From: Haloarcula sp. H-GB4
Lineage (GTDB): Archaea; Halobacteriota; Halobacteria; Halobacteriales; Haloarculaceae
Length of the DNA: 64,000 bases
Assembly: GCF_030848575.1 (NCBI RefSeq)
Contig: NZ_JAVDDX010000001.1
Location: 1 to 64,000, forward strand
Direction: 5' to 3'
In this document: piece by piece, positions 1-64,000 of the stretch
Layout of the letters: each line of letters starts with the position of its first letter
Position numbering within the stretch: position 1 is the first letter of the stretch
Notes under the pieces: model-generated
Seen by the model: only the letters and a program-made list of their open reading frames with translations
What the model was told of the DNA's origin: nothing
Database searches by the model: none
Position numbers and translations under genes: made by a program

Positions 1-380
1 CACAGCCCACTCAGGAGAGGGATCTCTCCCGAGTGGGCTTTCCGTATTTACACAAGCTGACAGCTATGTGGCTGGGGTGAAAGAGCCCGTATGACTCGCG
101 AAGTCGCGTTCAATGAATGTATCGCTTAACCGTGACGTACCTGCTGTCGGGCGAGATGGCTTGATCGGAGTCCGACGCTGTACGGTTCGCGTATGCCGTT
201 GGCTTCGAACCGCTGGTTGCACTGCTCGCCAATGACAAGCAGTTCTGCTCTCCGGATGAGACACAATCGTCAGTCTACAGCACACCCCATTCGAAGGAGC
301 CAGTGAACCGAGTCAGTCAGAGAGTGATAGCAAATCGAATTCGCTACGCTTAAACGACCGAGTTGACTACCTCTATTTGC
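1..380. other. Gene-free stretch before tRNA-Cys
   Basis: No credible coding region is seen here; the open frames lack haloarchaeal protein character. It contains the hairpin at 4-43. In many haloarchaea tRNA-Cys lies just after the 5S rRNA gene of an rRNA operon, so this may be the distal end of such an operon, but no 5S sequence is visible in the window. Confidence 0.5.
4..43 (+). terminator. Long hairpin followed by a short T run
   Basis: AGCCCACTC (4-12) pairs with GAGTGGGCT (31-39), and inside it GGAGAG (14-19) pairs with CTCTCC (24-29) around a GGAT loop. The stem runs into TTTCC. This fits a terminator or processing hairpin for a transcript entering from the left. The strand is inferred from the T run. 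Confidence 0.45.
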
Positions 381-456
381 GCCAAGGTGGCAGAGTCTGG
401 CCTAACGCAGCGGCCTGCAGAGCCGCCCATCGCCGGTTCAAATCCGGCCCTTGGCT
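381..456 (+). tRNA. tRNA-Cys (anticodon GCA)
   Basis: A complete cloverleaf can be folded. The acceptor stem GCCAAGG (381-387) pairs with CCTTGGC (449-455), with T as discriminator. The anticodon stem GCGGC/GCCGC encloses the loop CTGCAGA, giving anticodon GCA. The T arm is GCCGG-TTCAAAT-CCGGC. No CCA is encoded and no intron is seen. Haloarchaea often place tRNA-Cys just after the rRNA operon; that link is inference here because no rRNA is in view. Confidence 0.95.
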
Positions 457-779
457 TCTCAGTTGCTTAAGCCTGATAAACCCTGGTGAATTACTGCTTT
501 CTGCCTTTTTATGTTCGACGTTATGAACTGTTGCTCGAAAACTAAGCACAGGAGCAAGCCTCTGTCGAAGGATACAGTGTTGGCAGGCTGTTTATGAACT
601 CTCTTTTCCAGGGCAACAACTGACGGAGCAGGATCGCACAAACTAATAATGCGGCCACAAACAGATTTCCGGGACATTCGAACGTCGGGGTTAGTGGCGA
701 TGAGGGCTGCGAAGAAAGAGATATCTCGCTGCTGACTTGGTATCATCCTTTATCTGTCGACACCAGTGTTACAGTTGCC
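457..779. other. Gene-free stretch
   Basis: About 320 bases between tRNA-Cys and the decayed DUF5305 gene. The open frames on both strands have no recognisable protein character. It presumably holds the former promoter of the downstream gene. No repeat or hairpin stood out. Confidence 0.4.
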
Positions 780-1888
780 ATGGGGTTGTTGGGTCAGAAG
801 ACGCGGCGGACAGTCGTCGACAACTACGAACTGCTACTGATTTGTCTGGTTGCTATCGCTGCAGTTGGCGGATATCTCAGTATACGGAGTACATTGCCCC
901 AGGAACGGACACAACCACGCGGCAGGTCTCGTCGTGGCAATCGTCCGGATCGTTCTCTCGCAACGCGACAGTTCACAACGGGATCTCAGCGTTTCCAGAG
1001 GGTAAAGTGCTTGAAGACAGATCCGTATACCTCCAGCAGGTCGCTCCCATACTATACGGAGCGTTCACGTACACGTACAGCGCCAGCAACGAAAGCGATC
1101 TCGCCGCCGCGGCTGATGTGGTCGTTCAGTATCGGTCCGTCGAATCGACGCAAAACGGTGAGCTCGTCTACTGGGAAGTCGAACGACCGTTGACACAGGG
1201 TACTGTACAGTCGCTGGCTGCGGGTGAACGTGTGACGGCTCCGTTCTCGCTGAACGTCAGTCGCGCAGCCGAAACCATTCGACGCATCGATTTGGAACAT
1301 GGTCAGACGTCCGGCCGACTTGAGATGGGGGTGGTCTCACAGGTAACTCTCTCGGGGACACGTAACGGGAAGTCGGTCGATACAACTCGCACGTACCGCC
1401 TTCCGATTATCCCGAGCCAGAGCAGCTATCGTATCGAAAACGCTGGTCCGGTGACGAACAGTGGTGACCGAACTGTCGAAGCACAGGTAGAGAAGACCTA
1501 CGGACCGCTCTGGACTCTTGGTGGCCCGGTGCTCCTGCTTGGTAGCCTTGGTGGCGCTGCTGCCCTCGTCTATGGGCGCACGACCGACTATCTCACACTC
1601 ACCGACGCCGAGCGCCGATGGGTCACATACAAGTCCACCCGTGAGGAGTTTGACGAATGGATAACTGTCGGCTAGGCTGATCCAGTCGACGATGCCTGGA
1701 CGACTTCCGTCGATTCGCTCGTCGGGCTCGTAGATATCGCAATCGACACTCATGAACGTATCATCGAGTCAGATAGCGATTCTGCATTTATCGTGTACAC
1801 TGGTGACCGACTGTTTCGGTACTGGCCTCCGCTAAAACCCGGAACTAATTCCACTGTGGGCAACAGTGACGCTGAGACATCGGCGTGA
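780..1888 (+). pseudogene. Decayed DUF5305-type membrane protein gene
   Basis: Read with one frameshift and one stop, this gives a full-length relative of the intact protein at 7038-8276. The start ATG at 780 opens a frame with an N-terminal membrane segment (LLLICLVAIAAVGGYL). Near 878-882 the homology moves to the other frame (YTEYIAPGTDTTTRQV onwards) and continues through a second membrane segment (GGPVLLLGSLGGAAALVY) and the EEFDEWI motif. A TAG at 1673-1675 then interrupts it. The same frame continues as the conserved LVDIAIDTHERIIESDSD tail up to TGA at 1886-1888. Two independent lesions argue for a true pseudogene rather than one sequencing error. The gene sits beside SipW-type exported proteins, the usual company of DUF5305 in haloarchaea. 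Confidence 0.8.
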
Positions 1889-1898
1889 CCGAGTTATT

Positions 1899-3140
1899 TT
1901 ATTGCTCTTCGGTGCCGCCGTTGGCGGCTTGCGGTTCGAGCATTGTATCGAGTTCCGGGAGTAGTCGGTATCCAGTCACTGTACCGACTGCAGCGGAGAA
2001 CGCGAGTGCTGTAGCCAACTGTGCGACTGGGTCAAAGCCGGCACTTGAAGCCGCTGACACAACCAGAACTGTGAGCACAATCCCAGCAAGACCGACCGCT
2101 GCTTCGCGGACAGCGACGCGGCGGAACCGGTGACGGCGGTCACTCGGTTGTGTCTGAAGTACCGGGAGGACATCATGATATCGTGTCTGGACGAGGTAGT
2201 TTGTCACTACAGCGAGCAGGCCAGCGATGAACGCCCACAGTCCCCAGCTAATTCCAAATGCCGGATCGAAACCGAGCGCGAATTCGCTCGGCTCGGCTGA
2301 CTGCTGGCTTTCGGGTGTCGACGGCACAGGCTCAGCGCCACCGCCGGCCACAGTTTGGGTTTCCTCTTCGTTGATGGTCGGCGTATCAGTCGGATCGTCG
2401 GTCGATGTCTCAACGCCAGTACCGCTGCCACCGCCGCCTTCATCAGTGGGTGTTTCAGTCGTTTCGCCAGTCGCCGTCACAGTCTCGGGACTGTCAGTGC
2501 TCCCGTTGTCAGTGCCATCCCCGTCGCTCGCGTTGGTATCCCCGCCACCAGCACCGCCTGTCTCAGTGTTGCTGCCGCTATCGCCACTGCCTCCGCCGCC
2601 CACACTACCGCCACCGCTTCCACCGGCGCCACTCCCACCAGTGCTTGACTCAGAATCTGGGATCTCCATGGTATAAGTCAGTGTCTCGGAGAGGGACGCC
2701 GGGCTGTCGGCATCTGTCGTCACGGCGAACCCGAGCGTTGCCTGCTCGCCCGGGTCAAGCCTAAGCGTGTTACTCGCTTCATCGACCGACTTGCGTGTGC
2801 CTGCGTCTGTGTTCCTGTAGATGCCCAACCACTCGCTCTGGTGCTTGATACGGATCGTCGCTGCCTCGTCGCTACCGTTGACTCCCGCAAAACCAACGAC
2901 GAACACGTCGTCGAATACGGTCTCGGTGCTTGAAAAAACATCAACAGAAATGACAAGTTCGCCGTTGCTGTCAAACGATGCGTAGCGGTCGCCATTGGGC
3001 GTGTCAGCTGGGGCCAGCGCAACCCCGGTGTCTTCCGCTGGGGCGAGTTCATCAACGGGTTCGGAGAGCGGGACTGCGGCCGTGGACATGACTGTCCCGC
3101 AGACGATGAACACCAGCCCAAGAGCGAAGTACCATTTCAT
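1899..3140 (-). CDS. Membrane-anchored surface protein with DUF1102-like domain and Gly/Ser/Thr linker
   Basis: A 413-residue exported protein. I start it at ATG 3138-3140 (MKWYFALGLVFIVCGTV), because that begins a clean signal peptide; the 15 codons upstream look non-coding. After the leader comes a beta-rich domain of about 150 residues resembling the DUF1102/TasA-like proteins next door (GELVISVDVFSS, LDPGEQATLGFAVTTDA). A low-complexity linker rich in Gly, Ser, Thr, Asp and Glu follows, likely extended and glycosylated. Two or three hydrophobic segments end the protein (WGLWAFIAGLLAVVTNYLV and the segments from AAVGLAGIVLTVLVV on). It lacks the twin-Arg SipW-type leader of its neighbours, so it may be their membrane anchor. 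The stop lies 11 bases from the end of the convergent pseudogene. Confidence 0.75.
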   Translation of the reverse strand: MKWYFALGLVFIVCGTVMSTAAVPLSEPVDELAPAEDTGVALAPADTPNGDRYASFDSNGELVISVDVFSSTETVFDDVFVVGFAGVNGSDEAATIRIKHQSEWLGIYRNTDAGTRKSVDEASNTLRLDPGEQATLGFAVTTDADSPASLSETLTYTMEIPDSESSTGGSGAGGSGGGSVGGGGSGDSGSNTETGGAGGGDTNASDGDGTDNGSTDSPETVTATGETTETPTDEGGGGSGTGVETSTDDPTDTPTINEEETQTVAGGGAEPVPSTPESQQSAEPSEFALGFDPAFGISWGLWAFIAGLLAVVTNYLVQTRYHDVLPVLQTQPSDRRHRFRRVAVREAAVGLAGIVLTVLVVSAASSAGFDPVAQLATALAFSAAVGTVTGYRLLPELDTMLEPQAANGGTEEQ

Positions 3141-3205
3141 GTCATGGCGTACAATACTGCATATCACTACCGTGATCCCGACCACCTATCGTGTGACAAC
3201 AGACC

Positions 3206-3793
3206 TCAGTTGCTCTCGCTTGCTTCTGATGTCCGCGCCGCGAAGACGATTTCATTGATCGAACTGATGTCCTCTCCTTTGTTGCCGTTTCGAAGATCAA
3301 CGACAACTGTGAGATCCATGGAGTTGCCCGCGCTTAGGGAGACAGCATTATCACCGTCATTGGAGCTATCGACGATTGTGTTTTTGTTGTACCGGATATC
3401 CAGAACGTCCCCAATAAGGTTATTAGGGTCGGGCGTTGTCGAACTGCTCCCTCCGTCATCATTCACCGAAAGATAGACCTCTTTGTTTCCGTTGTTTGTT
3501 ACGCGAAGAACATCCTCAAACCGCGTTGTTGCCCTTTCATTCAGATCGATCTGCTCAATCTTAATCACGTCGTTACTACTGGATCCAACAGATTCAGTAG
3601 TAATTATCTTCTCAGCAGTGTTGTTGTTCGGATTCTGCTTAAAACTCAGAAGGGAACTTGAGTCGCCACTGGTATTCAGTTTAACTGTCCGCGTCGCTTC
3701 AACTGAGGAGAATGCACCGGAGCCGAACGCGCCGCCGACAGTCGCACTGATTGTCCCGAGCCCGAGCAGGACACTTCGTCGATTTAGTCTCAT
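3206..3793 (-). CDS. SipW-type exported DUF1102 / TasA-like protein
   Basis: A 195-residue exported protein. The N-terminus MRLNRRSVLLGLGTISATVG followed by GSGAFSSVEATRTV is the SipW-dependent leader type: RR, a short hydrophobic stretch, a G-x-GAF(S/T)S cleavage region, then a mature beta-strand. The mature part is a compact Ser/Asp/Asn-rich beta domain without Cys, ending in an I-V-F-A-A-R strand. Family knowledge: bacterial TasA and camelysin and archaeal bundling pilins share this leader and a jelly-roll fold, and TasA forms extracellular fibres. It is divergent from the similar gene at 3966 across a 172-bp shared control region and precedes the anchor-like gene at 1899-3140 by 65 bases, so the two are probably one transcript. 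Confidence 0.75.
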   Translation of the reverse strand: MRLNRRSVLLGLGTISATVGGAFGSGAFSSVEATRTVKLNTSGDSSSLLSFKQNPNNNTAEKIITTESVGSSSNDVIKIEQIDLNERATTRFEDVLRVTNNGNKEVYLSVNDDGGSSSTTPDPNNLIGDVLDIRYNKNTIVDSSNDGDNAVSLSAGNSMDLTVVVDLRNGNKGEDISSINEIVFAARTSEASESN

Positions 3794-3865
3794 CTGTTAT
3801 GCTACACAACGATAGCCCACCAGTTACTATTGACCTGCCTGAGCGGTGTTAATGCCGTCCATTAG

Positions 3866-3898
3866 CGGCTCAAGCATGGCTGTAAGCCGGCTCAAGCA
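3866..3898. promoter_or_regulatory. Direct repeat between divergent surface-protein genes
   Basis: CGGCTCAAGCA occurs at 3866-3876 and again at 3888-3898, a centre spacing of 22 bp, about two helical turns. It lies mid-way in the shared upstream region of the two divergent SipW-substrate genes. That geometry suits a dimeric activator or repressor acting on both. No regulator is identified, though the winged-helix protein at 5035 is a natural candidate. Confidence 0.4.
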
Positions 3899-3965
3899 GC
3901 ACAATAGTAAGTCCCCGGGAACTGTCGTAGCTGGTACGGCACGGCCATAACGTGCTGACTAACAT

Positions 3966-4631
3966 ATGAATCGTAGAAACGTACTTACGGGACTTGGTGG
4001 ACTGGCAATCAGTGGTGGGGCGCTCTTCGGTACGGGCGCGTTTACGAGCGTTACTGCAACGCGTTCAGTCGAAGTGAACGTTTTCGGTGCAGATAGTGGC
4101 ACGGACGGGCTCGTAGACGGTGTAGACCAAACTACCGAAGACGATATCGCAGACACAATCACAAGCAACGCTGTTGACGTGCTTGTCGATACGTCATCAA
4201 GTGATGTCTCAGTCAAAGGCCCCGGGGATAACTCCGTTGATGCAACAAACCTGTTCCCCTCTAATCCGGATGCTCAGGATGGAGCAAACCCGGGCACAGA
4301 TGGAACGTACGACAATGTGAGCCACAAGTACGTGAGCCTCGTTGCTAATGATGTGAAAATCGTCTTTGGCGAAAATAATGGCCTCCCACCGAACTCGACT
4401 CTCGGGTACACTGGTCTGTTTAAATTCGTGCCAAACGCTGACAGTAACAGTACGTTTGACGTTACGTTCGGGGGAGAAAATGGCGGCAATGTGCTTACGC
4501 AGGTCGACGGAAAATCGGTTACCGATGGAGCAGTCATCTCAGTCTCCTCGAATAGTTCTTCCGGTGCCGAAATCACGACAGAAACCTCGGCTAACAACGA
4601 AGACCTCGACATCAGCATTACAGAACAATAA
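3966..4631 (+). CDS. SipW-type exported DUF1102 / TasA-like protein
   Basis: A 221-residue exported protein. The leader MNRRNVLTGLGGLAISGGAL plus FGTGAFTSVTATRSVEVNV is the SipW-dependent form, with cleavage expected just before or within the GTGAFTSV region. The mature protein is an acidic, Asn/Ser/Asp-rich beta domain without Cys. Residues from about 115 on (KYVSLVANDVKIVFGE...LFKFVPNADSNSTFDVTF) read as successive strands, as in DUF1102. It is a paralogue of the divergent gene at 3206-3793. A nested hairpin follows its stop. Function (surface fibre or matrix subunit) is inferred from family and context. Confidence 0.78.
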   Translation: MNRRNVLTGLGGLAISGGALFGTGAFTSVTATRSVEVNVFGADSGTDGLVDGVDQTTEDDIADTITSNAVDVLVDTSSSDVSVKGPGDNSVDATNLFPSNPDAQDGANPGTDGTYDNVSHKYVSLVANDVKIVFGENNGLPPNSTLGYTGLFKFVPNADSNSTFDVTFGGENGGNVLTQVDGKSVTDGAVISVSSNSSSGAEITTETSANNEDLDISITEQ

Positions 4632-5034
4632 AACTCAGACGTGAATCGCAGACTGGCATTGACAACCTAGGAAGCTATTTAGCTTACTTCTATCTGTCAA
4701 TGACTGCTATGATGTAGATGTCGAGTAATCGCATACAGCGCAGGTACCAGATTCGGAGCGTCTTGCCACTGATGAACTGTAACATTGCCTCTATCTTAAT
4801 CTACTTACTGTAGCTAGTACACCGCGTCGCCTACTCACATCTTGGCACCCGACAGTATTCAACGCTCATAGAATCACGGACTCATCTGCTGTATTATCAT
4901 AAATTCTATATATTAATATCTGTACTACCGGCTCTGAAGCTGTCAACACCATGTCCCGTCTACTAACAGCCTAATCTACATACAATTTTGTTACCATTGA
5001 CATTCCAGAACGCTTTTACATATTATAAACTAAT
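4632..5034. other. AT-rich intergenic stretch
   Basis: No gene is seen in these roughly 400 bases. The DNA is clearly more AT-rich than the surroundings, especially 4890-5030, where TATA-like runs such as TATATATTAATA precede the winged-helix gene at 5035. The left end carries the hairpin at 4657-4702. Confidence 0.5.
4657..4702 (+). terminator. Nested inverted repeat after the TasA-like gene
   Basis: CATTGACA (4657-4664) pairs perfectly with TGTCAATG (4695-4702), and inside it AAGCTA (4672-4677) pairs with TAGCTT (4680-4685). It starts 25 bases after a stop codon. This is most simply a terminator or 3' processing structure, though no long T run follows, so a regulatory role for the next gene is possible. 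Confidence 0.4.
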
Positions 5035-5613
5035 ATGTCGACAATGGCAGTGGGTGGGAAGCAACGCAACCAGACAGGGGCTGGTGACGCGATTACACGG
5101 GACGAAGTATTCGACTTACTCAGTAATCACCGCCGGCGATACGCGCTACACGTAGCGAAGCAGACAGACGGTGACTCAGAACTCTCGGATATTGCTGAAC
5201 AGGTGGCGGCGTGGGAAAACGGGAAACCACAGAGTGAGATCACGTCCAGTGAGCGCCATCGCGTGTACACGTCAATGCAACAGACGCATCTGCCCGCGAT
5301 GGACCGCGCGGGCGTGATCGAATACGACAATGGAACGGTCAGGCTGACCGAACAGGCAGCGGACCTCGACGTGTACATGGATGTTGTGCCGGAAGACTCC
5401 ATCCCGTGGGGACAGTACTACCTCGGGCTGTCAGTGCTGTCGGGTGCTGTTGTCGGCGCTGCCGGACTGAATGTGTTTCCAGCCAGTATTCCTGACCTCG
5501 CGTGGGCTGGGCTCGTCGTCATGCTGTTTCTCTGCTCCGGGCTGTATCATGTCTGGCAGAGCCAGCAACTCCGTCTGGGAGCGGGCGAGACGCCCCCGGA
5601 TGTTGAAACATGA
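5035..5613 (+). CDS. Membrane-tethered winged-helix regulator (DUF7344-type)
   Basis: A 192-residue protein. Residues about 20-115 form the winged-helix domain common in haloarchaeal regulators: DEVFDLLSNHRRRYALHVA, then SDIAEQVAAWE, ERHRVYTSMQQTHLPAMDRAGVIEYD and a TVRLTEQA wing. Residues about 125-180 hold two membrane segments (YYLGLSVLSGAVVGAAGLNV and AWAGLVVMLFLCSGLYHVW). The DNA-binding domain therefore faces the cytoplasm from the membrane. Its stop overlaps the start of the exported LamG-like protein by four bases (ATGA), so the two are translationally coupled. Likely role, inferred: control of the surface-protein cassette. Confidence 0.75.
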   Translation: MSTMAVGGKQRNQTGAGDAITRDEVFDLLSNHRRRYALHVAKQTDGDSELSDIAEQVAAWENGKPQSEITSSERHRVYTSMQQTHLPAMDRAGVIEYDNGTVRLTEQAADLDVYMDVVPEDSIPWGQYYLGLSVLSGAVVGAAGLNVFPASIPDLAWAGLVVMLFLCSGLYHVWQSQQLRLGAGETPPDVET

Positions 5614-6890
5614 GCAAGAAGTGGACTCGCCGGAGTGCACTCGCGCTGATCGGTAGCGGTGCTGGCCTCCTGACGTGGGGGACTGGTGGGTTCACAGACG
5701 TGACCGCTGACCGTCAGGTGAATATCGACACAACTGAAGATAGCTCCGATGGTCCGCTGTTTGGGATTAAATCACTGGCCGATAGTGGGGGCCCCGGTCA
5801 GAGGGTATCGCTAATAACGTTCCAGAACAATCTAGACGAAGAAGTTGGAGTAAACCTGAATGCGGCCACAGTCGACAGTGATGATACCACTGAGGTGGCC
5901 GATCTGTTCAAAGGTGAAGGAACGGATCCTGCTAATTACTTTGATACGCCCGATAGCGTTGGACCGGGAAAGCAGGGGACGATCGAGGCAACACTTGACC
6001 TTCTCCCGGATGTGTCCATTGGCTCCGACCGCGAATATGACCTTCCGCTCGATTTTACTGCTGGAGCCAAAAACGAAAACCAAACAATAACGCTGAATCG
6101 AACACCGACCGTTACATACGAAGACCCGCGGGTTTCGTACTGGGATTTTGAACAAATAGGGGGACAAACAGTCTCAGATATCTGGAGCGGCAACGACGCC
6201 AGCCGTAAATCAGTAGGATGGAGTCGCGGCACCTACTATGGTTATGAGCCAGACCCAGCAGACGGTGGTAATCGTGGCACCGTACTTGAGTTCGGCGGCG
6301 ACAGGTACTCCGGCGGGAGAGGCGTTATTACAGTGTCTAACTCTGAATTAGATTTCACCGATGACTTTTCACTGTCCATCTGGATAAAACCGACTTCAAT
6401 TCCGAATTTGTACGCGCGACTGTTCAGTAAATGGGATTCCCCCAGAAATAACCGAGATTCTGACGCTGAGAAGGGATACCAGTTTTTCCTCGGCGAAACT
6501 GACGATAGATCTGATAATAAATTTGAAATCGGAATAGAAACCGGGCAGAGAAGTGGAAAGACGAATGAAATAAAGACAGGTGCAACAGTGGGTGAAGGTA
6601 ATTGGAACCATGTTGTCTGGACCCACCGGTCGTCTAACCCATCTGAAGACAGAGTATATGTAAATGGAGATTACGAAAATGATGGATACAGCGGCGATCT
6701 AAAAGACCCGTTTGGGTCCGATGAACCACTCCGGATAGGCAACGGGATTGACGGTAATGACGATCTCAGTTTTCCGTTTGATGGTTTCATGGACGAGCCA
6801 AAAGCCTACGACACCGCGCTCACCAGCGAGCAGGTTCAAAATCTCTACGCGACAAGCAAAAACGGCGACAGCGGCAGTATAGGCGGCTGA
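5610..6890 (+). CDS. Exported protein with SipW-type leader and LamG-like lectin domain
   Basis: A 426-residue exported protein. The leader MSKKWTRRSALALIGSGAGL, then TWGTGGFTDVTADRQVNI, matches the SipW-dependent leaders of the two TasA-like proteins, with GTGGFTDVTADR in place of GTGAFTSVTATR. Residues about 40-160 are a DUF1102-like beta domain. Residues about 170-415 read as a concanavalin-type LamG domain: YWDFEQIGGQTVSDIWSGND, FSLSIWIKPTS, WNHVVWTHRS, DRVYVNGD and a final DEPKAYDTALTSEQVQNLYA. Such domains usually bind glycans or other surface polymers, so it may be an adhesive cap or matrix linker. It is coupled to the upstream regulator gene. Parts of the LamG region have more A/T-ending codons than the neighbours. 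Confidence 0.8.
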   Translation: MSKKWTRRSALALIGSGAGLLTWGTGGFTDVTADRQVNIDTTEDSSDGPLFGIKSLADSGGPGQRVSLITFQNNLDEEVGVNLNAATVDSDDTTEVADLFKGEGTDPANYFDTPDSVGPGKQGTIEATLDLLPDVSIGSDREYDLPLDFTAGAKNENQTITLNRTPTVTYEDPRVSYWDFEQIGGQTVSDIWSGNDASRKSVGWSRGTYYGYEPDPADGGNRGTVLEFGGDRYSGGRGVITVSNSELDFTDDFSLSIWIKPTSIPNLYARLFSKWDSPRNNRDSDAEKGYQFFLGETDDRSDNKFEIGIETGQRSGKTNEIKTGATVGEGNWNHVVWTHRSSNPSEDRVYVNGDYENDGYSGDLKDPFGSDEPLRIGNGIDGNDDLSFPFDGFMDEPKAYDTALTSEQVQNLYATSKNGDSGSIGG

Positions 6891-7037
6891 GTTCTATGAG
6901 CATATCTATCCAAACCACACTGTCCGTAGCGCATGCAACGAAACAATATCTGGCCAACAGCGAATCAAATGAAGCAGAAAAGACTAATTTGCTGGTCTCA
7001 AGGGGGCCAGTAGTCACGTCGCATCGCAGACTACCGG

Positions 7038-8276
7038 GTGTCAATAGTGAAAATGGATAACTTGCTTTCAGTTTCGGTTCGCTCTGCGCTTAGCAGGTGG
7101 TTCGTGCTGATACTGCTCGTTACACTTGCGCTAACGCTTGCTGGCGGCTACGTCACCTACGACAGCCATGTCGACGGAGCGGAAACAGTTACTGAACAGC
7201 AGACTGTCGGCACGTGGACGGTGGAAAGCGGGTTCGAACACGGTGCAACAGTGACGCGTGATACCGAGGTTTTCAGTGCGGGTGAGCAACTCAGCAACCG
7301 GTCGCTGTATTTTACGACGGCATCGCCCGAACTCGATGGCACGTACACGGTTTCACACGACAACACCGACGGGAACGCGGCAGTCACCTCGACGAACCTG
7401 TCACTGATCATCCGCGCGGTCGAGGAGCGAAACGGGAATCAGGTGGTTCACTGGCAGACGCGCGACTCGCTCGACACGCTCGATGCTGTCGAAATCGAGG
7501 ACGGCGAGTCGGCAGCCACTACAGTCAGTGTGGACATCCCGACAATCCTCAATCGCACTGAAGCAATACAGAACGACCTCGGGGCTGCCCCCGGACAGAC
7601 CGAAGTCCTCCTTGTCGCCGACACGACTGTCGAATCGTCAGTCGACGGAGAGACGTTTACCGATACTCGCACCGACCGCATCGAGATTGTGCCCGGACAG
7701 AGCGTGTACCGCGTCAGCACTACCACAACCGGAGCGACCTCCTACGACGCGACCGAACCGGTAACCCGGACTATTGAACCGACACGGCTGGAACTGTACG
7801 GCGGGCCTGTGCTCTGTGTATTCGGACTGGTGTGTATGGCCTTCCTCGGGACCGCACGCTGGCGTGGCTGGCTTGTAGTCACTGACCGTGAGCGAGCGCG
7901 CAACGAGTTCGAGCGTGCACGTAATGACTTTGACGAGTGGATCTCGACGGCACGAATCCCGGATACCGACGACCGGACACCTGTCCCGACGAACTCGCTG
8001 GCAGACCTCGTTGACATTGCTATCGATAGTGACAGGCGCGTCCTCGAAGATGGTGATCAGTATGCAGTCCTCGTCGACAATGAAATCTACACGTACACGG
8101 CGCCACCGGCTGTCGACCCACTTTCGTCACCAGTGGCGAGGGGTACCGAGCCCGCCTCGGAAGACAGAGACGACGCGACAGCGTCGCTTTCGAGCCTGCT
8201 CTTCAACGACTCGACCGAGGATGCTGATGCGACACATCCTAATGAAAGCGACACGCGCGACTCGAACGACGGGTGA
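7038..8276 (+). CDS. DUF5305 family membrane protein
   Basis: A 412-residue membrane protein. The start is GTG at 7038 or possibly ATG at 7053 (MDNLLSVSVR); the first membrane segment is intact either way (WFVLILLVTLALTLAGGYV). A large extracytoplasmic beta-rich region of roughly 200 residues follows, then a second membrane segment (LYGGPVLCVFGLVCMAFLG). The cytoplasmic part holds ARNDFDEWISTA and SLADLVDIAIDSDRRVLED, the conserved core shared with the pseudogene at 780-1888, and the protein ends in an acidic Asp/Ser/Thr tail. DUF5305 genes in haloarchaea are commonly next to SipW-like signal peptidases, as here, so a role in assembly or anchoring of SipW substrates is a reasonable inference; no activity is known to me. 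Confidence 0.8.
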   Translation: MSIVKMDNLLSVSVRSALSRWFVLILLVTLALTLAGGYVTYDSHVDGAETVTEQQTVGTWTVESGFEHGATVTRDTEVFSAGEQLSNRSLYFTTASPELDGTYTVSHDNTDGNAAVTSTNLSLIIRAVEERNGNQVVHWQTRDSLDTLDAVEIEDGESAATTVSVDIPTILNRTEAIQNDLGAAPGQTEVLLVADTTVESSVDGETFTDTRTDRIEIVPGQSVYRVSTTTTGATSYDATEPVTRTIEPTRLELYGGPVLCVFGLVCMAFLGTARWRGWLVVTDRERARNEFERARNDFDEWISTARIPDTDDRTPVPTNSLADLVDIAIDSDRRVLEDGDQYAVLVDNEIYTYTAPPAVDPLSSPVARGTEPASEDRDDATASLSSLLFNDSTEDADATHPNESDTRDSNDG

Positions 8277-8513
8277 CGCCATCGACCGGCCACGTCCCGC
8301 AATTGCTGATCGCTCCGACAGTGTTTGCGCTGTTCTATTTTCGCGGCCGCGGCAGGAGATAGATATCGACAGCGGGAGCCACCGCTTGCGATTGGCACAG
8401 CTGACGACTTGAAACACGATATCCTGTGACGATACGGCGCTCACATCGCTTTCCCTGGCCGAGCAACACCGATTTATATTCTGCTGGTCTACATCGCGTA
8501 GCGACACACTGGT

Positions 8514-9656
8514 ATGCTCCGAATGTATGTGGTGAGGGGACTGACACTCGCCGGATTCGTGTTGGTTCTGGCACTCGTCGTGGGTGCACTGGTCGGGCAG
8601 CCAGTGCTTTTGAGCTTCGTCGTGTCCGGGAGTATGTCGCCAACGATTCAGGAAGGCGATGGCTTCGTCGCGATTCCGGAGCAAGTCGCAGGCGACATCG
8701 AGCAGGGTGACGTTATCGTGTTCCAGTCACAGGAGATCCGCGGTGGGGAGCTGACGACACACCGAGTCGTCGGCGAGACTGAGCGGGGGTACATCACCCG
8801 GGGAGACGCGAACCCCTTCACAGACCAGGACGGGGCTGAACCCCCAGTGTCTGAAAGCCAAATCGTCGCGGTCGCCTGGCAACCCGGTGGACAGGTGGTG
8901 ACAATTCCGAATTTCGGCACGGCCATCCTCGCCGGCCGCGTCGTCGTCACGAACATTCTGACTGCGGTTACGACGGTCCTCGGGGTTGAGCAAGCAGCCG
9001 AGTCCTGGCAGGCAGGATCGGTGATGCTGGTCTCCGGCGTGATACTGTTTGCAATAAGCCTCAGTAGTGGGATTGTGAACGGTTCCTCGCGTGACCGAGC
9101 CCGCTCGCGCGGGCAGGATACCTTCGATCCGCGATACGCCGCGCTCTTTCTGACTGCAATCATCATCGTGCCAGCCAACATCGCAATGGTAGCTCCGAGC
9201 TCGACCCACCAGATCCCGGCGGGTGAGATCGCAACCGGGAACAACGTCGCCCCCGGTGAGCCGGTTGAAGCCACGCTTGTCGCCAACAACGAAGATGCGC
9301 TGGTGACGATGCTCGTCGTGTTTAACGCGTCCGGTCAGACGACAATCGAGAATCGGTGGCTCGATGTCCCTGGCGGTGAGACGGACTCAACAGCGTTGTA
9401 TGCCCCCGCACCGCCACGAGGCGAACAGAAGGTTGTGACCGTCTCTGAGTACCGGTACATCGTTTTGCTGCCCCCTACCGTTATTATCGCAATGCATGAC
9501 ATTCACCCACTGGTGGCACTGGGTGTGATTAATGCGGCGCTCACCGTGGCTGTGCTGGCATTCGTCATCGGGTTGCTCGGGACAAGCAAACGACGTGTCC
9601 GCGACACCGACCGGGATATCCCGCTGTATCTGCGAGTAAAGCGTAGGCTGTTGTGA
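8514..9656 (+). CDS. SipW-like signal peptidase I (family S26B)
   Basis: A 380-residue membrane protease expected to remove the leaders of the SipW-type proteins upstream. After a membrane segment at about 10-28 comes VSGSMSPTI, with catalytic Ser40. TTHRVVGE holds the catalytic His83 of the archaeal/ER (Ser-His) subfamily, followed by GYITRGDANPFTD and IVAVAWQPGG. The family usually ends near residue 180. This one continues with several more membrane segments (about 140-185, 205-222, 320-360) enclosing a beta domain (NNVAPGEPVEATLVANNEDA) that itself resembles an exported-protein fold. The extension may dock substrates or DUF5305; that is inference. A TATA-like TTTATATT lies about 40 bases before the start. 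Confidence 0.88.
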   Translation: MLRMYVVRGLTLAGFVLVLALVVGALVGQPVLLSFVVSGSMSPTIQEGDGFVAIPEQVAGDIEQGDVIVFQSQEIRGGELTTHRVVGETERGYITRGDANPFTDQDGAEPPVSESQIVAVAWQPGGQVVTIPNFGTAILAGRVVVTNILTAVTTVLGVEQAAESWQAGSVMLVSGVILFAISLSSGIVNGSSRDRARSRGQDTFDPRYAALFLTAIIIVPANIAMVAPSSTHQIPAGEIATGNNVAPGEPVEATLVANNEDALVTMLVVFNASGQTTIENRWLDVPGGETDSTALYAPAPPRGEQKVVTVSEYRYIVLLPPTVIIAMHDIHPLVALGVINAALTVAVLAFVIGLLGTSKRRVRDTDRDIPLYLRVKRRLL

Positions 9657-9809
9657 CTGGGCAATGGGATTGTTCAGCGCAACGCAGCGTACTTGGTGGC
9701 GTATCATCCGAACACGCCGCAAACGGTAGTTGTAGTATCTTTGGTTCTTGTGGGAAAACCGACCGCATGGCAGGCCAGTTCTGGTCGGCTATGCCACCTA
9801 TTGGCTTGA

Positions 9810-10268
9810 TTACTCCGTTTCGACAGGTATCGTATGGACCTGCCGGAGCGGTTCGATGTGGCGTTTCGCTGTCTCGTCCAGTGGAAAGGTCCCGTGGATG
9901 TCGGCCGGAACTTGGCCGTGGACAACACGCCCAAACGGCCCGGCTGCGGTGGGGTACACCTGCTCAGCTAACCGAGCGACGGGGGCCGCGATATCGAGTC
10001 CTTCCAGCGCTTCCTTCACGGCCGCTTCGCCGACGTGGACTGACTCCCCTTCGATCAGGATGAACGCGAACGGGAGATCACCGAACTGTGCCCGGAGGAA
10101 CGCCTGAATCGCATCGGATTCCCAGGGAACAGGCGTGATATCCGTGGCACAGCGGGTTACCGTCTCGGCAGCGCGCCGGAACAGGTCGGTACTGCCGTCG
10201 TAGACGAGAAGCGACTGAGTCACATCCTCTGTATGGGTTTGGGCCGTTTGAACGTTGTGTAGTGCCAC
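9810..10268 (-). CDS. DUF393-like (thioredoxin-fold) protein lacking the Cys pair
   Basis: A 152-residue soluble protein. Residues 20-90 resemble the DUF393/DCC family (LLVYDGSTDLFRRAAETV, then PWESDAIQAFLRAQFGD and a predicted strand). The family normally has DGxCxxC; here the segment is DGSTDLFRR, so a redox role is unlikely unless the function has changed. The C-terminal half (DIAAPVARLAEQVYPTAAGP) is unrecognised. It is divergent from the gene at 10303. Confidence 0.55.
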   Translation of the reverse strand: MALHNVQTAQTHTEDVTQSLLVYDGSTDLFRRAAETVTRCATDITPVPWESDAIQAFLRAQFGDLPFAFILIEGESVHVGEAAVKEALEGLDIAAPVARLAEQVYPTAAGPFGRVVHGQVPADIHGTFPLDETAKRHIEPLRQVHTIPVETE

Positions 10269-10302
10269 AACGGCTTATGCTTCTGCACCCCGGTGTTTCT
10301 GT

Positions 10303-10611
10303 ATGGACGCACAGGACGAACCGACGGCCAGACTCGGGCGACGACTCGAAACGGCACTGGAGGGCGCGCTTGCCGATAGCGTATCGTGGACGGTCACCAC
10401 TGACGGCCCAGTCGTCGCTCGATTGCCTGACCGCGAAATCGCGTTTGAACGGGCCGATGGTCCGGACGGCCACCGGTGGACGGTCGTGTTACGTGCGGAC
10501 GGGTCGGTCGTGAGCAAATTCGGGCAGTTCGAGACGATCGACAGCGTTGTTGCGCAGGTTCAATCGCTTGTCAATGCCGACGTTCGGTACACGGTCTGCT
10601 GTGACGGCTAG
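10303..10611 (+). CDS. Small conserved haloarchaeal protein, function unknown
   Basis: A 102-residue acidic protein. I use ATG 10303 (MDAQDEPTARLGRRLETALE), because the 16 codons upstream in frame look non-coding and overlap the divergent gene's promoter. The body reads as an alpha helix followed by strands (SVSWTVTTDGPVVARLPDREIAF, RWTVVLRADGSVVSKFGQFE) and an ending with two Cys (YTVCCDG). No signal peptide or membrane segment is seen. I do not recognise the family. Confidence 0.6.
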   Translation: MDAQDEPTARLGRRLETALEGALADSVSWTVTTDGPVVARLPDREIAFERADGPDGHRWTVVLRADGSVVSKFGQFETIDSVVAQVQSLVNADVRYTVCCDG

Positions 10612-10717
10612 CCGTCCCAGCGCCCACCCGCCAACCGAATTCAGTGACTCCGTTTCAGTCAGTGACACATCGCCTGTGGGTAATCTCTATACGAACCCCG
10701 CACCAACGGACAGGCGT

Positions 10718-10897
10718 ATGAGTCTGCTCAAGAACAAGCACCTCCTCAACGGGATCGTCTCACTGGTAATCAGTGTCGCTGTCACTGTCTGGCTGGCCGA
10801 CGACGAAGACGCGCCGTGGAGTCTGACTGATATGGCCATGGCCGTCGCTATCTCGTCGTTCCTGTCCGGCTTTTTCACCAGCTACTTCGCCGACTGA
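10718..10897 (+). CDS. Small two-helix membrane protein
   Basis: A 59-residue protein starting at ATG 10718 (MSLLKNKHLLNGIVSLVISV). It has one membrane helix (IVSLVISVAVTVWLA), an acidic loop (DDEDAPWS) and a second helix (MAMAVAISSFLSGFFTSYF). The longer frame to the left overlaps the previous gene and lacks protein character. The function is unknown; small two-helix proteins of this kind are frequent in haloarchaea. Confidence 0.6.
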   Translation: MSLLKNKHLLNGIVSLVISVAVTVWLADDEDAPWSLTDMAMAVAISSFLSGFFTSYFAD

Positions 10898-10957
10898 CGG
10901 TGGGGTGACCCCATGTAACAGGGGAACACCGATACCGTTGCGGTCCGTGCTACCGGT

Positions 10958-11294
10958 ATGAACGAGCCAGAACCCGTCGATGACTGGCCTCACCGCCCGT
11001 TTTCGCCGGCGGAAGCCAGTGCCCTACTAGATGATACCGACGGTGCTGTCGCGGTCTGGGTGATGCACCACGACAACGATGTTCGGTCGGCCGTCGTTCT
11101 TGATGATGCCCCCGAGGACGCAGTCATCGATATCGTCGTCGAGACCGACGCCGCATTCGAGATGTACAGTTACACGAGCGGCGTGTGGATGGACTACGGC
11201 ACTCAGCGGAAAGACGATCCGGATGCCCCCCCCCCCGATGGCAGGGACGCTCGACAGCTACGACGTTCTCGCTGGCGAATCTGAGACAGCCTGA
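10958..11294 (+). CDS. Small acidic protein with a poly-C frameshift near its end
   Basis: The start ATG 10958 gives MNEPEPVDDWPHRPFSPAEA and a compact alpha/beta protein (VAVWVMHHDNDVRSAVVLDD, VIDIVVETDAAFEMYSYTSG). As sequenced, the frame runs through an 11-base C tract (11226-11236) and ends at 11284 with an Arg-rich tail (RDARQLRRSRWRI) unlike the rest. Removing one C moves into the frame MAGTLDSYDVLAGESETA, which ends at 11294 and fits the acidic character. The coordinates here cover that restored version, of about 112 residues. The tract could be a sequencing error or a slippage switch. The family is not recognised. Confidence 0.6.
11226..11236. repeat. Homopolymer tract (C)11 inside a coding region
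   Basis: Eleven consecutive C bases sit 50-60 bases before the end of the gene at 10958. Tract length decides between two C-termini: 11 C gives a basic tail, 10 C an acidic tail ending at 11294. Confidence 0.9.
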
Positions 11295-11405
11295 CCAGTG
11301 TGATGCATCTGCACCGCCGTTGCCGGGGCGAAACGGCCGTGCCACCCACGTACCGATACACTCGAAAAGTAATCATTAAACGGCGCGGCGACTGACCCTC
11401 CTGAT

Positions 11406-12269
11406 ATGCAACGACGAGCCGCGGCGGCGTACTTCGCGTTCTTCCTCGTTATCAGTGTTGCTGCGTACGCCTACATCGGCGTCGCGGAGAGTCAGCGGCC
11501 GGCGGTGTCGCTTGACGCTGACGCCGAACTGACCAACGAGAGTGCATTCACTGTCGACGGAACGGAATACACAGCCACGAACATTCATATGTCCAGCGGC
11601 GGTGGCGGCCACGGCGGCGGTGGCGGCAGTATGGCAGCTGACCTTTCGTGGACGAACGAATCGTCACAGTATACTGCGACATTAGAGCATAATACTACGA
11701 CGACCTACCAGAACGACACCTACCGCGTGCACACTGACAGCAACGAGAGTACGGTGACGCTCGAAGAAGAGCTCAACGTCAGCGCGCTCCTCGCTGAGGA
11801 CTCCTCGGTCAAGAACACGTTGGCGACCCAGAACGGGACTGAATACGTGGTCTACCGGTCGAACAACACGCAAGTCCCGCTGAGTGAGTGGCTCCCAGAG
11901 CCGGAGACGGTGTCGTTCACCACTGGTGATACCTACCCGCATGCGACCGACAGCGGCACGCAGGAGGCCACAATCTCCGAAGTGACCGTCGACGGCGCGA
12001 CGCTCGAATGGTTCGCCCCGCGCGAAAACACGGTCGAACTTTCGGAGGGTGGGAACGTCACGCTGAGCGGACAGCAGTTCTTCACGCACTTCCCCGACCA
12101 CCATACCGTCCAGATCGTCTCAATTCAGCAGTACGATCAGTATCAGGAGACACTTGACCAGCAGGACTACTTCCACGAGCGCAAGAACGGCATCTGGGGC
12201 ATCTCGATCCTCTCGGGCATCGCGGCCGTACTGATGCTAGGGATGGCGTATATGCCCGTCCGCGGATAA
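11406..12269 (+). CDS. Conserved haloarchaeal exported membrane protein
   Basis: A 287-residue protein with an N-terminal membrane segment (AAAYFAFFLVISVAAYAYIGV) and one near the C-terminus (WGISILSGIAAVLMLGMAYM), so most of it lies outside the membrane. The outside part is rich in Asn-x-Ser/Thr sequons (ELTNESAF, TNESSQ, EHNTTTTYQND, SNESTV, NGTEYV) and is probably N-glycosylated. A Gly/His stretch (SSGGGGHGGGGGS) near residue 65 makes a flexible, possibly metal-binding loop. It ends 35 bases from the convergent small gene. The function is unknown. Confidence 0.7.
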   Translation: MQRRAAAAYFAFFLVISVAAYAYIGVAESQRPAVSLDADAELTNESAFTVDGTEYTATNIHMSSGGGGHGGGGGSMAADLSWTNESSQYTATLEHNTTTTYQNDTYRVHTDSNESTVTLEEELNVSALLAEDSSVKNTLATQNGTEYVVYRSNNTQVPLSEWLPEPETVSFTTGDTYPHATDSGTQEATISEVTVDGATLEWFAPRENTVELSEGGNVTLSGQQFFTHFPDHHTVQIVSIQQYDQYQETLDQQDYFHERKNGIWGISILSGIAAVLMLGMAYMPVRG

Positions 12270-12279
12270 TAACGACGTC

Positions 12280-12293
12280 TTTTTACGCTTTTT
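12280..12293. terminator. T-rich terminator between convergent genes
   Basis: Two T5 runs separated by ACGC lie between the stop codons of convergent genes. Archaeal intrinsic termination needs only a T-rich stretch, so this probably ends the rightward transcript. Confidence 0.4.
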
Positions 12294-12303
12294 GACGACT
12301 GAC

Positions 12304-12531
12304 TTACGCGTCGGCTGCCCAGGTGATGTACGCAAGTCCGACACCGATCACACCCATTAGGACCGCCGCGACCAGTTGCATGGCCACCGCTCCAGTTGAC
12401 GGGTTCGTCTGCCACGGCGTGCTGGCGACCGCAGCGAGCGTGGCGACGACGAGCAGTACACCCACAGTCGCGCCCAGTGGGCGCAGCGGTTGCGCGAGTG
12501 CGCGCTGAATTGTACCGGTAGTTTCGTCCAT
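12304..12531 (-). CDS. Small two-helix membrane protein
   Basis: A 75-residue protein beginning MDETTGTIQRALAQPLRPLG, followed by two membrane helices (ATVGVLLVVATLAAVAS and AMQLVAAVLMGVIGVGLAYITW). It ends in ADA. It stands alone between a convergent membrane protein and the tRNA-Lys region. The family is not recognised and no function can be assigned. Confidence 0.65.
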   Translation of the reverse strand: MDETTGTIQRALAQPLRPLGATVGVLLVVATLAAVASTPWQTNPSTGAVAMQLVAAVLMGVIGVGLAYITWAADA

Positions 12532-12616
12532 ACTGGTGACATTCGCTGTCTCGGTGGTAAATGAACCGGTCTCGGACTATGTACTGTTGCGCCGCTTCTT
12601 TTGTACATAGAATAGT

Positions 12617-12684
12617 TGGAGGGAGTTGCACCGGAGCCAGATATGCTCTCCGTTGCACGCGACTGGCAGGGTTCAACTCCCCCA
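12617..12684. ncRNA. Candidate structured RNA or palindrome next to tRNA-Lys
   Basis: TGG-A-GGGAGTTG (12617-12628) pairs with CAACTCCC-CCA (12674-12684), an 11-bp stem with one bulged A. Inside it GCCAG (12636-12640) pairs with CTGGC (12663-12667). The outer arms resemble the tRNA-Lys T-arm region: GGAGGGAGTTG recurs at 12729-12739. It could be a decayed tRNA fragment, an attachment-site remnant or a small RNA. I cannot fold it into a working tRNA. Confidence 0.25.
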
Positions 12685-12721
12685 CAGCGTTACCACTATT
12701 CACTGTCGTTTTGCAGGGAAA

Positions 12722-12795
12722 CGGGCCGGGAGGGAGTTGAACCCCCGACCATCTGGTTAAAAGCCAGACGCTCTGCCTAACTGAGCTACCGGCCC
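12722..12795 (-). tRNA. tRNA-Lys (anticodon UUU)
   Basis: The reverse complement reads GGGCCGG (acceptor), a D arm with AGCTCAGTTAGGCAGAGC, the anticodon arm TCTGG-CTTTTAA-CCAGA with anticodon TTT, the T arm GGGGGTTCAACTCCC and closing CCGGCCC with G as discriminator. No CCA is encoded and no intron is seen. The gene is complete. Confidence 0.95.
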
Positions 12796-12829
12796 TCGCT
12801 ATTCGCTCGGGGGAGCGGCGATTAAGGCC

Positions 12830-13507
12830 TTACGGTCCGTCGTCGAAGTACGACTCGATAGCCTCACTGATGACTTCTCCGGGAGAGACCCCATCGAGTG
12901 CGGCCTGCCGGCGGAGTCGACAGTAGGCGTCGCGGTCGAGTTGCGTCCGCATTTCACCCAGCGCGTACCCGTTTCTGGCGAGCGCCGCGTCTACGGACGC
13001 GCCGTCATTAACACTGCTGGCAACGGATCGGATCTGGCGGACGGTGAGATCGTGATCGAGGGCGGCCCACGCCAGTAGAAGGCGGGACTCGCCTGAGACT
13101 CTGGCGATGTGTTTGGCCGCCGTTGGCGCGATATGCCCCATCGCGACGTGAATACGGACAGACCGGGGGAGGTCGTGGACGCGGGACCATTTCCGGATGA
13201 ATGAGACCGACGCCTCCCCGCCGGCCCGTTCGGCAGCGGCCTTGTAGGATCCTTCACCACGGACCAGGGCCGCACATGCGGCTGCGCCGCGCAGAATGAA
13301 CACGTTATCGTCGGCGCCGGCGGTGTTCTCGGAGAATTTTTTGACTGTCTTCGCGGCGAGTTCGAGGCTCTCGGGGTCGTCGGGATCGAACTCGATGGCC
13401 TCCTCGGGTCGCTGTCCAGTGAGTGCTGGGTCGCCGCGGATGACCGGCTTACCGACCGGTGATTCACGGTCGGTCGATGGAACGTAGTTATCGGGCCCCT
13501 CTGGCAT
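12830..13507 (-). CDS. Conserved haloarchaeal DUF7119-type protein
   Basis: A 225-residue soluble acidic protein. The first 60 residues are disordered and proline-rich (DNYVPSTDRESPVGKPVIRG). The core is helical: LAAKTVKKFSENTAGADDNVFILRGAAACAALVR, then SYKAAAERAGGEASVSFIRKW, with a Val/Gly spacing like a helix-turn-helix, and IAPTAAKHIARVSGESRLLLAWAAL. The ending (LDRDAYCRLRRQAALDGVSPGEVISEAI) resembles a ribbon-helix-helix half. A DNA- or RNA-binding role is plausible but unproven. The stop lies about 35 bases from tRNA-Lys. Confidence 0.65.
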   Translation of the reverse strand: MPEGPDNYVPSTDRESPVGKPVIRGDPALTGQRPEEAIEFDPDDPESLELAAKTVKKFSENTAGADDNVFILRGAAACAALVRGEGSYKAAAERAGGEASVSFIRKWSRVHDLPRSVRIHVAMGHIAPTAAKHIARVSGESRLLLAWAALDHDLTVRQIRSVASSVNDGASVDAALARNGYALGEMRTQLDRDAYCRLRRQAALDGVSPGEVISEAIESYFDDGP

Positions 13508-13555
13508 CGATATGTGTTTAGGAAGCGCCGCACAAAAGTACCCCGTACAGGGGTG

Positions 13556-13708
13556 TCAGTCGTCGGATGCGCTTTCGCTTTCGCGTTCTTCGCTCATGTG
13601 CTCCCAAATCTCTGTGCAGCCACAGCCGTCCTCGACATTGTCGAGGTGGTCTGTCGTTGGCTCTTCGCGCTCGGCATCGTCGTCGTGGGTCTGTTGTGCG
13701 TTCGTCAT
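13556..13708 (-). CDS. Very small Cys-containing conserved protein
   Basis: A 50-residue protein starting at MTNAQQTHDDDAEREEPTTD. The core DHLDNVEDGCGCTEIWEHMS has a Cys-x-Cys pair and a His. Haloarchaea carry many such small proteins with paired Cys, some of which bind zinc. A start 12 codons upstream is open but looks less natural. Function unknown; neighbours give no clue. Confidence 0.5.
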   Translation of the reverse strand: MTNAQQTHDDDAEREEPTTDHLDNVEDGCGCTEIWEHMSEERESESASDD

Positions 13709-13977
13709 CGTTTCTCTCACAGCGACGACCAGCGTGGCCGCCACGGGATGTCGTACTCCTCTGTAATAGCCCCACTATCTTAAGGACGGACTCTGCTGTA
13801 AGCTTGGCCCGCACTGCGACTTACAGGCAACATATGTGTGTATCTCGTACAGAGCCCGACAAATAGCGGGTTATTATCATGAGACACACACCGCATGACT
13901 GCGGCGGATTCGACTCGACCCGGTGATACTTGCACCCGCCGATGGCCTCAGGTGTTTCGAGAATCTAATGAGATGTA

Positions 13978-14319
13978 ATGACGACTGACGTTCACCAGCT
14001 CGACGACGGGGCCTGGATTTCCGTCAACGACTCGCGGGAAGTGAACGTCTCGGACCTGTGGTTGTTGGCTCAAAGCGACTTCTGTGGGTGTGAGACGACG
14101 GATTTACTCGCTGAGGGGTTCGTGGAAGTGGGCGTTGATTATCTAGATATCCAGGCGCGAATAGCCGGCCAGTGTATCTCCTGTGGTGAAAGCGGCGTGA
14201 CCGACTGGCTGACGGTCGGGCGCGTCGTGGACCCAGATTCCGGCGAGTTCCACGGTGTCGTCCACGAGAGCGTCCATTTCCCGGCGAAGCGAACCCGGCT
14301 TGCCTGTTCAAAAGAATAG
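13978..14319 (+). CDS. Conserved haloarchaeal protein with two Cys pairs
   Basis: A 113-residue soluble protein (MTTDVHQLDDGAWISVNDSR). Two Cys pairs, FCGCETTDLL and GQCISCGESGV, are about 36 residues apart and could bind one zinc ion. The rest is beta-rich (GVDYLDIQARI, DWLTVGRVVDPDSGEFHGVV). It sits 90 bases upstream of the nitrite/sulfite reductase on the same strand, but I see no proof of a common transcript. It resembles the DUF8134-type haloarchaeal proteins; the function is unknown. Confidence 0.6.
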   Translation: MTTDVHQLDDGAWISVNDSREVNVSDLWLLAQSDFCGCETTDLLAEGFVEVGVDYLDIQARIAGQCISCGESGVTDWLTVGRVVDPDSGEFHGVVHESVHFPAKRTRLACSKE

Positions 14320-14411
14320 GCAACAATCTCTTGTTTCGGGGAGTGGGGGAGACGGTTGACGGCAAAGTGTGTTGTATAAGTCAGTGAGACTTGTGGAAGA
14401 ACACATTAGCT

Positions 14412-16175
14412 ATGCCCACGAAAGTCGAGAATTGGAAGGACGAGGTTTACGGTAACGAGATCCGGGAGCATTTGATGGAGTTCGCAGAGCAGGGCTGGGA
14501 TGCCATCCCGGAAGACGAACACGACGCCTGGTTCGAGCGCTTCAAGTGGTGGGGCCTGTACCACCAGCGTTCCGGCCAAGAGTCGTATTTCATGATGCGT
14601 ATCGGGACGCCAAACGGCGTCATCAAGCCCGGCCAGCTCGAAGTCATCGGCGAAATCGCGAAGGAGTACGCGACCGGTCCCGTCGACAATCCCGAGTTCG
14701 GCGAGGCCTACTGTGACTGGACGACCCGCCAGAGCATCCAGCTCCACTGGATCAAACTGGAGGACATCCCGGAAATCTTCGAGAAGCTCGAAGCCGTCGG
14801 TTTGGGAACCCAGCAGGCCTGTGGCGACTCCTGGCGGAACATCGTCGGCTGTCCCGTCGCCGGTAAGGACAAACACGAGCACGTCGACGCCTGGCCCGTC
14901 GCCGAGGACCTCCACGAGACGTTCAAGGGCAACGACGACTACTCCAACCTCCCGCGCAAGTGGAAGGTCGCCATCGCCGGCTGTGACGAGGGCTGTGGAC
15001 AGGGCGATATCAACGACCTCGCCTTCGAGCCCGCTGAGAAGGATGGCGAACTCGGATTCAACGTCCGTATCGGCGGCGGCCTCTCCCGCAAGGAACCGCG
15101 TCTCGCCCGCGATATCGACGTGTGGGTCCCGCCGGAGCAGGCCGCTGACGTGGCCCACGGCATGTCTTCGCTCTTCCGTGACTACGGTGACCGCGAGGAC
15201 CGCTTCAACGCTCGCATCAAGTTCCTCATGGACGAGTGGGGTCCCGAAAAGATGCGCTCGGTCCTGCAGGAGGAGTACGTCGACTTCGAACTCCCGACTG
15301 CTGGCGAGGATATGCGCGACCAGTACAGCTACAACACTGGGTCTCAGGACGGGCACAACGACCACGTCGGGATTCACGAGCAGAAAGACGGCAACTACTA
15401 CATCGGCCTGAACGTGCTGGTCGGTCGCATGGGTGCCGACGACGTGCTGGAACTCGCGGAACTCGCCGACGAGTACGGCTCCGGCGAGGTCCGACTGACC
15501 CAGCGCCAGAACATCATCGTCACCGACGTGCCCGAGGAGAATCTTGACGAGTTCACCAGCGAACCCCTGCTGGAGAACTACTCCCCGGACCCGTCGCCGT
15601 TCATGCGCGGCTCCATCGCCTGCACGGGCACGGAGTACTGCTCGCTCTCTATCGTCGAGACGAAGAACCGTCAAGTGCGGTACGCCCGCTGGCTCAAGGA
15701 CAACGTCGAACTGCCCGAGGACCACAAGGACTTCCACATCCACCTCTCGGGCTGTACGGCCTCCTGTGCCCAGCCCCAGATCGCCGACGTATCCCTGCGC
15801 GGGATGAAGACCCGCAAGGACGGCGAACCGGTCGAGGCGCTCGACATCGGCCTCGGCGGCGGCCTCGGCGACGACCCGCGCTTTGCCGACTGGGTGGAGA
15901 TGCGCGTCCCGGCCGACGAAGTCCCCGGCGCTATCAAGAACCTCGTCAACAACTTCGAAGACGCCCGTGAGGGCGGCGAGACCTTCCGTGACTTCGTTGA
16001 GGACCGCGACGAGGAGACGCTGGCCGAAATGGTCGAACCGGAAGAGACGGACTACCATGATCCGTACATGCACAACACGAAGATGACGTGGTACCCCTAC
16101 GCAGAGGACGACGACATGCAGGCCTCGCCCGCGCCGACCGACGGCTCTGGTGAGCCCCTGCCCTCCGACGACTAA
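14412..16175 (+). CDS. nirA: Ferredoxin-dependent nitrite/sulfite reductase
   Basis: A 587-residue siroheme/[4Fe-4S] enzyme for six-electron reduction of nitrite to ammonium or sulfite to sulfide. The start MPTKVENWKDEVYGNEIREH is chosen because seven upstream codons look non-coding. It has the family's two half-repeats, each a ferredoxin-like half plus a siroheme domain. The first half has ACGDSWRNIVGCPVAG and AGCDEGCGQGD. The second holds the cluster ligands: C404-x5-C410 (CTGTEYC) and C448-x3-C452 (CTASC). Siroheme links it to the tetrapyrrole pathway that also feeds the cobalamin locus downstream. Substrate cannot be settled from sequence alone; haloarchaeal relatives are usually annotated nitrite/sulfite reductase. 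No nitrate reductase or transporter is nearby. Confidence 0.85.
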   Translation: MPTKVENWKDEVYGNEIREHLMEFAEQGWDAIPEDEHDAWFERFKWWGLYHQRSGQESYFMMRIGTPNGVIKPGQLEVIGEIAKEYATGPVDNPEFGEAYCDWTTRQSIQLHWIKLEDIPEIFEKLEAVGLGTQQACGDSWRNIVGCPVAGKDKHEHVDAWPVAEDLHETFKGNDDYSNLPRKWKVAIAGCDEGCGQGDINDLAFEPAEKDGELGFNVRIGGGLSRKEPRLARDIDVWVPPEQAADVAHGMSSLFRDYGDREDRFNARIKFLMDEWGPEKMRSVLQEEYVDFELPTAGEDMRDQYSYNTGSQDGHNDHVGIHEQKDGNYYIGLNVLVGRMGADDVLELAELADEYGSGEVRLTQRQNIIVTDVPEENLDEFTSEPLLENYSPDPSPFMRGSIACTGTEYCSLSIVETKNRQVRYARWLKDNVELPEDHKDFHIHLSGCTASCAQPQIADVSLRGMKTRKDGEPVEALDIGLGGGLGDDPRFADWVEMRVPADEVPGAIKNLVNNFEDAREGGETFRDFVEDRDEETLAEMVEPEETDYHDPYMHNTKMTWYPYAEDDDMQASPAPTDGSGEPLPSDD

Positions 16176-16289
16176 GGTGCACTGCTGGGCACTCCCGGTT
16201 CGACTTTTGCGAATCGTACAACTGTCCGTATTTTGAATCCCTTTCTTCACCGCCTGTGGCCGGGAGCGCGCTCCGTCGCGCGACCCTCC

Positions 16290-16308
16290 GTCAGAGCGCT
16301 GCTCTGAC
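16290..16308. repeat. Hairpin downstream of nirA
   Basis: GTCAGAGC (16290-16297) pairs perfectly with GCTCTGAC (16301-16308) around a GCT loop. No T run follows directly, so it may be a 3' stabilising hairpin rather than a terminator. Confidence 0.5.
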
Positions 16309-16419
16309 GAGCCTTCGCTCGCTCCGCTCACGAAGACGGGGGAAGGGCAGGCTCGTTCGAATACACAAAATCAGTAGTTGTCGTTTACGAGCATACCGCG
16401 AGCGAAGCGAGCGGTTTCA

Positions 16420-16449
16420 CGCGAATCGCGTTACGATTCGCGCTTTTTT
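16420..16449 (+). terminator. Hairpin with T6 tail
   Basis: CGCGAATCG (16420-16428) pairs with CGATTCGCG (16434-16442), and six T follow at 16444-16449. It looks like a bacterial-style terminator for transcripts from the left. Confidence 0.55.
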
Positions 16450-16470
16450 CATCGACGTTTTTCAAGGAGC

Positions 16471-16491
16471 GGTTCGCGCGAAGCGCGAACC
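16471..16491. repeat. Perfect 9-bp hairpin before the RNase P RNA gene
   Basis: GGTTCGCGC (16471-16479) pairs with GCGCGAACC (16483-16491) around GAA, about 57 bases before the RNA start. It may be part of the terminator cluster or of the RNA gene's control region. Confidence 0.4.
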
Positions 16492-16547
16492 CGACGCCGA
16501 AAAAGGTCGTTGGTAAGCCTTATTCGCGGCACTGGCGTACCTGTTGG

Positions 16548-17031
16548 TGGCAGCGGGAGGCCGGCTCCCGTGGCGCAAGCCATGAGGAAAGTCCCCCCAC
16601 CTGTCGGACAGGTGACCGGGCGCAAGCCCGGGGCGGAAGACCGTCGGCTCTGGAACAGCAACGACACGTCGTCGCCGGACCGATGAGGTGTGCGAATCCC
16701 GAGCGAGGCTGGTCGTGCCCCACCAGACGGTGCGGCACGCGGCCAAAGCGAGGGAGAGGTAACCCACCGAGGGCAGTCGCGACCCGGTGACTCCGGGGCG
16801 CGCGTTCGTGGATCACAGTTGTGCTCCACACGTGGGCCATCTTCGATGCCCCACGCATTCCGTGGGCCGTCTGAGACGCCCCACGCTTCCGGCGACGGAC
16901 CGATGGAACGGCGAAACCTCACCGGTGCAAGGCCGCGTCGACAGGTAGTCCGACGCTGCGCGCAAGCGCTGGACGTGGCCGCTCAGCCGAATGCTGGCCC
17001 GAACAGAAGGGGGCTTACTCCCCGCAGCCAC
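16548..17031 (+). ncRNA. rnpB: RNase P RNA, archaeal type A
   Basis: This is the catalytic RNA that matures tRNA 5' ends. P1 forms from GTGGCAGCGGG (16548-16558) and CCCGCAGCCAC (17021-17031), with one A-A mismatch. The universal core is visible: ATGAGGAAAGTCCCCCC (CR-I region), GCGAGGGAGAGGTAACCC (CR-II/III side), the P10-P11 region and ACAGAAGGGGGCTTAC (CR-V) near the 3' end. Length about 484 fits a halophile RNA with an enlarged outer arm. That arm holds a duplicated hairpin at 16831-16890. Ends are inferred from P1 pairing and may be off by a few bases. Confidence 0.93.
16831..16890 (+). repeat. Tandem 30-bp hairpin duplication inside RNase P RNA
   Basis: Two 30-bp units (16831-16860 and 16861-16890) match at 24 of 30 positions. 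Each folds on itself: CGTGGG with CCCACG, then an inner stem and a three-base loop. The inner A-T pair of the first unit is G-C in the second, a compensatory change, so the structure has been kept after duplication. Confidence 0.75.
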
Positions 17032-17090
17032 ATGAGCCTTCTAGCGGCGGGTCCGATGGTTACAAGCCCGCGCCGGCCACAGGCCAGAGT

Positions 17091-17702
17091 ATGACCGCAG
17101 CCGACCTTATCGACGCAGTTCGTGACGACCAGCAGACGGAACTCTCCCGACTAGGGTCTTCGAAGACACTGTACGCCGACACCCGCGGCGAGATGGAACC
17201 GGACGTGGTACTGGCGGCGGCAGCCGCCCGCGAGCAGGCGGCCCACGACACGTTCGATGCCTGGAGCGACGACGAGCACGACGACGCGGCGGCGCTGTTT
17301 GTCGATGCGGCAGCCGAAACGGCCGAGCGCCGTGACAGCACTGATGCCGAGCCGGTCGACCGGACGCCGGCAATGCACGACGTGCTTGACGACTTCAACG
17401 GGACGGTCGAACGCCTCGGCGGCTTCGTTGGCTGGACGCTTGTCGATAAGAAGGTCAAGGAACAGTACACCGGCTTCTTCACCGGCCAGGCGGACCCACA
17501 GACGGCGAGTACGTTCCGCAGCGCCGGCAGCGACGTGGTGGACTTCCGCGATGAGGCCGCCGAACTGCTCGATTCCGTCTGCGAGGATGACGACGACTGG
17601 GACGCCGCGGAGGCGGCTGCTATTGATGTCATTTCGACGGCCTACGACGAGTACTTCGAGACGCTGGAAGACCTTGGTGTGAACCCGAAACCGGTCTGCT
17701 GA
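17091..17702 (+). CDS. Conserved haloarchaeal all-helical acidic protein
   Basis: A 203-residue soluble protein with a helical, very acidic sequence. MTAADLIDAVRDDQQTELSR is followed by long Ala/Glu/Asp helices (VVLAAAAAREQAAHDTFDAW), HDVLDDFNGTVERLGGFVGW, and EAAAIDVISTAYDEYFETLE near the end. The helix pattern and paired E/H residues suggest a four-helix bundle of ferritin or rubrerythrin type, but no full metal motif is evident. It begins 60 bases after the RNase P RNA gene. Function unknown. Confidence 0.6.
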   Translation: MTAADLIDAVRDDQQTELSRLGSSKTLYADTRGEMEPDVVLAAAAAREQAAHDTFDAWSDDEHDDAAALFVDAAAETAERRDSTDAEPVDRTPAMHDVLDDFNGTVERLGGFVGWTLVDKKVKEQYTGFFTGQADPQTASTFRSAGSDVVDFRDEAAELLDSVCEDDDDWDAAEAAAIDVISTAYDEYFETLEDLGVNPKPVC

Positions 17703-17853
17703 CGGTTCTTCGTGTCCGCGCCTCGTTGCGGGAGCGCCAGATAACGACGCTTCAGTCGTCTCCGCTTGGCCCCTGTCCGGAGTCTGGACTCCGCTCGGCG
17801 GGCCCACCATCAGCCGCGGTCTGGCCGCCGCTTGGCCCGCTGTTGCTATCCAC

Positions 17854-18363
17854 TCACCCTGACCGCTTTGCCTGCTGTCCGAGTAGCCGGTCCGCCAGAC
17901 CGCCTAGCCACTTGAACGCGACATTGACGTAGAGGCCGACGAGGAACGGGACACCGGTGGCCAACTGCGACGACGCGAGTTCCGTCGAGCCGAGTGCCAG
18001 ACTGCCGAACTGGTAGACGCCGACAGCCAGGAGCCAGGCGGCGGGAATCCGCATCAACATCTCGGCGAGGTTTTCGAAGTCGCTCCACTCGTCATAGTCG
18101 TCGAGTGAGGTCATCAGTTTCGTGAAAACATAGCCCAGCGCACCCAGGCCCGAATACAGGAAGACAGCCACCGGTATGATGACTCCCGGCCCGCTACGGC
18201 CGACCGTTCCGGTGAGTAGCTCACGGCCGCCCGTTCCCGCTGCCATCGCGATGCCGACAGCGGTCAGAACGAAGAACAGCCCGATAACGGCCCAGTTTCC
18301 GACCGACCAGTGCCCACTGAGGGGGATCTTCTCGCTCTCGGTCGATGTTTCTGTCTCACCCAT
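17854..18363 (-). CDS. Four-helix haloarchaeal membrane protein
   Basis: A 169-residue protein. A short Ser/Thr/Glu-rich cytoplasmic start precedes membrane segments at about 22-40 (WAVIGLFFVLTAVGIAMAA), 60-82 (GVIIPVAVFLYSGLGALGYVF), 105-125 (IPAAWLLAVGVYQFGSLAL) and 135-155 (LATGVPFLVGLYVNVAFKWL). No transporter or enzyme signature is visible. Its start codon lies inside a palindrome at 18361-18381 on the uvrB side. Confidence 0.65.
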   Translation of the reverse strand: MGETETSTESEKIPLSGHWSVGNWAVIGLFFVLTAVGIAMAAGTGGRELLTGTVGRSGPGVIIPVAVFLYSGLGALGYVFTKLMTSLDDYDEWSDFENLAEMLMRIPAAWLLAVGVYQFGSLALGSTELASSQLATGVPFLVGLYVNVAFKWLGGLADRLLGQQAKRSG

Positions 18364-18381
18364 GTCAGATATTCGGACATG
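18361..18381. promoter_or_regulatory. Palindrome over the start codon of a divergent gene
   Basis: CATGTC (18361-18366) and GACATG (18376-18381) are perfect inverted arms separated by nine bases. The left arm contains the start codon of the membrane-protein gene. It could be an operator. Too short to be sure. Confidence 0.25.
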
Positions 18382-18568
18382 AAACAGAATAAAACTACAA
18401 GACTGTTTATACTCCGCCTGAATCGTATTGGATGCTTACTTTCGAGACTAACACTGTTGCATCTTCTTCCCGTCTCCGGGCTGTCGTATCACCTTTACAA
18501 CACAGGCCGACTGGTCCGGTCTTACATGAACCACGCGGCTCAAGTCCGTCCAGCCCGATGTATGAGTA

Positions 18569-20629
<2,061 letters not shown>

Positions 20630-20730
20630 TTCGGGTTCTGGGCTCCGCTCTGGCATACTCTGCTTGCACTGCTGTCAACCAGCCTGCCGACTCGCTTCCG
20701 TCTCCGCCACCGACGCCGCTGTAATCCGTA

Positions 20731-20763
20731 CTTGGATTAACACAACCAAAATTGTTTTACGCG
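20731..20763 (+). promoter_or_regulatory. Cobalamin-locus operator/promoter before cbiT
   Basis: ACAA-CCAAAA-TTGT at 20742-20755 is one of five copies of the dyad ACAA-N6-TTGT in this locus. The surrounding 33 bases match those before cbiH at 25070-25102 at 27 of 33 positions, including TTGTTTTA-N-GCG. TTTTA probably is the TATA-like element, so a bound protein would block the promoter. TAATCC-N6-GGATTA (20722-20739) overlaps its left edge. Confidence 0.7.
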
Positions 20764-20784
20764 CTACTGCAGTTGTATAGCGTG

Positions 20785-21390
20785 ATGTCTCGCGTCTCGC
20801 TCCCACACGATGCGAAGGCCGGTCCCACCAAGCCGGAGGTCCGGGCCGTCCTCGCTAGCAAACTCGCTCTCACCGGGTCCGACCACTTCGCGGAGGTCGG
20901 TTCCTGTACCGGCGCCGTCACCATCACGGCGGCGCGCCAGGCCGGGCGGGTCACTGCGCTCGAACGCAAGGGGAATCGACTCGACGTGACTCGCAAGAAC
21001 CTCGCCGCCAACGATGTCGACGCCGACGTCGAGTTGCGCGAGGCCGAGGCCCCGGAGGGCTTGCCGGACGACGCCGACGCCCTCTTCCTCGGCGGATCAC
21101 GCAACTACGAAGCCATTCTCGATCACGCGGTCGAGACCGGCGTCGACCGAATCGTAATGAACGTCTCGCGGCTCGAAGTCGCCGGTGCGGCGACGGAGGC
21201 CTTCCGCGAACGCGACATTCTGGAGGAGGTCGTCCAGTTCCAGGTGAGCCACGGCTACGAACTCGCTGGCGCGACGAGTTTCAACTCGGAGAACCCGGTG
21301 TACATGCTCGTCGGCAGCGCCAGCGAGGACGTTGCCGCCGACGGCGGGTCACCGTCTGAGACTGAGGCGACCGACGGAGGCCAGCAATGA
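20785..21390 (+). CDS. cbiT: Cobalt-precorrin C15-methyltransferase / decarboxylase CbiT
   Basis: It catalyses C15 methylation and C12 side-chain decarboxylation late in corrin-ring synthesis; CbiE does the C5 methylation. 201 residues. The start ATG 20785 (MSRVSLPHDAKAGPTKPEVR) contains the diagnostic GPTKPEVRA motif; codons upstream belong to the promoter. The AdoMet site reads HFAEVGSCTGAVTI, with ALERKGNRLDVTRKNLAAND after it. The C-terminal 20 residues are a disordered acidic tail. It is the first gene of the run cbiT-cbiL-cbiF-cbiG, with overlapping stop/start codons. It sits right after the operator at 20742-20755. Confidence 0.93.
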   Translation: MSRVSLPHDAKAGPTKPEVRAVLASKLALTGSDHFAEVGSCTGAVTITAARQAGRVTALERKGNRLDVTRKNLAANDVDADVELREAEAPEGLPDDADALFLGGSRNYEAILDHAVETGVDRIVMNVSRLEVAGAATEAFRERDILEEVVQFQVSHGYELAGATSFNSENPVYMLVGSASEDVAADGGSPSETEATDGGQQ

Positions 21391-22184
21391 CCCTCTACGG
21401 CATCGGCCTCGGTCCCGGCCAGCCCGATCTGGTGACTGTCCGCGGGAAGCGCGCACTCGAATCGGCCGATGTGGTGTACTCGCCAGGGCGGCTCTCGCGG
21501 TCGGTCGCGACCGAGCACGTCCCTGAAGAGCGCATCGGCGATCTCGACTTCCCGATGACACGTGACGAGGACAAGCTCCGGACGGCCTGGAAGGAAGCCG
21601 CCGCCGAGATCGCGCCGACCGCCCGCGACGGCGACGCCGCCTTCGTCACGCTGGGGGACCCGAACGTCTACTCGACGTTCGGCCACCTCCGGCGAACGCT
21701 CGCGGCGTTCCACCCTGAGGTCGATCTCGAAGTGGTGCCCGGCGTCAGTGCTATGTCGGCATTTGCGACCGCGCTAGGCGTCGAAATCACCGCCGGGTCG
21801 AGTCTGGCGCTACGGGAGGCCGACCGCGGCGCGTCGCCGACCGGCCCTGACCGGATGATTCTGTTCAAAGTGACCGACGCGCCGGCCACTCACGAGGGAC
21901 TGGTCGAGGCCGGCTACGACGTGGTGTACGGCCGCCGGCTGTTCATGGAACAGGGCGAGACGGTCGTGACCGACGACCCGACCGACATCGACGAGCGAGA
22001 CTACTACACGCTGGCCTACGCCGAGAAGCCCGAGACGCGCGTCAAGCAGGCGACCGACGCCTTCCTCGAAGCGGCCGACGAGAGCGGTGTCGTGACCGAC
22101 GGCGGCGAGCAGTCTATCGGTGAACTGGCGAGACAGGAACGCTCTGAAGCCGTTCTCTGCGGCGACGAGGTGAAGCATGACTGA
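21387..22184 (+). CDS. cbiL: Cobalt-factor II C20-methyltransferase CbiL
   Basis: It adds the C20 methyl group to the cobalt-loaded dimethylated tetrapyrrole, the first committed methylation. 265 residues, the usual size. Tetrapyrrole methylase motifs in order: YGIGLGPGQPDLVTVRGKRA at the N-terminus, then VTLGDPNVYSTFGHL (AdoMet site), VVPGVSAMSAFA and ILFKVTDA near the end of the catalytic core. CbiL rather than the other family members is shown by TLGDPNVYST and the long FPMTRDEDKLRTAW insert. The start overlaps the cbiT stop (ATGA). The tail from residue 240 is variable. Confidence 0.92.
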   Translation: MTLYGIGLGPGQPDLVTVRGKRALESADVVYSPGRLSRSVATEHVPEERIGDLDFPMTRDEDKLRTAWKEAAAEIAPTARDGDAAFVTLGDPNVYSTFGHLRRTLAAFHPEVDLEVVPGVSAMSAFATALGVEITAGSSLALREADRGASPTGPDRMILFKVTDAPATHEGLVEAGYDVVYGRRLFMEQGETVVTDDPTDIDERDYYTLAYAEKPETRVKQATDAFLEAADESGVVTDGGEQSIGELARQERSEAVLCGDEVKHD

Positions 22185-23055
22185 GGAACCGAGCGAGACG
22201 GACCCACAGACGGCAATCGACTCCGTCGCCGGGAACCGAGACGACCGCGTGTACGAGTACAGTGCTGGCGACGAGCAGGAGGGTATTCCCTTCGTCGGAG
22301 CCGGGCCCGGCAACCCTCGGCTGCTGACCGTCGCTGGCCGGGAACTCCTAGCCGACGCCGACCTCGTGGTCCACGCCGGATCGCTCGTCAACAGCGAACT
22401 GCTGGAGGAGTACTGCGAGGACGCCGAAACGGTATCCTCCATCGGCAAGGACCTCGAAGAGCTGATTCCGCTGATGCGGGACGCCTACGAGGCCGGCGAC
22501 ACCGTTGTCCGCCTTCACAGCGGCGACCCCGCCATCTACGGCGCGGCCTTGGAGCAGATGGACGCGCTCGAACACGAGGGCGTCCCGACCTACATCGTCC
22601 CCGGCGTCACCTCCGCCTTCGCCGCCAGCGCAACGATGCGAACGCAGCTGACGCTGAACGAGGTCGCCAACCACGTCGCCTTCACCCGCCCGCAGGGCAA
22701 GACACTGGACGAGGACGAGGACCACATCTCCGAGTTCGTCGGCATGGGTGACGTGACGACCTGTATCTATCTGGGCACCCACGCCGTCAGCGAGACGATG
22801 GACCGGCTGCTCGAAGACGGCCACGACCCCGAAACCCCGGTAGCGGCCATCTATCACGCGTCCTGGCCCGACGAGGATGTCATCGAGGGGACGATAGCTA
22901 CCATCGGTGAGAAGCTGGAGGATGCGGGCTATCGCGCTTCCGCGATGGTTGTCATCGGTGACGCTGTCGGCGGCGAGGACTACGAGCGGTCGTTCCTCTA
23001 CGGCGACTGGGCGAATCGTGGGAGCGACGCGGATTCACAGGAGGCTGATGACTGA
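22177..23055 (+). CDS. cbiF: Cobalt-precorrin-4 C11-methyltransferase CbiF
   Basis: It methylates C11 after ring contraction. 292 residues. The typical motifs are present: PFVGAGPGNPRLLTVAGREL, LVVHAGSLVNSELL, VVRLHSGDPAIYGAALEQM (AdoMet pocket), YIVPGVTSAFAASA and HVAFTRPQGKT. A 35-residue acidic N-terminal extension precedes the domain. It overlaps cbiL by eight bases and cbiG by one. No missing key residue was seen. Confidence 0.93.
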   Translation: MTEEPSETDPQTAIDSVAGNRDDRVYEYSAGDEQEGIPFVGAGPGNPRLLTVAGRELLADADLVVHAGSLVNSELLEEYCEDAETVSSIGKDLEELIPLMRDAYEAGDTVVRLHSGDPAIYGAALEQMDALEHEGVPTYIVPGVTSAFAASATMRTQLTLNEVANHVAFTRPQGKTLDEDEDHISEFVGMGDVTTCIYLGTHAVSETMDRLLEDGHDPETPVAAIYHASWPDEDVIEGTIATIGEKLEDAGYRASAMVVIGDAVGGEDYERSFLYGDWANRGSDADSQEADD

Positions 23056-24026
23056 TGAGCACTGACACAGACGACGAGTCCGGTTCGCATGGTTGCAAAG
23101 CACCCGATTCAGACGGTGAAGTAGCCGACGACCTCGCCATCGTGGCCTTCGGGCGGAAGATGGACACGGCCGAGGACATCGTCGACGGCATTGGCGACCG
23201 TTACGAATCCATCGACATCCTCGAATACCACGGCGACGTGTTCGAGGAGTACTGGGGCGAGTACGACTGTTTCATCGGGCTGATGGCGAGCGGTATCGCG
23301 ATGCGCAAGACCGCCCACCTGCTCGACGACAAGTGGGACGACCCAGCCATCTGTGTCGTCGACGAGGAACTCACGTGGGCCATCCCCATCACCGGCGGCC
23401 ACCACGGTGCGAATCAGGTCGCCGACGACCTCGCAAGCATGGGCGCGGTGCCGGCGATGACGACCGCGAGCGAGGCCGCCGACAAGCAGGGCGTCGAGAA
23501 GCAAGCCAAGGCGCTGGACGCTCACGTCGTCAACGGCGACTCGACGGTCGCGACGAACCTCGCCGTGCTGGACGACGAACTCGGTCCTATCGAGCGCCTT
23601 GACGGACCAAAGGCCGTGCTGGTCGACGATGACGTGACGGTGCTCAAACGCAACAAAGACGAAGGCGTCGTGCTCGGGTGTGGCAGCGTCGCCGGAGCGG
23701 ATGTCGAGCAGTTCCACGCGGCCTGGGAGCAGGCACTCGACGAGGCTGACCTCGACCGCGACGACGTGGAGTTCATCGCGACGGGTACCCGGAAGGCCGA
23801 CGAGGAAGGGATGCTCGCCGCCGCCGAAGAGTGGGGACTGGGCGTCATCGCCTTCGAGAAGGAGACCTTGGAGGAGTTCGAGGGACCGACCCCCTCGCGG
23901 TCGAAGGAACTCATCGGCTGGCCGGGCATCGCCGAGGCGTCAGCTATCGCCGCCGGCAGCGAGCATGACCTGCTGGCTGAGAAGAGCCGCTACGCTGAGG
24001 CCGTGACCGTTGCTATCGGGCGCTAA
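23055..24026 (+). CDS. cbiG: Cobalt-precorrin 5A hydrolase CbiG
   Basis: It opens the delta-lactone formed by CbiH and releases the C20 fragment as acetaldehyde, the step special to the early-cobalt (anaerobic) route. 323 residues. The N-terminal half has YDCFIGLMASGIAMRKTAHL and ITGGHHGANQVADDLASMGA. The C-terminal domain reads VLGCGSVAGADVEQFHAAWE, EFIATGTRKADEEGM and PSRSKELIGWPGIAEASAIA. Its start overlaps the cbiF stop by one base. The run ends here; 156 bases of non-coding DNA follow. Confidence 0.93.
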   Translation: MSTDTDDESGSHGCKAPDSDGEVADDLAIVAFGRKMDTAEDIVDGIGDRYESIDILEYHGDVFEEYWGEYDCFIGLMASGIAMRKTAHLLDDKWDDPAICVVDEELTWAIPITGGHHGANQVADDLASMGAVPAMTTASEAADKQGVEKQAKALDAHVVNGDSTVATNLAVLDDELGPIERLDGPKAVLVDDDVTVLKRNKDEGVVLGCGSVAGADVEQFHAAWEQALDEADLDRDDVEFIATGTRKADEEGMLAAAEEWGLGVIAFEKETLEEFEGPTPSRSKELIGWPGIAEASAIAAGSEHDLLAEKSRYAEAVTVAIGR

Positions 24027-24182
24027 CCTCGCTTTCTGCAGAAATTGGGTTTTCGTCTCGTCTTTTCGTCACCGAGCAGCTACTGGTCTATCTCTGGCAG
24101 CCATCCTACAACTGTCCCGGGTTCCTGTCACTGTACAACTCTAAACTTATTTATTATGTGCGCCTGTGATGACAAATGACGC

Positions 24183-24947
24183 ATGACAACACTACTCGAA
24201 GACCAGGTGGCGGTCGTTACGGGCGGCGCAAGCGGGTTCGGCCGGGCCATCTGCCGGCGGTACGCGGAGCACGGCGCAGACGTTATTGTTGCGGACCGAC
24301 AGCAGGACCCTCGCGAGGGCGGCGAACCGACCCACGAACTGGTCGAAGCCGAGACCGACCGGACGGCGCATTTCGTCGAGTGTGACGTAACCAACCCCGA
24401 CGATCTGGAGGTGGCCGTCGCCGCGGCCGAGGAACTAGGCGGTATCGACATCATGGTCAACAATGCCGGCATTTCCGAGATAGCGGACTTCTACGAGACC
24501 ACGGAGGAGGACTACGACCGTCTGATGGACGTGAACACCAAGGGCGTGTTTTTCGGTGCGCAGGTCGCGACTGAGGCGATGCGGGAGAACGGCGGCGGCA
24601 CCGTCATCAATATGTCTAGCTCCGGCGGCATCCGCGGGACCGGCTTGTTGGTCAACTACTGCACTTCGAAAGGCGCAGTCCGCCTGTTCACTTACGCGCT
24701 TGCGGACCGCCTGAGCAACTACGATATCCGGGTCAACGCCATCCATCCGGGCTACAGCAAGACCCAGATGTTCGAGGACGAGCGCATTGACGACACGACC
24801 AAGATGATGCTGAAAGAACTCATTCCCTCGGGCCGCTTCGGCGAACCCGAGGAGATTGCCGACGTGGCGACGTTCCTCGCCAGCGATATGGCCTCCTACG
24901 TCAACGGTGAGAGCGTTGTAGTCGATGGGGGACTGACGAACACCTGA
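24183..24947 (+). CDS. Short-chain dehydrogenase/reductase
   Basis: A 254-residue NAD(P)H-dependent oxidoreductase of the classical SDR family. The Rossmann glycine motif is VVTGGASGFGRAI at residues 12-24. NNAGISE follows, the catalytic Ser is in INMSSSGG, and Tyr-x3-Lys is in YCTSKGA. The usual ending is ASYVNGESVVVDGGLTNT. Its substrate cannot be told. It sits inside the cobalamin locus, between cbiG and cbiH, but has no ACAA-N6-TTGT site upstream. It is separated from both by over 150 bases and so is likely transcribed on its own. An AT-rich TTATTTATTATG is its probable promoter. Confidence 0.85.
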   Translation: MTTLLEDQVAVVTGGASGFGRAICRRYAEHGADVIVADRQQDPREGGEPTHELVEAETDRTAHFVECDVTNPDDLEVAVAAAEELGGIDIMVNNAGISEIADFYETTEEDYDRLMDVNTKGVFFGAQVATEAMRENGGGTVINMSSSGGIRGTGLLVNYCTSKGAVRLFTYALADRLSNYDIRVNAIHPGYSKTQMFEDERIDDTTKMMLKELIPSGRFGEPEEIADVATFLASDMASYVNGESVVVDGGLTNT

Positions 24948-25069
24948 CCGAAGCAGCTATTGCACTGTTTGCGGTGTGATTCGCAGATGCGAGGACGGTT
25001 GAACAGCCACTGCTGTCGACTCCTTCCCGAACTCGAATACAACCAAACTATCCCCTCCCAACACCTGCG

Positions 25070-25102
25070 CTTGGACTAGTACAAGCACAATTGTTTTATG
25101 CG
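25070..25102 (+). promoter_or_regulatory. Cobalamin-locus operator/promoter before cbiH
   Basis: ACAA-GCACAA-TTGT at 25081-25094 lies in a 33-bp block that matches the cbiT promoter block at 27 of 33 positions. TTGTTTTA-N-GCG is conserved and the A/T core is probably the TATA-like box. The long operon from cbiH to the beta-propeller gene follows. Confidence 0.7.
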
Positions 25103-25169
25103 AAAGCGGCGTTGTACTCACCATGCGCCACAGTATCGAGATTCGACCGGCGGTTCTCGGAGACCGAGG

Positions 25170-26096
25170 ATGAGCAGCGACGGACGCCAGTCGACAGCGG
25201 CCGCGGCCGAGGCGACGCGTCCAGCCGACTACGGGACACTGTACGTGGTCGGCATCGGGCCGGGCCTCCCCCACGACATGACTCAGCGGGCAAAAGACGT
25301 CATCCAGACCGCTGATTGCATCATCGCCTCGAACCTCTATCAGGAGTTCCTCCGGAAGGACGGCACGCTCCCGCCTCAGTCGGCTGAACTCGACGGCGAA
25401 ACCGATGACGGCGAAATCGCTGGCGAAGAAGGGGCCGTACTGGAGCGACCCGACGGCAGCCGGCAGACACTTATCCGGTCGTCGATGGGCAAGCAGGTCG
25501 AACTCGCCCGCGAGGCATTCGAGCGGGTTCGCGCCGGTGAGGACATCGCCCACGTCTCCGGCGGCGACCCGAACGTCTACGGGAAGTCCGACCTGTTGTT
25601 TACGATGGCCGACGCCGACGACGCCGACGATGTCCCCATCGAGATTGTTCCCGGCGTGACCGCGGCGCTGTCGGGGGCGGCGAACCTCGGCGCGCCGCTA
25701 TCGAACGATTTCTGTACGATTTCGCTGTCGGACAAGTGGCGCGGCTGGGACGAAATCGAGGAGAAGCTCCGGGCGGCCGCAATCAGCGGCTTCGTCGTCG
25801 TCCTCTACAACTGCTGGCGCGACTATGAGCGGGCCGTCGATGTTCTCCGCGAAGAACGGGCCGACGACGTGCCCGCCGCTATCGTCAACGACTCCGGCCG
25901 CGGCGAGGCCGGGCGAAATCTCGACGACGAGACGGAGACCATCACCACGCTCGGCGACCTGTCCGAGCACGACGACAAGGTCGGCGGCATGGGCTCGTCC
26001 ATCGTCGTCGGCACCCACGAGACCGAAGTCTGGCGCAACGACTACCAGGAGTTCCTCGTCACCCCGCGCGGCGGGCGTGACGTCGACGATTTCTAA
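25170..26096 (+). CDS. cbiH: Cobalt-precorrin-3B C17-methyltransferase, CbiH family (copy 1)
   Basis: A tetrapyrrole methylase for C17 methylation coupled to ring contraction. 308 residues from ATG 25170 (MSSDGRQSTAAAAEATRPAD); a longer frame from 25098 would include the operator and is rejected. Motifs: YGTLYVVGIGPGLPHDMTQR, DIAHVSGGDPNVYGKSDLL (AdoMet site), VPGVTAALSGAANLGAPLSN and TISLSDKWRGWDEIEEKLRA. An insertion near residues 75-105 makes it differ from the second copy. Two CbiH-type genes in a row are usual in haloarchaea; which does the ring contraction is not clear from sequence. The next gene starts three bases after the stop. Confidence 0.88.
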   Translation: MSSDGRQSTAAAAEATRPADYGTLYVVGIGPGLPHDMTQRAKDVIQTADCIIASNLYQEFLRKDGTLPPQSAELDGETDDGEIAGEEGAVLERPDGSRQTLIRSSMGKQVELAREAFERVRAGEDIAHVSGGDPNVYGKSDLLFTMADADDADDVPIEIVPGVTAALSGAANLGAPLSNDFCTISLSDKWRGWDEIEEKLRAAAISGFVVVLYNCWRDYERAVDVLREERADDVPAAIVNDSGRGEAGRNLDDETETITTLGDLSEHDDKVGGMGSSIVVGTHETEVWRNDYQEFLVTPRGGRDVDDF

Positions 26097-26098
26097 CA

Positions 26099-27187
26099 AT
26101 GAGTACTGACAACACCACTGACGCAAGTACCGAGACAGAATCGAAGTGCGGCGCAAGCGAGGCGCGTAGCGCCTCGGAGACAGAGAGCAAGGCGGAGACA
26201 GAGACCGATACCGCCTCCAAGTGCGGCGCAAGCTCGGCGAGTTCATCGACGGAGACAACGCCGGACACAGGCGACGACAGCGCCTCGAAGTGTGGCGCGT
26301 CATCATCGTCCGAATCGTCGTCCTCGTCCAGCAGTAGTTCCTGCGGCGCGTCCTCGTCCAGTGAGTCGGACGAAGAGGAAGAAGTCGGTGCGACCGTTGA
26401 CGACTTCGACGCGGAACCGGGCCAGCTCATCGCTGTCGGCCTCGGTCCTGGGCAGCCGGAAGGGATGACCGCCCGCGCCCGCTCCGCGCTACTGGACGCC
26501 GAACACATCGTGGGCTACACGACCTACGTCGAACTGCTCCCCGACGAAATCACCGACGGAGCCGACGACATCTACAACACGCCGATGTGCGGCGAGGTGT
26601 CCCGGACCGAGGAAGCCATCGACCGTGCGCTTGCGGGCAACGACGTGGCCATCATCGGCAGCGGCGACCCGAACGTGTACGCGCTGGCCGGCCTCGCACT
26701 GGAGATCATCGAATCCAAGGGCGCGACGGCGACGATGCTCGACTTCGACGTGGTTCCGGGCGTCCCGGCCGCCCAGTCCTGTGCGGCCCGCGTCGGCGCG
26801 CCGCTGGTCAACGACACCGTCTCCATCTCGCTGTCGGACCACCTCACCGATATGCCGACCATCGAGTCGCGACTCCACGCCGTCGCCAAGGAGGGCTTCA
26901 CCATCACCATCTACAACCCGTGGAGCCGCAAGCGCCGGGACAACTACGAGAAGTGCTGTGAGATCCTGCTGGAACACCGTGACCCCGAGACGCCGGTCGG
27001 TGTTGTCCACGCCGCCGGCCGCGAGGACGAACAAGTCGAAATCATGGAACTCGGCGAACTGCCCGAACTCGGGGAAACCGACCTCGTCGACATGACCACC
27101 ACACTGCTCGTGGGCAACGAGGACACCTACGTCTGGGACGACCGGATGGTGACCCCGCGGGGCTACGAGACTAAGTACGACTACTAA
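26099..27187 (+). CDS. cbiH: CbiH-type methyltransferase with Cys-Gly-Ala-Ser repeat tail (copy 2)
   Basis: A 362-residue protein in two parts. Residues 1-100 are low complexity, rich in Ser, Thr and Glu, with four CGAS motifs: C17, C42, C65 and C82, the first three preceded by SK. Residues 105-362 are a normal precorrin-3B C17-methyltransferase domain: LIAVGLGPGQPEGMTARARS, IIGSGDPNVYALAGLAL (AdoMet site), VPGVPAAQSCAARVGAPLVN, then TISLSDHLTDMP-like text (SISLSDHLTDM). The tail is unusual for the family and could hold a metal or an Fe-S cluster; inference only. The ferredoxin gene starts at the last base of its stop, pointing to joint expression. Confidence 0.87.
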   Translation: MSTDNTTDASTETESKCGASEARSASETESKAETETDTASKCGASSASSSTETTPDTGDDSASKCGASSSSESSSSSSSSSCGASSSSESDEEEEVGATVDDFDAEPGQLIAVGLGPGQPEGMTARARSALLDAEHIVGYTTYVELLPDEITDGADDIYNTPMCGEVSRTEEAIDRALAGNDVAIIGSGDPNVYALAGLALEIIESKGATATMLDFDVVPGVPAAQSCAARVGAPLVNDTVSISLSDHLTDMPTIESRLHAVAKEGFTITIYNPWSRKRRDNYEKCCEILLEHRDPETPVGVVHAAGREDEQVEIMELGELPELGETDLVDMTTTLLVGNEDTYVWDDRMVTPRGYETKYDY

Positions 27188-27459
27188 TGTACCGAATCAC
27201 TATCGACCGCGACGCCTGCGACGGGGTCTTCGCCTGCCTCGTCCGCGATGACCGCTTCGTTGAGGACAGCGAGGGCCTGGCGGCCATCGAGACGGACGAT
27301 CAGGCGGCGATCGAAGCCACCTTCGACGACGACCGGCGGGACGACGCCGAGCAGGCCGCCGCGGCCTGTCCGCTGGACGCGATTCACGTGGAATCTGTCG
27401 AGGAGGACGCTGGAGCCGTTGACGTACCGGCCACCGACCGCGAGGAGGTCCAGCCATGA
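27187..27459 (+). CDS. Small [3Fe-4S]-type ferredoxin of the cobalamin operon
   Basis: A 90-residue acidic electron carrier. The N-terminal cluster motif is C11-x5-C17 (RDACDGVFACLV) and the last ligand is C61-P (AAAACPLDAI). A C-x5-C ... C-P pattern without the central Cys is that of three-iron ferredoxins or of [4Fe-4S] relatives with one non-Cys ligand, as seen with P450 partners. It is squeezed between cbiH and the LAGLIDADG-like gene with overlapping ends (ATGA at 27456-27459). A role as electron donor to a corrin-pathway step or to cobalt reduction is inferred. Confidence 0.8.
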   Translation: MYRITIDRDACDGVFACLVRDDRFVEDSEGLAAIETDDQAAIEATFDDDRRDDAEQAAAACPLDAIHVESVEEDAGAVDVPATDREEVQP

Positions 27460-28115
27460 GCGTCGAAACCGGTGCACCGAACGATATGCTCGCAGCGCAC
27501 CCCGAAACGGCGTACTTCTGGGGCCGGGTTGCCGGCGACGGCGAGTGTGAGGACGGCTGTATCACTGTTCGGACGAACGACGAGACGGCCGCCCGGCGGC
27601 TTGCCTCCATCGCCGGTGCGGAGCGGGCCGACCGCCGCATTGTCGAGCGTGCGTATGCCCACGACACTTCGATTACCCGGCAGGAGGAGGAGTTCACGGT
27701 GCAGGTCGTCGGCGGGCTCGCCGACCGCGCCAGCGCCGCACTTGGGCTCCCGTTTGACGGCGATTCGGGCGGCTACCGCTTCGACGCGCTGGCTGACTAC
27801 GACCGCCCGCTCCTCCGCGGCCTGCTTGAAGGCTGTGGCACGGTGTGTTTCAAGTCCGATGACGAGGCGGTCGGTATCTCCTTTGTCCATGAGGACGAAC
27901 GACTCCTCCGGACGATCCAGACGCTGCTCGACCGCTGTCCGGTGGATGCGCCGTATGACGACCTCTCGGAGACGTCGTCGGGCTACTGGTTCGGCGTGGA
28001 CGACGATGCGGCACCTGCTCTCGGTGACTGGCTGTACGAGGGCAGCGAGGAGACGGGGCTGTTTGCACCGAGTCGGCGGCGCAAGCTCCGGAAAAGCATC
28101 GAACGAGTCCGATGA
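27456..28115 (+). CDS. LAGLIDADG-like protein of the cobalamin operon (domesticated endonuclease fold?)
   Basis: A 219-residue protein of unknown function that I compare to LAGLIDADG homing endonucleases. Motif 1 is YFWGRVAGDGEC (residues 20-31), motif 2 is LLRGLLEGCGTV (119-130), about 100 residues apart as in two-motif enzymes. After each comes the usual strand pattern: CITVRTNDETAARRLASIAG after the first, VGISFVHEDERLLRTIQTLL after the second. D28 keeps the metal acid of motif 1, but the second Asp is Cys127, so cleavage is doubtful. It is not an intein or intron ORF: it is a free-standing gene with stop/start overlaps to ferredoxin and CbiX on both sides. A DNA-binding regulator (compare bacterial WhiA, built from this fold) is an attractive inference. 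Confidence 0.6.
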   Translation: MSVETGAPNDMLAAHPETAYFWGRVAGDGECEDGCITVRTNDETAARRLASIAGAERADRRIVERAYAHDTSITRQEEEFTVQVVGGLADRASAALGLPFDGDSGGYRFDALADYDRPLLRGLLEGCGTVCFKSDDEAVGISFVHEDERLLRTIQTLLDRCPVDAPYDDLSETSSGYWFGVDDDAAPALGDWLYEGSEETGLFAPSRRRKLRKSIERVR

Positions 28116-29335
28116 GCGAAGCTATCTCCGCACCCGAGACGCTGGACGACGAAGCAGTGCTGCTTGCTGGTCATGGTTCCCGGCGCGAGAAGTCGAACGA
28201 ACAGGTCCGCGACCTTGCGGTCGAACTGGAGGGCCGACTCGGCATCCCGGTCGACGCGGCCTTTCTCGAACTGGCCGAACCGGCCATCGACGAGGCCATC
28301 GCGGGGCTGGCCAGAGCCGTCTCGGAGGTGTCGGTGGTCCACCTCTCCCTGTTTGCCGCCAGTCACGTGAAAAACGACGTGCCGCTGGCCGTCGAACAGG
28401 CACGTGAGGCCCACCCTGAACTGACCATCAACAACGGCGCACATCTCGGTGTCCACCCGGCCCTGCTGGACCTGCTGGATGACCGCGCGGCGGCCGTTGA
28501 GGCCGAACTCGGCGTCGACCGCGAGGAAGACGACGTGGCCGCCGTCGTCTGCGCCCGTGGCTCCAGCGACCCAGACGCCAACGCCGACGTACACAAGCTC
28601 GCCCGGCTGCTGTACGAGGGCCGCGAGTTCTCGCGGGTCGAGGCGTCGTTCATCGGCGTTACCGAGCCGTTGCTCGATGACACGCTACACGACATCGCCA
28701 AGACACGGCCCGACGCGGTCGTCGTCATCCCGTACATGCTCGGTGACGGCGTGCTGACCGGCCGCATCAAGGACGGCGCACGCGAGTTCGACGAGGAGTA
28801 CCCCTACGTCGACGCCGCACCGGGCGAACCGCTCGGAACGGATACCCGCTTGCTGGATGTGCTGGGTGACCGCTGGCAGGAAGCAAGAACGGGGAGCGTC
28901 GAGATGTCCTGTGACACCTGCAAGTACAAGGTGGAACTCGACGGCTACGAGGAGGATCAGGGCGGCGCTCGCGCGATGCTCCGGGCGCTGACCCATCAGG
29001 CCGAACACGCCGACCGCGAGAACGTCGACGATGACCCTCACGTCCACGACGCCCCGGAGAAACACGTCGCCGTCTGTACGAACCAGACCTGCGCTCAGGA
29101 CGGCGCGCCGGCAGTCCTCGAACGGCTGCGCCAGGCCGCCCGCGACAGCGACCAGTGCGACGCCCGCATCACGCGGTCGTCGTGTCTCGGTCGCTGTGGC
29201 GAGGGGCCGATGGTCGCCGTCTACCCCGACGGCGTCTGGTACGGCGGCGTCGAAGACGAGGACGCCGCCGAGATTGTCTCCTCACATCTGGACCGCGACC
29301 GCATTGTAAGCGAACTCGTCGACCAGACGCTTTGA
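28112..29335 (+). CDS. cbiX: CbiX sirohydrochlorin cobaltochelatase fused to a [2Fe-2S] thioredoxin-like ferredoxin
   Basis: It inserts Co2+ into sirohydrochlorin, opening the early-cobalt branch. 407 residues. The N-terminal chelatase half has VLLAGHGSRREKSNEQVRDL with the metal His, then VVHLSLFAASHVKNDVPLAV. The second half-domain has VVCARGSSDPDANADVHKLA and VVVIPYMLGDGVLTGRIKD. A C-x2-C linker (MSCDTCKYKV) follows near residue 265. The last 100 residues are a thioredoxin-like ferredoxin: VAVCTNQTCAQDGAPAVLER and SSCLGRCGEGPMVAVYPDGV, the four cluster Cys. The fusion suggests redox control of cobalt insertion. It overlaps the LAGLIDADG-like gene by four bases. Confidence 0.9.
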   Translation: MSEAISAPETLDDEAVLLAGHGSRREKSNEQVRDLAVELEGRLGIPVDAAFLELAEPAIDEAIAGLARAVSEVSVVHLSLFAASHVKNDVPLAVEQAREAHPELTINNGAHLGVHPALLDLLDDRAAAVEAELGVDREEDDVAAVVCARGSSDPDANADVHKLARLLYEGREFSRVEASFIGVTEPLLDDTLHDIAKTRPDAVVVIPYMLGDGVLTGRIKDGAREFDEEYPYVDAAPGEPLGTDTRLLDVLGDRWQEARTGSVEMSCDTCKYKVELDGYEEDQGGARAMLRALTHQAEHADRENVDDDPHVHDAPEKHVAVCTNQTCAQDGAPAVLERLRQAARDSDQCDARITRSSCLGRCGEGPMVAVYPDGVWYGGVEDEDAAEIVSSHLDRDRIVSELVDQTL

Positions 29336-29361
29336 AAGTACACACCCGATTCAAGACACAC

Positions 29362-29733
29362 ATGAGCTGCTACGAAATCGAGGCCCTCCGACTGGGTCTC
29401 ATGAACGTTCTCGGCACCGAAGACGACCACGCGCGCCAGCACGCGGAACAGGAGCTGGAGGGCCACATGACCGGCCCGATAAAGGCCCTTGCGGGCGCGA
29501 AGACGCTCGCCGCTATCGAGCGCCACCTCGACGCCGCGCTCGTGGATCTCGAAGAAGAGATCGCCGCAACCCCCGAAGACGACCCCGAGTACGACTACCT
29601 CCGGGGCCGACTCGTCGCTGTCCGCGACGCTGAGCGGGCGGTGTCGCGCATCACCATGCAGGGCGAGGATGTCCTCGCTGGGCTCGGTGAGGCCCACGAC
29701 GTGCTTCACGAGGCTTTCCCGATCGATGAGTAG
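29362..29733 (+). CDS. DUF3209 family protein of the cobalamin operon
   Basis: A 123-residue soluble helical protein. The start is ATG 29362 (MSCYEIEALRLGLMNVLGTE); the frame runs further left but overlaps cbiX. It is full of helices (ARQHAEQELEGHMTGPIKAL, AALVDLEEEIAAT) with His31-like and Cys3 residues that might touch metal. DUF3209 proteins occur next to cobalt chelatase genes, so a chaperone or cobalt-handling role is possible, but I know of no demonstrated function. Its stop overlaps the beta-propeller gene. Confidence 0.75.
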   Translation: MSCYEIEALRLGLMNVLGTEDDHARQHAEQELEGHMTGPIKALAGAKTLAAIERHLDAALVDLEEEIAATPEDDPEYDYLRGRLVAVRDAERAVSRITMQGEDVLAGLGEAHDVLHEAFPIDE

Positions 29734-30991
29734 CCAGCGCGCCCCGACTGCAGATCTCGGGGACGTAGCACCGGCCCGTTCGCGCCATCAGGGCCGCCGC
29801 TCGGCGGTCACGCTGACCAATGGCCTCGCAGTCGTCGGCACCGCCGACGGGGGCCTGCAGGTGTTCGACGTGTCGGCAGACTCCAGCCCGCCACACCGGC
29901 GCTGGCAGTACGATACGGATGGCGAACCAAGCGTCGTCGCGGCGGTACCCTTCGACGACGGCGTCGTCGTTGGCGAACGCAGCGTCCGCGGCGAGATCCG
30001 CTGTCACGATGCCGATGGCGACCTGCGATGGCAGTACGAAACCCGGACAGACCTGGGTGACCCACAGCAGGACACACGGTTTCTGCTTCCCTTCGTCGCC
30101 AGCCTCGCCACTGACGGTGACCGTCTCTACGCCGCTGCCAGACGGTACGAACGCCGAACCGACGATGACGGGAATGATCTCCGCCACTTCGAGAGCCTCG
30201 TCTATGCCTTTGCACCCGACGGCACTGTCGACTGGACCTACCAGACCGACGGTTCCCCCATCTCGATCGACGCCGACGGGAACCGCGTTGCTGTCGCGTA
30301 CAACCGATGTCCCGGCGACCACCAGCACGGCCTCGTCGTTCTTGACGCCGACGACGGCGACCCGCGCTGGATGTGGGACCCCGGGACCGACGGCCAGCGC
30401 CGCGTCGGCGACGTTGCGCTGCTGGCTGACGGCGCTGTCGTCTCCAGTCACGGCGATTACCGCGGCTACCGGCTCGACAGCGGCGGCCGAGAGTGCTGGC
30501 GTGTTCCACTGGCGACGCCGACCGACGTGGCCGGTGACACCGTCTACGCGTACCCGAACCACGTCCACGCGACGGACGACGGCGCGGTGTTCGTCACCGG
30601 CAACACGTATCCAGAGGACGGTCGTGAGACCGACGCCCGTCACCCGGACGAGCACACCGCCGTTGGTGTCTCACCGGACGGTGACCGCCGCTGGGACGCG
30701 CCCGTGGGCGGCTTCGCCAGCGGGCTGGGCACCGACGGCTCGTTGCTGGCTGTTCCCGGCGCGCAGAACTTCCGGGACCGCGATGCCGACGACCACGCGC
30801 TTCGACTGTTCGATGTCGTTGACGGTCCCGTCGACACGTTGGATACGGATGGCGTCGTGACGGCGGCCGCAGTCTCTAACGGGACCGCTGTTGCTGTCGA
30901 GGAACCGGTCGTCTACCACGATGAGGGTCATGAGCGTGGTGCGTACCGGTTGCATCGAATCGAGACATCCGTCGCTGATGCGTCGACGTAG
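29726..30991 (+). CDS. PQQ-like beta-propeller protein
   Basis: A 421-residue protein from ATG 29726 (MSSQRAPTADLGDVAPARSR). It shows repeated blades of the PQQ/BamB type: GLAVVGTADGGLQVFDVS, GVVVGERSVRGEIRCHDADG, RLYAAARRYERRT, GTVDWTYQTDGSPIS, HGLVVLDADDGDPRWMWDPG and AVVSSHGDYRGYRLDSGGRE. No signal peptide or lipobox is visible, so it should be cytoplasmic, which is odd for this family. It is the last gene of the cbiH-led operon and overlaps DUF3209 by eight bases. Possible roles: scaffold or ligand sensor; none is demonstrated. Confidence 0.75.
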   Translation: MSSQRAPTADLGDVAPARSRHQGRRSAVTLTNGLAVVGTADGGLQVFDVSADSSPPHRRWQYDTDGEPSVVAAVPFDDGVVVGERSVRGEIRCHDADGDLRWQYETRTDLGDPQQDTRFLLPFVASLATDGDRLYAAARRYERRTDDDGNDLRHFESLVYAFAPDGTVDWTYQTDGSPISIDADGNRVAVAYNRCPGDHQHGLVVLDADDGDPRWMWDPGTDGQRRVGDVALLADGAVVSSHGDYRGYRLDSGGRECWRVPLATPTDVAGDTVYAYPNHVHATDDGAVFVTGNTYPEDGRETDARHPDEHTAVGVSPDGDRRWDAPVGGFASGLGTDGSLLAVPGAQNFRDRDADDHALRLFDVVDGPVDTLDTDGVVTAAAVSNGTAVAVEEPVVYHDEGHERGAYRLHRIETSVADAST

Positions 30992-31125
30992 CGACTTGTA
31001 CTCTAACGGCACTCCAGACGACTTTTTGCTCAGATGTCCTGTCCCCGGTTTGGCTCCGATTACTGTGTTATGTGGTGTCAAACTAACCGTTCGATAGTCG
31101 TAGCATTTCGGTATGGGTGCCCAGT

Positions 31126-31809
31126 ATGGCCGATAATACAGACCCGGATCACGAGGAGGCACAGCCGGCAGCGGACGCCAAAGCTGACGACGACAGCACC
31201 GTCGACGACCGCCCAACCGAGCGCGAACGAGAGTTCGCGCAGATGCAGCGACGGCTCAACGAGCGGGAGATGGGCCTTGACCAGCGGAGCGCGGAACTCG
31301 ACCGGCGCGAAGAGAAGATTGATACCCATGAGGCGGAGCTGGACCGACGAGAGGCGGAACTGGACGAGCGGGAGTACCGGCTCGATGAACGCGAAGCCAC
31401 TCTCAACGACCGCGAGACCGACCTCGACGAGCGCGAGGCTGAACTGACGGAGTACGATGCGCAGTTGTCCGAACGTGCCACGGAACTCGACGAGCACGAG
31501 GAGACGCTAAACACCTACCTTTCGGGGCAGATGGCGGATGTGGAAGCGTCGATTACGGAGACGATGCACGATGCACTGGACCGGTACGAGGCGGACCGGT
31601 CAGCTGGTCGGTTCGGCCCGACCGGCACGATGCTCGTCGGGCTAGCCGGCGTGGCGCTCGTCGTCGCCGGCATCGGGTTCGGCGCGCTGGCATCGGCCGG
31701 CACGGCCCCGTTCAGCGTCGGCGGGACGACAGCGAACCTCGTTCTCGCCGCTGTTATCGGTATTGTTGGGCTGGCGCTGAATCTCGGAACAGTTGCCGGA
31801 AAAATCTGA
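31126..31809 (+). CDS. Coiled-coil membrane protein
   Basis: A 227-residue protein from ATG 31126 (MADNTDPDHEEAQPAADAKA). Residues about 40-135 are a long coiled coil of repeated units like LDEREAELDERE and LDQRSAELDRREEK, built on a seven-residue spacing. Two membrane helices close the chain (GTMLVGLAGVALVVAGIGFGAL and NLVLAAVIGIVGLALNLGTV). The rod is cytoplasmic if the N-terminus is inside. It lies between the beta-propeller and cbtA, 134 bases after the former, without the cobalamin operator, so it may not belong to that regulon. Function unknown. Confidence 0.65.
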   Translation: MADNTDPDHEEAQPAADAKADDDSTVDDRPTEREREFAQMQRRLNEREMGLDQRSAELDRREEKIDTHEAELDRREAELDEREYRLDEREATLNDRETDLDEREAELTEYDAQLSERATELDEHEETLNTYLSGQMADVEASITETMHDALDRYEADRSAGRFGPTGTMLVGLAGVALVVAGIGFGALASAGTAPFSVGGTTANLVLAAVIGIVGLALNLGTVAGKI

Positions 31810-31818
31810 ATCGCGTCG

Positions 31819-32529
31819 TCAGTCTGCCGTCGCGGAATAGTCTAGGTCGTCCACAGCGGCGGTGTCGTTCTCGCCGAGCCAGGAGTGCACACCAGCGATG
31901 GTGGCCCACAGCACTAGCTGACCGAACACGACTGTCCAGCGGTAGGCCGCGACGAGCGCGGCAGGTACGTCACCATGGACCGGGTTTGCCGGTGCGAGCG
32001 CGACTGGAACCGCGAGCAGTGCGAGCGGCAGCGCCATGGCTCCCAATCGAACGGCGGTATGGTGGCGCGCCGTCCGCTGATACGCGAGTCCGGCGAGCAC
32101 TGCGACCAGCGCACCCAGTGCCATCAGGCCGGCGTACCAGGCGAGGCGTGTCTCTGTCCCGAGCGCCTGTTCGACGCCCGGTGGCTGTGGCGGCAAGACG
32201 AGCCACGGCGCGCCGGAGACGGTGAGAAAGCCGGCTCCCGCAAGCGCCAGTCGCTTTGTCGCCCCCGAACCGGGGATCGCGGGTTCGAGGAAGAAGTACG
32301 CCATTCCGAAGGCTGCAACGCCGAACAGCAGGCCCCAGAGGACGCCGCCGCCGATGCTCGCGACGGTCGTCGTGAGTTCGGAGACGACGGGGCCGCCCCC
32401 GCCGTGGCTGTGTTCGAACGTCTCCAGCCCGGCGGTGAAGGCGTTCCCGACCGTTGCGACGAACAGGCCGTAGACCAGCCCACCTGCCACGCCGGCCATC
32501 GCGCCGCGTTCGAGGTAGTCAGTCGCCAT
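31819..32529 (-). CDS. cbtA: Cobalt transporter subunit CbtA
   Basis: A 236-residue membrane protein expected to take up cobalt with CbtB. Five or six membrane segments can be counted, starting GAMAGVAGGLVYGLFVATVG, then VSELTTTVASIGGGVLWGLL, MAYFFLEPAI, WYAGLMALGALVAVLAGLAY and the last FGQLVLWATIAGVHSWLG. FEHSHGGGGP near residue 40 gives outside His residues for metal. CbtAB are known from comparative genomics as B12-linked cobalt transporters; here their place beside cobN agrees. The start codon overlaps the cbtB stop. Confidence 0.88.
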   Translation of the reverse strand: MATDYLERGAMAGVAGGLVYGLFVATVGNAFTAGLETFEHSHGGGGPVVSELTTTVASIGGGVLWGLLFGVAAFGMAYFFLEPAIPGSGATKRLALAGAGFLTVSGAPWLVLPPQPPGVEQALGTETRLAWYAGLMALGALVAVLAGLAYQRTARHHTAVRLGAMALPLALLAVPVALAPANPVHGDVPAALVAAYRWTVVFGQLVLWATIAGVHSWLGENDTAAVDDLDYSATAD

Positions 32530-32735
32530 CAGTGGCAGGTGATGCCGGCGCTGTGTCGGAAGTTGTGTAGTGAGTCGTGCAACATTGGGTCTTGCACGAA
32601 CAGCAGCGTGAAGCCGAGCGCCGCCACCAGCGCGACGGCGATGGCGATCTGTGGGCCAGTCAGTGACGCCTTTGCGCGTTCGATACGGTCGTACACGCTA
32701 TCCGTTGCGTGTTTGGTATCAGTGTCATCCTGCAT
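32529..32735 (-). CDS. cbtB: Cobalt transporter subunit CbtB
   Basis: A 68-residue membrane protein from ATG 32733-32735 (MQDDTDTKHATDSVYDRIER); an upstream in-frame start would include the operator and is rejected. One membrane helix (IAIAVALVAALGFTLLFVQ) is followed by the metal-binding tail HDSLHNFRHSAGITCH, with four His and a Cys, typical of CbtB. It is co-transcribed with cbtA (TGATG overlap). The dyad ACAA-N6-TTGT lies at 32758-32771, just upstream. Confidence 0.87.
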   Translation of the reverse strand: MQDDTDTKHATDSVYDRIERAKASLTGPQIAIAVALVAALGFTLLFVQDPMLHDSLHNFRHSAGITCH

Positions 32736-32757
32736 TGAAATCTCGTTTGTATTAAGA

Positions 32758-32771
32758 ACAAGTAAGATTGT
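32758..32771 (-). promoter_or_regulatory. Cobalamin-locus operator before cbtBA
   Basis: Read on the gene strand, ACAA-TCTTAC-TTGT. It is 22 bases upstream of the cbtB start. CTTGT, TTA and CAAAC-GAGATTT after it also match the cobN side. The gap to the start codon suggests the protein covers the promoter. Confidence 0.65.
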
Positions 32772-32804
32772 AAAACTTCCGCCTGATACAGCGCCGATCA
32801 AGAG

Positions 32805-34952
32805 CTACTGGTCGCCGGCGACGGCATTGACGCGCTCGGCGGTCAACGCGTCCAATGAGACAACTGACGCGTCCGTTTCCTCTGCAACAAGGTCGAGCAA
32901 TCCAGCGCGCCCCGCGTCGCCAGCATTCACCACAACGGTCCGGTTGGCTTCCTCACCGAGCGTTCGCGCCGCGGTTCTGGTCGCCGCGACCGGACTCCCG
33001 TCGGCGGTGTTCGCCCGGCCGTCAGTCACGACAACGACGACGCCGGCGTCCGGGTCCGCCCGGTCGAGTACCTCGCAGGCGGCCGTCAGCCCATCCGGCA
33101 GCGGCGTCCGGTCGCCGGTCGGGAGGTCCTTCAGGTGCCGGGCCGCCAGCGAGACACTGTCGGTCGGCGGGAGGACCACGTCCGCGCCCTCGCCAGCGAA
33201 GGTGACGAACGCGACCTGATCGCGGGCCTGATAGGCGTCTTTCAGTAGTTCCAGCACGGTACCCTTCGCGGCTTTCATTGCTGGGCGCATTGACGCGCTC
33301 GCGTCGACGGCAAACACGACCAGCGTTTCGGCGTCGCCTGCGCGAACGGACTTCCGGAGATCTCGTGACTCGACGCGACCACTCCCACGGCTGGCCGCCG
33401 CTCGGACCGACGCCGCGGCGTCGACCTCGTCGTCGCGGCCGGCGCGCTCGGTGCGGACCGTTGCGCCGCGTTTCGTTCCCGTTGCGCTCGCACGGCCGCT
33501 CGCGCTCCCGCCGTCCGTGTCGACCGACGGGGCGTCCACGTCGGGTGCGCCGCTGTCGCCGACTGCGGCACGGGACTGGCCCGGCAGCAGCGGGGTCGCG
33601 TTTTCGGGGTCGGACTCCCCCTGCTCGTCACCATCGTCCCCTGCCTCTCCCTCGCCGTCGCTGGCTTCAGACTCCTGCTGCTCGCCGTCGCTGTCGGCTG
33701 AAGCGGGCGTCGGCTGCTGGCCGCGCTCGTCTGACTCGCTGTCGCCGTCCTCAGTGGATTGCTCCTCGTCGTCTGGCTGCTGTTCCTGTTGTTCGTTCTC
33801 ATCTCCATTGCCCGCAGAATCATTCCCGTCATCTGCCGGTTCGCCGCCGGCCGCTTCTTCCTCGTCGTCCGCGTCGCCTTCCTCACCACCGTGCTCTCCG
33901 TCTTCGGCGGACTCCTCCTCAGATTCGCCTTCCTCGTCCTCGAAGTGATCGTCGAGCACGTCGTCCACGTCCGGTGCGTCCTCAAAGGGCCGAGAGGTGA
34001 GCCGGTGGGGGAGTGCGAACTCGGCGGCGCGTTCGATATCCGATTCCAGGACTGTCGTTCGCCCGTCCAGCGCGGCAAACGTCCGGGCTGCCCGCGCTGT
34101 GGCGATGTCGCCGCGATGGCCGTCGAGACCTGCGTCTCGGCAGAGTTCGGCGATCTGTTTTCGGAACTCGCGGGCAAGGTCGACCTCTGGGAGCAGGTCG
34201 CGGGCGGTCCGCAGCCGCTCGCCCGGACTGCGGTCGGGTTCGGTCCGTGTCTCCTCGTCGCCGTCTTCCCCGAGCGCTTGGTCGATGATGGCGACGCGGT
34301 CGTCTATGTCTTCGCAGGCGCTGACCTCGGTCTGGAGGGCGAAACGGTCCCGCAACTGCGGACGGAGGTCGCCCTCCTCGGGGTTCATCGTCCCGACGAG
34401 CGTGAACTCGGCGGGGTGGGTGACGGTGACGCCGTCGCGCTCGACCCGGTTCTGGCCGCTTGCGGCCGCGTCGAGCAGCACGTCCACGAGGTGGTCGTCC
34501 AGCAGGTTTACCTCGTCGACGTAGAGGATGCCGCGGTTCGCGCGGGCGAGCAGGCCGGGGTCGAACTCGTGGTCGCCGTCGAGCGCGTCGGCCACCGACA
34601 GCGTCCCCACGACCCGGTCCCGGGTCGCGCCGAGTGGAAGCGTCACCAGCGGAACCGGCCGCGTCTCGACAGGTGGGTCCGTACGCGCTCGACAGTCTTC
34701 GCATTGCTCGTCAGGGCGGTCGGGCGGACAGCCGTAGGGACAGTCCGCGACCGCGCGTTGCTCGGGCAGCAGATCGGCGAGCGCGCGCACCGCTGTCGAC
34801 TTCGCCGTTCCCTTCTCGCCGCGGACCAGCAAGCCGTCCAGGTCGTCGTCCGTCGCGACGGCCAGCAGGCCGTCCTTGAGGTCGCGCTGGCCGACGACGG
34901 CCGCGAACGTCGGTCCCTGCGAAGCTTTTTTGCCCGCGCCGAATACAACCAT
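32805..34952 (-). CDS. ChlI/ChlD-like AAA+ and VWA chelatase subunit
   Basis: A 715-residue fusion of the two ATPase-side subunits of a Mg/Co-chelatase, the probable motor for CobN. The AAA+ domain has Walker A GEKGTAKST (45-53), IDPxLL-like DPGLLARANRGILYVDEVNL and GTMNPEEGDLRPQLRDRFAL. A four-Cys insert C71-x3-C75-x8-C84-x2-C87 may bind zinc. Residues about 330-460 are a very acidic Glu/Asp/Gln linker. The VWA domain from about 535 has a MIDAS motif DASASM near 547, then VVVVVTDGRANTADGSP. It is divergent from cobN across 35 bases. The operator dyad lies over its start codon. Confidence 0.9.
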   Translation of the reverse strand: MVVFGAGKKASQGPTFAAVVGQRDLKDGLLAVATDDDLDGLLVRGEKGTAKSTAVRALADLLPEQRAVADCPYGCPPDRPDEQCEDCRARTDPPVETRPVPLVTLPLGATRDRVVGTLSVADALDGDHEFDPGLLARANRGILYVDEVNLLDDHLVDVLLDAAASGQNRVERDGVTVTHPAEFTLVGTMNPEEGDLRPQLRDRFALQTEVSACEDIDDRVAIIDQALGEDGDEETRTEPDRSPGERLRTARDLLPEVDLAREFRKQIAELCRDAGLDGHRGDIATARAARTFAALDGRTTVLESDIERAAEFALPHRLTSRPFEDAPDVDDVLDDHFEDEEGESEEESAEDGEHGGEEGDADDEEEAAGGEPADDGNDSAGNGDENEQQEQQPDDEEQSTEDGDSESDERGQQPTPASADSDGEQQESEASDGEGEAGDDGDEQGESDPENATPLLPGQSRAAVGDSGAPDVDAPSVDTDGGSASGRASATGTKRGATVRTERAGRDDEVDAAASVRAAASRGSGRVESRDLRKSVRAGDAETLVVFAVDASASMRPAMKAAKGTVLELLKDAYQARDQVAFVTFAGEGADVVLPPTDSVSLAARHLKDLPTGDRTPLPDGLTAACEVLDRADPDAGVVVVVTDGRANTADGSPVAATRTAARTLGEEANRTVVVNAGDAGRAGLLDLVAEETDASVVSLDALTAERVNAVAGDQ

Positions 34953-34958
34953 ACTTGT
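34945..34958. promoter_or_regulatory. Cobalamin-locus operator between cobN and the ChlID-like gene
   Basis: ACAA-CCATAC-TTGT. The start codon of the minus-strand gene (34950-34952) lies in its six-base spacer, so protein bound here would block both the divergent promoters. cobN starts 29 bases to the right. GAGATTTAATAACG between them gives TATA-like sequence. Confidence 0.68.
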
Positions 34959-34987
34959 ATTAGTGCAAACGGAGATTTAATAACGTT

Positions 34988-37900
34988 ATGCCACAGCTAG
35001 GACTCTACACCGCGACGGAGAACGAACTCGGGGCCGTCCAACGGGCTGCGGGCGAGGTCGACGCCGACCTCGTCGTGCGCTCGGAGAGCGACCTCGACGA
35101 CGAGCCAGCGGTCGAGGCGTTCGTCGATGAACTGACCGACGCCGACGCCGTCATCCTCTGGCTCCACGGGGCCGAGGACAGCATGCCCGGCTACGACCTC
35201 GCCGTCGAGCGGCTGCGCGAGGCCGGCGTCCCGCTCGTGGTGAAAGCGACGGGTGACGCCTTCGCCTTCGAGGACACATCGGTCCCCGATGAGCACCGAG
35301 AGACCGTCTACGACTACCTCGACAAGGGCGGGGCGAGCAACGTCGCCAACTGTGTTCGCTACCTCGTCGCGCAGTACGGCGACGCCGACCCCTCGTACGA
35401 CGACCCGGTGACACTCCCGACAGAAGGGGTGTATCACCCCGACCACCCCGGCGCGAGCATCGAGGACCTGCGGGCGACGTTCGACCCGGCGAAACCGACG
35501 GTCGCCGTCTGGTTCTATGAGTCACACTGGACCCACGAGAACACCCGGTACGTCGACGCGCAGGTCCGCGCCATCGAGGCCCAAGGCGCGAACGCGCTCC
35601 CGATTTTCTGTGAGCCAGCAACCGACGCCGAGGGCCAGTGGAACGCCGAGCAGGTCACAGAGGAGTGGTTGCTGGATGACGATGGCTCGCCCCTTGTCGA
35701 CGCCGTCTGCTCGTCGTTCATGTTCTCGCTGTCGATGGACGAACGTGGCCGCAGCGCCGACGACGAGGGCCAGAGCGCACAGGACGTGTTCCTCGACAAA
35801 CTCGGCGTCCCGGTCATCCAGACCGTGACGACGATGCGCTCGCGCTCGCGCTACGACAGCAGCGACACGGGCGTGATGGGCTTCGAGCTCGCGCTCTCGG
35901 TCGCACTCCCGGAGTTCGACGGCAACGTCATCACACACCCCATCTCGGGCAAGGAGCGGACCGACGACGACGCCGATATCGGGAGCGCGCCGAAACAACA
36001 CTTCCCCATCGACGACCGTATCGACCACGTCGCACGGTTGGCGGTCAACTGGGCCGAATTGCGCCACACCCCGAACGATGAGAAAAACGTGACCGTCGTG
36101 CTGCACAACTACCCGCCCAGCGACGACGGTATCGGCACGGCGTTCGGGCTGGACTCGCCAGAGAGCACAGTGAATCTGCTGGAGGAACTGGACGCTCGTG
36201 GATATGACCTCGGTGACACGATGCCCGATAGCGGCCAGTCGCTGGTCGAGCGCTTGACCGCACAGCTCACCCTCGACGACCGCTGGGTCGCTCCGGAGGA
36301 TGTCCGTAAGCTGAGCGTCGACACCGTCTCGCCGACTCAGTACGGCGAGTGGTTCGAGACGCTTGATGAAGACTTCCGCGAGAACGTCGTCGAGGAGTGG
36401 GGCGACCCACCGGACCGCCCGTTCGCGATTCCCGGCGTGGAGTTCGGCAACGTCCTCGTCACTGTCCAGCCCCCGCGCGGGTTCGGCATGGACCCGTCGA
36501 AGGTGTACCACGACTCGGACCTCCAGCCGCCCCACGACTACGTCGCCTTCTACCGCTGGCTCCGCAACAGCTACGAGACGGATGCCGTCGTCCACCTCGG
36601 GACCCACGGCAGTCTGGAGTGGCTGCCCGGCAAGACCGTCGGGCTAGACGGCGAGAGCGCGCCGGACCAGCTCATCGACGACATTCCGAACGTCTACCCG
36701 TACATCGTCAACAACCCCGGCGAGGGAACGCAGGCGAAGCGCCGGTCCTACGCCGCCATCGTTGACTACCTGACGCCGGTAATGGCCAACGCCGGGACCT
36801 ACGACGACCTCGCCGACTTGGAGGAACTGGCTGACCGCTACCGCGAGGCCGGCATGGAGGACGCCCGGACCGACGACGGCGAGCACCTCGCCGAGCAGAT
36901 CCACCAGACTGTCGACGAACTGGACCTCGCCGTGGAACTCGGTATTGCTGGTGAGATCGACGAGAAAGCCGACGTGCGCGGCCCGGACGAAGCCGGGTCG
37001 ACGCTGGCGGAGGGTGACGTGGACGGTGCGGAACTCGACATCGACGCCCTCGTCGAACGGGTCCACGAGTATCTCACCGATGTGAAAACGACCCAGATCC
37101 GGAAAGGCCTGCACACGATGGGTGAACCGCCCGCAGACGACCGACTGGTCGACTATCTGGTCGCACTCACGCGGCTCGAAAACCCCGGCGCGCCGTCGCT
37201 CCGTGAGAGCGTCGCGGGTGTCCTCGGCGTCGACTACGACAAGCTCCGGAACGCCCCCGGCGAGTACGACGAGGCGCTGGGGATGACCTACGCTGAGGCC
37301 GCCGACCACGTCCACGAGACGAGCAAGGACCTCGTCCGGACGCTGGCCGAGCACGACTTTGACGTGCCCGAGAGCGAACTCGAAGACAGCACCTCCGAGG
37401 TGAATATGAACCTCCTCGTGGTCGATATCGAACCGCTCGGCGATGCCCGCGTGCGGTCGGGCGCACACGAAGACCTCCGCGAGGCGCTGGCCTACATCTG
37501 CGACGAGGCGGCCCCGCGGGTGGCCGGCGCGGCCGACGAGATTCCCTGCACCGCCGACGCGCTGGCGGGCGAGTACGTCCCGCCCGGCGGCTCCGGCGCG
37601 CCGACCCGCGGCGGCGTCGATCTGCTTCCCACAGCCAGGAACTTCTACACGCTGGACCCGCGGAAGGTCCCGGCCAAGACGGCCTGGGACGTGGGTAGCG
37701 AGGTCGCTGATGGCGTTCTGGAGCGCCACGAAACGGACGAAGGCGAGTACCCCGAGGAAATCGGCGTCGTCGTCTGGGGCACGCCGACGGTCCGGACCCG
37801 CGGTGAGACCATCGCACAGGTGCTTGCACTGATGGGCGTCGAACCGGTCTGGTCCGACGCCGGCCGCGTCGAGGACGTGGAGCCGATTCCGCTGGACGAA

Positions 37901-38875
37901 CTCGGACGCCCGCGAATCGACGTGACGACGCGCGTTTCCGGCCTGTTCCGTGATGCGTTCCCTGCGGCTGCAGGGGTCGTCCACGACGCCGTTGACGCCG
38001 TTGTCGACCTTGATGAACCCCACGAGATGAACTACGTGAAGAAACACGTCGAGGAGGAGACCGACGACCTCGTCGCCGACGGCATGGACGAGGGCGACGC
38101 CGAGAGCGCGGCGAAACACCGCGTCTTCACGACCCGACCCGGCGGCTACGGAGCCGGGACCAACAAGGCCGTCGACGAGGGCAACTGGGACGATCGCTCT
38201 GACCTCGCCGACGTGTACGTCCAGTGGGGCGGCTATGCGATGGGGTCGCGCGGCCGAGTGAGCGACGCCCACGACGCCTTCGAGCGCCGCCTCTCCTCCG
38301 TCGACGCGACGGTCAAAATCGAGGACACCGCCGAGCAAGATGAGTTCGACTCCTCGGACTGGTATGCATTCCATGGCGGCTTCATCTCCGCAGTCACGGA
38401 GATCGCCGGCGAAGAACCGAACTCCTACGTCGGGGACTCCTCGGACCCGGACAATGTCGACGTGTACACCAACGAGGAGAAAGTCCGGAAGGCGATGCGC
38501 GCCCGCGTGCTCAACCCCGCGTGGCTCGATTCGATGGAGGAACACGGCTACAAGGGCGCTGGCGACCTCTCGACGACGGTCGACGTGGTGCTCGGCTGGG
38601 ACGCCACGACCGACGTGGTCAGCGACACCCTCTGGGAGGACGTGGCCGAGCGCTACGCTTTCGATGAGGACCGTCAGGACTGGCTCCGCGACGTGAACCC
38701 CTGGGCGCTGGACTCGATCACTGACACGCTACTCGAAGCTATCGACCGCGGGCTCTGGGACGCTGACGACGACACCCGGGATCGCCTGCGAGACCTGAAT
38801 CTGGAAGTCGATGGTGACCTCGAAGCACGCAACAGCGGAGCGGAACGACCGGAGGTGTCCTCAGATGACGACTGA
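34988..38875 (+). CDS. cobN: Cobaltochelatase large subunit CobN
   Basis: A 1295-residue catalytic subunit of the ATP-dependent cobaltochelatase (or a related Mg-chelatase H). Family landmarks: HLGTHGSLEWLPGKTVGLDG, YPYIVNNPGEGTQAKRRSYA, GAPTRGGVDLLPTARNFYTL, VVVWGTPTVRTRGETIAQVL and YVQWGGYAMGSRGRVSDAHD. The N-terminal 200 residues are a flavodoxin-like head. In bacteria the aerobic enzyme pairs CobN with CobS and CobT; here the ChlI/D-like divergent gene is the partner. It overlaps cbiC by 11 bases, so expression is coupled. Confidence 0.95.
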   Translation: MPQLGLYTATENELGAVQRAAGEVDADLVVRSESDLDDEPAVEAFVDELTDADAVILWLHGAEDSMPGYDLAVERLREAGVPLVVKATGDAFAFEDTSVPDEHRETVYDYLDKGGASNVANCVRYLVAQYGDADPSYDDPVTLPTEGVYHPDHPGASIEDLRATFDPAKPTVAVWFYESHWTHENTRYVDAQVRAIEAQGANALPIFCEPATDAEGQWNAEQVTEEWLLDDDGSPLVDAVCSSFMFSLSMDERGRSADDEGQSAQDVFLDKLGVPVIQTVTTMRSRSRYDSSDTGVMGFELALSVALPEFDGNVITHPISGKERTDDDADIGSAPKQHFPIDDRIDHVARLAVNWAELRHTPNDEKNVTVVLHNYPPSDDGIGTAFGLDSPESTVNLLEELDARGYDLGDTMPDSGQSLVERLTAQLTLDDRWVAPEDVRKLSVDTVSPTQYGEWFETLDEDFRENVVEEWGDPPDRPFAIPGVEFGNVLVTVQPPRGFGMDPSKVYHDSDLQPPHDYVAFYRWLRNSYETDAVVHLGTHGSLEWLPGKTVGLDGESAPDQLIDDIPNVYPYIVNNPGEGTQAKRRSYAAIVDYLTPVMANAGTYDDLADLEELADRYREAGMEDARTDDGEHLAEQIHQTVDELDLAVELGIAGEIDEKADVRGPDEAGSTLAEGDVDGAELDIDALVERVHEYLTDVKTTQIRKGLHTMGEPPADDRLVDYLVALTRLENPGAPSLRESVAGVLGVDYDKLRNAPGEYDEALGMTYAEAADHVHETSKDLVRTLAEHDFDVPESELEDSTSEVNMNLLVVDIEPLGDARVRSGAHEDLREALAYICDEAAPRVAGAADEIPCTADALAGEYVPPGGSGAPTRGGVDLLPTARNFYTLDPRKVPAKTAWDVGSEVADGVLERHETDEGEYPEEIGVVVWGTPTVRTRGETIAQVLALMGVEPVWSDAGRVEDVEPIPLDELGRPRIDVTTRVSGLFRDAFPAAAGVVHDAVDAVVDLDEPHEMNYVKKHVEEETDDLVADGMDEGDAESAAKHRVFTTRPGGYGAGTNKAVDEGNWDDRSDLADVYVQWGGYAMGSRGRVSDAHDAFERRLSSVDATVKIEDTAEQDEFDSSDWYAFHGGFISAVTEIAGEEPNSYVGDSSDPDNVDVYTNEEKVRKAMRARVLNPAWLDSMEEHGYKGAGDLSTTVDVVLGWDATTDVVSDTLWEDVAERYAFDEDRQDWLRDVNPWALDSITDTLLEAIDRGLWDADDDTRDRLRDLNLEVDGDLEARNSGAERPEVSSDDD

Positions 38876-39644
38876 TGGCGCGACGCCGGAGGCGTCGCGA
38901 GACGGAGGCGGTGAAACCGCCGACGCAGATGATGCGACAGACGGTGACGCGAACAGCGACGATGACTTTGAGGAGTACGCCGACCTCGGTGCGACCACCT
39001 CGAACGCAATGGACATCGCGGAGACGTCGATGGACCGCGTGCGCGAACTCGTCCCGGACGAGACGCTGGCCGACCGGATTCGCCAGAAGTCCGTCCATGC
39101 GACCGGCGACCCCGAGTTCCAGCACCTCGTTCGTTTCACCGGGGCGGACGACGACGAGCCGGTGCGGACCGGCGCGCAGGCGGTGCTGGACGAACAGCCT
39201 ATCGTCACCGATATCACGATGGTCAAGGCCGGCATCACCGGCCGCGGCCACGACTGTCCAGTCAAGAAGGCCATCGGCAACGGCGCGGAACTAGCCGCCG
39301 AAACCGGGATGACCCGCACGGCCGCGTCGGTCCTCGAACTCGACAAACAGGGCGTCTACGACGGAGCCATCGCCGTCGTCGGGAACGCGCCGACCGCCGC
39401 GCTCGCACTCGCGGACTGCATCGAGGACGGCACGCGCCCGGCAGTGGTCGTTGCCACGCCTGTCGGCTTCGTCAAGGCGGCCGAGAGCCGGGAACGGCTC
39501 CGCGAGGTCGCCGCCGAGCACGGTGTCCCGACTATCACGAACGTCGGCCGCCGCGGCGGGAGCGGGCTGGCAGCCGGGTTGACGAACGAACTGGTGCATG
39601 TCGCCAGCGACGTGCGCGAGGGCGAGGTCTCTTTCGATGACTGA
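38865..39644 (+). CDS. cbiC: Cobalt-precorrin-8 methylmutase CbiC
   Basis: It moves the C11 methyl to C12 to give the cobyrinate skeleton. 259 residues from ATG 38865 (MTTDGATPEASRDGGGETAD), with a GGAGGTG ribosome site 10-16 bases before it. After a 55-residue acidic extension comes the core: AMDIAETSMDRVRELVPDET, RQKSVHATGDPEFQHLVRFT, holding the catalytic His, TDITMVKAGITGRGHDCPVK and NAPTAALALADCIEDG. It overlaps the cobN stop and the cbiE start. Confidence 0.93.
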   Translation: MTTDGATPEASRDGGGETADADDATDGDANSDDDFEEYADLGATTSNAMDIAETSMDRVRELVPDETLADRIRQKSVHATGDPEFQHLVRFTGADDDEPVRTGAQAVLDEQPIVTDITMVKAGITGRGHDCPVKKAIGNGAELAAETGMTRTAASVLELDKQGVYDGAIAVVGNAPTAALALADCIEDGTRPAVVVATPVGFVKAAESRERLREVAAEHGVPTITNVGRRGGSGLAAGLTNELVHVASDVREGEVSFDD

Positions 39645-40398
39645 GGACGACTACGACCTCGACTCTGGCCCGGACCCGGCCGATATTGCGGCGAGAGCGC
39701 CCGAGGACCCTGACGCGGACGGGCCGGTCCATGCTGTCGGCATTGGCCCGGGGAACACTGACTTCCTGACGCCGCGCGGTGAGCAGGCGATCCGCGAGGC
39801 CGATGTCGTCGTCGGCTTCGAGACGGTGGTCGATTTCGTCGCCGACCGGACCGACGCGGACCTGCTGACCTGTGGCTACCGGGACGAACTCGACACCCTG
39901 GACGCTTTCGCCGAGCGCGTGGCCGACGGTGAGCGCGGGACTGCGGTCGCGATGGGTGACCCGAATCACTCGGGCTATCAGTTCGTGGGGAAGGTCCAGC
40001 GTGCTGTCGACTGTCCGGTTCGTATCGTGCCGGGCATTTCCTCGCTCCAGATCGCTGCCAGTCGGGCACGGACGCCGATGGAGGACACGACGTTTGTCAC
40101 GCTACACAAGAGCGGTGACCTCTCATCCGATCTCGACCGGCTTCGGAGCGATGTCGGCGACCGACACCTGCTCGTGTTGCCGCGCCCGTTCGACCTGATG
40201 CCTGAGGACATCGCGGCCGAACTGTTGGATGCCGGCGGCGACCCCGAGCTACCGGCGCTGGTCTACGAGCGGCTCACCCACGACGATGAGGCCCAGACAG
40301 CGACGACGCTCGGCGACCTCGCAGAGGATGCCGGCGGTGACAGCAGAGAGGACACGCGGTTCTCGGACCTGTCCGTATTCGTCGTTCGGCGGGACTGA
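39637..40398 (+). CDS. cbiE: Cobalt-precorrin-7 C5-methyltransferase CbiE
   Basis: A 253-residue tetrapyrrole methylase that adds the C5 methyl, working with CbiT. The start ATG 39637 gives MTEDDYDLDSGPDPADIAAR; the first 40 residues are acidic and disordered. Motifs: HAVGIGPGNTDFLTPRGEQA, TAVAMGDPNHSGYQFVGKVQ (AdoMet site), IVPGISSLQIAASRARTPME and TFVTLHKSGDL. It is CbiE alone; the CbiT partner is a separate gene at 20785. It ends the cobN-cbiC-cbiE run. Confidence 0.9.
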   Translation: MTEDDYDLDSGPDPADIAARAPEDPDADGPVHAVGIGPGNTDFLTPRGEQAIREADVVVGFETVVDFVADRTDADLLTCGYRDELDTLDAFAERVADGERGTAVAMGDPNHSGYQFVGKVQRAVDCPVRIVPGISSLQIAASRARTPMEDTTFVTLHKSGDLSSDLDRLRSDVGDRHLLVLPRPFDLMPEDIAAELLDAGGDPELPALVYERLTHDDEAQTATTLGDLAEDAGGDSREDTRFSDLSVFVVRRD

Positions 40399-40531
40399 GA
40401 TCTGCAATATTTGCCGCTCGTCTCCAGGACCGTCAACAATGAGTCGAGGTTTTCGGAGTGGAATCTGTGTGTCCTGTAGCCATCATATGTGAGCGGTCAA
40501 GCGCTGTTGGGACGGAAGAAAAGTGGCTACC

Positions 40532-41935
40532 CTACCCCTCGGTTTTTAACCCACGTTCGAGGTAGTCGAGGCCCGTCGACCAGTGTTTCGCGTTCGCTTC
40601 GGCATTCCCGGCTGGCGTTCCACCGTAGACCCAGTTGCCGTACTTCATCGATTGTGTGGTGGGTTTATGTGGCGGTCCGATCGCATGACCCGCATTTTCG
40701 AAGGCGAGGTGCTCGTATGGGAAGGACACGTCGCTGTCCTCCAGTCGGCGTATCGCACGTTCACTCAGCGCGGAGGACTGCCAGAGCTGGTCGTCTCTCC
40801 CGGACACTAACAGGAGCGGCGCGTCCGTCTGTTCGACCGCAATCGTAGCGTCCCTGATTGCTTCCTCGGACGCTTGGTCGACAGCAGCCTCGTAGAACTT
40901 TCGAATGACGACCCCAGACTCGTCACTCGTTGCTGTCTCGGTGGCTCTATCGGGTGCGGGGATGTACGGAACTGGTTCTCCATCGACGCTCCATGTCGAT
41001 GTCTTGAAGTTTTCACCGACCATCACGAGGCTGCTCGGAGCGAGGGCGACGACTGCACCAACCCAGTCGAACCGCGCGCCCAGCAACAGTGCGGCTTCAC
41101 CGCCTTTCGAGGTTCCCCACACGCCGACCGGTCCGTCGACGACGTTATCGCGCTGGCGAAGAACCGTGGCAGCGGTATCGAAATACTCCAGTGGAACCCC
41201 GGAATACGTCTCTGTCGGCGTGATATCGTCAGTCCCGTACCACTGGAGCGACAGGGTTACGTAGCCGTGTGAGGCGAGCAGCCGGGCCCAGTTTCGTAAT
41301 GGCATCCCGCCGCTCCCGTGCAGCACCAGCACGCCCGGGTACGGTCCATCGCCAGCTGGTTCGTAGAGGAATCCCTTGCTGTCCGACGTGATACTCGACT
41401 CCGTTACCCCCTCGGCTTGCATCCGTCGCTGTAGCTTGTGGACCGTCTCTGTTGTGTCTGTCTCTGCGGTAATACGAACGGTCTTCTCGGCGCTGTCCCA
41501 TCCCGTCCGGAACTCGCCGTCGGAGCCGTCGGGTTGCATCGACCAGCACCACCCCATCGGATCGACTCCATCGTAGTTCGCATCTTTTGGGGCCTGTTTG
41601 GATAGATCGACCACACCCTGCCCGTTGGCTTCGACCAGCATTTCGGAGGACCATTCGATTCCTTCTCCATCCTCCATCGTCGCGCGGACTGTCACCTCGC
41701 TCCCGGGCTCGGCACCGGTCACCCTGATCGACACCGATTCGTCTCGCAAATACTCGCCCGGGGCGTCGATGGAAAGGGGTGACTCCACTCCCTGTGACGT
41801 CGATGTGGCTGTCTGCTCGGGTTCGGTGCCAGATGGTGAGTCGCTACTGGATCCGAAGCTACAACCCGCTATTCCTGCTGTTCCAATGCTGAGTGTCGTC
41901 AGAACCTGCCGTCGGCTCAATTCGACGTCCTGCAT
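40532..41935 (-). CDS. Exported lipoprotein of the acyl-CoA thioesterase / BAAT family
   Basis: A 467-residue Tat lipoprotein: RRQVLTTLSIGTAGIAGC gives twin Arg and a lipobox. A BAAT-N-like beta domain follows (ESVSIRVTGAEPGSEVTVRA). The alpha/beta hydrolase domain has GVLVLHGSGGMPLRNWARLL, the nucleophile elbow VWGTSKGGEAALLL, acid in VSGRDDQLWQS and His in ENAGHAIGPP, so it is a Ser-type hydrolase rather than the Cys-type acyltransferase. It is unusual for this CoA-linked family to be outside the cell; an ester substrate is likelier. It is unrelated to the cobalamin genes at left. Confidence 0.78.
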   Translation of the reverse strand: MQDVELSRRQVLTTLSIGTAGIAGCSFGSSSDSPSGTEPEQTATSTSQGVESPLSIDAPGEYLRDESVSIRVTGAEPGSEVTVRATMEDGEGIEWSSEMLVEANGQGVVDLSKQAPKDANYDGVDPMGWCWSMQPDGSDGEFRTGWDSAEKTVRITAETDTTETVHKLQRRMQAEGVTESSITSDSKGFLYEPAGDGPYPGVLVLHGSGGMPLRNWARLLASHGYVTLSLQWYGTDDITPTETYSGVPLEYFDTAATVLRQRDNVVDGPVGVWGTSKGGEAALLLGARFDWVGAVVALAPSSLVMVGENFKTSTWSVDGEPVPYIPAPDRATETATSDESGVVIRKFYEAAVDQASEEAIRDATIAVEQTDAPLLLVSGRDDQLWQSSALSERAIRRLEDSDVSFPYEHLAFENAGHAIGPPHKPTTQSMKYGNWVYGGTPAGNAEANAKHWSTGLDYLERGLKTEG

Positions 41936-42133
41936 CGTTCGCCCGGCGTATTATCAGTATAAATATGAAAAGGTGGCGATACTATATCCCCGAAGGCGGC
42001 CCTACCCTTCCAGATAAGGGATACATATGTCGTAGTTTCGACAGGACTCTCCCAGTAAGCGGCTGTCACGTTCGCCGGCCATCGCTGCCGCTGGCAACCA
42101 CTTCACTTACCGTCGCATTCGTACCCGGCTAGT

Positions 42134-42601
42134 TCAACTGACCGCGGCCGATCCGGCCTGCCGTCGCCTGTACTCGTTGATCAACCGGAACGCGAGCACG
42201 TACCCGACGGCGGCGAACACGACGGCCAGAATGACGTTTCCTGTCCACAGTCGGACCAGCACGTCGCTCCCCATTGAGACAGAGACGCCGTCAAACGACA
42301 GGCCGGGTACCGGCCCCAGAATCTGGTTGCCGAGCCAGAAGCTCGACGCGTACACGCCCCACTTGACCGGCGGATTGAGTATCAGGACAGACGCAAACAG
42401 CGCGACCTTGCTGAGCTGTTTGAACAGGTACGCGAGGACGAGGAAGGCGAGAAAGCCGGTGCCAAGCGTCGGCAGTGCGGTGAGGAACACGCCGACGCTG
42501 AAGCTCACCGCAACCTCTCGCGGTGAGTGGTCTTCTATCAACGCAGCCACTAGCTTCTCTTTGACCTGGTCCCGCGTCTGCGCTACTCGTCGGCGAAGCA
42601 T
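42134..42601 (-). CDS. DUF2062 membrane protein
   Basis: A 155-residue protein. A short basic head (MLRRRVAQTRDQVKEKLVAA) is followed by the DUF2062 core: VAVSFSVGVFLTALPTLGTG, FLAFLVLAYLFKQLSKVALF, NPPVKWGVYASSFWLGNQIL, then a last helix VILAVVFAAVGYVLAFRLIN. The P-N-x-x-V near helix three is typical. The function of DUF2062 is unknown to me. It lies 76 bases from the cbiX-like gene on the same strand. Confidence 0.8.
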   Translation of the reverse strand: MLRRRVAQTRDQVKEKLVAALIEDHSPREVAVSFSVGVFLTALPTLGTGFLAFLVLAYLFKQLSKVALFASVLILNPPVKWGVYASSFWLGNQILGPVPGLSFDGVSVSMGSDVLVRLWTGNVILAVVFAAVGYVLAFRLINEYRRRQAGSAAVS

Positions 42602-42677
42602 CTACGTGCCAGAACGTACCGTGGGTACAAATCGCTTCCTCTCGTCCGGTGCCCCTGGTCCTGTCGCTGCGACAGTC

Positions 42678-43451
42678 CTAATCGCCCTCGCCGTCGGTTG
42701 CCATCGGCCGGTTTGTCGCGGCCAGCGTCGCCTCGAAGGTCTGTGGTGTGCTCGTGTCGGCCATCGTCCGCGCTGTCTCGACGGCGGTCGCGACGGCCTC
42801 AGTGACGAGCGGGTGGTCATCTAGCGTGTCAGTGTAGGCGAGCCCGCCCCTATCGAGGTCGAGTTTGGCGGGGATCTGCGACTCGGTCGCGTCGGTTGGC
42901 GCAAGAAAGAGCGGCACGGCGACGGCGTGGTCGTGGGCGAGGTTGTACCTGACACATTCGACAGCGGGGTTCTGGAGCAGATAGCACGGTTCCACCTCGC
43001 CGAAGGCTGAGCGCTCGCGCAGGCGCTCGGCGTGGTACTCCGTCACCTGACGCTGATACGGCTTGCCGCTGGAGCCGAAGGCGACGAGCGCGACGGAGGA
43101 ATCGGGGGCCTCCGGGACTGCCGCGGCGGCACGGTCACGGATCGCTTCGGTCAGTAGCGGGCTGCGACCGACTGGTTCACAGTAGTGTGTTTCGGCGTCA
43201 ATTTCGTCGAGTGCCGCCGGCACGTCAGTCACCGTGGTGTGGTCGTGCGCGACGGTCATCGGCAGCGCGAATACGCGGTCGGCGTCGATGGCTACCAGTT
43301 CGTCGCGTAACTCCCGACGAGGTTCGTGGTCGTAGGTCAGCACCGTTACGTCGGTTGCTACGCCGCGCTCGCGCAGACGGCGAGCGTGTGTTTCGTAGGG
43401 CGTAGCGCGTGACGTGTCCCGACCGATGAGCAGGAGTGTGTCGTGTGGCAT
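42678..43451 (-). CDS. cbiX: Divergent CbiX-like chelatase protein
   Basis: A 257-residue protein in two CbiX-like halves. The first begins MPHDTLLLIGRDTSRATPYE, where the family normally has LLLVGHGSR, so one metal His is lost; FALPMTVAHDHTTVTDVPAA retains other His. The second half has LVAFGSSGKPYQRQVTEYHA and AVAVPLFLAPTDATESQIP. It may be a chelatase with altered metal preference or a cobalt-binding accessory. It has the best operator of the locus immediately upstream, so it belongs to the regulon. Confidence 0.75.
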   Translation of the reverse strand: MPHDTLLLIGRDTSRATPYETHARRLRERGVATDVTVLTYDHEPRRELRDELVAIDADRVFALPMTVAHDHTTVTDVPAALDEIDAETHYCEPVGRSPLLTEAIRDRAAAAVPEAPDSSVALVAFGSSGKPYQRQVTEYHAERLRERSAFGEVEPCYLLQNPAVECVRYNLAHDHAVAVPLFLAPTDATESQIPAKLDLDRGGLAYTDTLDDHPLVTEAVATAVETARTMADTSTPQTFEATLAATNRPMATDGEGD

Positions 43452-43464
43452 TGGTAGCTCCCAA

Positions 43465-43492
43465 CGCTAAAACAACTCAACTTGTTTTAGCG
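43465..43492 (-). promoter_or_regulatory. Perfect cobalamin-locus operator before the second cbiX
   Basis: CGCTAAAACAA (43465-43475) and TTGTTTTAGCG (43482-43492) are a perfect 11-bp inverted repeat with a six-base spacer. It contains the shared ACAA-N6-TTGT at 43472-43485. It starts 13 bases upstream of the ATG of the minus-strand cbiX gene. Confidence 0.75.
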
Positions 43493-43823
43493 AAAGTTGG
43501 CTTGCCTGAACGTTGGCAGGAACCCACTAATACCTTTGGGTACCCCGTCGTATCGGCTATCGACGACCGTCTGTTCAGCACACTGAAAAGCGGATCATAC
43601 CGACGCTTGGCTGCAATCCCGGTCGCCTCGCGCCGGTCGATGCGTGTCGGCCTCGGGGCGGCCACTTGCGGCGGGTTCGCTCTAATTATTCCCGGCGTTG
43701 CCCTGACCGACGCAGCTGTGATGCACATTCTCGGATCAATGCTGCGGTAGTACTCGATTCTCTTTGAACAGTTCGCGACAGCCCACTTTCGAGTGGAGTA
43801 ACGACAAAAACGAGAGGGCGGAT
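43493..43823. other. Intergenic stretch with a possible tiny membrane gene
   Basis: Apart from the operator at its left edge, only a short plus-strand frame is visible. Its last 36 codons (ATG 43640 to 43750) read MRVGLGAATCGGFALIIPGV then a second hydrophobic patch, which could be a small membrane peptide. No ribosome site or relative is recognised. I do not call it a gene. Confidence 0.3.
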
Positions 43824-44864
43824 CTACAGTTCGCTGTCGGGAACGACCACGACCTTCCCGAAGCCCTCGCGGTCCTCGATTATTTCGTGTGCCCGGGCGA
43901 TCTCGCTCATCGGCAGCGTCTCGCGGACTCGCGGCTCCATCTCACCCTGCCAGACCAGATCCAGCACTTCGTCAGCCTGCCCCGGGGTGGCCATCGTCGA
44001 GCCGATGACCTGCAACTGGTTCCAGAAGATGCGGTTGATGTCCGTCTCCGGGTTGCCGCCGGTCGTCGCCCCGCAGGTGACGACCCGGCCGCCCTTGACG
44101 AGGCTCTTGAGCGAGTCCTGCCAGGTCTGTGCGCCGATGTGGTCGACGACCATGTCGACGCCGCGGCCGTCAGTCAGGTCCCGGATCTCGCCCGCGAAGT
44201 CCGTCTCCTCGTAGTTGATCGTGTGGTCCGCACCCAGTTCCTCCGCGTAGTCGAGCTTTTCTTGGCTGCTGGCGGTGGCGAACACCTCAGCGCCGGCGTG
44301 GTCGGCGATCTGGACGGCGGCGTGGCCTACACCACCGGATGCCCCGAGGACGAGGACGGACTCGCCGGCCTTCAGGTCGCCACGGTCGCGCAGCATCCGC
44401 CAGGCGGTCTGGAACACCAGCGGCGACGCGGCGGCTGTCTCCCAGTCGACGCCCTCCGGGACCGGTGTGAGGTTCTCCGCCGGCACGGCGGCGTACTCGC
44501 TGTGGACGCCCCGGACGTGTTCGCCGATGATGTGGTAGTCCGGCGCGAGTGTCGGGTCGCCCTTTCGACTGAACTCGTCGCCACCGCCGCTTTTACCGGC
44601 GAGGACGGCCACCCGGTCGCCCGGTTCGAACCGCGAGACACCGTCGCCGACCTCGTCGACAACACCCGCGGCGTCACTACCCGGAATGTGTGGCATATCG
44701 AGGTCGATGCCGGGGAGCCCGCGCCGCGTCCAGATATCGAGGTGATTTAGCGCGGCCGCCTTTACGTCGATGACCACCTCGTCGCGGTCCGGTTCGGGAT
44801 CGGGAAACTCGCCATACTCGAGTACATCACGGTCGCCGTGACTGTCGAACTGAACGGCTTGCAT
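43824..44864 (-). CDS. MDR-family zinc-type alcohol dehydrogenase / quinone oxidoreductase
   Basis: A 346-residue oxidoreductase from ATG 44862-44864 (MQAVQFDSHGDRDVLEYGEF), the natural start; two more upstream codons precede an in-frame ATG. GroES-like head: AAALNHLDIWTRRGLPGIDL and HIPGSDAAGVVDEVGDG. The Rossmann domain has VLVLGASGGVGHAAVQIA and the cofactor acid/Ser region ATASSQEKLDYAEELGADHT. The structural-zinc Cys cluster of alcohol dehydrogenases is absent, favouring the quinone-oxidoreductase group. NAD(P)H-dependent; substrate unknown. No operon partner. Confidence 0.85.
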   Translation of the reverse strand: MQAVQFDSHGDRDVLEYGEFPDPEPDRDEVVIDVKAAALNHLDIWTRRGLPGIDLDMPHIPGSDAAGVVDEVGDGVSRFEPGDRVAVLAGKSGGGDEFSRKGDPTLAPDYHIIGEHVRGVHSEYAAVPAENLTPVPEGVDWETAAASPLVFQTAWRMLRDRGDLKAGESVLVLGASGGVGHAAVQIADHAGAEVFATASSQEKLDYAEELGADHTINYEETDFAGEIRDLTDGRGVDMVVDHIGAQTWQDSLKSLVKGGRVVTCGATTGGNPETDINRIFWNQLQVIGSTMATPGQADEVLDLVWQGEMEPRVRETLPMSEIARAHEIIEDREGFGKVVVVPDSEL

Positions 44865-45330
44865 CGTTATCACTTCCCGTGGCTTGGTTATAAACGCCAG
44901 CCTCCCGGACTATACTGGTCATGATTGCACCACTGTGCCTACTTACTCTGTGTATGGCTGTTCTGTACCATCGCTACTCACAGACAACCTATCCTCATAA
45001 TATGCGGAATATTTCTATTCACCGCGACTAAGATGCCACCCGTACTTTATGTGTCGAGATGCCCGGAATATGATTTGAGAATAGAGAAAATACATCTAAA
45101 AGAGCGGAGAAATCGTCCATCTGGCTGTACTTTCCGAAATTACAGAACTACATTTGGGTGTTGTGTGTTACTATTCACCATTGCTGGCTTGATGAGGAGC
45201 ATACTTACCGCTTGAATCCGTTCTCTATGCCACCAATGGCACACACTTCAAACACACCCATCGGCCGCTCTCAGGTCGCTCCGACACGCGACTGCGTGGG
45301 TCCTCGCTGTAGGGCAGTGGTGACCGACCG
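44865..45330. other. Gene-free AT-rich stretch
   Basis: About 465 bases with no supported gene. The segment 44980-45200 is noticeably richer in A/T than the surroundings. An open frame of 96 codons there lacks haloarchaeal acidic composition and is not called. It includes the promoter of the XapX gene at the right and of the oxidoreductase at the left. Confidence 0.45.
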
Positions 45331-45525
45331 ATGAATCTCTCACTCGTTATCGTCGCGACGATGACCGGCGTCGCTACCGGCGTCGTGTTCGGACTGCTGG
45401 ATGTTCCCATTCCGGCCCCGCCGAATCTCGCCGGTGTCATGGGAATCCTCGGAATTCTCGTCGGCTATCGACTCATCAAGTACTTCGATGTCGGCGTCAA
45501 TCTGCTGTCGTTGCTGAAAGTCTGA
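45331..45525 (+). CDS. XapX domain protein
   Basis: A 64-residue two-helix membrane protein (MNLSLVIVATMTGVATGVVF). GLLDVPIPAPPNLAGVMGIL and GILVGYRLIKYFDVG match the XapX (DUF1427) family, found as short stand-alone proteins in bacteria and archaea, sometimes near purine or xanthosine genes. Here it stands alone. Function unproven. Confidence 0.82.
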   Translation: MNLSLVIVATMTGVATGVVFGLLDVPIPAPPNLAGVMGILGILVGYRLIKYFDVGVNLLSLLKV

Positions 45526-45606
45526 GCAACTATACGGATTTTTTGAACCGAATCATACTACCCCGCTCCCAGAACGGTGGTGACGGCAGTGACTACACTG
45601 TTGCCG

Positions 45607-46335
45607 TCAGTGGTCCGCGTGCTCGGTCCCGTTGTGCTGGTGAGTGTTTTCGTTCCCGCTGTGGTCGGTTCCAGCGTGGTCGTGGTCGCGAGTGCGGCGG
45701 CCGTGGTACGTGTCGAGCGTCCGTTCGAGCAGTTCGGTCCGTGTTTCGTGGCCCTCGGCGACCGGTTCGACCCACCGCGATTCGGTTCGCCAGTAGCCCA
45801 TCACGTCGCCGGATGGCTCGATTACCTCCGCATCGAGGCCATCGACTCCCCAGTCGTCCGTGTACGCCTGAATGAACGAGACGACGACCGTCTCGATGCC
45901 GGCCGCGAGTTCGTGGCTGCGCGTGCTCTTGGTGACGTAGGTCAGCCTGATTCGGCTATCTTCGACGGCGAGGGAATCGATATCGACGAACCACTCGCGC
46001 AGGTGGGATTCGAACGCGGCGAGTTCGGTGTCGTCAGCACTGTCGCCTTTGCCGTCGCTACCTGCGTGTTCGTCGTCGTGGCTGTGCCCATCGCCGTGAT
46101 CGTGACTGCCGTCTGTATGCGTGTGGCCGTTCGCCTCGTCGTGGTGTGCCCCATCGCCTGCCTGTGCGGGCGTTTCACTTGCCCCGGATGTCGCTGCCGA
46201 GCCGCCAGCTCCGGTGTCGACGGGCTGTCCGTTCTGTGTGCCGCCGAGGCTGCTACAGCCGGCGCTGGTCACCGCAGCCAGCGCGAGGGTTCCGAGGAAC
46301 CCACGTCGACTCCGTCGCTGGCTGGTGTCCCGCAT
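45607..46335 (-). CDS. His/Asp-rich Tat lipoprotein
   Basis: A 242-residue exported lipoprotein: RRSRRGFLGTLALAAVTSAGC gives twin Arg and lipobox. Two His-rich blocks frame a folded middle: residues about 60-95 (DGAHHDEANGHTHTDGSHDH...) and the last 25 (RDHDHAGTDHSGNENTHQHN). The middle reads as alpha/beta (FESHLREWFVDIDSLAVEDS, VVVSFIQAYTDDWGVDGLDA). The His blocks suggest zinc, copper or nickel binding outside the membrane. The start is three bases after the stop of the PHP-domain surface protein, so they form one operon. Confidence 0.75.
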   Translation of the reverse strand: MRDTSQRRSRRGFLGTLALAAVTSAGCSSLGGTQNGQPVDTGAGGSAATSGASETPAQAGDGAHHDEANGHTHTDGSHDHGDGHSHDDEHAGSDGKGDSADDTELAAFESHLREWFVDIDSLAVEDSRIRLTYVTKSTRSHELAAGIETVVVSFIQAYTDDWGVDGLDAEVIEPSGDVMGYWRTESRWVEPVAEGHETRTELLERTLDTYHGRRTRDHDHAGTDHSGNENTHQHNGTEHADH

Positions 46336-46338
46336 GGC

Positions 46339-49300
46339 TCAGGTCCCCCGCCGCGTTGCGAGCAGCGCTGCACCGATGAGTGCAAGCAGCGTGACAACGG
46401 CAGTGAACCCGGGTCCGGACGCGGCGGTCGTCTCCGATTCCGCGGTTGCAGTGTCATCGGCCATCGTTCCCGCCGACTCGTCCTCGGTGTCTGGCGTGGC
46501 GGTCGCCGTGGCACCGCCGGACTCGCCGTTGCCGTCAGTCCCGGATTCGGCTTGCTGGCCGGCCGAAATCCAGACCGGGCTGGTCAGCGCTCGGTCGCCG
46601 TCTTCGTCGACGACGCGGAAGGCGACCCAGGCGTTCCCGTCGATGTCAACGTCGGTGCTCATGGTGTCGTTCGTGCCGTCGAGCGTGACGTTCGAGACGG
46701 TCGTGCCGTTCCGGATGACCTCGGCGTAGGCCAACTCATCGAGGTTCCGGACCGTTGCGGACGCTTCCACGGACGACCCGGCGGTCGTGTTCACGGTCTC
46801 GCCGGGCATCCTGTCGTCGACAGTAAACTCTACGGCCGGGCCGTACGTCGCGTACGTGTGCCCGTCTTTCACTGACTGGGCCCACTTGTCGGGTGTGACG
46901 GTCCCCTCGACATATGCTCGGGTGCGGGCGCTCCCATATTTCGCCGGGAAGCACTGCGAACAGTGGTCGTCGCTGACCCCGGTCGCCGTGATATCGTAGC
47001 CGTTGTTCCAGAGGGTAAACAGCCCCTGCACGCTCGCGGCGTCGGACTCGCCGTACGGGCCGTTGTACGCCTCGATGGCGTCGACCATCGGGAGGTACTC
47101 CTCGTGCTGTCCGGGCGCGCTGTCGAGGCTGACGAAGCGGTCACCCGGATGGTTGATCTGGAACACCGTCGCGTTGTGTCGGCTGCGGGACTCCTCGATG
47201 AACTCCACAAGGGTCCCGTCAGAATCGATCATCTCCTCGCCGTGCAGCGGATAGGGGTTGAAGTGCCCGAGGTCGCCCGTGGTGATCTCCTCACTCCGGA
47301 CGAACATGATCTCGCGCTCCTGTGCCTGTGACTGCATCGCCCCCCAGCCGCCGATGGCGTTGTGGTCAGAGATGAACACCGCGTCGACGCCTGCCGATTT
47401 CTGGATGGCGACGAAGTTGTCAATGGGCGTCTTGCCGTCGAAGCTGACGCTACTGTGGGCGTGTGGGTCGATGCCGACCCAGTTGCGTTCGCTGGGGTCC
47501 AGTTCCTCGGTGAACGTCGCGTTGACGCTGACTGCCTCGCCGGGCGTCACCGAGATGTTCTTCTCGACTGGTTCGGCGATGTAGCCCGTCCCGTGGTTGA
47601 ACACCAGCGTGTAGTTGCCGGGCGGGAGCTGGAACGAGGCCGTGCCGGCCGGCGTCGTTTCGGTGTAGACGGTCTGGACCGCGGTGCCGCCGTCGAGCAC
47701 CGTAATCCGGGCATCGGCGGGACTGACCTCGCCCTCGTCGTCTATTGTTGCACTGACGTTGACGGGGGCCGGCCCCTCCAGCGAGTCGAAATCGGCGGTG
47801 GCCGTTTCGCCGCTGCTGACGGTGACGGATTTAGGATCTGATGCCGCAAACCCACTGGCATCGGCCGTCAGCGTGTACTCGCCGGCGGGGAGTTCGAGTT
47901 CGTACGTTCCGGTCTCCGATCCGACGGTGTAGGTGAACGCACGGTCGCCCTTCGAGGCGGTGACTGTGGCCTGTGACACGGACTCGTTGTCCGTGCTTTC
48001 GATGCTGCCGGTCACCGTCCCCGTCTCGGTTCCTTGTTGCTTGTTGTAGTACTCGCTGGTTCCGCTACTTGCGCCGTCCTCGCCGACGAAGAGGGCGAAC
48101 TCCGCTGACCGCGTTTCGCCGGAATCGAGACGGTGTTCGAGCCACGGGTCAATCCAGGTCGTGGAACCCGTGTACGAGGTAAAGGAGCCGTTTCCGCCCC
48201 AGACGCCGTAGCTCACGCGGTCACCGGTGAGCGCGGCCCAGGGCTGGTCGAGTGTGTCGGCACTCACCGGCGGCGAGCGCGTCTCCTCGACCGTCCCCGA
48301 ACCGGGGAGCCAGGTCGACTGCCCCTCGGAACTCAGTGCGGCCCCGCTCTGGAGGCGCTCGGAGTCATTGACCGGGAGGCGCTGGTCGCCCCCGTTCTCC
48401 ATCGTGGTGTTAATCCAGATGTGGCTGGAGTTGGCCGGAAGCGTGTACGTCGTCGTAATCGAGACGTTCGGATTCGTACTGACGTGGCCGGTCGCGGTGA
48501 CGACTGCCGCGCCGTTTGGCCCGGTGGCGTTCTGGCGCTCGAAGGATTCGTAGTCCGGCCACGTCCCGAAGTTGTTGAACGCGAACTCGGCGACGCCGAT
48601 CTGGTCGGTCGTCAGCCCGTACGCGTTGGCGTCGTAGATACCGCCCGGCAGCGTGCCGAAGGGTCCGTTCGTCTCGGTGCCGATGGCGGCGGCGACTTCG
48701 CTGTTTTTCAGGACGATCGTCTCGTTCGCCGGCGTCTCGCCGCCCTTGATTCGCTCGCCGGTGACGGCGACCGGCTTCTCCGGTCGCTCGACGTGCCCCG
48801 ACGAGGCCAGCCACTTCACCGTCCGGAAGAGGAACGGCCGTGTATCGGTCTGCTGGTGTTCGGCCTGCCACTCGTCGGTGAGATACGTCGTGACCGACTT
48901 CTGGCTGCCGAAGGCGACGACGCGGCCGTTGTTACCGATGTCCCACGTCGCGGCCGCACCGACGATGCGCTCGCCACGGGGGTACTCTTTCTCTGTCGTG
49001 GAGTAGGTGTACTCGTAGGTATCGCTGTCACCGTACAGCAACGGGGCCTGCGTCCCGTTTTCCGTATCGGTCACGTTGAGACTGACGCCGTCGTACTCCA
49101 CGGTATCGACGTTGTTCATTATGGGATGCTGGCCCGTGTTGTGCAGAACAACTCGCCACTCGTAGTCCTCGACTGTCTTATTGGTCGGATCCTGAATGTT
49201 CCGGAGCCACTTGTCGCTCTCGCCGTTGAAGTGGAGCCCGTACGGGTCGGTAATGTCGTTGAGCTTGCCGGCGTGGCCCTGCAGTGGTGAGGTCCATTCA

Positions 49301-49794
49301 CCGACGACGAACAGGCTGCCGCCGTTTCTGACGTATTCGTCGATTGCCTCCTGTTCGGCCTCGCTATAGGCCGTCTGGGGGACGGGAATGATGACTACGT
49401 CGTAGTCCGACAGCCCGTTCGCGGCCGAACTGTTCCACGAAGTTAGCCCGCCTGACGTCGACCGTTTCGTGTCGACGTCGTATCCGCGTTCGCTGAGTCG
49501 GTTTGCGAACTTCGTGAACGTCGAGCCTTGATGACTCCCGTCGATCAACACATCGACCCCGGCACCGCTGTTGTTGAGATCGACTGAATTATCAGGAACT
49601 GGACAACTACTGTCAAGCTGACAGGTCGCCCCACCGGCTGCGGCCGTCTGTGTTGCTGTCTGGCTATTCGCCGTTACCAACTCGTTTTGTTCGCTCGGTG
49701 CAGCAGCGGCACTTCCGATGAAGCCGGTGCTGACAACCGACAAAACGAGTAGTACGCTGAGTAGTACTGGCCGTATGTGATTTCTGTCCATCAC
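46339..49794 (-). CDS. Large PHP-domain surface protein with PGF-CTERM-like tail
   Basis: An 1151-residue exported protein. Residues 1-35 are a signal peptide (VLLSVLLVLSVVSTGFIGSA). A DUF4350/GATase-like domain follows at about 75-190 (GVDVLIDGSHQGSTFTKFAN, YVRNGGSLFVVGEWTSP). After a beta-rich middle come two carboxypeptidase-regulatory-like modules at about 625-790 (ATVTASKGDRAFTYTVGSET). The PHP-type CehA/McbA metallohydrolase domain starts near 800: WVGIDPHAHSSVSFDGKTPI and AVFISDHNAIGGW, with metal ligands in PHAH and SDHN. It ends in a Ser/Thr/Glu-rich stretch and GPGFTAVVTLLALIGAALLA before TRRG, a PGF-CTERM-type sorting tail cut by archaeosortase. The substrate is unknown. It overlaps no neighbour but lies three bases before the His-rich lipoprotein. 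Confidence 0.85.
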   Translation of the reverse strand: MMDRNHIRPVLLSVLLVLSVVSTGFIGSAAAAPSEQNELVTANSQTATQTAAAGGATCQLDSSCPVPDNSVDLNNSGAGVDVLIDGSHQGSTFTKFANRLSERGYDVDTKRSTSGGLTSWNSSAANGLSDYDVVIIPVPQTAYSEAEQEAIDEYVRNGGSLFVVGEWTSPLQGHAGKLNDITDPYGLHFNGESDKWLRNIQDPTNKTVEDYEWRVVLHNTGQHPIMNNVDTVEYDGVSLNVTDTENGTQAPLLYGDSDTYEYTYSTTEKEYPRGERIVGAAATWDIGNNGRVVAFGSQKSVTTYLTDEWQAEHQQTDTRPFLFRTVKWLASSGHVERPEKPVAVTGERIKGGETPANETIVLKNSEVAAAIGTETNGPFGTLPGGIYDANAYGLTTDQIGVAEFAFNNFGTWPDYESFERQNATGPNGAAVVTATGHVSTNPNVSITTTYTLPANSSHIWINTTMENGGDQRLPVNDSERLQSGAALSSEGQSTWLPGSGTVEETRSPPVSADTLDQPWAALTGDRVSYGVWGGNGSFTSYTGSTTWIDPWLEHRLDSGETRSAEFALFVGEDGASSGTSEYYNKQQGTETGTVTGSIESTDNESVSQATVTASKGDRAFTYTVGSETGTYELELPAGEYTLTADASGFAASDPKSVTVSSGETATADFDSLEGPAPVNVSATIDDEGEVSPADARITVLDGGTAVQTVYTETTPAGTASFQLPPGNYTLVFNHGTGYIAEPVEKNISVTPGEAVSVNATFTEELDPSERNWVGIDPHAHSSVSFDGKTPIDNFVAIQKSAGVDAVFISDHNAIGGWGAMQSQAQEREIMFVRSEEITTGDLGHFNPYPLHGEEMIDSDGTLVEFIEESRSRHNATVFQINHPGDRFVSLDSAPGQHEEYLPMVDAIEAYNGPYGESDAASVQGLFTLWNNGYDITATGVSDDHCSQCFPAKYGSARTRAYVEGTVTPDKWAQSVKDGHTYATYGPAVEFTVDDRMPGETVNTTAGSSVEASATVRNLDELAYAEVIRNGTTVSNVTLDGTNDTMSTDVDIDGNAWVAFRVVDEDGDRALTSPVWISAGQQAESGTDGNGESGGATATATPDTEDESAGTMADDTATAESETTAASGPGFTAVVTLLALIGAALLATRRGT

Positions 49795-50155
49795 TTCCTA
49801 TACGGTATTGTGACTATATAGTTAAAATTTATGATAGACGCACTGTTTCCGGATACTGACCGTTCTCTGTAACGAACGACCGATTTCATCTCGGCTCTGC
49901 AAACCGTCGCCCGGACTTCGACACTGAGAAGAACCTACTCTTAACTGTCCCCTGCTATCACACCGCTTGGCCAGTATAAGACGGCGTTGACTGACACACC
50001 TGATCTGTCGGCCACACATTCCGACACACCGATTGTGGTAGCGACGACAGCCCAACAGATTCCCACAGAATACTGCGGTCTGTCTATAGCGGTGCTTCCG
50101 TGTCACGACCGGCACGTACCAGCCTTTAAGACCCGACCGGCGGAATTTCGGAGGT
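49795..50155. other. Divergent control region
   Basis: These 360 bases separate the minus-strand surface-protein gene from the plus-strand nucleoside hydrolase. The left end (TATATAGTTAAAATTTATGA) is AT-rich and probably the promoter of the surface protein. No gene is seen; the two open frames here have ordinary non-coding character. Confidence 0.5.
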
Positions 50156-51082
50156 ATGTCACGCAAAGTCTTCTTCGATACGGACCCTGGTTGCGACGAC
50201 GCGGTCATGCTGGCGATGGCGCTCGGTCACGATGCAATCGATGTTGTCGGTCTTTCGACTGTCTGTGGGAACACGACTATCGAGAACACGACGCGAAACG
50301 CCCACGCGATACTGGATATCGGGGGCTACGACGTTCCGGTATCCCGTGGCTGTGGCCGCCCGCTCGTCGACGAACTCACGACCGCAGAGTGGATTCACGG
50401 TGAGAACGGGCTCCACGGCGATATCCCCGACTCCGACGGCGACACACGGGACATTCACGGGGCCGACGCAATCGTCGAAGCCGCCCACGAGTACGGGGAC
50501 GAACTGACGATTGCGGCCGTCGGTCCGCTTCCGAATCTGGCACTCGCACTGGCAAAGGAACCCCAGTTACCCGATCTCGTCGAGGATATCTATCTCATGG
50601 GTGGGGCGGCGATGACGACAGGGAACGTCACGCCGATGGCCGAGGCCAACTTCCACAACGACCCTGCGGCGGCCAGCCGCGTCCTGCAGGACGCCAACAC
50701 GCGGATGGTTGGCTTGGATGTGACCAACCGCGCCACCGTCGCCCCCGAGTTCATTGAGGAATTCCGTACGGCCGGTGGCGTTCGCGGGACCATCGCCGAG
50801 TGGCTCGACTACCGGCCCGACTCCGGAACCTACCCGCTGGCCGATGCGCCGGCCATCCACGACGCCGCTGTCGTCGCCGACATCATCGACAACTCGGTGC
50901 TCACCTTCGAGGAGTACTACCTTGAGGTGGACACGACCGGCGGACCCTGCCACGGAGCCGTCATCTGCGACGAGCACGGCACGACCGACAACGACCCTAA
51001 CAGTCGTGTCGCTGTTGACATCGCTGTGGACCGTTATCGCGAGGTTTTCGAAACGGGGATTCAGGCCTACGCAACGCAGTAA
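50156..51082 (+). CDS. Inosine-uridine preferring nucleoside hydrolase
   Basis: A 308-residue enzyme cutting ribonucleosides to base and ribose. The N-terminal calcium motif is KVFFDTDPGCDDAVMLAMAL, here with Cys where Gly/Ile is usual after DTDPG. Further ligands: VVGLSTVCGNTTIENTTRNA, MGGAAMTTGNVTPMAEANFH with HNDPAAA, and DAPAIHDAAVVADII, His-Asp near the end. Length and motif order are normal. It stands 270 bases upstream of an exported 5'-nucleotidase, which suggests joint use of extracellular nucleotides, although no shared transcript is certain. Confidence 0.92.
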   Translation: MSRKVFFDTDPGCDDAVMLAMALGHDAIDVVGLSTVCGNTTIENTTRNAHAILDIGGYDVPVSRGCGRPLVDELTTAEWIHGENGLHGDIPDSDGDTRDIHGADAIVEAAHEYGDELTIAAVGPLPNLALALAKEPQLPDLVEDIYLMGGAAMTTGNVTPMAEANFHNDPAAASRVLQDANTRMVGLDVTNRATVAPEFIEEFRTAGGVRGTIAEWLDYRPDSGTYPLADAPAIHDAAVVADIIDNSVLTFEEYYLEVDTTGGPCHGAVICDEHGTTDNDPNSRVAVDIAVDRYREVFETGIQAYATQ

Positions 51083-51352
51083 CAGCCGCTTTCTGTGTCG
51101 GTTTTGCTGGTATAAATTCCTCTTAGAGCGATACAAGACTACATCGAAACCAGACCACAGAAACACAGGCGACTGACCCGTTGCATCACGCGTATTCGGC
51201 CCTCTACTGTGCCGTTGCCGACTGGGCGAAATATGGCACAACTTCTGTGGCTTATTTTGCGCCAGAGTCCCGCACCAGCGTCTGTGTCGATCGATTGTCG
51301 GACTCTTATCGAGATCGATCCCGGCAAACATTTTATATAAAAGTTCAATCTA

Positions 51353-53041
51353 ATGGATACTGTGGCACGAAGCAACAAAGACGACGTAGAAACACCTTCA
51401 GCGGACCGAACGGAGAACGATACGAAGAACAGACCCGTCGACCGGCGGAAGTTCCTCTCGGCTACTGCTGCACTCGGCGCTGTGGGTCTCGCTGGTTGTT
51501 CTTCCAGTACCGAGGACGGGACCGAGCAGACCGACGAAGAATCCGAAGACGCTCAGGAGACCGCGACTTCATCTGGAACTGCCGAGACCGAATCTGAACC
51601 TGCAACGGGCGAGGTGACGCTCGTCCACGACACCCACGTACACGGTAGCTACGGCGACCTCGAAGAGGCGGCGAACATCGCCACCTACTTCGATCTGATG
51701 AATCAGATTGCGGACAATAACGAACACTCGATAAAGGTTGGATCCGGGGACGACCTGGCCACCTCCATTCTCTCCGCACAGTTCGACGGGAAACACATTG
51801 TCGACGCGTTCAACGAGGGTGGGCTGGAATTCGACACGTTCGGAAACCACGACTTTGACAGAGGGCCGGCTGTTTTGCGGGACCGTATTATCGACAGCGA
51901 GTTCCAGTGGGTAAGCGCGAACGCCCGCAACACACAGACTGGCGACGTGTTCGGTGCTGAACAGGGGGCGAGCCAGTACGAACTCGTCGAGGCCGGCGAC
52001 GTGACCGTCGGTATCACGGGAATCATCAACGTCGAAGCGCCGACGATCACCACCATGGGCGAGACTACTGAGGTCCCGGGCCTTGAGGAACCCGTCGACG
52101 AGGTCGTGACCGAAATGCGGGACGACGGTGCCGACCTCGTCGTCGTGCTGTCCCACGTGGCGAGCCCGGCCGCTGTCGAGCTTGCAGAGTCTGTCGACGG
52201 GATCGACGCTATCGTCGGCGATCACGCCGCGACGTTCTCAGAGGAGCCCCAAGTCGTGAACAACACGGTGCTTTCGTTCGTTGGCGACGAGTACGACTAT
52301 CTTGGCGAACTGACGCTCACTGTCGAAGACGGGGAGCGGACCGACCACAGCCTGACGGTGTACGACACCGCTGCTGCGGTTGAGGAGGACCGTGTCGAAC
52401 CGCATCCAGACGTGCTCGAAGTCGCCCAGAACTACGAAAGCCAGCTCAGTGACGAACTCGATGTCGTCATCGGGGAGACAACCGTTCCGCTCGATGCCCG
52501 CGAGGACACTGTCCGTTCCGAGGAATCGAACTTCGGGAATTACATTGCCGATGCGCTCCGCAGCCACGGCAATGCGGACATCGCAATCCAGAACGGTGGC
52601 GGCATCCGGACTGACGAACTCTACCCCGAAGGAGACATCACGAGACGGATGGTCTACAGCGTTCTCCCGTTCGGAAACAACCAGGTGACCATCGAGGTTA
52701 CCGGTGACACGCTGGTCGAGGCGCTGGAACTCAGTTCGACCGGCGGGGGCGGATTCCTGCAAGTGAGCGGTATGCGATACACCTACGACCCGGACAAATC
52801 GCAGGGCGACCGCGTCACTGAGGTAACGGTCGGCGGCGAGCCACTCGACACCGAAGCAACCTACACCGTCGCAACAAACGGCTTCACCGCCACCGGCGGC
52901 GACGGCTACACGATGTTCCAGGACGCTCCACGCATTATCGACGCAAACGAGGGCGAGCTGCTGTCGGTCATTCTTGAGGACGCAATCAAGGAGGACGGGA
53001 CGATTTCGCCGTCGGTCGAAGGCCGCATCACGACAGCGTAA
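51353..53041 (+). CDS. Exported 5'-nucleotidase / UshA-like metallophosphoesterase
   Basis: A 562-residue Tat lipoprotein: VDRRKFLSATAALGAVGLAGC. An acidic linker follows. The metallophosphoesterase domain has LVHDTHVHGSYGDLEE (D-x-H; the family has D-x-H-G), GSGDDLATSI, FGNHDFDRGPAVLRDRI and VVVLSHVASPAAVELAESVD, then IVGDHAA. The C-terminal nucleotidase domain has EESNFGNYIADALRSHGNAD, IQNGGGIRTDELYPEG and YTVATNGFTATGGDGYTMFQ, the adenine-binding loop. It hydrolyses nucleotides outside the membrane. A TATA-like TTTTATATAAAA lies about 20 bases before the ATG, giving a short or absent leader. Confidence 0.92.
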   Translation: MDTVARSNKDDVETPSADRTENDTKNRPVDRRKFLSATAALGAVGLAGCSSSTEDGTEQTDEESEDAQETATSSGTAETESEPATGEVTLVHDTHVHGSYGDLEEAANIATYFDLMNQIADNNEHSIKVGSGDDLATSILSAQFDGKHIVDAFNEGGLEFDTFGNHDFDRGPAVLRDRIIDSEFQWVSANARNTQTGDVFGAEQGASQYELVEAGDVTVGITGIINVEAPTITTMGETTEVPGLEEPVDEVVTEMRDDGADLVVVLSHVASPAAVELAESVDGIDAIVGDHAATFSEEPQVVNNTVLSFVGDEYDYLGELTLTVEDGERTDHSLTVYDTAAAVEEDRVEPHPDVLEVAQNYESQLSDELDVVIGETTVPLDAREDTVRSEESNFGNYIADALRSHGNADIAIQNGGGIRTDELYPEGDITRRMVYSVLPFGNNQVTIEVTGDTLVEALELSSTGGGGFLQVSGMRYTYDPDKSQGDRVTEVTVGGEPLDTEATYTVATNGFTATGGDGYTMFQDAPRIIDANEGELLSVILEDAIKEDGTISPSVEGRITTA

Positions 53042-53216
53042 CAGACAGATATGGACTCACTCGGGCCAACCGGTACTGTCTCGGCGCTAGCAGACGCTTT
53101 TCTGGTCTGACGCTCCGTCTCGGTGTTTCATCTCGCTCGTAGCTGGCGGGACACGGCCAAGCCACACCTCACGTGAGAAATATTGTCTCTTCGCTGTGTC
53201 TCCGAACGGCCCCTGA

Positions 53217-54377
53217 CTACTGTTCTCCGAATGTGAGTGTCATGTGGTCGAACTCCAGAAACGCAGTCTGGTAGCCGCGGTGCCGCGCGATCTGCGGCGG
53301 GGCTCCGACTTCCAGCGTCACCTCGTCACCCATCGCGATAGCAGGGAACGGGGCACCGTAATGGTACCCCAGTTCGGGGTGAATGGCTGCCTTCAGTGGC
53401 TTGCGGACCTCTTCACCGGCGCTGGAAACAGTTGCTCGGAGGCCCATGAACGGGAGTGGATACTGGTTGTACGGTGTTCGAGCGGACACCGCGAGATACG
53501 GGCCAGAGCTGTCAATTCCTGCCGGAGCATTTCGAAGAACTTGGACCACAAATTTCGCGGCCCCACTCTCAACGATACCGCCGTGTTCTCCTGGTAGCGC
53601 CCTCGCATCCGGCAGCGATCCGTTGGGTTTCATGTTCGTTTCCATCGGTTCGAGCGCCCCCGCCTGTCCCGCCTCGTCGACGAACCGCTCGCGAATGTTG
53701 TTCGTGATGTCGGTTCTGAACAGCAGGTCGAACTCGGCGTCCACCGAGTCGGTGAACCGCCCGCGATACTCGCCTAGCTGCCGCGCCGAAACCGGGTCAA
53801 ACGAGAGTTGCACCGTGTACTCACCCTCGTCCGGAAACGCGATGTTGTCTCCAAAGTGTGGGCCCATCTGCTGGGACAGCATCGGCCACAGCGACTTCTC
53901 GGCCACACTGTCGCCGCTCGCGGCGTCTCGAACCTCGACTGGCGGGCTACCCAGTGGGATACGCTGGTTGTACTCCGGGTCCCACACGGTTGCCATAAGA
54001 TGCAGACCCTGCCCATTGTTGATCCGTACGTAACTCTTCTCTTGGCCAGCTAATACCCAGAAGTCGTGAAGCAGTGTATAGGACATCGCCACCATGTACG
54101 GCCCTACCTCGGTCATACCGACCATCCGCATTCCGTCCTGATGTGCCGGGATGTGTACCAATGGACGTTCCTGCGCAGTAGCTGTCGGGAGTTCATTCTC
54201 CCGCCCCGCGTCGGTTCCCTCGGGCGTTGCTTCGGCCCCGCCAGGTGCAGCCCCGGATGGAGTCTCAGTCTCGCTCGTGGCGTCATCCCCCGTTGCACAG
54301 CCGGCGACACTCATCCCAAGTGCTACCCCGCTCGTAGCGATGAACTCACGGCGCGTAGGGTCTCTCCCGGGCCACAT
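53217..54377 (-). CDS. Tat lipoprotein resembling P19/Tp34 iron-binding proteins (DUF7350-type)
   Basis: A 386-residue exported lipoprotein: RREFIATSGVALGMSVAGC. After a Ser/Thr/Glu/Gly linker the mature domain begins at about 65: LVHIPAHQDGMRMVGMTEVG, PYMVAMSYTLLHDFWVLAGQ with His and Met residues that could bind metal, INNGQGLHLMATVWDPEYNQ and YTVQLSFDPVSARQLGEYRG. Two related beta halves seem present. This resembles haloarchaeal proteins annotated iron transport or DUF7350, which I place only tentatively with the P19/Tp34 group. It follows the DyP-like gene on the same strand, 94 bases apart. Confidence 0.6.
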   Translation of the reverse strand: MWPGRDPTRREFIATSGVALGMSVAGCATGDDATSETETPSGAAPGGAEATPEGTDAGRENELPTATAQERPLVHIPAHQDGMRMVGMTEVGPYMVAMSYTLLHDFWVLAGQEKSYVRINNGQGLHLMATVWDPEYNQRIPLGSPPVEVRDAASGDSVAEKSLWPMLSQQMGPHFGDNIAFPDEGEYTVQLSFDPVSARQLGEYRGRFTDSVDAEFDLLFRTDITNNIRERFVDEAGQAGALEPMETNMKPNGSLPDARALPGEHGGIVESGAAKFVVQVLRNAPAGIDSSGPYLAVSARTPYNQYPLPFMGLRATVSSAGEEVRKPLKAAIHPELGYHYGAPFPAIAMGDEVTLEVGAPPQIARHRGYQTAFLEFDHMTLTFGEQ

Positions 54378-54471
54378 GGTTGTATGGTGATTACTCTCTC
54401 GGAAAGGATATAAAACCTTGTCAGGGACACACTATCGCCGTCGCTCGGGAGAACTGTGGGGTCCGGTCGGG

Positions 54472-55782
54472 TCACGACGGACGGGGGAACGAGCGCTTCG
54501 AGCGGGGCGGGAGCAAGTAGTTCCCGCGTCGAACTGTGGTAATGTACTGCAGTATCCCGTTGTTGTTTTTCGTCCCGACGCCGCCGACATTCGCAACATC
54601 GGTGCCGTTCATGGCGGTCCGGGTCTGAATAAAGTCCGCGATGCTCTCCTGGAGACTGAGGAAGTGGACACCGGTCCGGCCATCGTCTACCGTCGCGAAG
54701 TCGCGTCGGAGGAGCCGTGGGTCGCCGTCCTCGTCTCGCGCACGTGCGAGCTTCTGGGCGTGCCCGACCACGCCTTCCTCAAATGCGTCGTCACTGACTC
54801 GGTCACCGACGCCAGTCTCCGAGACGAGCGACGAATCACCGAGGTTGTCGCCGACACCCTCGACCAGATCCTCCGCCGCGTGCGTCGCCGAGAACATCTT
54901 TGTGACGCGCTGTTTCCGGGAGTCCTGGTTGTACCACTGGTCCAGTTCTGTGCGTAGCAGTGAGAGGTGTTGCGTGGTGCCGCCCGCGAACGGACCCTCG
55001 GTGATCGTTACGCTGTCTTCTGTTGCCTGATTCTCTACAAACCCCGATTTGAAACCCATGAACAGCGGTGCATCTTCGGGGACCGCTCCGTCCGGAACGC
55101 CGTCCACGTCGTCGTGTTCCGCCGGGAGCCCCGGACCGATAAATCCCGTCCGCCGGTCGACCAACTCGACTATCCCATCTATGGTTTCGGTGACTTCGCT
55201 CCCGTTTGCCGTTTCCAACTCACCGAATAGCGCTTGCTTGGCCTCGAGCACCGCCGAAGCACGGTCGCTTGCTAGATGCACGAGGAGATCCGGAGTATCG
55301 AACGACGGGTCCTCGAAAGGGGCTAGTGCCGCCGGCCGGGGCAGGTCAACCGACTCCGAAAGCGGTTCGTCGTATCGGTCGAAGTATGCTGGAGAGTAGC
55401 CGACAGTAAACAGCAGCCCGTCGGAGGCCCACCGATACGTCTCCTCTAGCTCGCCAAACGCGTTCGCAGCCTGCTTCCGGTCTACGTCGTCGACCGGTCC
55501 ATCGCCAACATAGTTAGCCAGTAGCAACACGTGATGCCGAGCGAGCACCGGGTTCCCATGCTCATCGGTTCGAGAGAACTCGTTCCATGCGTGCTGTCGA
55601 TTCGGTAGTTCAGCCGCCGATTCGGTGCCGTCTGGCCGGTCGGTATTACGGTTGGCCTCCCCCGTCTCCGTTGGCTGGCTCTCTAGATTGAGGCAGGCTG
55701 CGAGCCCTGCCGACCCTCCGACCGCGACGGCTGCGCGGAGCGCTTCCCGGCGGGTCAGGGTCCTGTCTCCGTCCGTCATCAA
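54472..55782 (-). CDS. Tat-exported DyP-type peroxidase homologue with altered GxxDG motif
   Basis: A 436-residue exported protein: LTRREALRAAVAVGGSAGLAAC. The body is DyP/EfeB-like: VLLLANYVGDGPVDDVDRKQ, LLFTVGYSPAYFDRYDEPLS, DLLVHLASDRASAVLEAKQA, GFKSGFVENQA and, in the C-terminal half, VGHAQKLARARDEDGDPRLL and RDFATVDDGRTGVHFLSLQE, where heme-ligand His is expected. The family's GxxDG is GFKSG here: the catalytic Asp is Ser (near residue 246). So it may bind heme or iron (EfeB-like) without normal peroxidase turnover. With the lipoprotein at 53217 it may form an iron-uptake pair; inferred. Confidence 0.7.
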   Translation of the reverse strand: MMTDGDRTLTRREALRAAVAVGGSAGLAACLNLESQPTETGEANRNTDRPDGTESAAELPNRQHAWNEFSRTDEHGNPVLARHHVLLLANYVGDGPVDDVDRKQAANAFGELEETYRWASDGLLFTVGYSPAYFDRYDEPLSESVDLPRPAALAPFEDPSFDTPDLLVHLASDRASAVLEAKQALFGELETANGSEVTETIDGIVELVDRRTGFIGPGLPAEHDDVDGVPDGAVPEDAPLFMGFKSGFVENQATEDSVTITEGPFAGGTTQHLSLLRTELDQWYNQDSRKQRVTKMFSATHAAEDLVEGVGDNLGDSSLVSETGVGDRVSDDAFEEGVVGHAQKLARARDEDGDPRLLRRDFATVDDGRTGVHFLSLQESIADFIQTRTAMNGTDVANVGGVGTKNNNGILQYITTVRRGNYLLPPRSKRSFPRPS

Positions 55783-55919
55783 CTACTGTCCGTTCGGACG
55801 AGTTCGGCATAAATATTTGCCTGACATCCAACAGGACGACGTTTGGCGGCCTGTCCTCGCTGGCGACGAGGCGCTTCCGCTACTGAGCGATGCAAACAGA
55901 CGGGATGCGTTATGTGCCG

Positions 55920-57095
55920 CTATTCGTAGACGTGGACGCTTCCGGTCGTGTTGTTCTCGATGTAGTCCCAGTCGTACTCCACACCCAGACCGGGGCCGTC
56001 AGGGACACTGACCGTTCCGTCGTCGTCGACAGCATCCATTAGGTCGGAGTAGCCGCCCTCGTACACCGGCGGCTGAGTGTTCTGGCAGTCCGGGTGGACA
56101 AGCGCCATCTCGTAGTAGTTGGAGTTGCGGCAGGCGGCGATGCAATGGCGCTGGGCGGGACCAGGCGCATGGAACTCCACGTCCAGTCCGAACGCTTCGG
56201 CCATGCGGGCCACCTTGATCGCGCCGGTGATGCCCGCGTCGTATTCGGGGTCGGCCCGGAGGAAGTCAGTCGCCTCGCTGGCGGCGAAGTCGGATTTGAT
56301 CTCCAGTCCGCGGATGTGTTCCGTCTGGAGAATCGGGGTGTCGAGTTTCTGTGCCAGCTTCTTGTGGGCGTGCTGTGAGATACCGCCGTCGCGGAACGGG
56401 TCCTCGTACCAGAAGAAGTCCTGTTCATCGAGCGCCCGGCCAAGTTCCAGCGCGTCGGCGAACGTCTCCAGTTCGCAGGCCGGGTCGTGCATCAGGTCCA
56501 TCTCGTCGCCGACGGCTTCGCCGACGGCGTGGACCGCCTCGACTTCGCGGTCGAGACTTCGGGCGTCGTCGCCGCCACCCCAGCCGTGAATCTTGAAGCC
56601 GCCGAAGCCTTCCTCGCGGCACTCCTCGGCGAAGTCGGCGAAGGCTTCCGGTGAGTCCAGCCCGCCCGCGTCGTCGCCGTGGTACGTCGACGCGTAGGTG
56701 GGAATACGCTCACGGTAGGTCCCCAGCAGTTCGTGAATCGGGGCGTCGTAGTACTTCCCGGCGAAGTCCCACAGCGCGATATCCATCGGGCCGATGCCCA
56801 TCCGATCGTATTTTCGGAGCGCGCGCTTGCATTCGGACCAGTGTTTCTCGCGTTTCAGCGGGTCCTTGCCGATGAGGTACTGGGCGGTGATGTTGTACTG
56901 GGCGGCTGCCGGCGAGTTACCGCCGACGTACTCGCCGGTGATTCCCTCGTCAGTATGAATCTGGATGCCGAATAGTTTCCGTGTGGTTGTTTCGCCCGGC
57001 GCATAGACCAGATTGAAGCCGTGCTTGTCGGTCCCCACGTCTTCGAGGGGGTACTCGAACTCTCGACTTTCGATCTTCGTTATCGTTGGCGACAT
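55920..57095 (-). CDS. xacD: Pentonate (D-xylonate/L-arabinonate) dehydratase, enolase superfamily
   Basis: A 391-residue enzyme that dehydrates xylonate to 2-keto-3-deoxypentonate. The start is ATG 57093-57095 (MSPTITKIESREFEYPLEDV); a longer frame to 57170 lacks coding character. Enolase-superfamily features: LFGIQIHTDEGITGEYVGGN, MDIALWDFAGKYYDAPIHEL, GGFKIHGWGGGDD with the Lys-x-His general base region, metal acids in MDLMHDPACELET, FFWYEDPFRDGG and LQTEHIRGLE. Close relatives known from Haloferax and Haloarcula act in the oxidative pentose pathway, and the xylose dehydrogenase nearby supports this. Last gene of the run 59184-55920 on the minus strand. Confidence 0.87.
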   Translation of the reverse strand: MSPTITKIESREFEYPLEDVGTDKHGFNLVYAPGETTTRKLFGIQIHTDEGITGEYVGGNSPAAAQYNITAQYLIGKDPLKREKHWSECKRALRKYDRMGIGPMDIALWDFAGKYYDAPIHELLGTYRERIPTYASTYHGDDAGGLDSPEAFADFAEECREEGFGGFKIHGWGGGDDARSLDREVEAVHAVGEAVGDEMDLMHDPACELETFADALELGRALDEQDFFWYEDPFRDGGISQHAHKKLAQKLDTPILQTEHIRGLEIKSDFAASEATDFLRADPEYDAGITGAIKVARMAEAFGLDVEFHAPGPAQRHCIAACRNSNYYEMALVHPDCQNTQPPVYEGGYSDLMDAVDDDGTVSVPDGPGLGVEYDWDYIENNTTGSVHVYE

Positions 57096-57196
57096 TTGCC
57101 GGACATACTGTGGTGGGGGTATTAAAGCTACCCCGCGACAAACCCGAGGCCCTGTTTGAGTGACCGACACAGCAGCGACCGGACCTACGGTCTCAC

Positions 57197-58057
57197 TCAG
57201 TCCAGCGCGTCAATACGACGAATACCGGGCTCACCCAGCCGAACCGAACAGCCGATATACAGCGGTTCGATGACTCGGGGATAGTCGAACGACACCGCGT
57301 GTTCGTGGAGTACCTTCGGGTCGCCGGCTTCGCCCTGCCACATATCGTGATGTGAGGGGAGCAACCGGGATAGCTGGAGCTGATTTGCGGCCTCGATAAT
57401 CTCGTTTTCGTCCATATACCACTTCGTTCTGACACCGGAGTCGGGCTCGGGCTCGTAGATGGAGCCCACAGTGCCAAACGCCAGCGCGCCCACATCGATA
57501 TCGAACTGCTCGCCCACGTCGGAAAACTCCTCTGCGGGTCGGCTATCACCGGCGTGGAAGAACGTCCCGGCGTCGTGCTCGATGACGTACCCCACCGGTT
57601 CGATGGCGTCAGGATCGTTCGTCCCAGTAACGTGCACGGTGAAATCACCGACAGCAAACTCATCACTGACGGCGATTTCGTTGCGCTGCTCGTCGGGCAC
57701 CTGCAGCTCACCGTCATAGTCCGGAGAGTCATACGATGCCGACGGCGCATACAGGTCCGCGCCGAGATCCTCGACCAGTGGGCCGTACGACGGCGGGTGC
57801 ATGTGGTCGATGTGTTCGTGTGTGACGAGTGTGGCATCACACTGTGTCGCGTCGTCGGGGTCCATCGGCACCGGAATCATGCGGATGAGGTTCGGTGGGT
57901 CGCCAGTCCCGAAGTAGGGGTCGATGTACAGCGTCGTCGACTGCGAGCGGAGTACGAAACCGTTACAGCCGAGATACCAGATCACGACGCCGTCACCGGG
58001 GTCTGTCGCTTCTATTTCGTCGCGGACAAACCAGTCGTCCCACGTTGACTGAACCAT
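57197..58057 (-). CDS. xacC: UlaG-like metallo-beta-lactamase-fold protein, candidate pentonolactonase
   Basis: A 286-residue metallohydrolase. I start it at ATG 58055-58057 (MVQSTWDDWFVRDEIEATDP), 45 bases after xacA; an upstream TTG start is weaker. The zinc motif TLVTHEHIDHMHPPSYGPL (HxHxDH) is at about 95, with IDPYFGTGDPPNL before it, HAGDSRPAEEF and LPSHHDMWQGEAGD as later ligands. The fold matches UlaG-type sugar-lactone hydrolases. Next to xylose dehydrogenase, which makes xylonolactone, it is the obvious lactonase; Haloferax XacC is, as I recall, of this fold. The substrate is inferred, not shown. Confidence 0.7.
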   Translation of the reverse strand: MVQSTWDDWFVRDEIEATDPGDGVVIWYLGCNGFVLRSQSTTLYIDPYFGTGDPPNLIRMIPVPMDPDDATQCDATLVTHEHIDHMHPPSYGPLVEDLGADLYAPSASYDSPDYDGELQVPDEQRNEIAVSDEFAVGDFTVHVTGTNDPDAIEPVGYVIEHDAGTFFHAGDSRPAEEFSDVGEQFDIDVGALAFGTVGSIYEPEPDSGVRTKWYMDENEIIEAANQLQLSRLLPSHHDMWQGEAGDPKVLHEHAVSFDYPRVIEPLYIGCSVRLGEPGIRRIDALD

Positions 58058-58101
58058 GCGCTGAACTACACTTGGCCGGGTCAAAAAATCTCGCACCGCG
58101 T

Positions 58102-59184
58102 TCAATCGAGCGTGACCGTCGACTCCGTTTCCGAGGCCTCGTAGACGGCCTTGATCGTGTTGATGTCGACGAGGCCGTGTTCCCCGTCGGCGTAGGGCTC
58201 AGTGTCGGTCAGCAGACAGTGAGAGAAGTACTCGAACTCCTCTTCCATCTGGTCGATCTGTTCGAAGTCGATGTCGACTGTCGTTCCCTCGTGGGAAAGC
58301 TGGAGCGCACGGTCGTCCCAGGGGTAGAAGGCCGGTTCGACGCGGACCTTGCCTTCGGTTCCGAGTACGGAGATGTGGCTGTCGAGATGGGCGTTCTGGC
58401 TGGCGGTACACACCGCGTACACGTGGCCGGGGAAATCTAGCTGGAACGCCCCGTGTTCGTCGGGCACGTCCGCAAACTCCTCTTGCACCGATGCGACGGT
58501 TCCCCGGACGGCCACGGGGTCGGCATCCAGCAGGAATCGGCTCGTGTTCAGCGGATAGATGCCGATATCCATGACGGCACACCCACCGGACAGCTCCCCG
58601 TCCAGCCGCCACTGGTCGGGGTCGGGGACGAGTTCGAGAATGGGTTCGGTCATGTTGCCGTGGACGAACAGCGGCTCGCCGATGTAGCCCTCGTCGATGA
58701 GGTCCTTCGCCCGCCGGACGGCTGGCTCGGTGTGCATCCGATAGGCGATCATCAATGTCGCGTCGTGTTCCTCACAGACCTCGACCATTCGCTCGGCGCG
58801 CTCGATGGTGGCCTCCATCGGTTTCTCACAGAGGATCGCCTTGTCCAGTTCTGCTGCCGTCTCGACGTACGGGAGGTGGAGCGCGTTCGGGGTGACGATG
58901 TAGACGGCGTCGTACGCGTCGCTTGCGGCCCCGTCGTGGAACTCCTCGTACGTAATCGCGTGTTCGACTGTCTCCGAATTAGCTGCCACGTCCGCCGCTT
59001 TCTCGCGGTCGCTGCTGACCAGCACAGTCGTTTCACAGAGCTCCGCCGCGTCGACGGCGGGCATCGCCTGTTCGGTGGTCCACCAGCCGACGCCGATCAT
59101 CGCGAACCGAACTGGGTCGTCGGTCGCTGTCTGTTCTTGCCAGTCTCGACGGTCGAATCCTCCCGTGAGCGCGTCAACGTTCAT
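58102..59184 (-). CDS. xacA: D-xylose dehydrogenase (Gfo/Idh/MocA family)
   Basis: A 360-residue NADP-dependent enzyme oxidising xylose (and arabinose) to the lactone. The N-terminus MNVDALTGGFDRRDWQEQTA and RFAMIGVGWWTTEQAMPAVD are, from memory, nearly identical to the characterised Haloarcula and Haloferax xylose dehydrogenases. Rossmann motif IGVGWW, then VTPNALHLPYVETAAELDKA, the catalytic EKP in ILCEKPMEATIERAERMVEV, and SGGCAVMDIGIYPLNTSRFL. It is the first gene of the run xacA-xacC-xacD. Probably induced by pentose; no regulator in view. Confidence 0.95.
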   Translation of the reverse strand: MNVDALTGGFDRRDWQEQTATDDPVRFAMIGVGWWTTEQAMPAVDAAELCETTVLVSSDREKAADVAANSETVEHAITYEEFHDGAASDAYDAVYIVTPNALHLPYVETAAELDKAILCEKPMEATIERAERMVEVCEEHDATLMIAYRMHTEPAVRRAKDLIDEGYIGEPLFVHGNMTEPILELVPDPDQWRLDGELSGGCAVMDIGIYPLNTSRFLLDADPVAVRGTVASVQEEFADVPDEHGAFQLDFPGHVYAVCTASQNAHLDSHISVLGTEGKVRVEPAFYPWDDRALQLSHEGTTVDIDFEQIDQMEEEFEYFSHCLLTDTEPYADGEHGLVDINTIKAVYEASETESTVTLD

Positions 59185-59907
59185 ACCATTGTGGTCAATT
59201 GGCTGGATATTATCTTTTGTGTTGGCACGCCCGTGTCAGCCTGCACTGTCCCAGTGTAGCGAATGATAGTTCATATCAGACGTAAAGATATCCCGAAAGA
59301 AGATATAGTCGTTTGCTATAGTGGAACAAGCTACTATTCTCAGCCGCAGAACTTCGACACCAACCGGTCGATAATTCGCGGGGAAAATGCTGTTTCACTG
59401 GCTGTCTGTGGCCTGTCTTCGTCCCCGCTTTCCGGTTTCGGTATCGAGAATAACGACAGTACAACCGTTATGGAAGCCGTTCCACCATTATGAATGGACG
59501 ACCGTGAGCGGAGCACCACGGTTCGTTTGATAGGGGCTGTTTGAAACTCCATCTCATTCGACGCGTTCTCTGTGGACAGAACAAATGCTATAGCCGACGA
59601 CGAAGTGGCGCTGTGCCCAACCGAATACTGGTCTCGTTTCTCGCCATACTCAGGTGGGTCCAGCCAGTGGCATTAACGGCAGCGAACCTCCCTGGCTGCC
59701 GGCGCGCTACTACCGAGAGTGGAGCGTCTGTATGGGACAGACAGCGCCGATGCTGGGACCGGTCCACCACCGCTGGTCGGTTGGGCTACGACCATGACTT
59801 TGCACGCTCTTGTGGTTGACAAGAGCAATGGAAAATAGCGATTAGTACCATATAAAAACTATGTGACAAAAATACCACTTCGCAGTTAGCGGTGGTGGCC
59901 GCCTCGA
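59185..59907. other. Gene-free stretch between pentose genes
   Basis: About 720 bases without a supported gene. The left third holds the xylose dehydrogenase promoter, with AT-rich TGGATATTATCTTTTGTG just before the start. 59260-59480 is AT-richer than the average. No repeat or structured RNA was noticed. Several short frames lack haloarchaeal amino-acid composition. Confidence 0.5.
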
Positions 59908-61353
59908 TTAGCTGTTGCGGTACACCGTCTTGATGTAGCTGAAGAACTCCAGTCCGGCATCACCCTGCTCGCGGTAGGTGTTCGTCGAGGAGCGCTTGAG
60001 ACCGCCGAAGGGAACGTGCAGTTCCAGCCCGGTCGTCTTCTCGTTGACCTTGACCACGCCGGACTCGGACTGCTCGATGAATTCGTTTTCCTCCTCAATT
60101 CGGTCGGTTACGATGCTGGCCGAGAGGCCGTAGTCGATGTCGTTGGCGACCTCAACACCTTCGTCGAAGTCGGAGACAGACATGACGGCGAGCACTGGCC
60201 CGAACACCTCTTCCTGTGCGATGCGCATATCGGGCTCGACGTCGGAGAAGACGGCTGGCGAGATGAAGTTCCCGGCGTCGTACTCGCCACCGGTGAGTTC
60301 CTCGCCGCCCGTTTCGAGGGTCGCCCCTTCCGACTGTGCGATGTCGATGTACTCTAGGCTCCCCGCGAGCTCGTCTTCGCTGACGTGGGGACCCATGCCG
60401 GCCCGGTCGAGGCCATCCCCGATTTCGAGGGACTCGGCGTAATCGACGATGGCGTCAAGGAACTCGTTGTACACGTCCTCATGGACGATAGCCCGGGAGG
60501 TCGCCGTACAGGCCTGGCCTGTTCCGCCGAAGGCGCCGGCTCCGACGATGTCAGCCGCTTTGTCCACGTCGGCGCTCGGCATGACGACCGTCGGGTTCTT
60601 CCCGCCCATCTCCGCCTGTGCGCGCTTTCCGTGGCTCGTTGCCTGTTCATAGACGTGCTCGCCGACCGAAGCACTGCCCGTGAACGACACCACGTCGACA
60701 TCGTCGTGGGTAGTCAACCGCTCGCCGACCTCGCTCCCGGGGCCACACACCAGATTGATAGCGCCGTCCGGAATCCCGGCCTCGTCTAACGCCTCAACGA
60801 TCATCGCGCCGACGGTCGGTGCCTGCATCGCGGGCTTGATGACGACAGTGTTGCCGACCGCAAGTGCCGGCGCGATCTTCCAGGCCGGGATTGCGATGGG
60901 GTAGTTCCATGGCGTGATGAGCGCCGCGACGCCCATCGGCTCTTTCTTCGTCTGCAGCCCGGCGCGACCGCCGCTGGGCTGTTTGACGGTGCCCCCGAAG
61001 TCGCGAGCCTTCTCCGCATAGTAATAGAAGATATCAATCGCACGCTGTACCTCGCCTTCGGCTTCGCCGAGCGGTTTCCCCTCTTCGCGGGTCAGCGTCT
61101 CCGCAAGTTTGTCTTTCCGGGACTTCAGGATTTCACCGGTCTCACGCAGGATCGCACCGCGCTCTGGGCCGGGCATCCCGTCCCACTCGTCTGTTGCTGC
61201 TGCCGCGGCCGCAACCGCTTCGTCCGCGTCCGCCGCCGAGGCCACCGGAACCGTGCTGACGACGTCAGTCTCGTCTGCTGGATTCGTGACCTCCTGTGTC
61301 TCTCCGCTTCCGGTCCACTCACCGCCGATATAGTTCTCGTACGTCTGCGTCAT
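59908..61353 (-). CDS. xacF: 2-oxoglutarate semialdehyde (2,5-dioxopentanoate) dehydrogenase, ALDH family
   Basis: A 481-residue aldehyde dehydrogenase, the last step of oxidative pentose breakdown to 2-oxoglutarate. Motifs: LITPWNYPIAIPAWKIAPAL, oxyanion Asn in PWNYP, VVSFTGSASVGEHVYEQA, general base in AEMGGKNPTVVMPSADVDKA, and catalytic Cys in GGTGQACTATSRAIV near residue 281. EEVFGPVLAVMSVSDFDEGV and GLELHVPFGGLKRSSTNTYR finish the domain. Membership in the pathway is from context; the family also includes other semialdehyde dehydrogenases. Confidence 0.88.
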   Translation of the reverse strand: MTQTYENYIGGEWTGSGETQEVTNPADETDVVSTVPVASAADADEAVAAAAAATDEWDGMPGPERGAILRETGEILKSRKDKLAETLTREEGKPLGEAEGEVQRAIDIFYYYAEKARDFGGTVKQPSGGRAGLQTKKEPMGVAALITPWNYPIAIPAWKIAPALAVGNTVVIKPAMQAPTVGAMIVEALDEAGIPDGAINLVCGPGSEVGERLTTHDDVDVVSFTGSASVGEHVYEQATSHGKRAQAEMGGKNPTVVMPSADVDKAADIVGAGAFGGTGQACTATSRAIVHEDVYNEFLDAIVDYAESLEIGDGLDRAGMGPHVSEDELAGSLEYIDIAQSEGATLETGGEELTGGEYDAGNFISPAVFSDVEPDMRIAQEEVFGPVLAVMSVSDFDEGVEVANDIDYGLSASIVTDRIEEENEFIEQSESGVVKVNEKTTGLELHVPFGGLKRSSTNTYREQGDAGLEFFSYIKTVYRNS

Positions 61354-62077
61354 ACGTTTGATTCATCTCATTCCCAATACTTACGCGTTTCCCATCCTTC
61401 GCTGTGCCGCGTCGTTCGACGGTATGGAACGACAGCTGATGCCGGTGTGTCACTGTGGTAATATGCATGACAAGCACCGTAGCCAGTATAACCGGCGTCG
61501 CCGGTCCAATCCCGGACCCGATGACTGATTTACAGCGGAACCGCAAACGCCCAGAAATAGCTATCGCTGTCAAAACAGCAAACAACACAGGATCTGTGTG
61601 TTGGCAGATCTGTCACATGGGTAGTGGCTGCTTTGTGATTCCTGTGACACTGGAAATACTGTTCTCTCTGTGATGCTCGAATTCTGTTGCTGTGATACTA
61701 TCGTTGATCGATTATCTGACTTCTCCTAGTATATAAATCTATTTCATAGTATAACATGTGTATGCGTGTTATCGGTCTGCTGTTGACAGTCGTACCGCTG
61801 GAGTGGTCGTCGTGAGAAACTCTCTATAATTTGATATAGCGATATTGGGTTTATACCGGCAAAACACACCGTTCAGTGAACCTCAGTCAACGCGCTATAA
61901 TCCGGCCATTTCTCCCGAACTCGGCTAAACAGACTACTCTAACGACACCATTTGACTATCCTATTTTAGATTTCGAAAATATAATACCAAAATGGCGCAT
62001 ACGGTATCAAAATCACGTAAAAACACATACACCTGGATATTTTGGTACTGTATGTCGGCCCGGATATCTTCCCGGAA
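61354..62077. other. Gene-free AT-rich stretch
   Basis: About 720 bases with no supported gene. 61680-62040 is strikingly AT-rich (TATATAAATCTATTTCATAG and ATTTCGAAAATATAATACCA), unlike the flanks, which hints at transferred or decayed DNA. It contains one copy of the 24-bp repeat at 61830. Confidence 0.5.
61830..61853. repeat. Imperfect 24-bp direct repeat, left copy
   Basis: TTTGATATAGCGA followed by TATTGGGTTTA. It matches the copy at 63678-63701 at 21 of 24 positions in the same orientation, 1.85 kb apart. The pair brackets the zinc-finger-like and HtpX genes. Confidence 0.5.
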
Positions 62078-62290
62078 TTAAACACGGGCCTGCTCGTTGT
62101 CCACCCTTTCGAGAAGCGCACCAACAAGTTCGCTCTTCCGGTGTGAGACCAGCAGATGGCAGTAAATATCGTCTTCACTGTCCGCGCCACAGTTACACAA
62201 CGGGCATCCGTATGTGTGGCTCTTTGCCGCCTCGGTCGCTCGCTCCGGGATGCTAGCTTGCATACGCGGGTGTTGTTCCGTGCTGAACAT
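62078..62290 (-). CDS. Small zinc-finger-like protein
   Basis: A 70-residue protein if started at ATG 62288-62290 (MFSTEQHPRMQASIPERATE); the frame is open 30 codons further. Its core GCPLCNCGADSEDDIYCHLL plus VSHRKSEL has C-x2-C, a further Cys and two His, close to a C2H2 zinc finger, and is followed by a helix (ELVGALLERVDNEQARV). Small zinc-finger proteins of this sort are frequent in haloarchaeal accessory DNA, where they may bind nucleic acid. No partner is identified; it lies in AT-rich DNA between the 24-bp repeats. Confidence 0.55.
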   Translation of the reverse strand: MFSTEQHPRMQASIPERATEAAKSHTYGCPLCNCGADSEDDIYCHLLVSHRKSELVGALLERVDNEQARV

Positions 62291-62621
62291 AGCAGTTTCT
62301 AGGACCGCTATGTCACTCTCATTGTGTATATAGAGTCCTTCTCTAAGAACTCCATCGGAACCAACACTATCCGGTAACACACCTCACCTCTGGTCCAGCG
62401 CCGCGACAAGTCTCACAGTCCGTGCACCTCTCTTGCGCACCGAACGGGACTTCCGCTAGTCATACAGCCCACCGAAGCCAACGTACTGTGAGCAGTACCT
62501 GCTGCGAAAATGACTGCATTCTTAGCTATATTCCCATTATATGTTCGCCGAATGGAATATATATGGCTGAATAGTCTAGTTTGAATATATACGCCCTCTC
62601 GGATGTCGCTCAACGGCGCGG

Positions 62622-63578
62622 CTACCAACGGCTGCTCGATAGTTCGCTCGCCCTCGTAACATTACCATGCTGCGCTCGCTCCCGTAATCGTCGTATTCGT
62701 TCGTCTGTCGGTGGATGCGTCGATAGGAGGCGCGAAAGCTTGCTATCCGCTTCACTGTGAACGTATAACTGTCGCAAGAGACCGGGTTCCGGCTTCGACG
62801 CCTGCTCGATTTTTGCGAGGGCCCGGGCAAGTCCAACAGGATTCCCTGTTATCTCGACCGCGCGGCCGTCGGCTGCCAACTCGCGACGTCTGGAGTAGCC
62901 GAGTATCAGCAGCGTTACGGCGAATCCGAGACCGGAAACGACCTGCAGCGAGTACCGTTGTGCCCGGCCAAGCCAGGATCGCGACCACGACGACGGGTCG
63001 CCGCGCAGTAATGCGAATGAACGGGCGATACCACCGGTTAGCACCACGATGGGGAACAACATGAGGCCGATGAGTCCGATAAGCGTCTGGACGAGACTAT
63101 ATCCGACAGTCTGAACGAGCGCATCGCGGGTCTCAAGATGCGCGAGTTCGTGTGCGAGAAGTCCCTCGAATTCTTCTGTGGACAACAGCCGGAACAGCCG
63201 CCTGTCGACAACGATAGTGCCAGTGCCGCCGCCGATGGCGAACGCGTTCGGGACCGGCAGCTCTGCCAGCAGTAGCGTCGGTGTCTCGACATCCATCTGA
63301 TCGACAAGCGTGTCAAGCCGGCGGTAGATCTCTGACGCACGCGTTCGCGAGAGTTCGACCGCATCGAGGGAGCGCTTGAGCCGCGCCGTTGCAGCCCAGT
63401 AGTTCACAACGCCGAGCGCAATCGCCGTCCCGAGAGCGACTAGAGCGGCTATCAGTGGTGATGGACGGCTGTCCCACACTGGCAGAAGCAGCAGATACCC
63501 GACGTATGCCGCCACGAGATAGACCAGCAGCGAAAACAGTCCGACGACGGCCATGAGTAGCCGTCGGGTCACAGCCAT
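62622..63578 (-). CDS. HtpX-type M48 zinc metalloprotease
   Basis: A 318-residue membrane protease. Two membrane helices begin it (LLMAVVGLFSLLVYLVAAYV, LIAALVALGTAIALGVVNYW). The active site HELAH is at 143-147 (EFEGLLAHELAHLETRDAL), third zinc ligand Glu in RRRELAADGRA, near residue 233. PVPNAFAIGGGTGTIVVDRR precedes it, as in the HtpX group. Another two helices lie between (LIGLIGLMLFPIVVLTGGIA, GLGFAVTLLILGYSR). It ends THPPTDERIRRLRERAQ, the normal HtpX ending. It likely degrades damaged membrane proteins. It is inside the repeat-bracketed segment. Confidence 0.9.
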   Translation of the reverse strand: MAVTRRLLMAVVGLFSLLVYLVAAYVGYLLLLPVWDSRPSPLIAALVALGTAIALGVVNYWAATARLKRSLDAVELSRTRASEIYRRLDTLVDQMDVETPTLLLAELPVPNAFAIGGGTGTIVVDRRLFRLLSTEEFEGLLAHELAHLETRDALVQTVGYSLVQTLIGLIGLMLFPIVVLTGGIARSFALLRGDPSSWSRSWLGRAQRYSLQVVSGLGFAVTLLILGYSRRRELAADGRAVEITGNPVGLARALAKIEQASKPEPGLLRQLYVHSEADSKLSRLLSTHPPTDERIRRLRERAQHGNVTRASELSSSRW

Positions 63579-63677
63579 GTTCGCCGGTACGCCGTTGTGG
63601 GAAAAAACCGCTTCGGTGGTGCCACCACCGATCGGTCCTTCGAATGCTTCGATGCCAGCTTCGCAATCATCGGGCTA

Positions 63678-63701
63678 TTTGATATAGCGACATTAGATTT
63701 A
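63678..63701. repeat. Imperfect 24-bp direct repeat, right copy
   Basis: TTTGATATAGCGA followed by CATTAGATTTA. Same orientation as the copy at 61830-61853, with three mismatches. Confidence 0.5.
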
Positions 63702-63839
63702 CCTCATCTACGGAAAACAGGTCGCTACTTTGCTGTATCGGCGATAAAACAGCGTCTCAGGGCTTGAAATGGTGATTGGAGTCGGTGGCGCACACGGTAG
63801 CCGACACGCCTTTTTCCACCGCCACACAGACTACTCAGT

Positions 63840-64000
63840 ATGCGACTCGCACGACTTCTGACCGAGGATGGACCGGTCACCGGCGAATACGCCGACGGTG
63901 TCGTCCACGCTGACGATGGCCAGTACACGGTCGGCCGCGATGGACGACTGCTCCCGCCGTGTGAACCAACCGCGCTGTACTGCGTCGGCCGGAACTACGC
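63840..64000 (+). CDS. Fumarylacetoacetate hydrolase family protein, 5' part only
   Basis: The first 53 codons of a gene cut by the window edge, from ATG 63840 (MRLARLLTEDGPVTGEYADG). The head domain GVVHADDGQYTVGRDGRLLP and the entry to the catalytic domain PPCEPTALYCVGRNY are as in FAH-family hydrolases. The family includes 2-keto-3-deoxypentonate dehydratase (XacE), which would supply the missing step between the dehydratase at 55920 and the semialdehyde dehydrogenase at 59908. Whether this gene does so cannot be told from the fragment. Confidence 0.7.
   Translation, partial: MRLARLLTEDGPVTGEYADGVVHADDGQYTVGRDGRLLPPCEPTALYCVGRNY

Follow-up and report, generated by a model that had tools for sequence, protein, structure and literature searches.

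To our knowledge, few LAGLIDADG endonucleases have been described as domesticated, including WhiA and yeast HO, and these proteins act on DNA. In monomeric LAGLIDADG enzymes, an acidic residue is required in each motif. The archaeal intron-encoded homing endonucleases I-Tsp061I and I-DmoI, which carry these acids and cut DNA, are the closest in fold to the haloarchaeal protein analysed here and share with it a similar size and the two motifs. Here, however, the catalytic acids have been lost and the gene has a fixed place in an operon. The bacterial sporulation regulator WhiA (DUF199) is likewise chromosomally fixed, and its monomeric LAGLIDADG domain is degenerate and lacks the catalytic acids. 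In WhiA, DNA is bound by a C-terminal helix-turn-helix (HTH), and the LAGLIDADG domain gives no footprint by itself (PMC3781837). In contrast, the haloarchaeal protein comprises the LAGLIDADG domain alone, belongs to a different clade, is bound to an operon and has a cysteine in motif 2.

The protein is encoded in a window of 64,000 nucleotides from Haloarcula sp. H-GB4 (contig NZ_JAVDDX010000001.1, positions 1 to 64,000), the whole stretch of DNA that was analysed. Its gene (27456..28115, forward strand; 219 aa) is the orthologue of HVO_B0055 by operon position, which lies between HVO_B0056 and the cbiX1 gene HVO_B0054 according to the accessible part of a published account (PMC8305020). The same part reports two gaps in the haloarchaeal cobalamin pathway (EC 2.1.1.195 and EC 1.3.1.106) and lists HVO_B0055 with its function unassigned, giving neither a fold nor a function. 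The RefSeq names of the relatives are 'cobalamin biosynthesis protein' or 'hypothetical protein', and our literature search found no paper combining LAGLIDADG, haloarchaea and cobalamin. In the cobalamin operons of Thermus and Leptospira, CbiX is also followed by DUF3209; unlike the haloarchaeal operon, they contain CbiD and no annotated LAGLIDADG gene. Therefore, the CbiX–DUF3209 pair is older than the LAGLIDADG protein or independent of it.

Fold and motifs of the protein

The preliminary description of this DNA had proposed two LAGLIDADG-type motifs about 100 residues apart, arranged as in a monomeric homing endonuclease, with Cys127 in place of the metal Asp of the second motif. Both motifs were seen in the reading frame. 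Motif 1, FWGRVAGDG, covers residues 21-29 (27516..27542, forward strand) and has Asp28 in the catalytic position (27537-27539). Motif 2, LRGLLEGCG, covers residues 120-128 (27813..27839, forward strand), and the catalytic Asp position is indeed occupied by Cys127 (27834-27836). The distance between D28 and C127 is 99 residues.

The AlphaFold2 model, built on an alignment of 43 orthologues, had a pLDDT of 90.6 and a pTM of 0.88. It predicted two repeats of helix-strands-helix-strands-helix, in which the helices at residues 16-28 and at 109-127 each lead into strands. The LAGLIDADG fold spans residues 5-219 of the model. The Foldseek comparison gave 42 matches at E<=0.001, with LAGLIDADG proteins throughout the significant range, including I-Tsp061I (1e-7), the VMA and PI-PfuI inteins, the bI3 maturase, WhiA, I-SceI and I-DmoI. 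LAGLIDADG proteins also filled the significant range of the VIA comparison (VIA-align), where the Z scores were 16.3 for I-Tsp061I, 15.4 for I-DmoI and 14.4 for WhiA (8dy7 chain I). Both structural comparisons led to LAGLIDADG proteins and not to another fold, which agrees with the monomeric layout proposed earlier. We consider the prediction of a full monomeric LAGLIDADG fold with two domains to be sound, given the confident model. A predicted fold is now available for one of the four unassigned genes of the cobalamin pathway, in which two gaps are known.

At the level of sequence, the Pfam family LAGLIDADG_3 (PF14528) matched the window protein weakly (E 0.027; 15.2 bits, below the gathering cut-off of 22.5), which would place it formally outside the family. 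The profile aligns with the second domain of the haloarchaeal protein and matched 29 of the 43 orthologues at E<=0.05, with a best E of 3.6e-5. The NCBIfam search found no family for the protein, and phmmer and profile searches of the PDB sequences returned chance-level matches only. It is thus Pfam, the motifs and the predicted fold that link the protein to the LAGLIDADG structures. There was no Pfam HTH match in the protein and no HTH in its predicted fold. The precedent of WhiA, invoked in the preliminary description, is consequently a weak one, which holds for the degenerate LAGLIDADG domain and does not extend to the HTH through which WhiA binds DNA.

Residue 127 was cysteine in 65 of the 68 relatives, alanine in two and serine in one, the alanine and serine variants belonging to the Haloglomus clade; an acid was found in 0/68. 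Residue 28 was Asp in 48/68, the other relatives having G, S, N or A there. As no relative has an acid at position 127 and only 48 of them have Asp28, the protein is nuclease-dead as judged from its sequence. Cys131, four residues past Cys127, was invariant in all 68 relatives, together with Y20, W22, G23, H69, R121, G122, E125, G128, G140, S142, Y194, L202, R207 and K210. The basic residues conserved in this alignment were R65, R75, K/R133 and the RRRK stretch at 207-210. There were 40 invariant columns in the alignment of 43 sequences. The dN/dS values of 0.02-0.13 within and near Haloarcula indicated purifying selection and therefore a functional gene. The acidity of the protein equals that of the neighbouring operon enzymes.

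Distribution and position in the cobalamin operon

The gene was detected in 204 of the 391 sampled Halobacteria genomes, a count from which very divergent copies could be missing owing to the sensitivity of the genome search, and CbiH (TIGR01466) in 210. Both genes occurred in 202 genomes, cbiH alone in eight (G268, G318, G001, G007, G052, G128, G317 and G359), the LAGLIDADG gene alone in two with incomplete or odd loci (G316 and G339), and neither in 179. Hence, both were present in 202 of the 212 genomes holding at least one of them. DUF3209 was found in 205/391 genomes, 202 of them common with the LAGLIDADG gene, the overlaps of all these genome lists having been compared by eye. The 57 relatives taken from genome contigs all came from haloarchaeal records or archaeal MAGs. 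Beyond the class Halobacteria, no homologue rose above noise in the non-haloarchaeal genomes of a phylum sample; three non-haloarchaeal matches with E of 0.04-0.07 were judged to be due to chance.

In nearly all loci read, the gene order is cbiH2, ferredoxin, LAGLIDADG gene and cbiX. In the window, the forward strand carries cbiH2 (cobJ/cbiH; 26099..27187), the upstream neighbour in nearly all loci, a single-cluster ferredoxin (Fer4_15; HVO_B0056 orthologue; 27187..27459), and, past the LAGLIDADG gene, the cobaltochelatase gene cbiX, which encodes a C-terminal thioredoxin-like 2Fe-2S domain (28112..29335). Then follow DUF3209 (PF11483; 29362..29733), which has nearly the same genome set as the LAGLIDADG gene, and, as a further member of this accessory set, a PQQ-type beta-propeller gene (29726..30991). 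In Halobaculum plasmids, the propeller gene downstream of DUF3209 bears the annotation 'transcriptional regulator' (L149:11283-12698), a name that is doubtful.

The overlaps with the ferredoxin gene and cbiX reported earlier are both of 4 nt (ferredoxin stop at 27459, cbiX start at 28112), and this ATGA (-4) spacing recurs among the 58 loci, 49 of them having it at the ferredoxin gene and 45 at cbiX. In genome G014, the LAGLIDADG gene is present and the 160-bp gap upstream of it has no ferredoxin gene; the locus of G313 looks similar. The gene is single-copy per genome. Owing to this single copy, the near-invariant operon position and the tight co-occurrence with cbiH, the pattern of the locus differs from that of a mobile element. 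Two expectations of the preliminary description were borne out here, namely that the gene is neither an intein nor a free-standing mobile gene and that its orthologues sit, nearly always, in cobalamin operons with the cysteine retained; they were not scattered with both Asp. A whole archaeal class keeps, in a biosynthetic operon, a LAGLIDADG protein that is nuclease-dead by its sequence and has no added HTH.

Among the eight cobalamin operons without the gene, seven were minimal (cbiT-L-F-G-H1-H2, with cbiX next in five) and had no ferredoxin, DUF3209 or beta-propeller gene. The CbiX proteins adjoining the minimal operons lack the C-terminal 2Fe-2S domain, whereas nearly all operons with the LAGLIDADG gene have it. 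The CbiH2 tree separated the minimal operons from the full ones (FastTree support 0.9). In the eighth genome, G052, two cbiX genes stand in tandem, the extra copy lying in the slot of the LAGLIDADG gene after ferredoxin (L117:5203-7388) and the 2Fe-2S domain being present in the second copy only. Since the operon of G052 is nested among those bearing the LAGLIDADG gene and a second cbiX stands in its slot, the gene was probably lost there. A rule restricting the gene to aerobes was rejected, because COX1 is absent in three of the eight genomes and present in five.

The palindrome at cobalamin promoters

A palindrome at 43465-43492 had been noted as shared with the cobalamin locus and proposed to be read by the LAGLIDADG protein. 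The palindrome itself is real, and three close copies of it stand at promoters of cobalamin genes in the window. The dyad TAACACAA-N6-TTGTTTTA stands without mismatches in the cbiT promoter (20738..20759). Copies with one mismatch lie before cbiH1, at the point where the operon is split by an SDR gene (25077..25098), and in the divergent chlID/cobN promoter (34941..34962). The palindrome noted earlier corresponds to another perfect copy (43468..43489; all four on the forward strand), located 16 bp before the start of a second CbiX-domain gene (PF01903, E 5.5e-17; 42678-43451, reverse strand) outside the main operon. The search with TAANACAA-N6-TTGTNTTA gave four matches in the window at <=3 mismatches against 0.22 expected by chance, and 0/100 shuffles reached this number. 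Across the 4.19 Mb of the genome, the same four were the only sites with 0-1 mismatches, all of them at cobalamin genes. From these matches, we regard the dyad as a predicted cobalamin operator.

In most relatives (Halobacteria), the dyad is found 20-23 bp upstream of cbiT. As this would be the place of the TATA box for a leaderless transcript, part of the conservation of the dyad may reflect the core promoter. Those Haloarcula with an SDR gene between cbiG and cbiH1 have a separate dyad copy for the downstream half of the operon. Several Haloarcula genomes have this SDR-family gene (24183-24947 in the window) between the two. The Rfam search of 17000-46000 gave nothing at the gathering threshold and no known cobalamin riboswitch. 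The dyad also differs from the TrmB motif TACT-N7-8-GAGTA.

The dyad was present 22-23 bp before cbiT in all eight cobalamin-operon genomes without the LAGLIDADG gene, and each of these eight copies scored higher than all 1000 shuffled versions of the upstream region in which it lies. Copies with three mismatches were also seen at the start of chlID in four of them (L120, L122, L123 and L124). The cobalamin promoter dyad is therefore not dependent on the LAGLIDADG gene, and the factor that maintains it is something else or needs no LAGLIDADG protein. In this way, the role of the LAGLIDADG protein and the reader of the cobalamin palindrome become two separate questions. The latter now has a defined, predicted operator and phylogenetic controls in the genomes with and without the gene, and both are directly testable in Haloferax.

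Possible roles of the LAGLIDADG protein

The suggestion of the preliminary description that the protein is a DNA-binding transcription regulator reading the dyad TAANACAA-N6-TTGTTTTA appears highly improbable. It is true that the dyad is real and, at 22 bp, resembles the classical pseudo-palindromic targets of LAGLIDADG proteins, that the four best sites of the genome all belong to cobalamin genes, and that a second regulator of the cob/cbi genes has been inferred in Halobacterium, with its identity unassigned (PMC3794607). However, the persistence of the dyad at cbiT, and of near-copies at chlID, in genomes without the gene speaks against this reading, as do the absence of an HTH and the failure of the LAGLIDADG domain of WhiA to footprint alone (PMC3781837). 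The main rival explanation, which we hold to be somewhat doubtful, is that the protein binds nucleic acid elsewhere, as a regulator at an asymmetric DNA site or as an RNA-binding factor on the cbi mRNA. The ancestry of the fold lies in nucleic-acid binding, LAGLIDADG maturases bind RNA (bI3 maturase is among the fold matches), and the conserved R65, R75, K/R133 and RRRK at 207-210 would suit such a ligand. Against it, no cbiT promoter element specific to the genomes bearing the gene was seen, and the acidity of the protein is no different from that of the neighbouring enzymes. Moreover, the invariant residues that strand alternation, counted from the motif, would place on the saddle (C131, G140, S142 and V144) seem untypical of base contact.

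It is also quite unlikely that the protein fills the gap of CbiD (C1 methylation) or CbiJ (precorrin-6A reduction), as was suggested for HVO_B0052/53/55/56. CbiD and CbiJ were absent in all 61 haloarchaeal genomes tested, and both the gap and these four candidates have been described in print (PMC8305020). Nevertheless, the eight cobalamin-operon genomes without the LAGLIDADG gene also lack CbiD and CbiJ, and the protein is therefore not a general gap filler. Besides, we know of no SAM or nucleotide site in the LAGLIDADG fold for either reaction. CbiH1 was found in every operon with the 5' half read, and because the minimal operons (L118-L125) keep it in the absence of CbiD and CbiJ, CbiH1 would be a better candidate for the C1-methyltransferase (CbiD) than the LAGLIDADG protein. 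As for a decayed homing endonuclease fixed by chance, the fold and the lost catalytic residues would fit a functionless relic, but the idea is contradicted by the selection data (dN/dS 0.02-0.13), the 40 invariant columns in 43 sequences and the class-wide retention with the operon, and it can practically be dismissed.

We tentatively favour the view that this domesticated monomeric LAGLIDADG protein, dead as a nuclease, is a partner protein for ferredoxin and CbiX in cobalt or redox handling, a prediction that we rate as possible though short of probable. The protein would be kept by selection within the accessory set of the full haloarchaeal cobalamin operon, i.e., ferredoxin, the LAGLIDADG protein, CbiX fused to the 2Fe-2S domain, DUF3209 and the beta-propeller protein. 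It would be made together with ferredoxin and CbiX and act with both at the protein level. The old DNA saddle, with its small conserved residues, C127/C131 and R65/H69, may bind a partner, cobalt or a tetrapyrrole while cobalt is being inserted or in the redox step that goes with it. The partner role is suggested by the coupling to ferredoxin and CbiX, by the accessory set, by the position of C127/C131 at the old active site and by a metal-transport context in genome G021. The narrower proposal that the saddle was rebuilt to hold cobalt, tetrapyrrole or an iron-sulphur partner protein in the course of cobalamin synthesis, making the former homing endonuclease a metal or cofactor handler and not a nucleic-acid binder, is doubtful.

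Gene order and coupling denote association and not contact, and R65, R75 and R207-K210 would suit nucleic-acid binding as well. The presence of alanine or serine at position 127 in Haloglomus means that a metal site using C127 is not essential in that clade, and a cysteine-based metal site there would need other residues. The metal-transport context of G021 is that of a divergent copy (HMM E 1e-30), which lies outside the cbi operon and is flanked by two cation-efflux (CDF) genes and a rhodanese gene (L089:4445-7454).

Genome G021 also appears, as read from its sequence, to have LAGLIDADG-type intein-like insertions in an RNA polymerase A'' ORF and in a dCTP-deaminase-like ORF (L116 and L089:9362-11443). 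The insertion in RNA polymerase A'' matched the family HMM weakly (2.8e-4).
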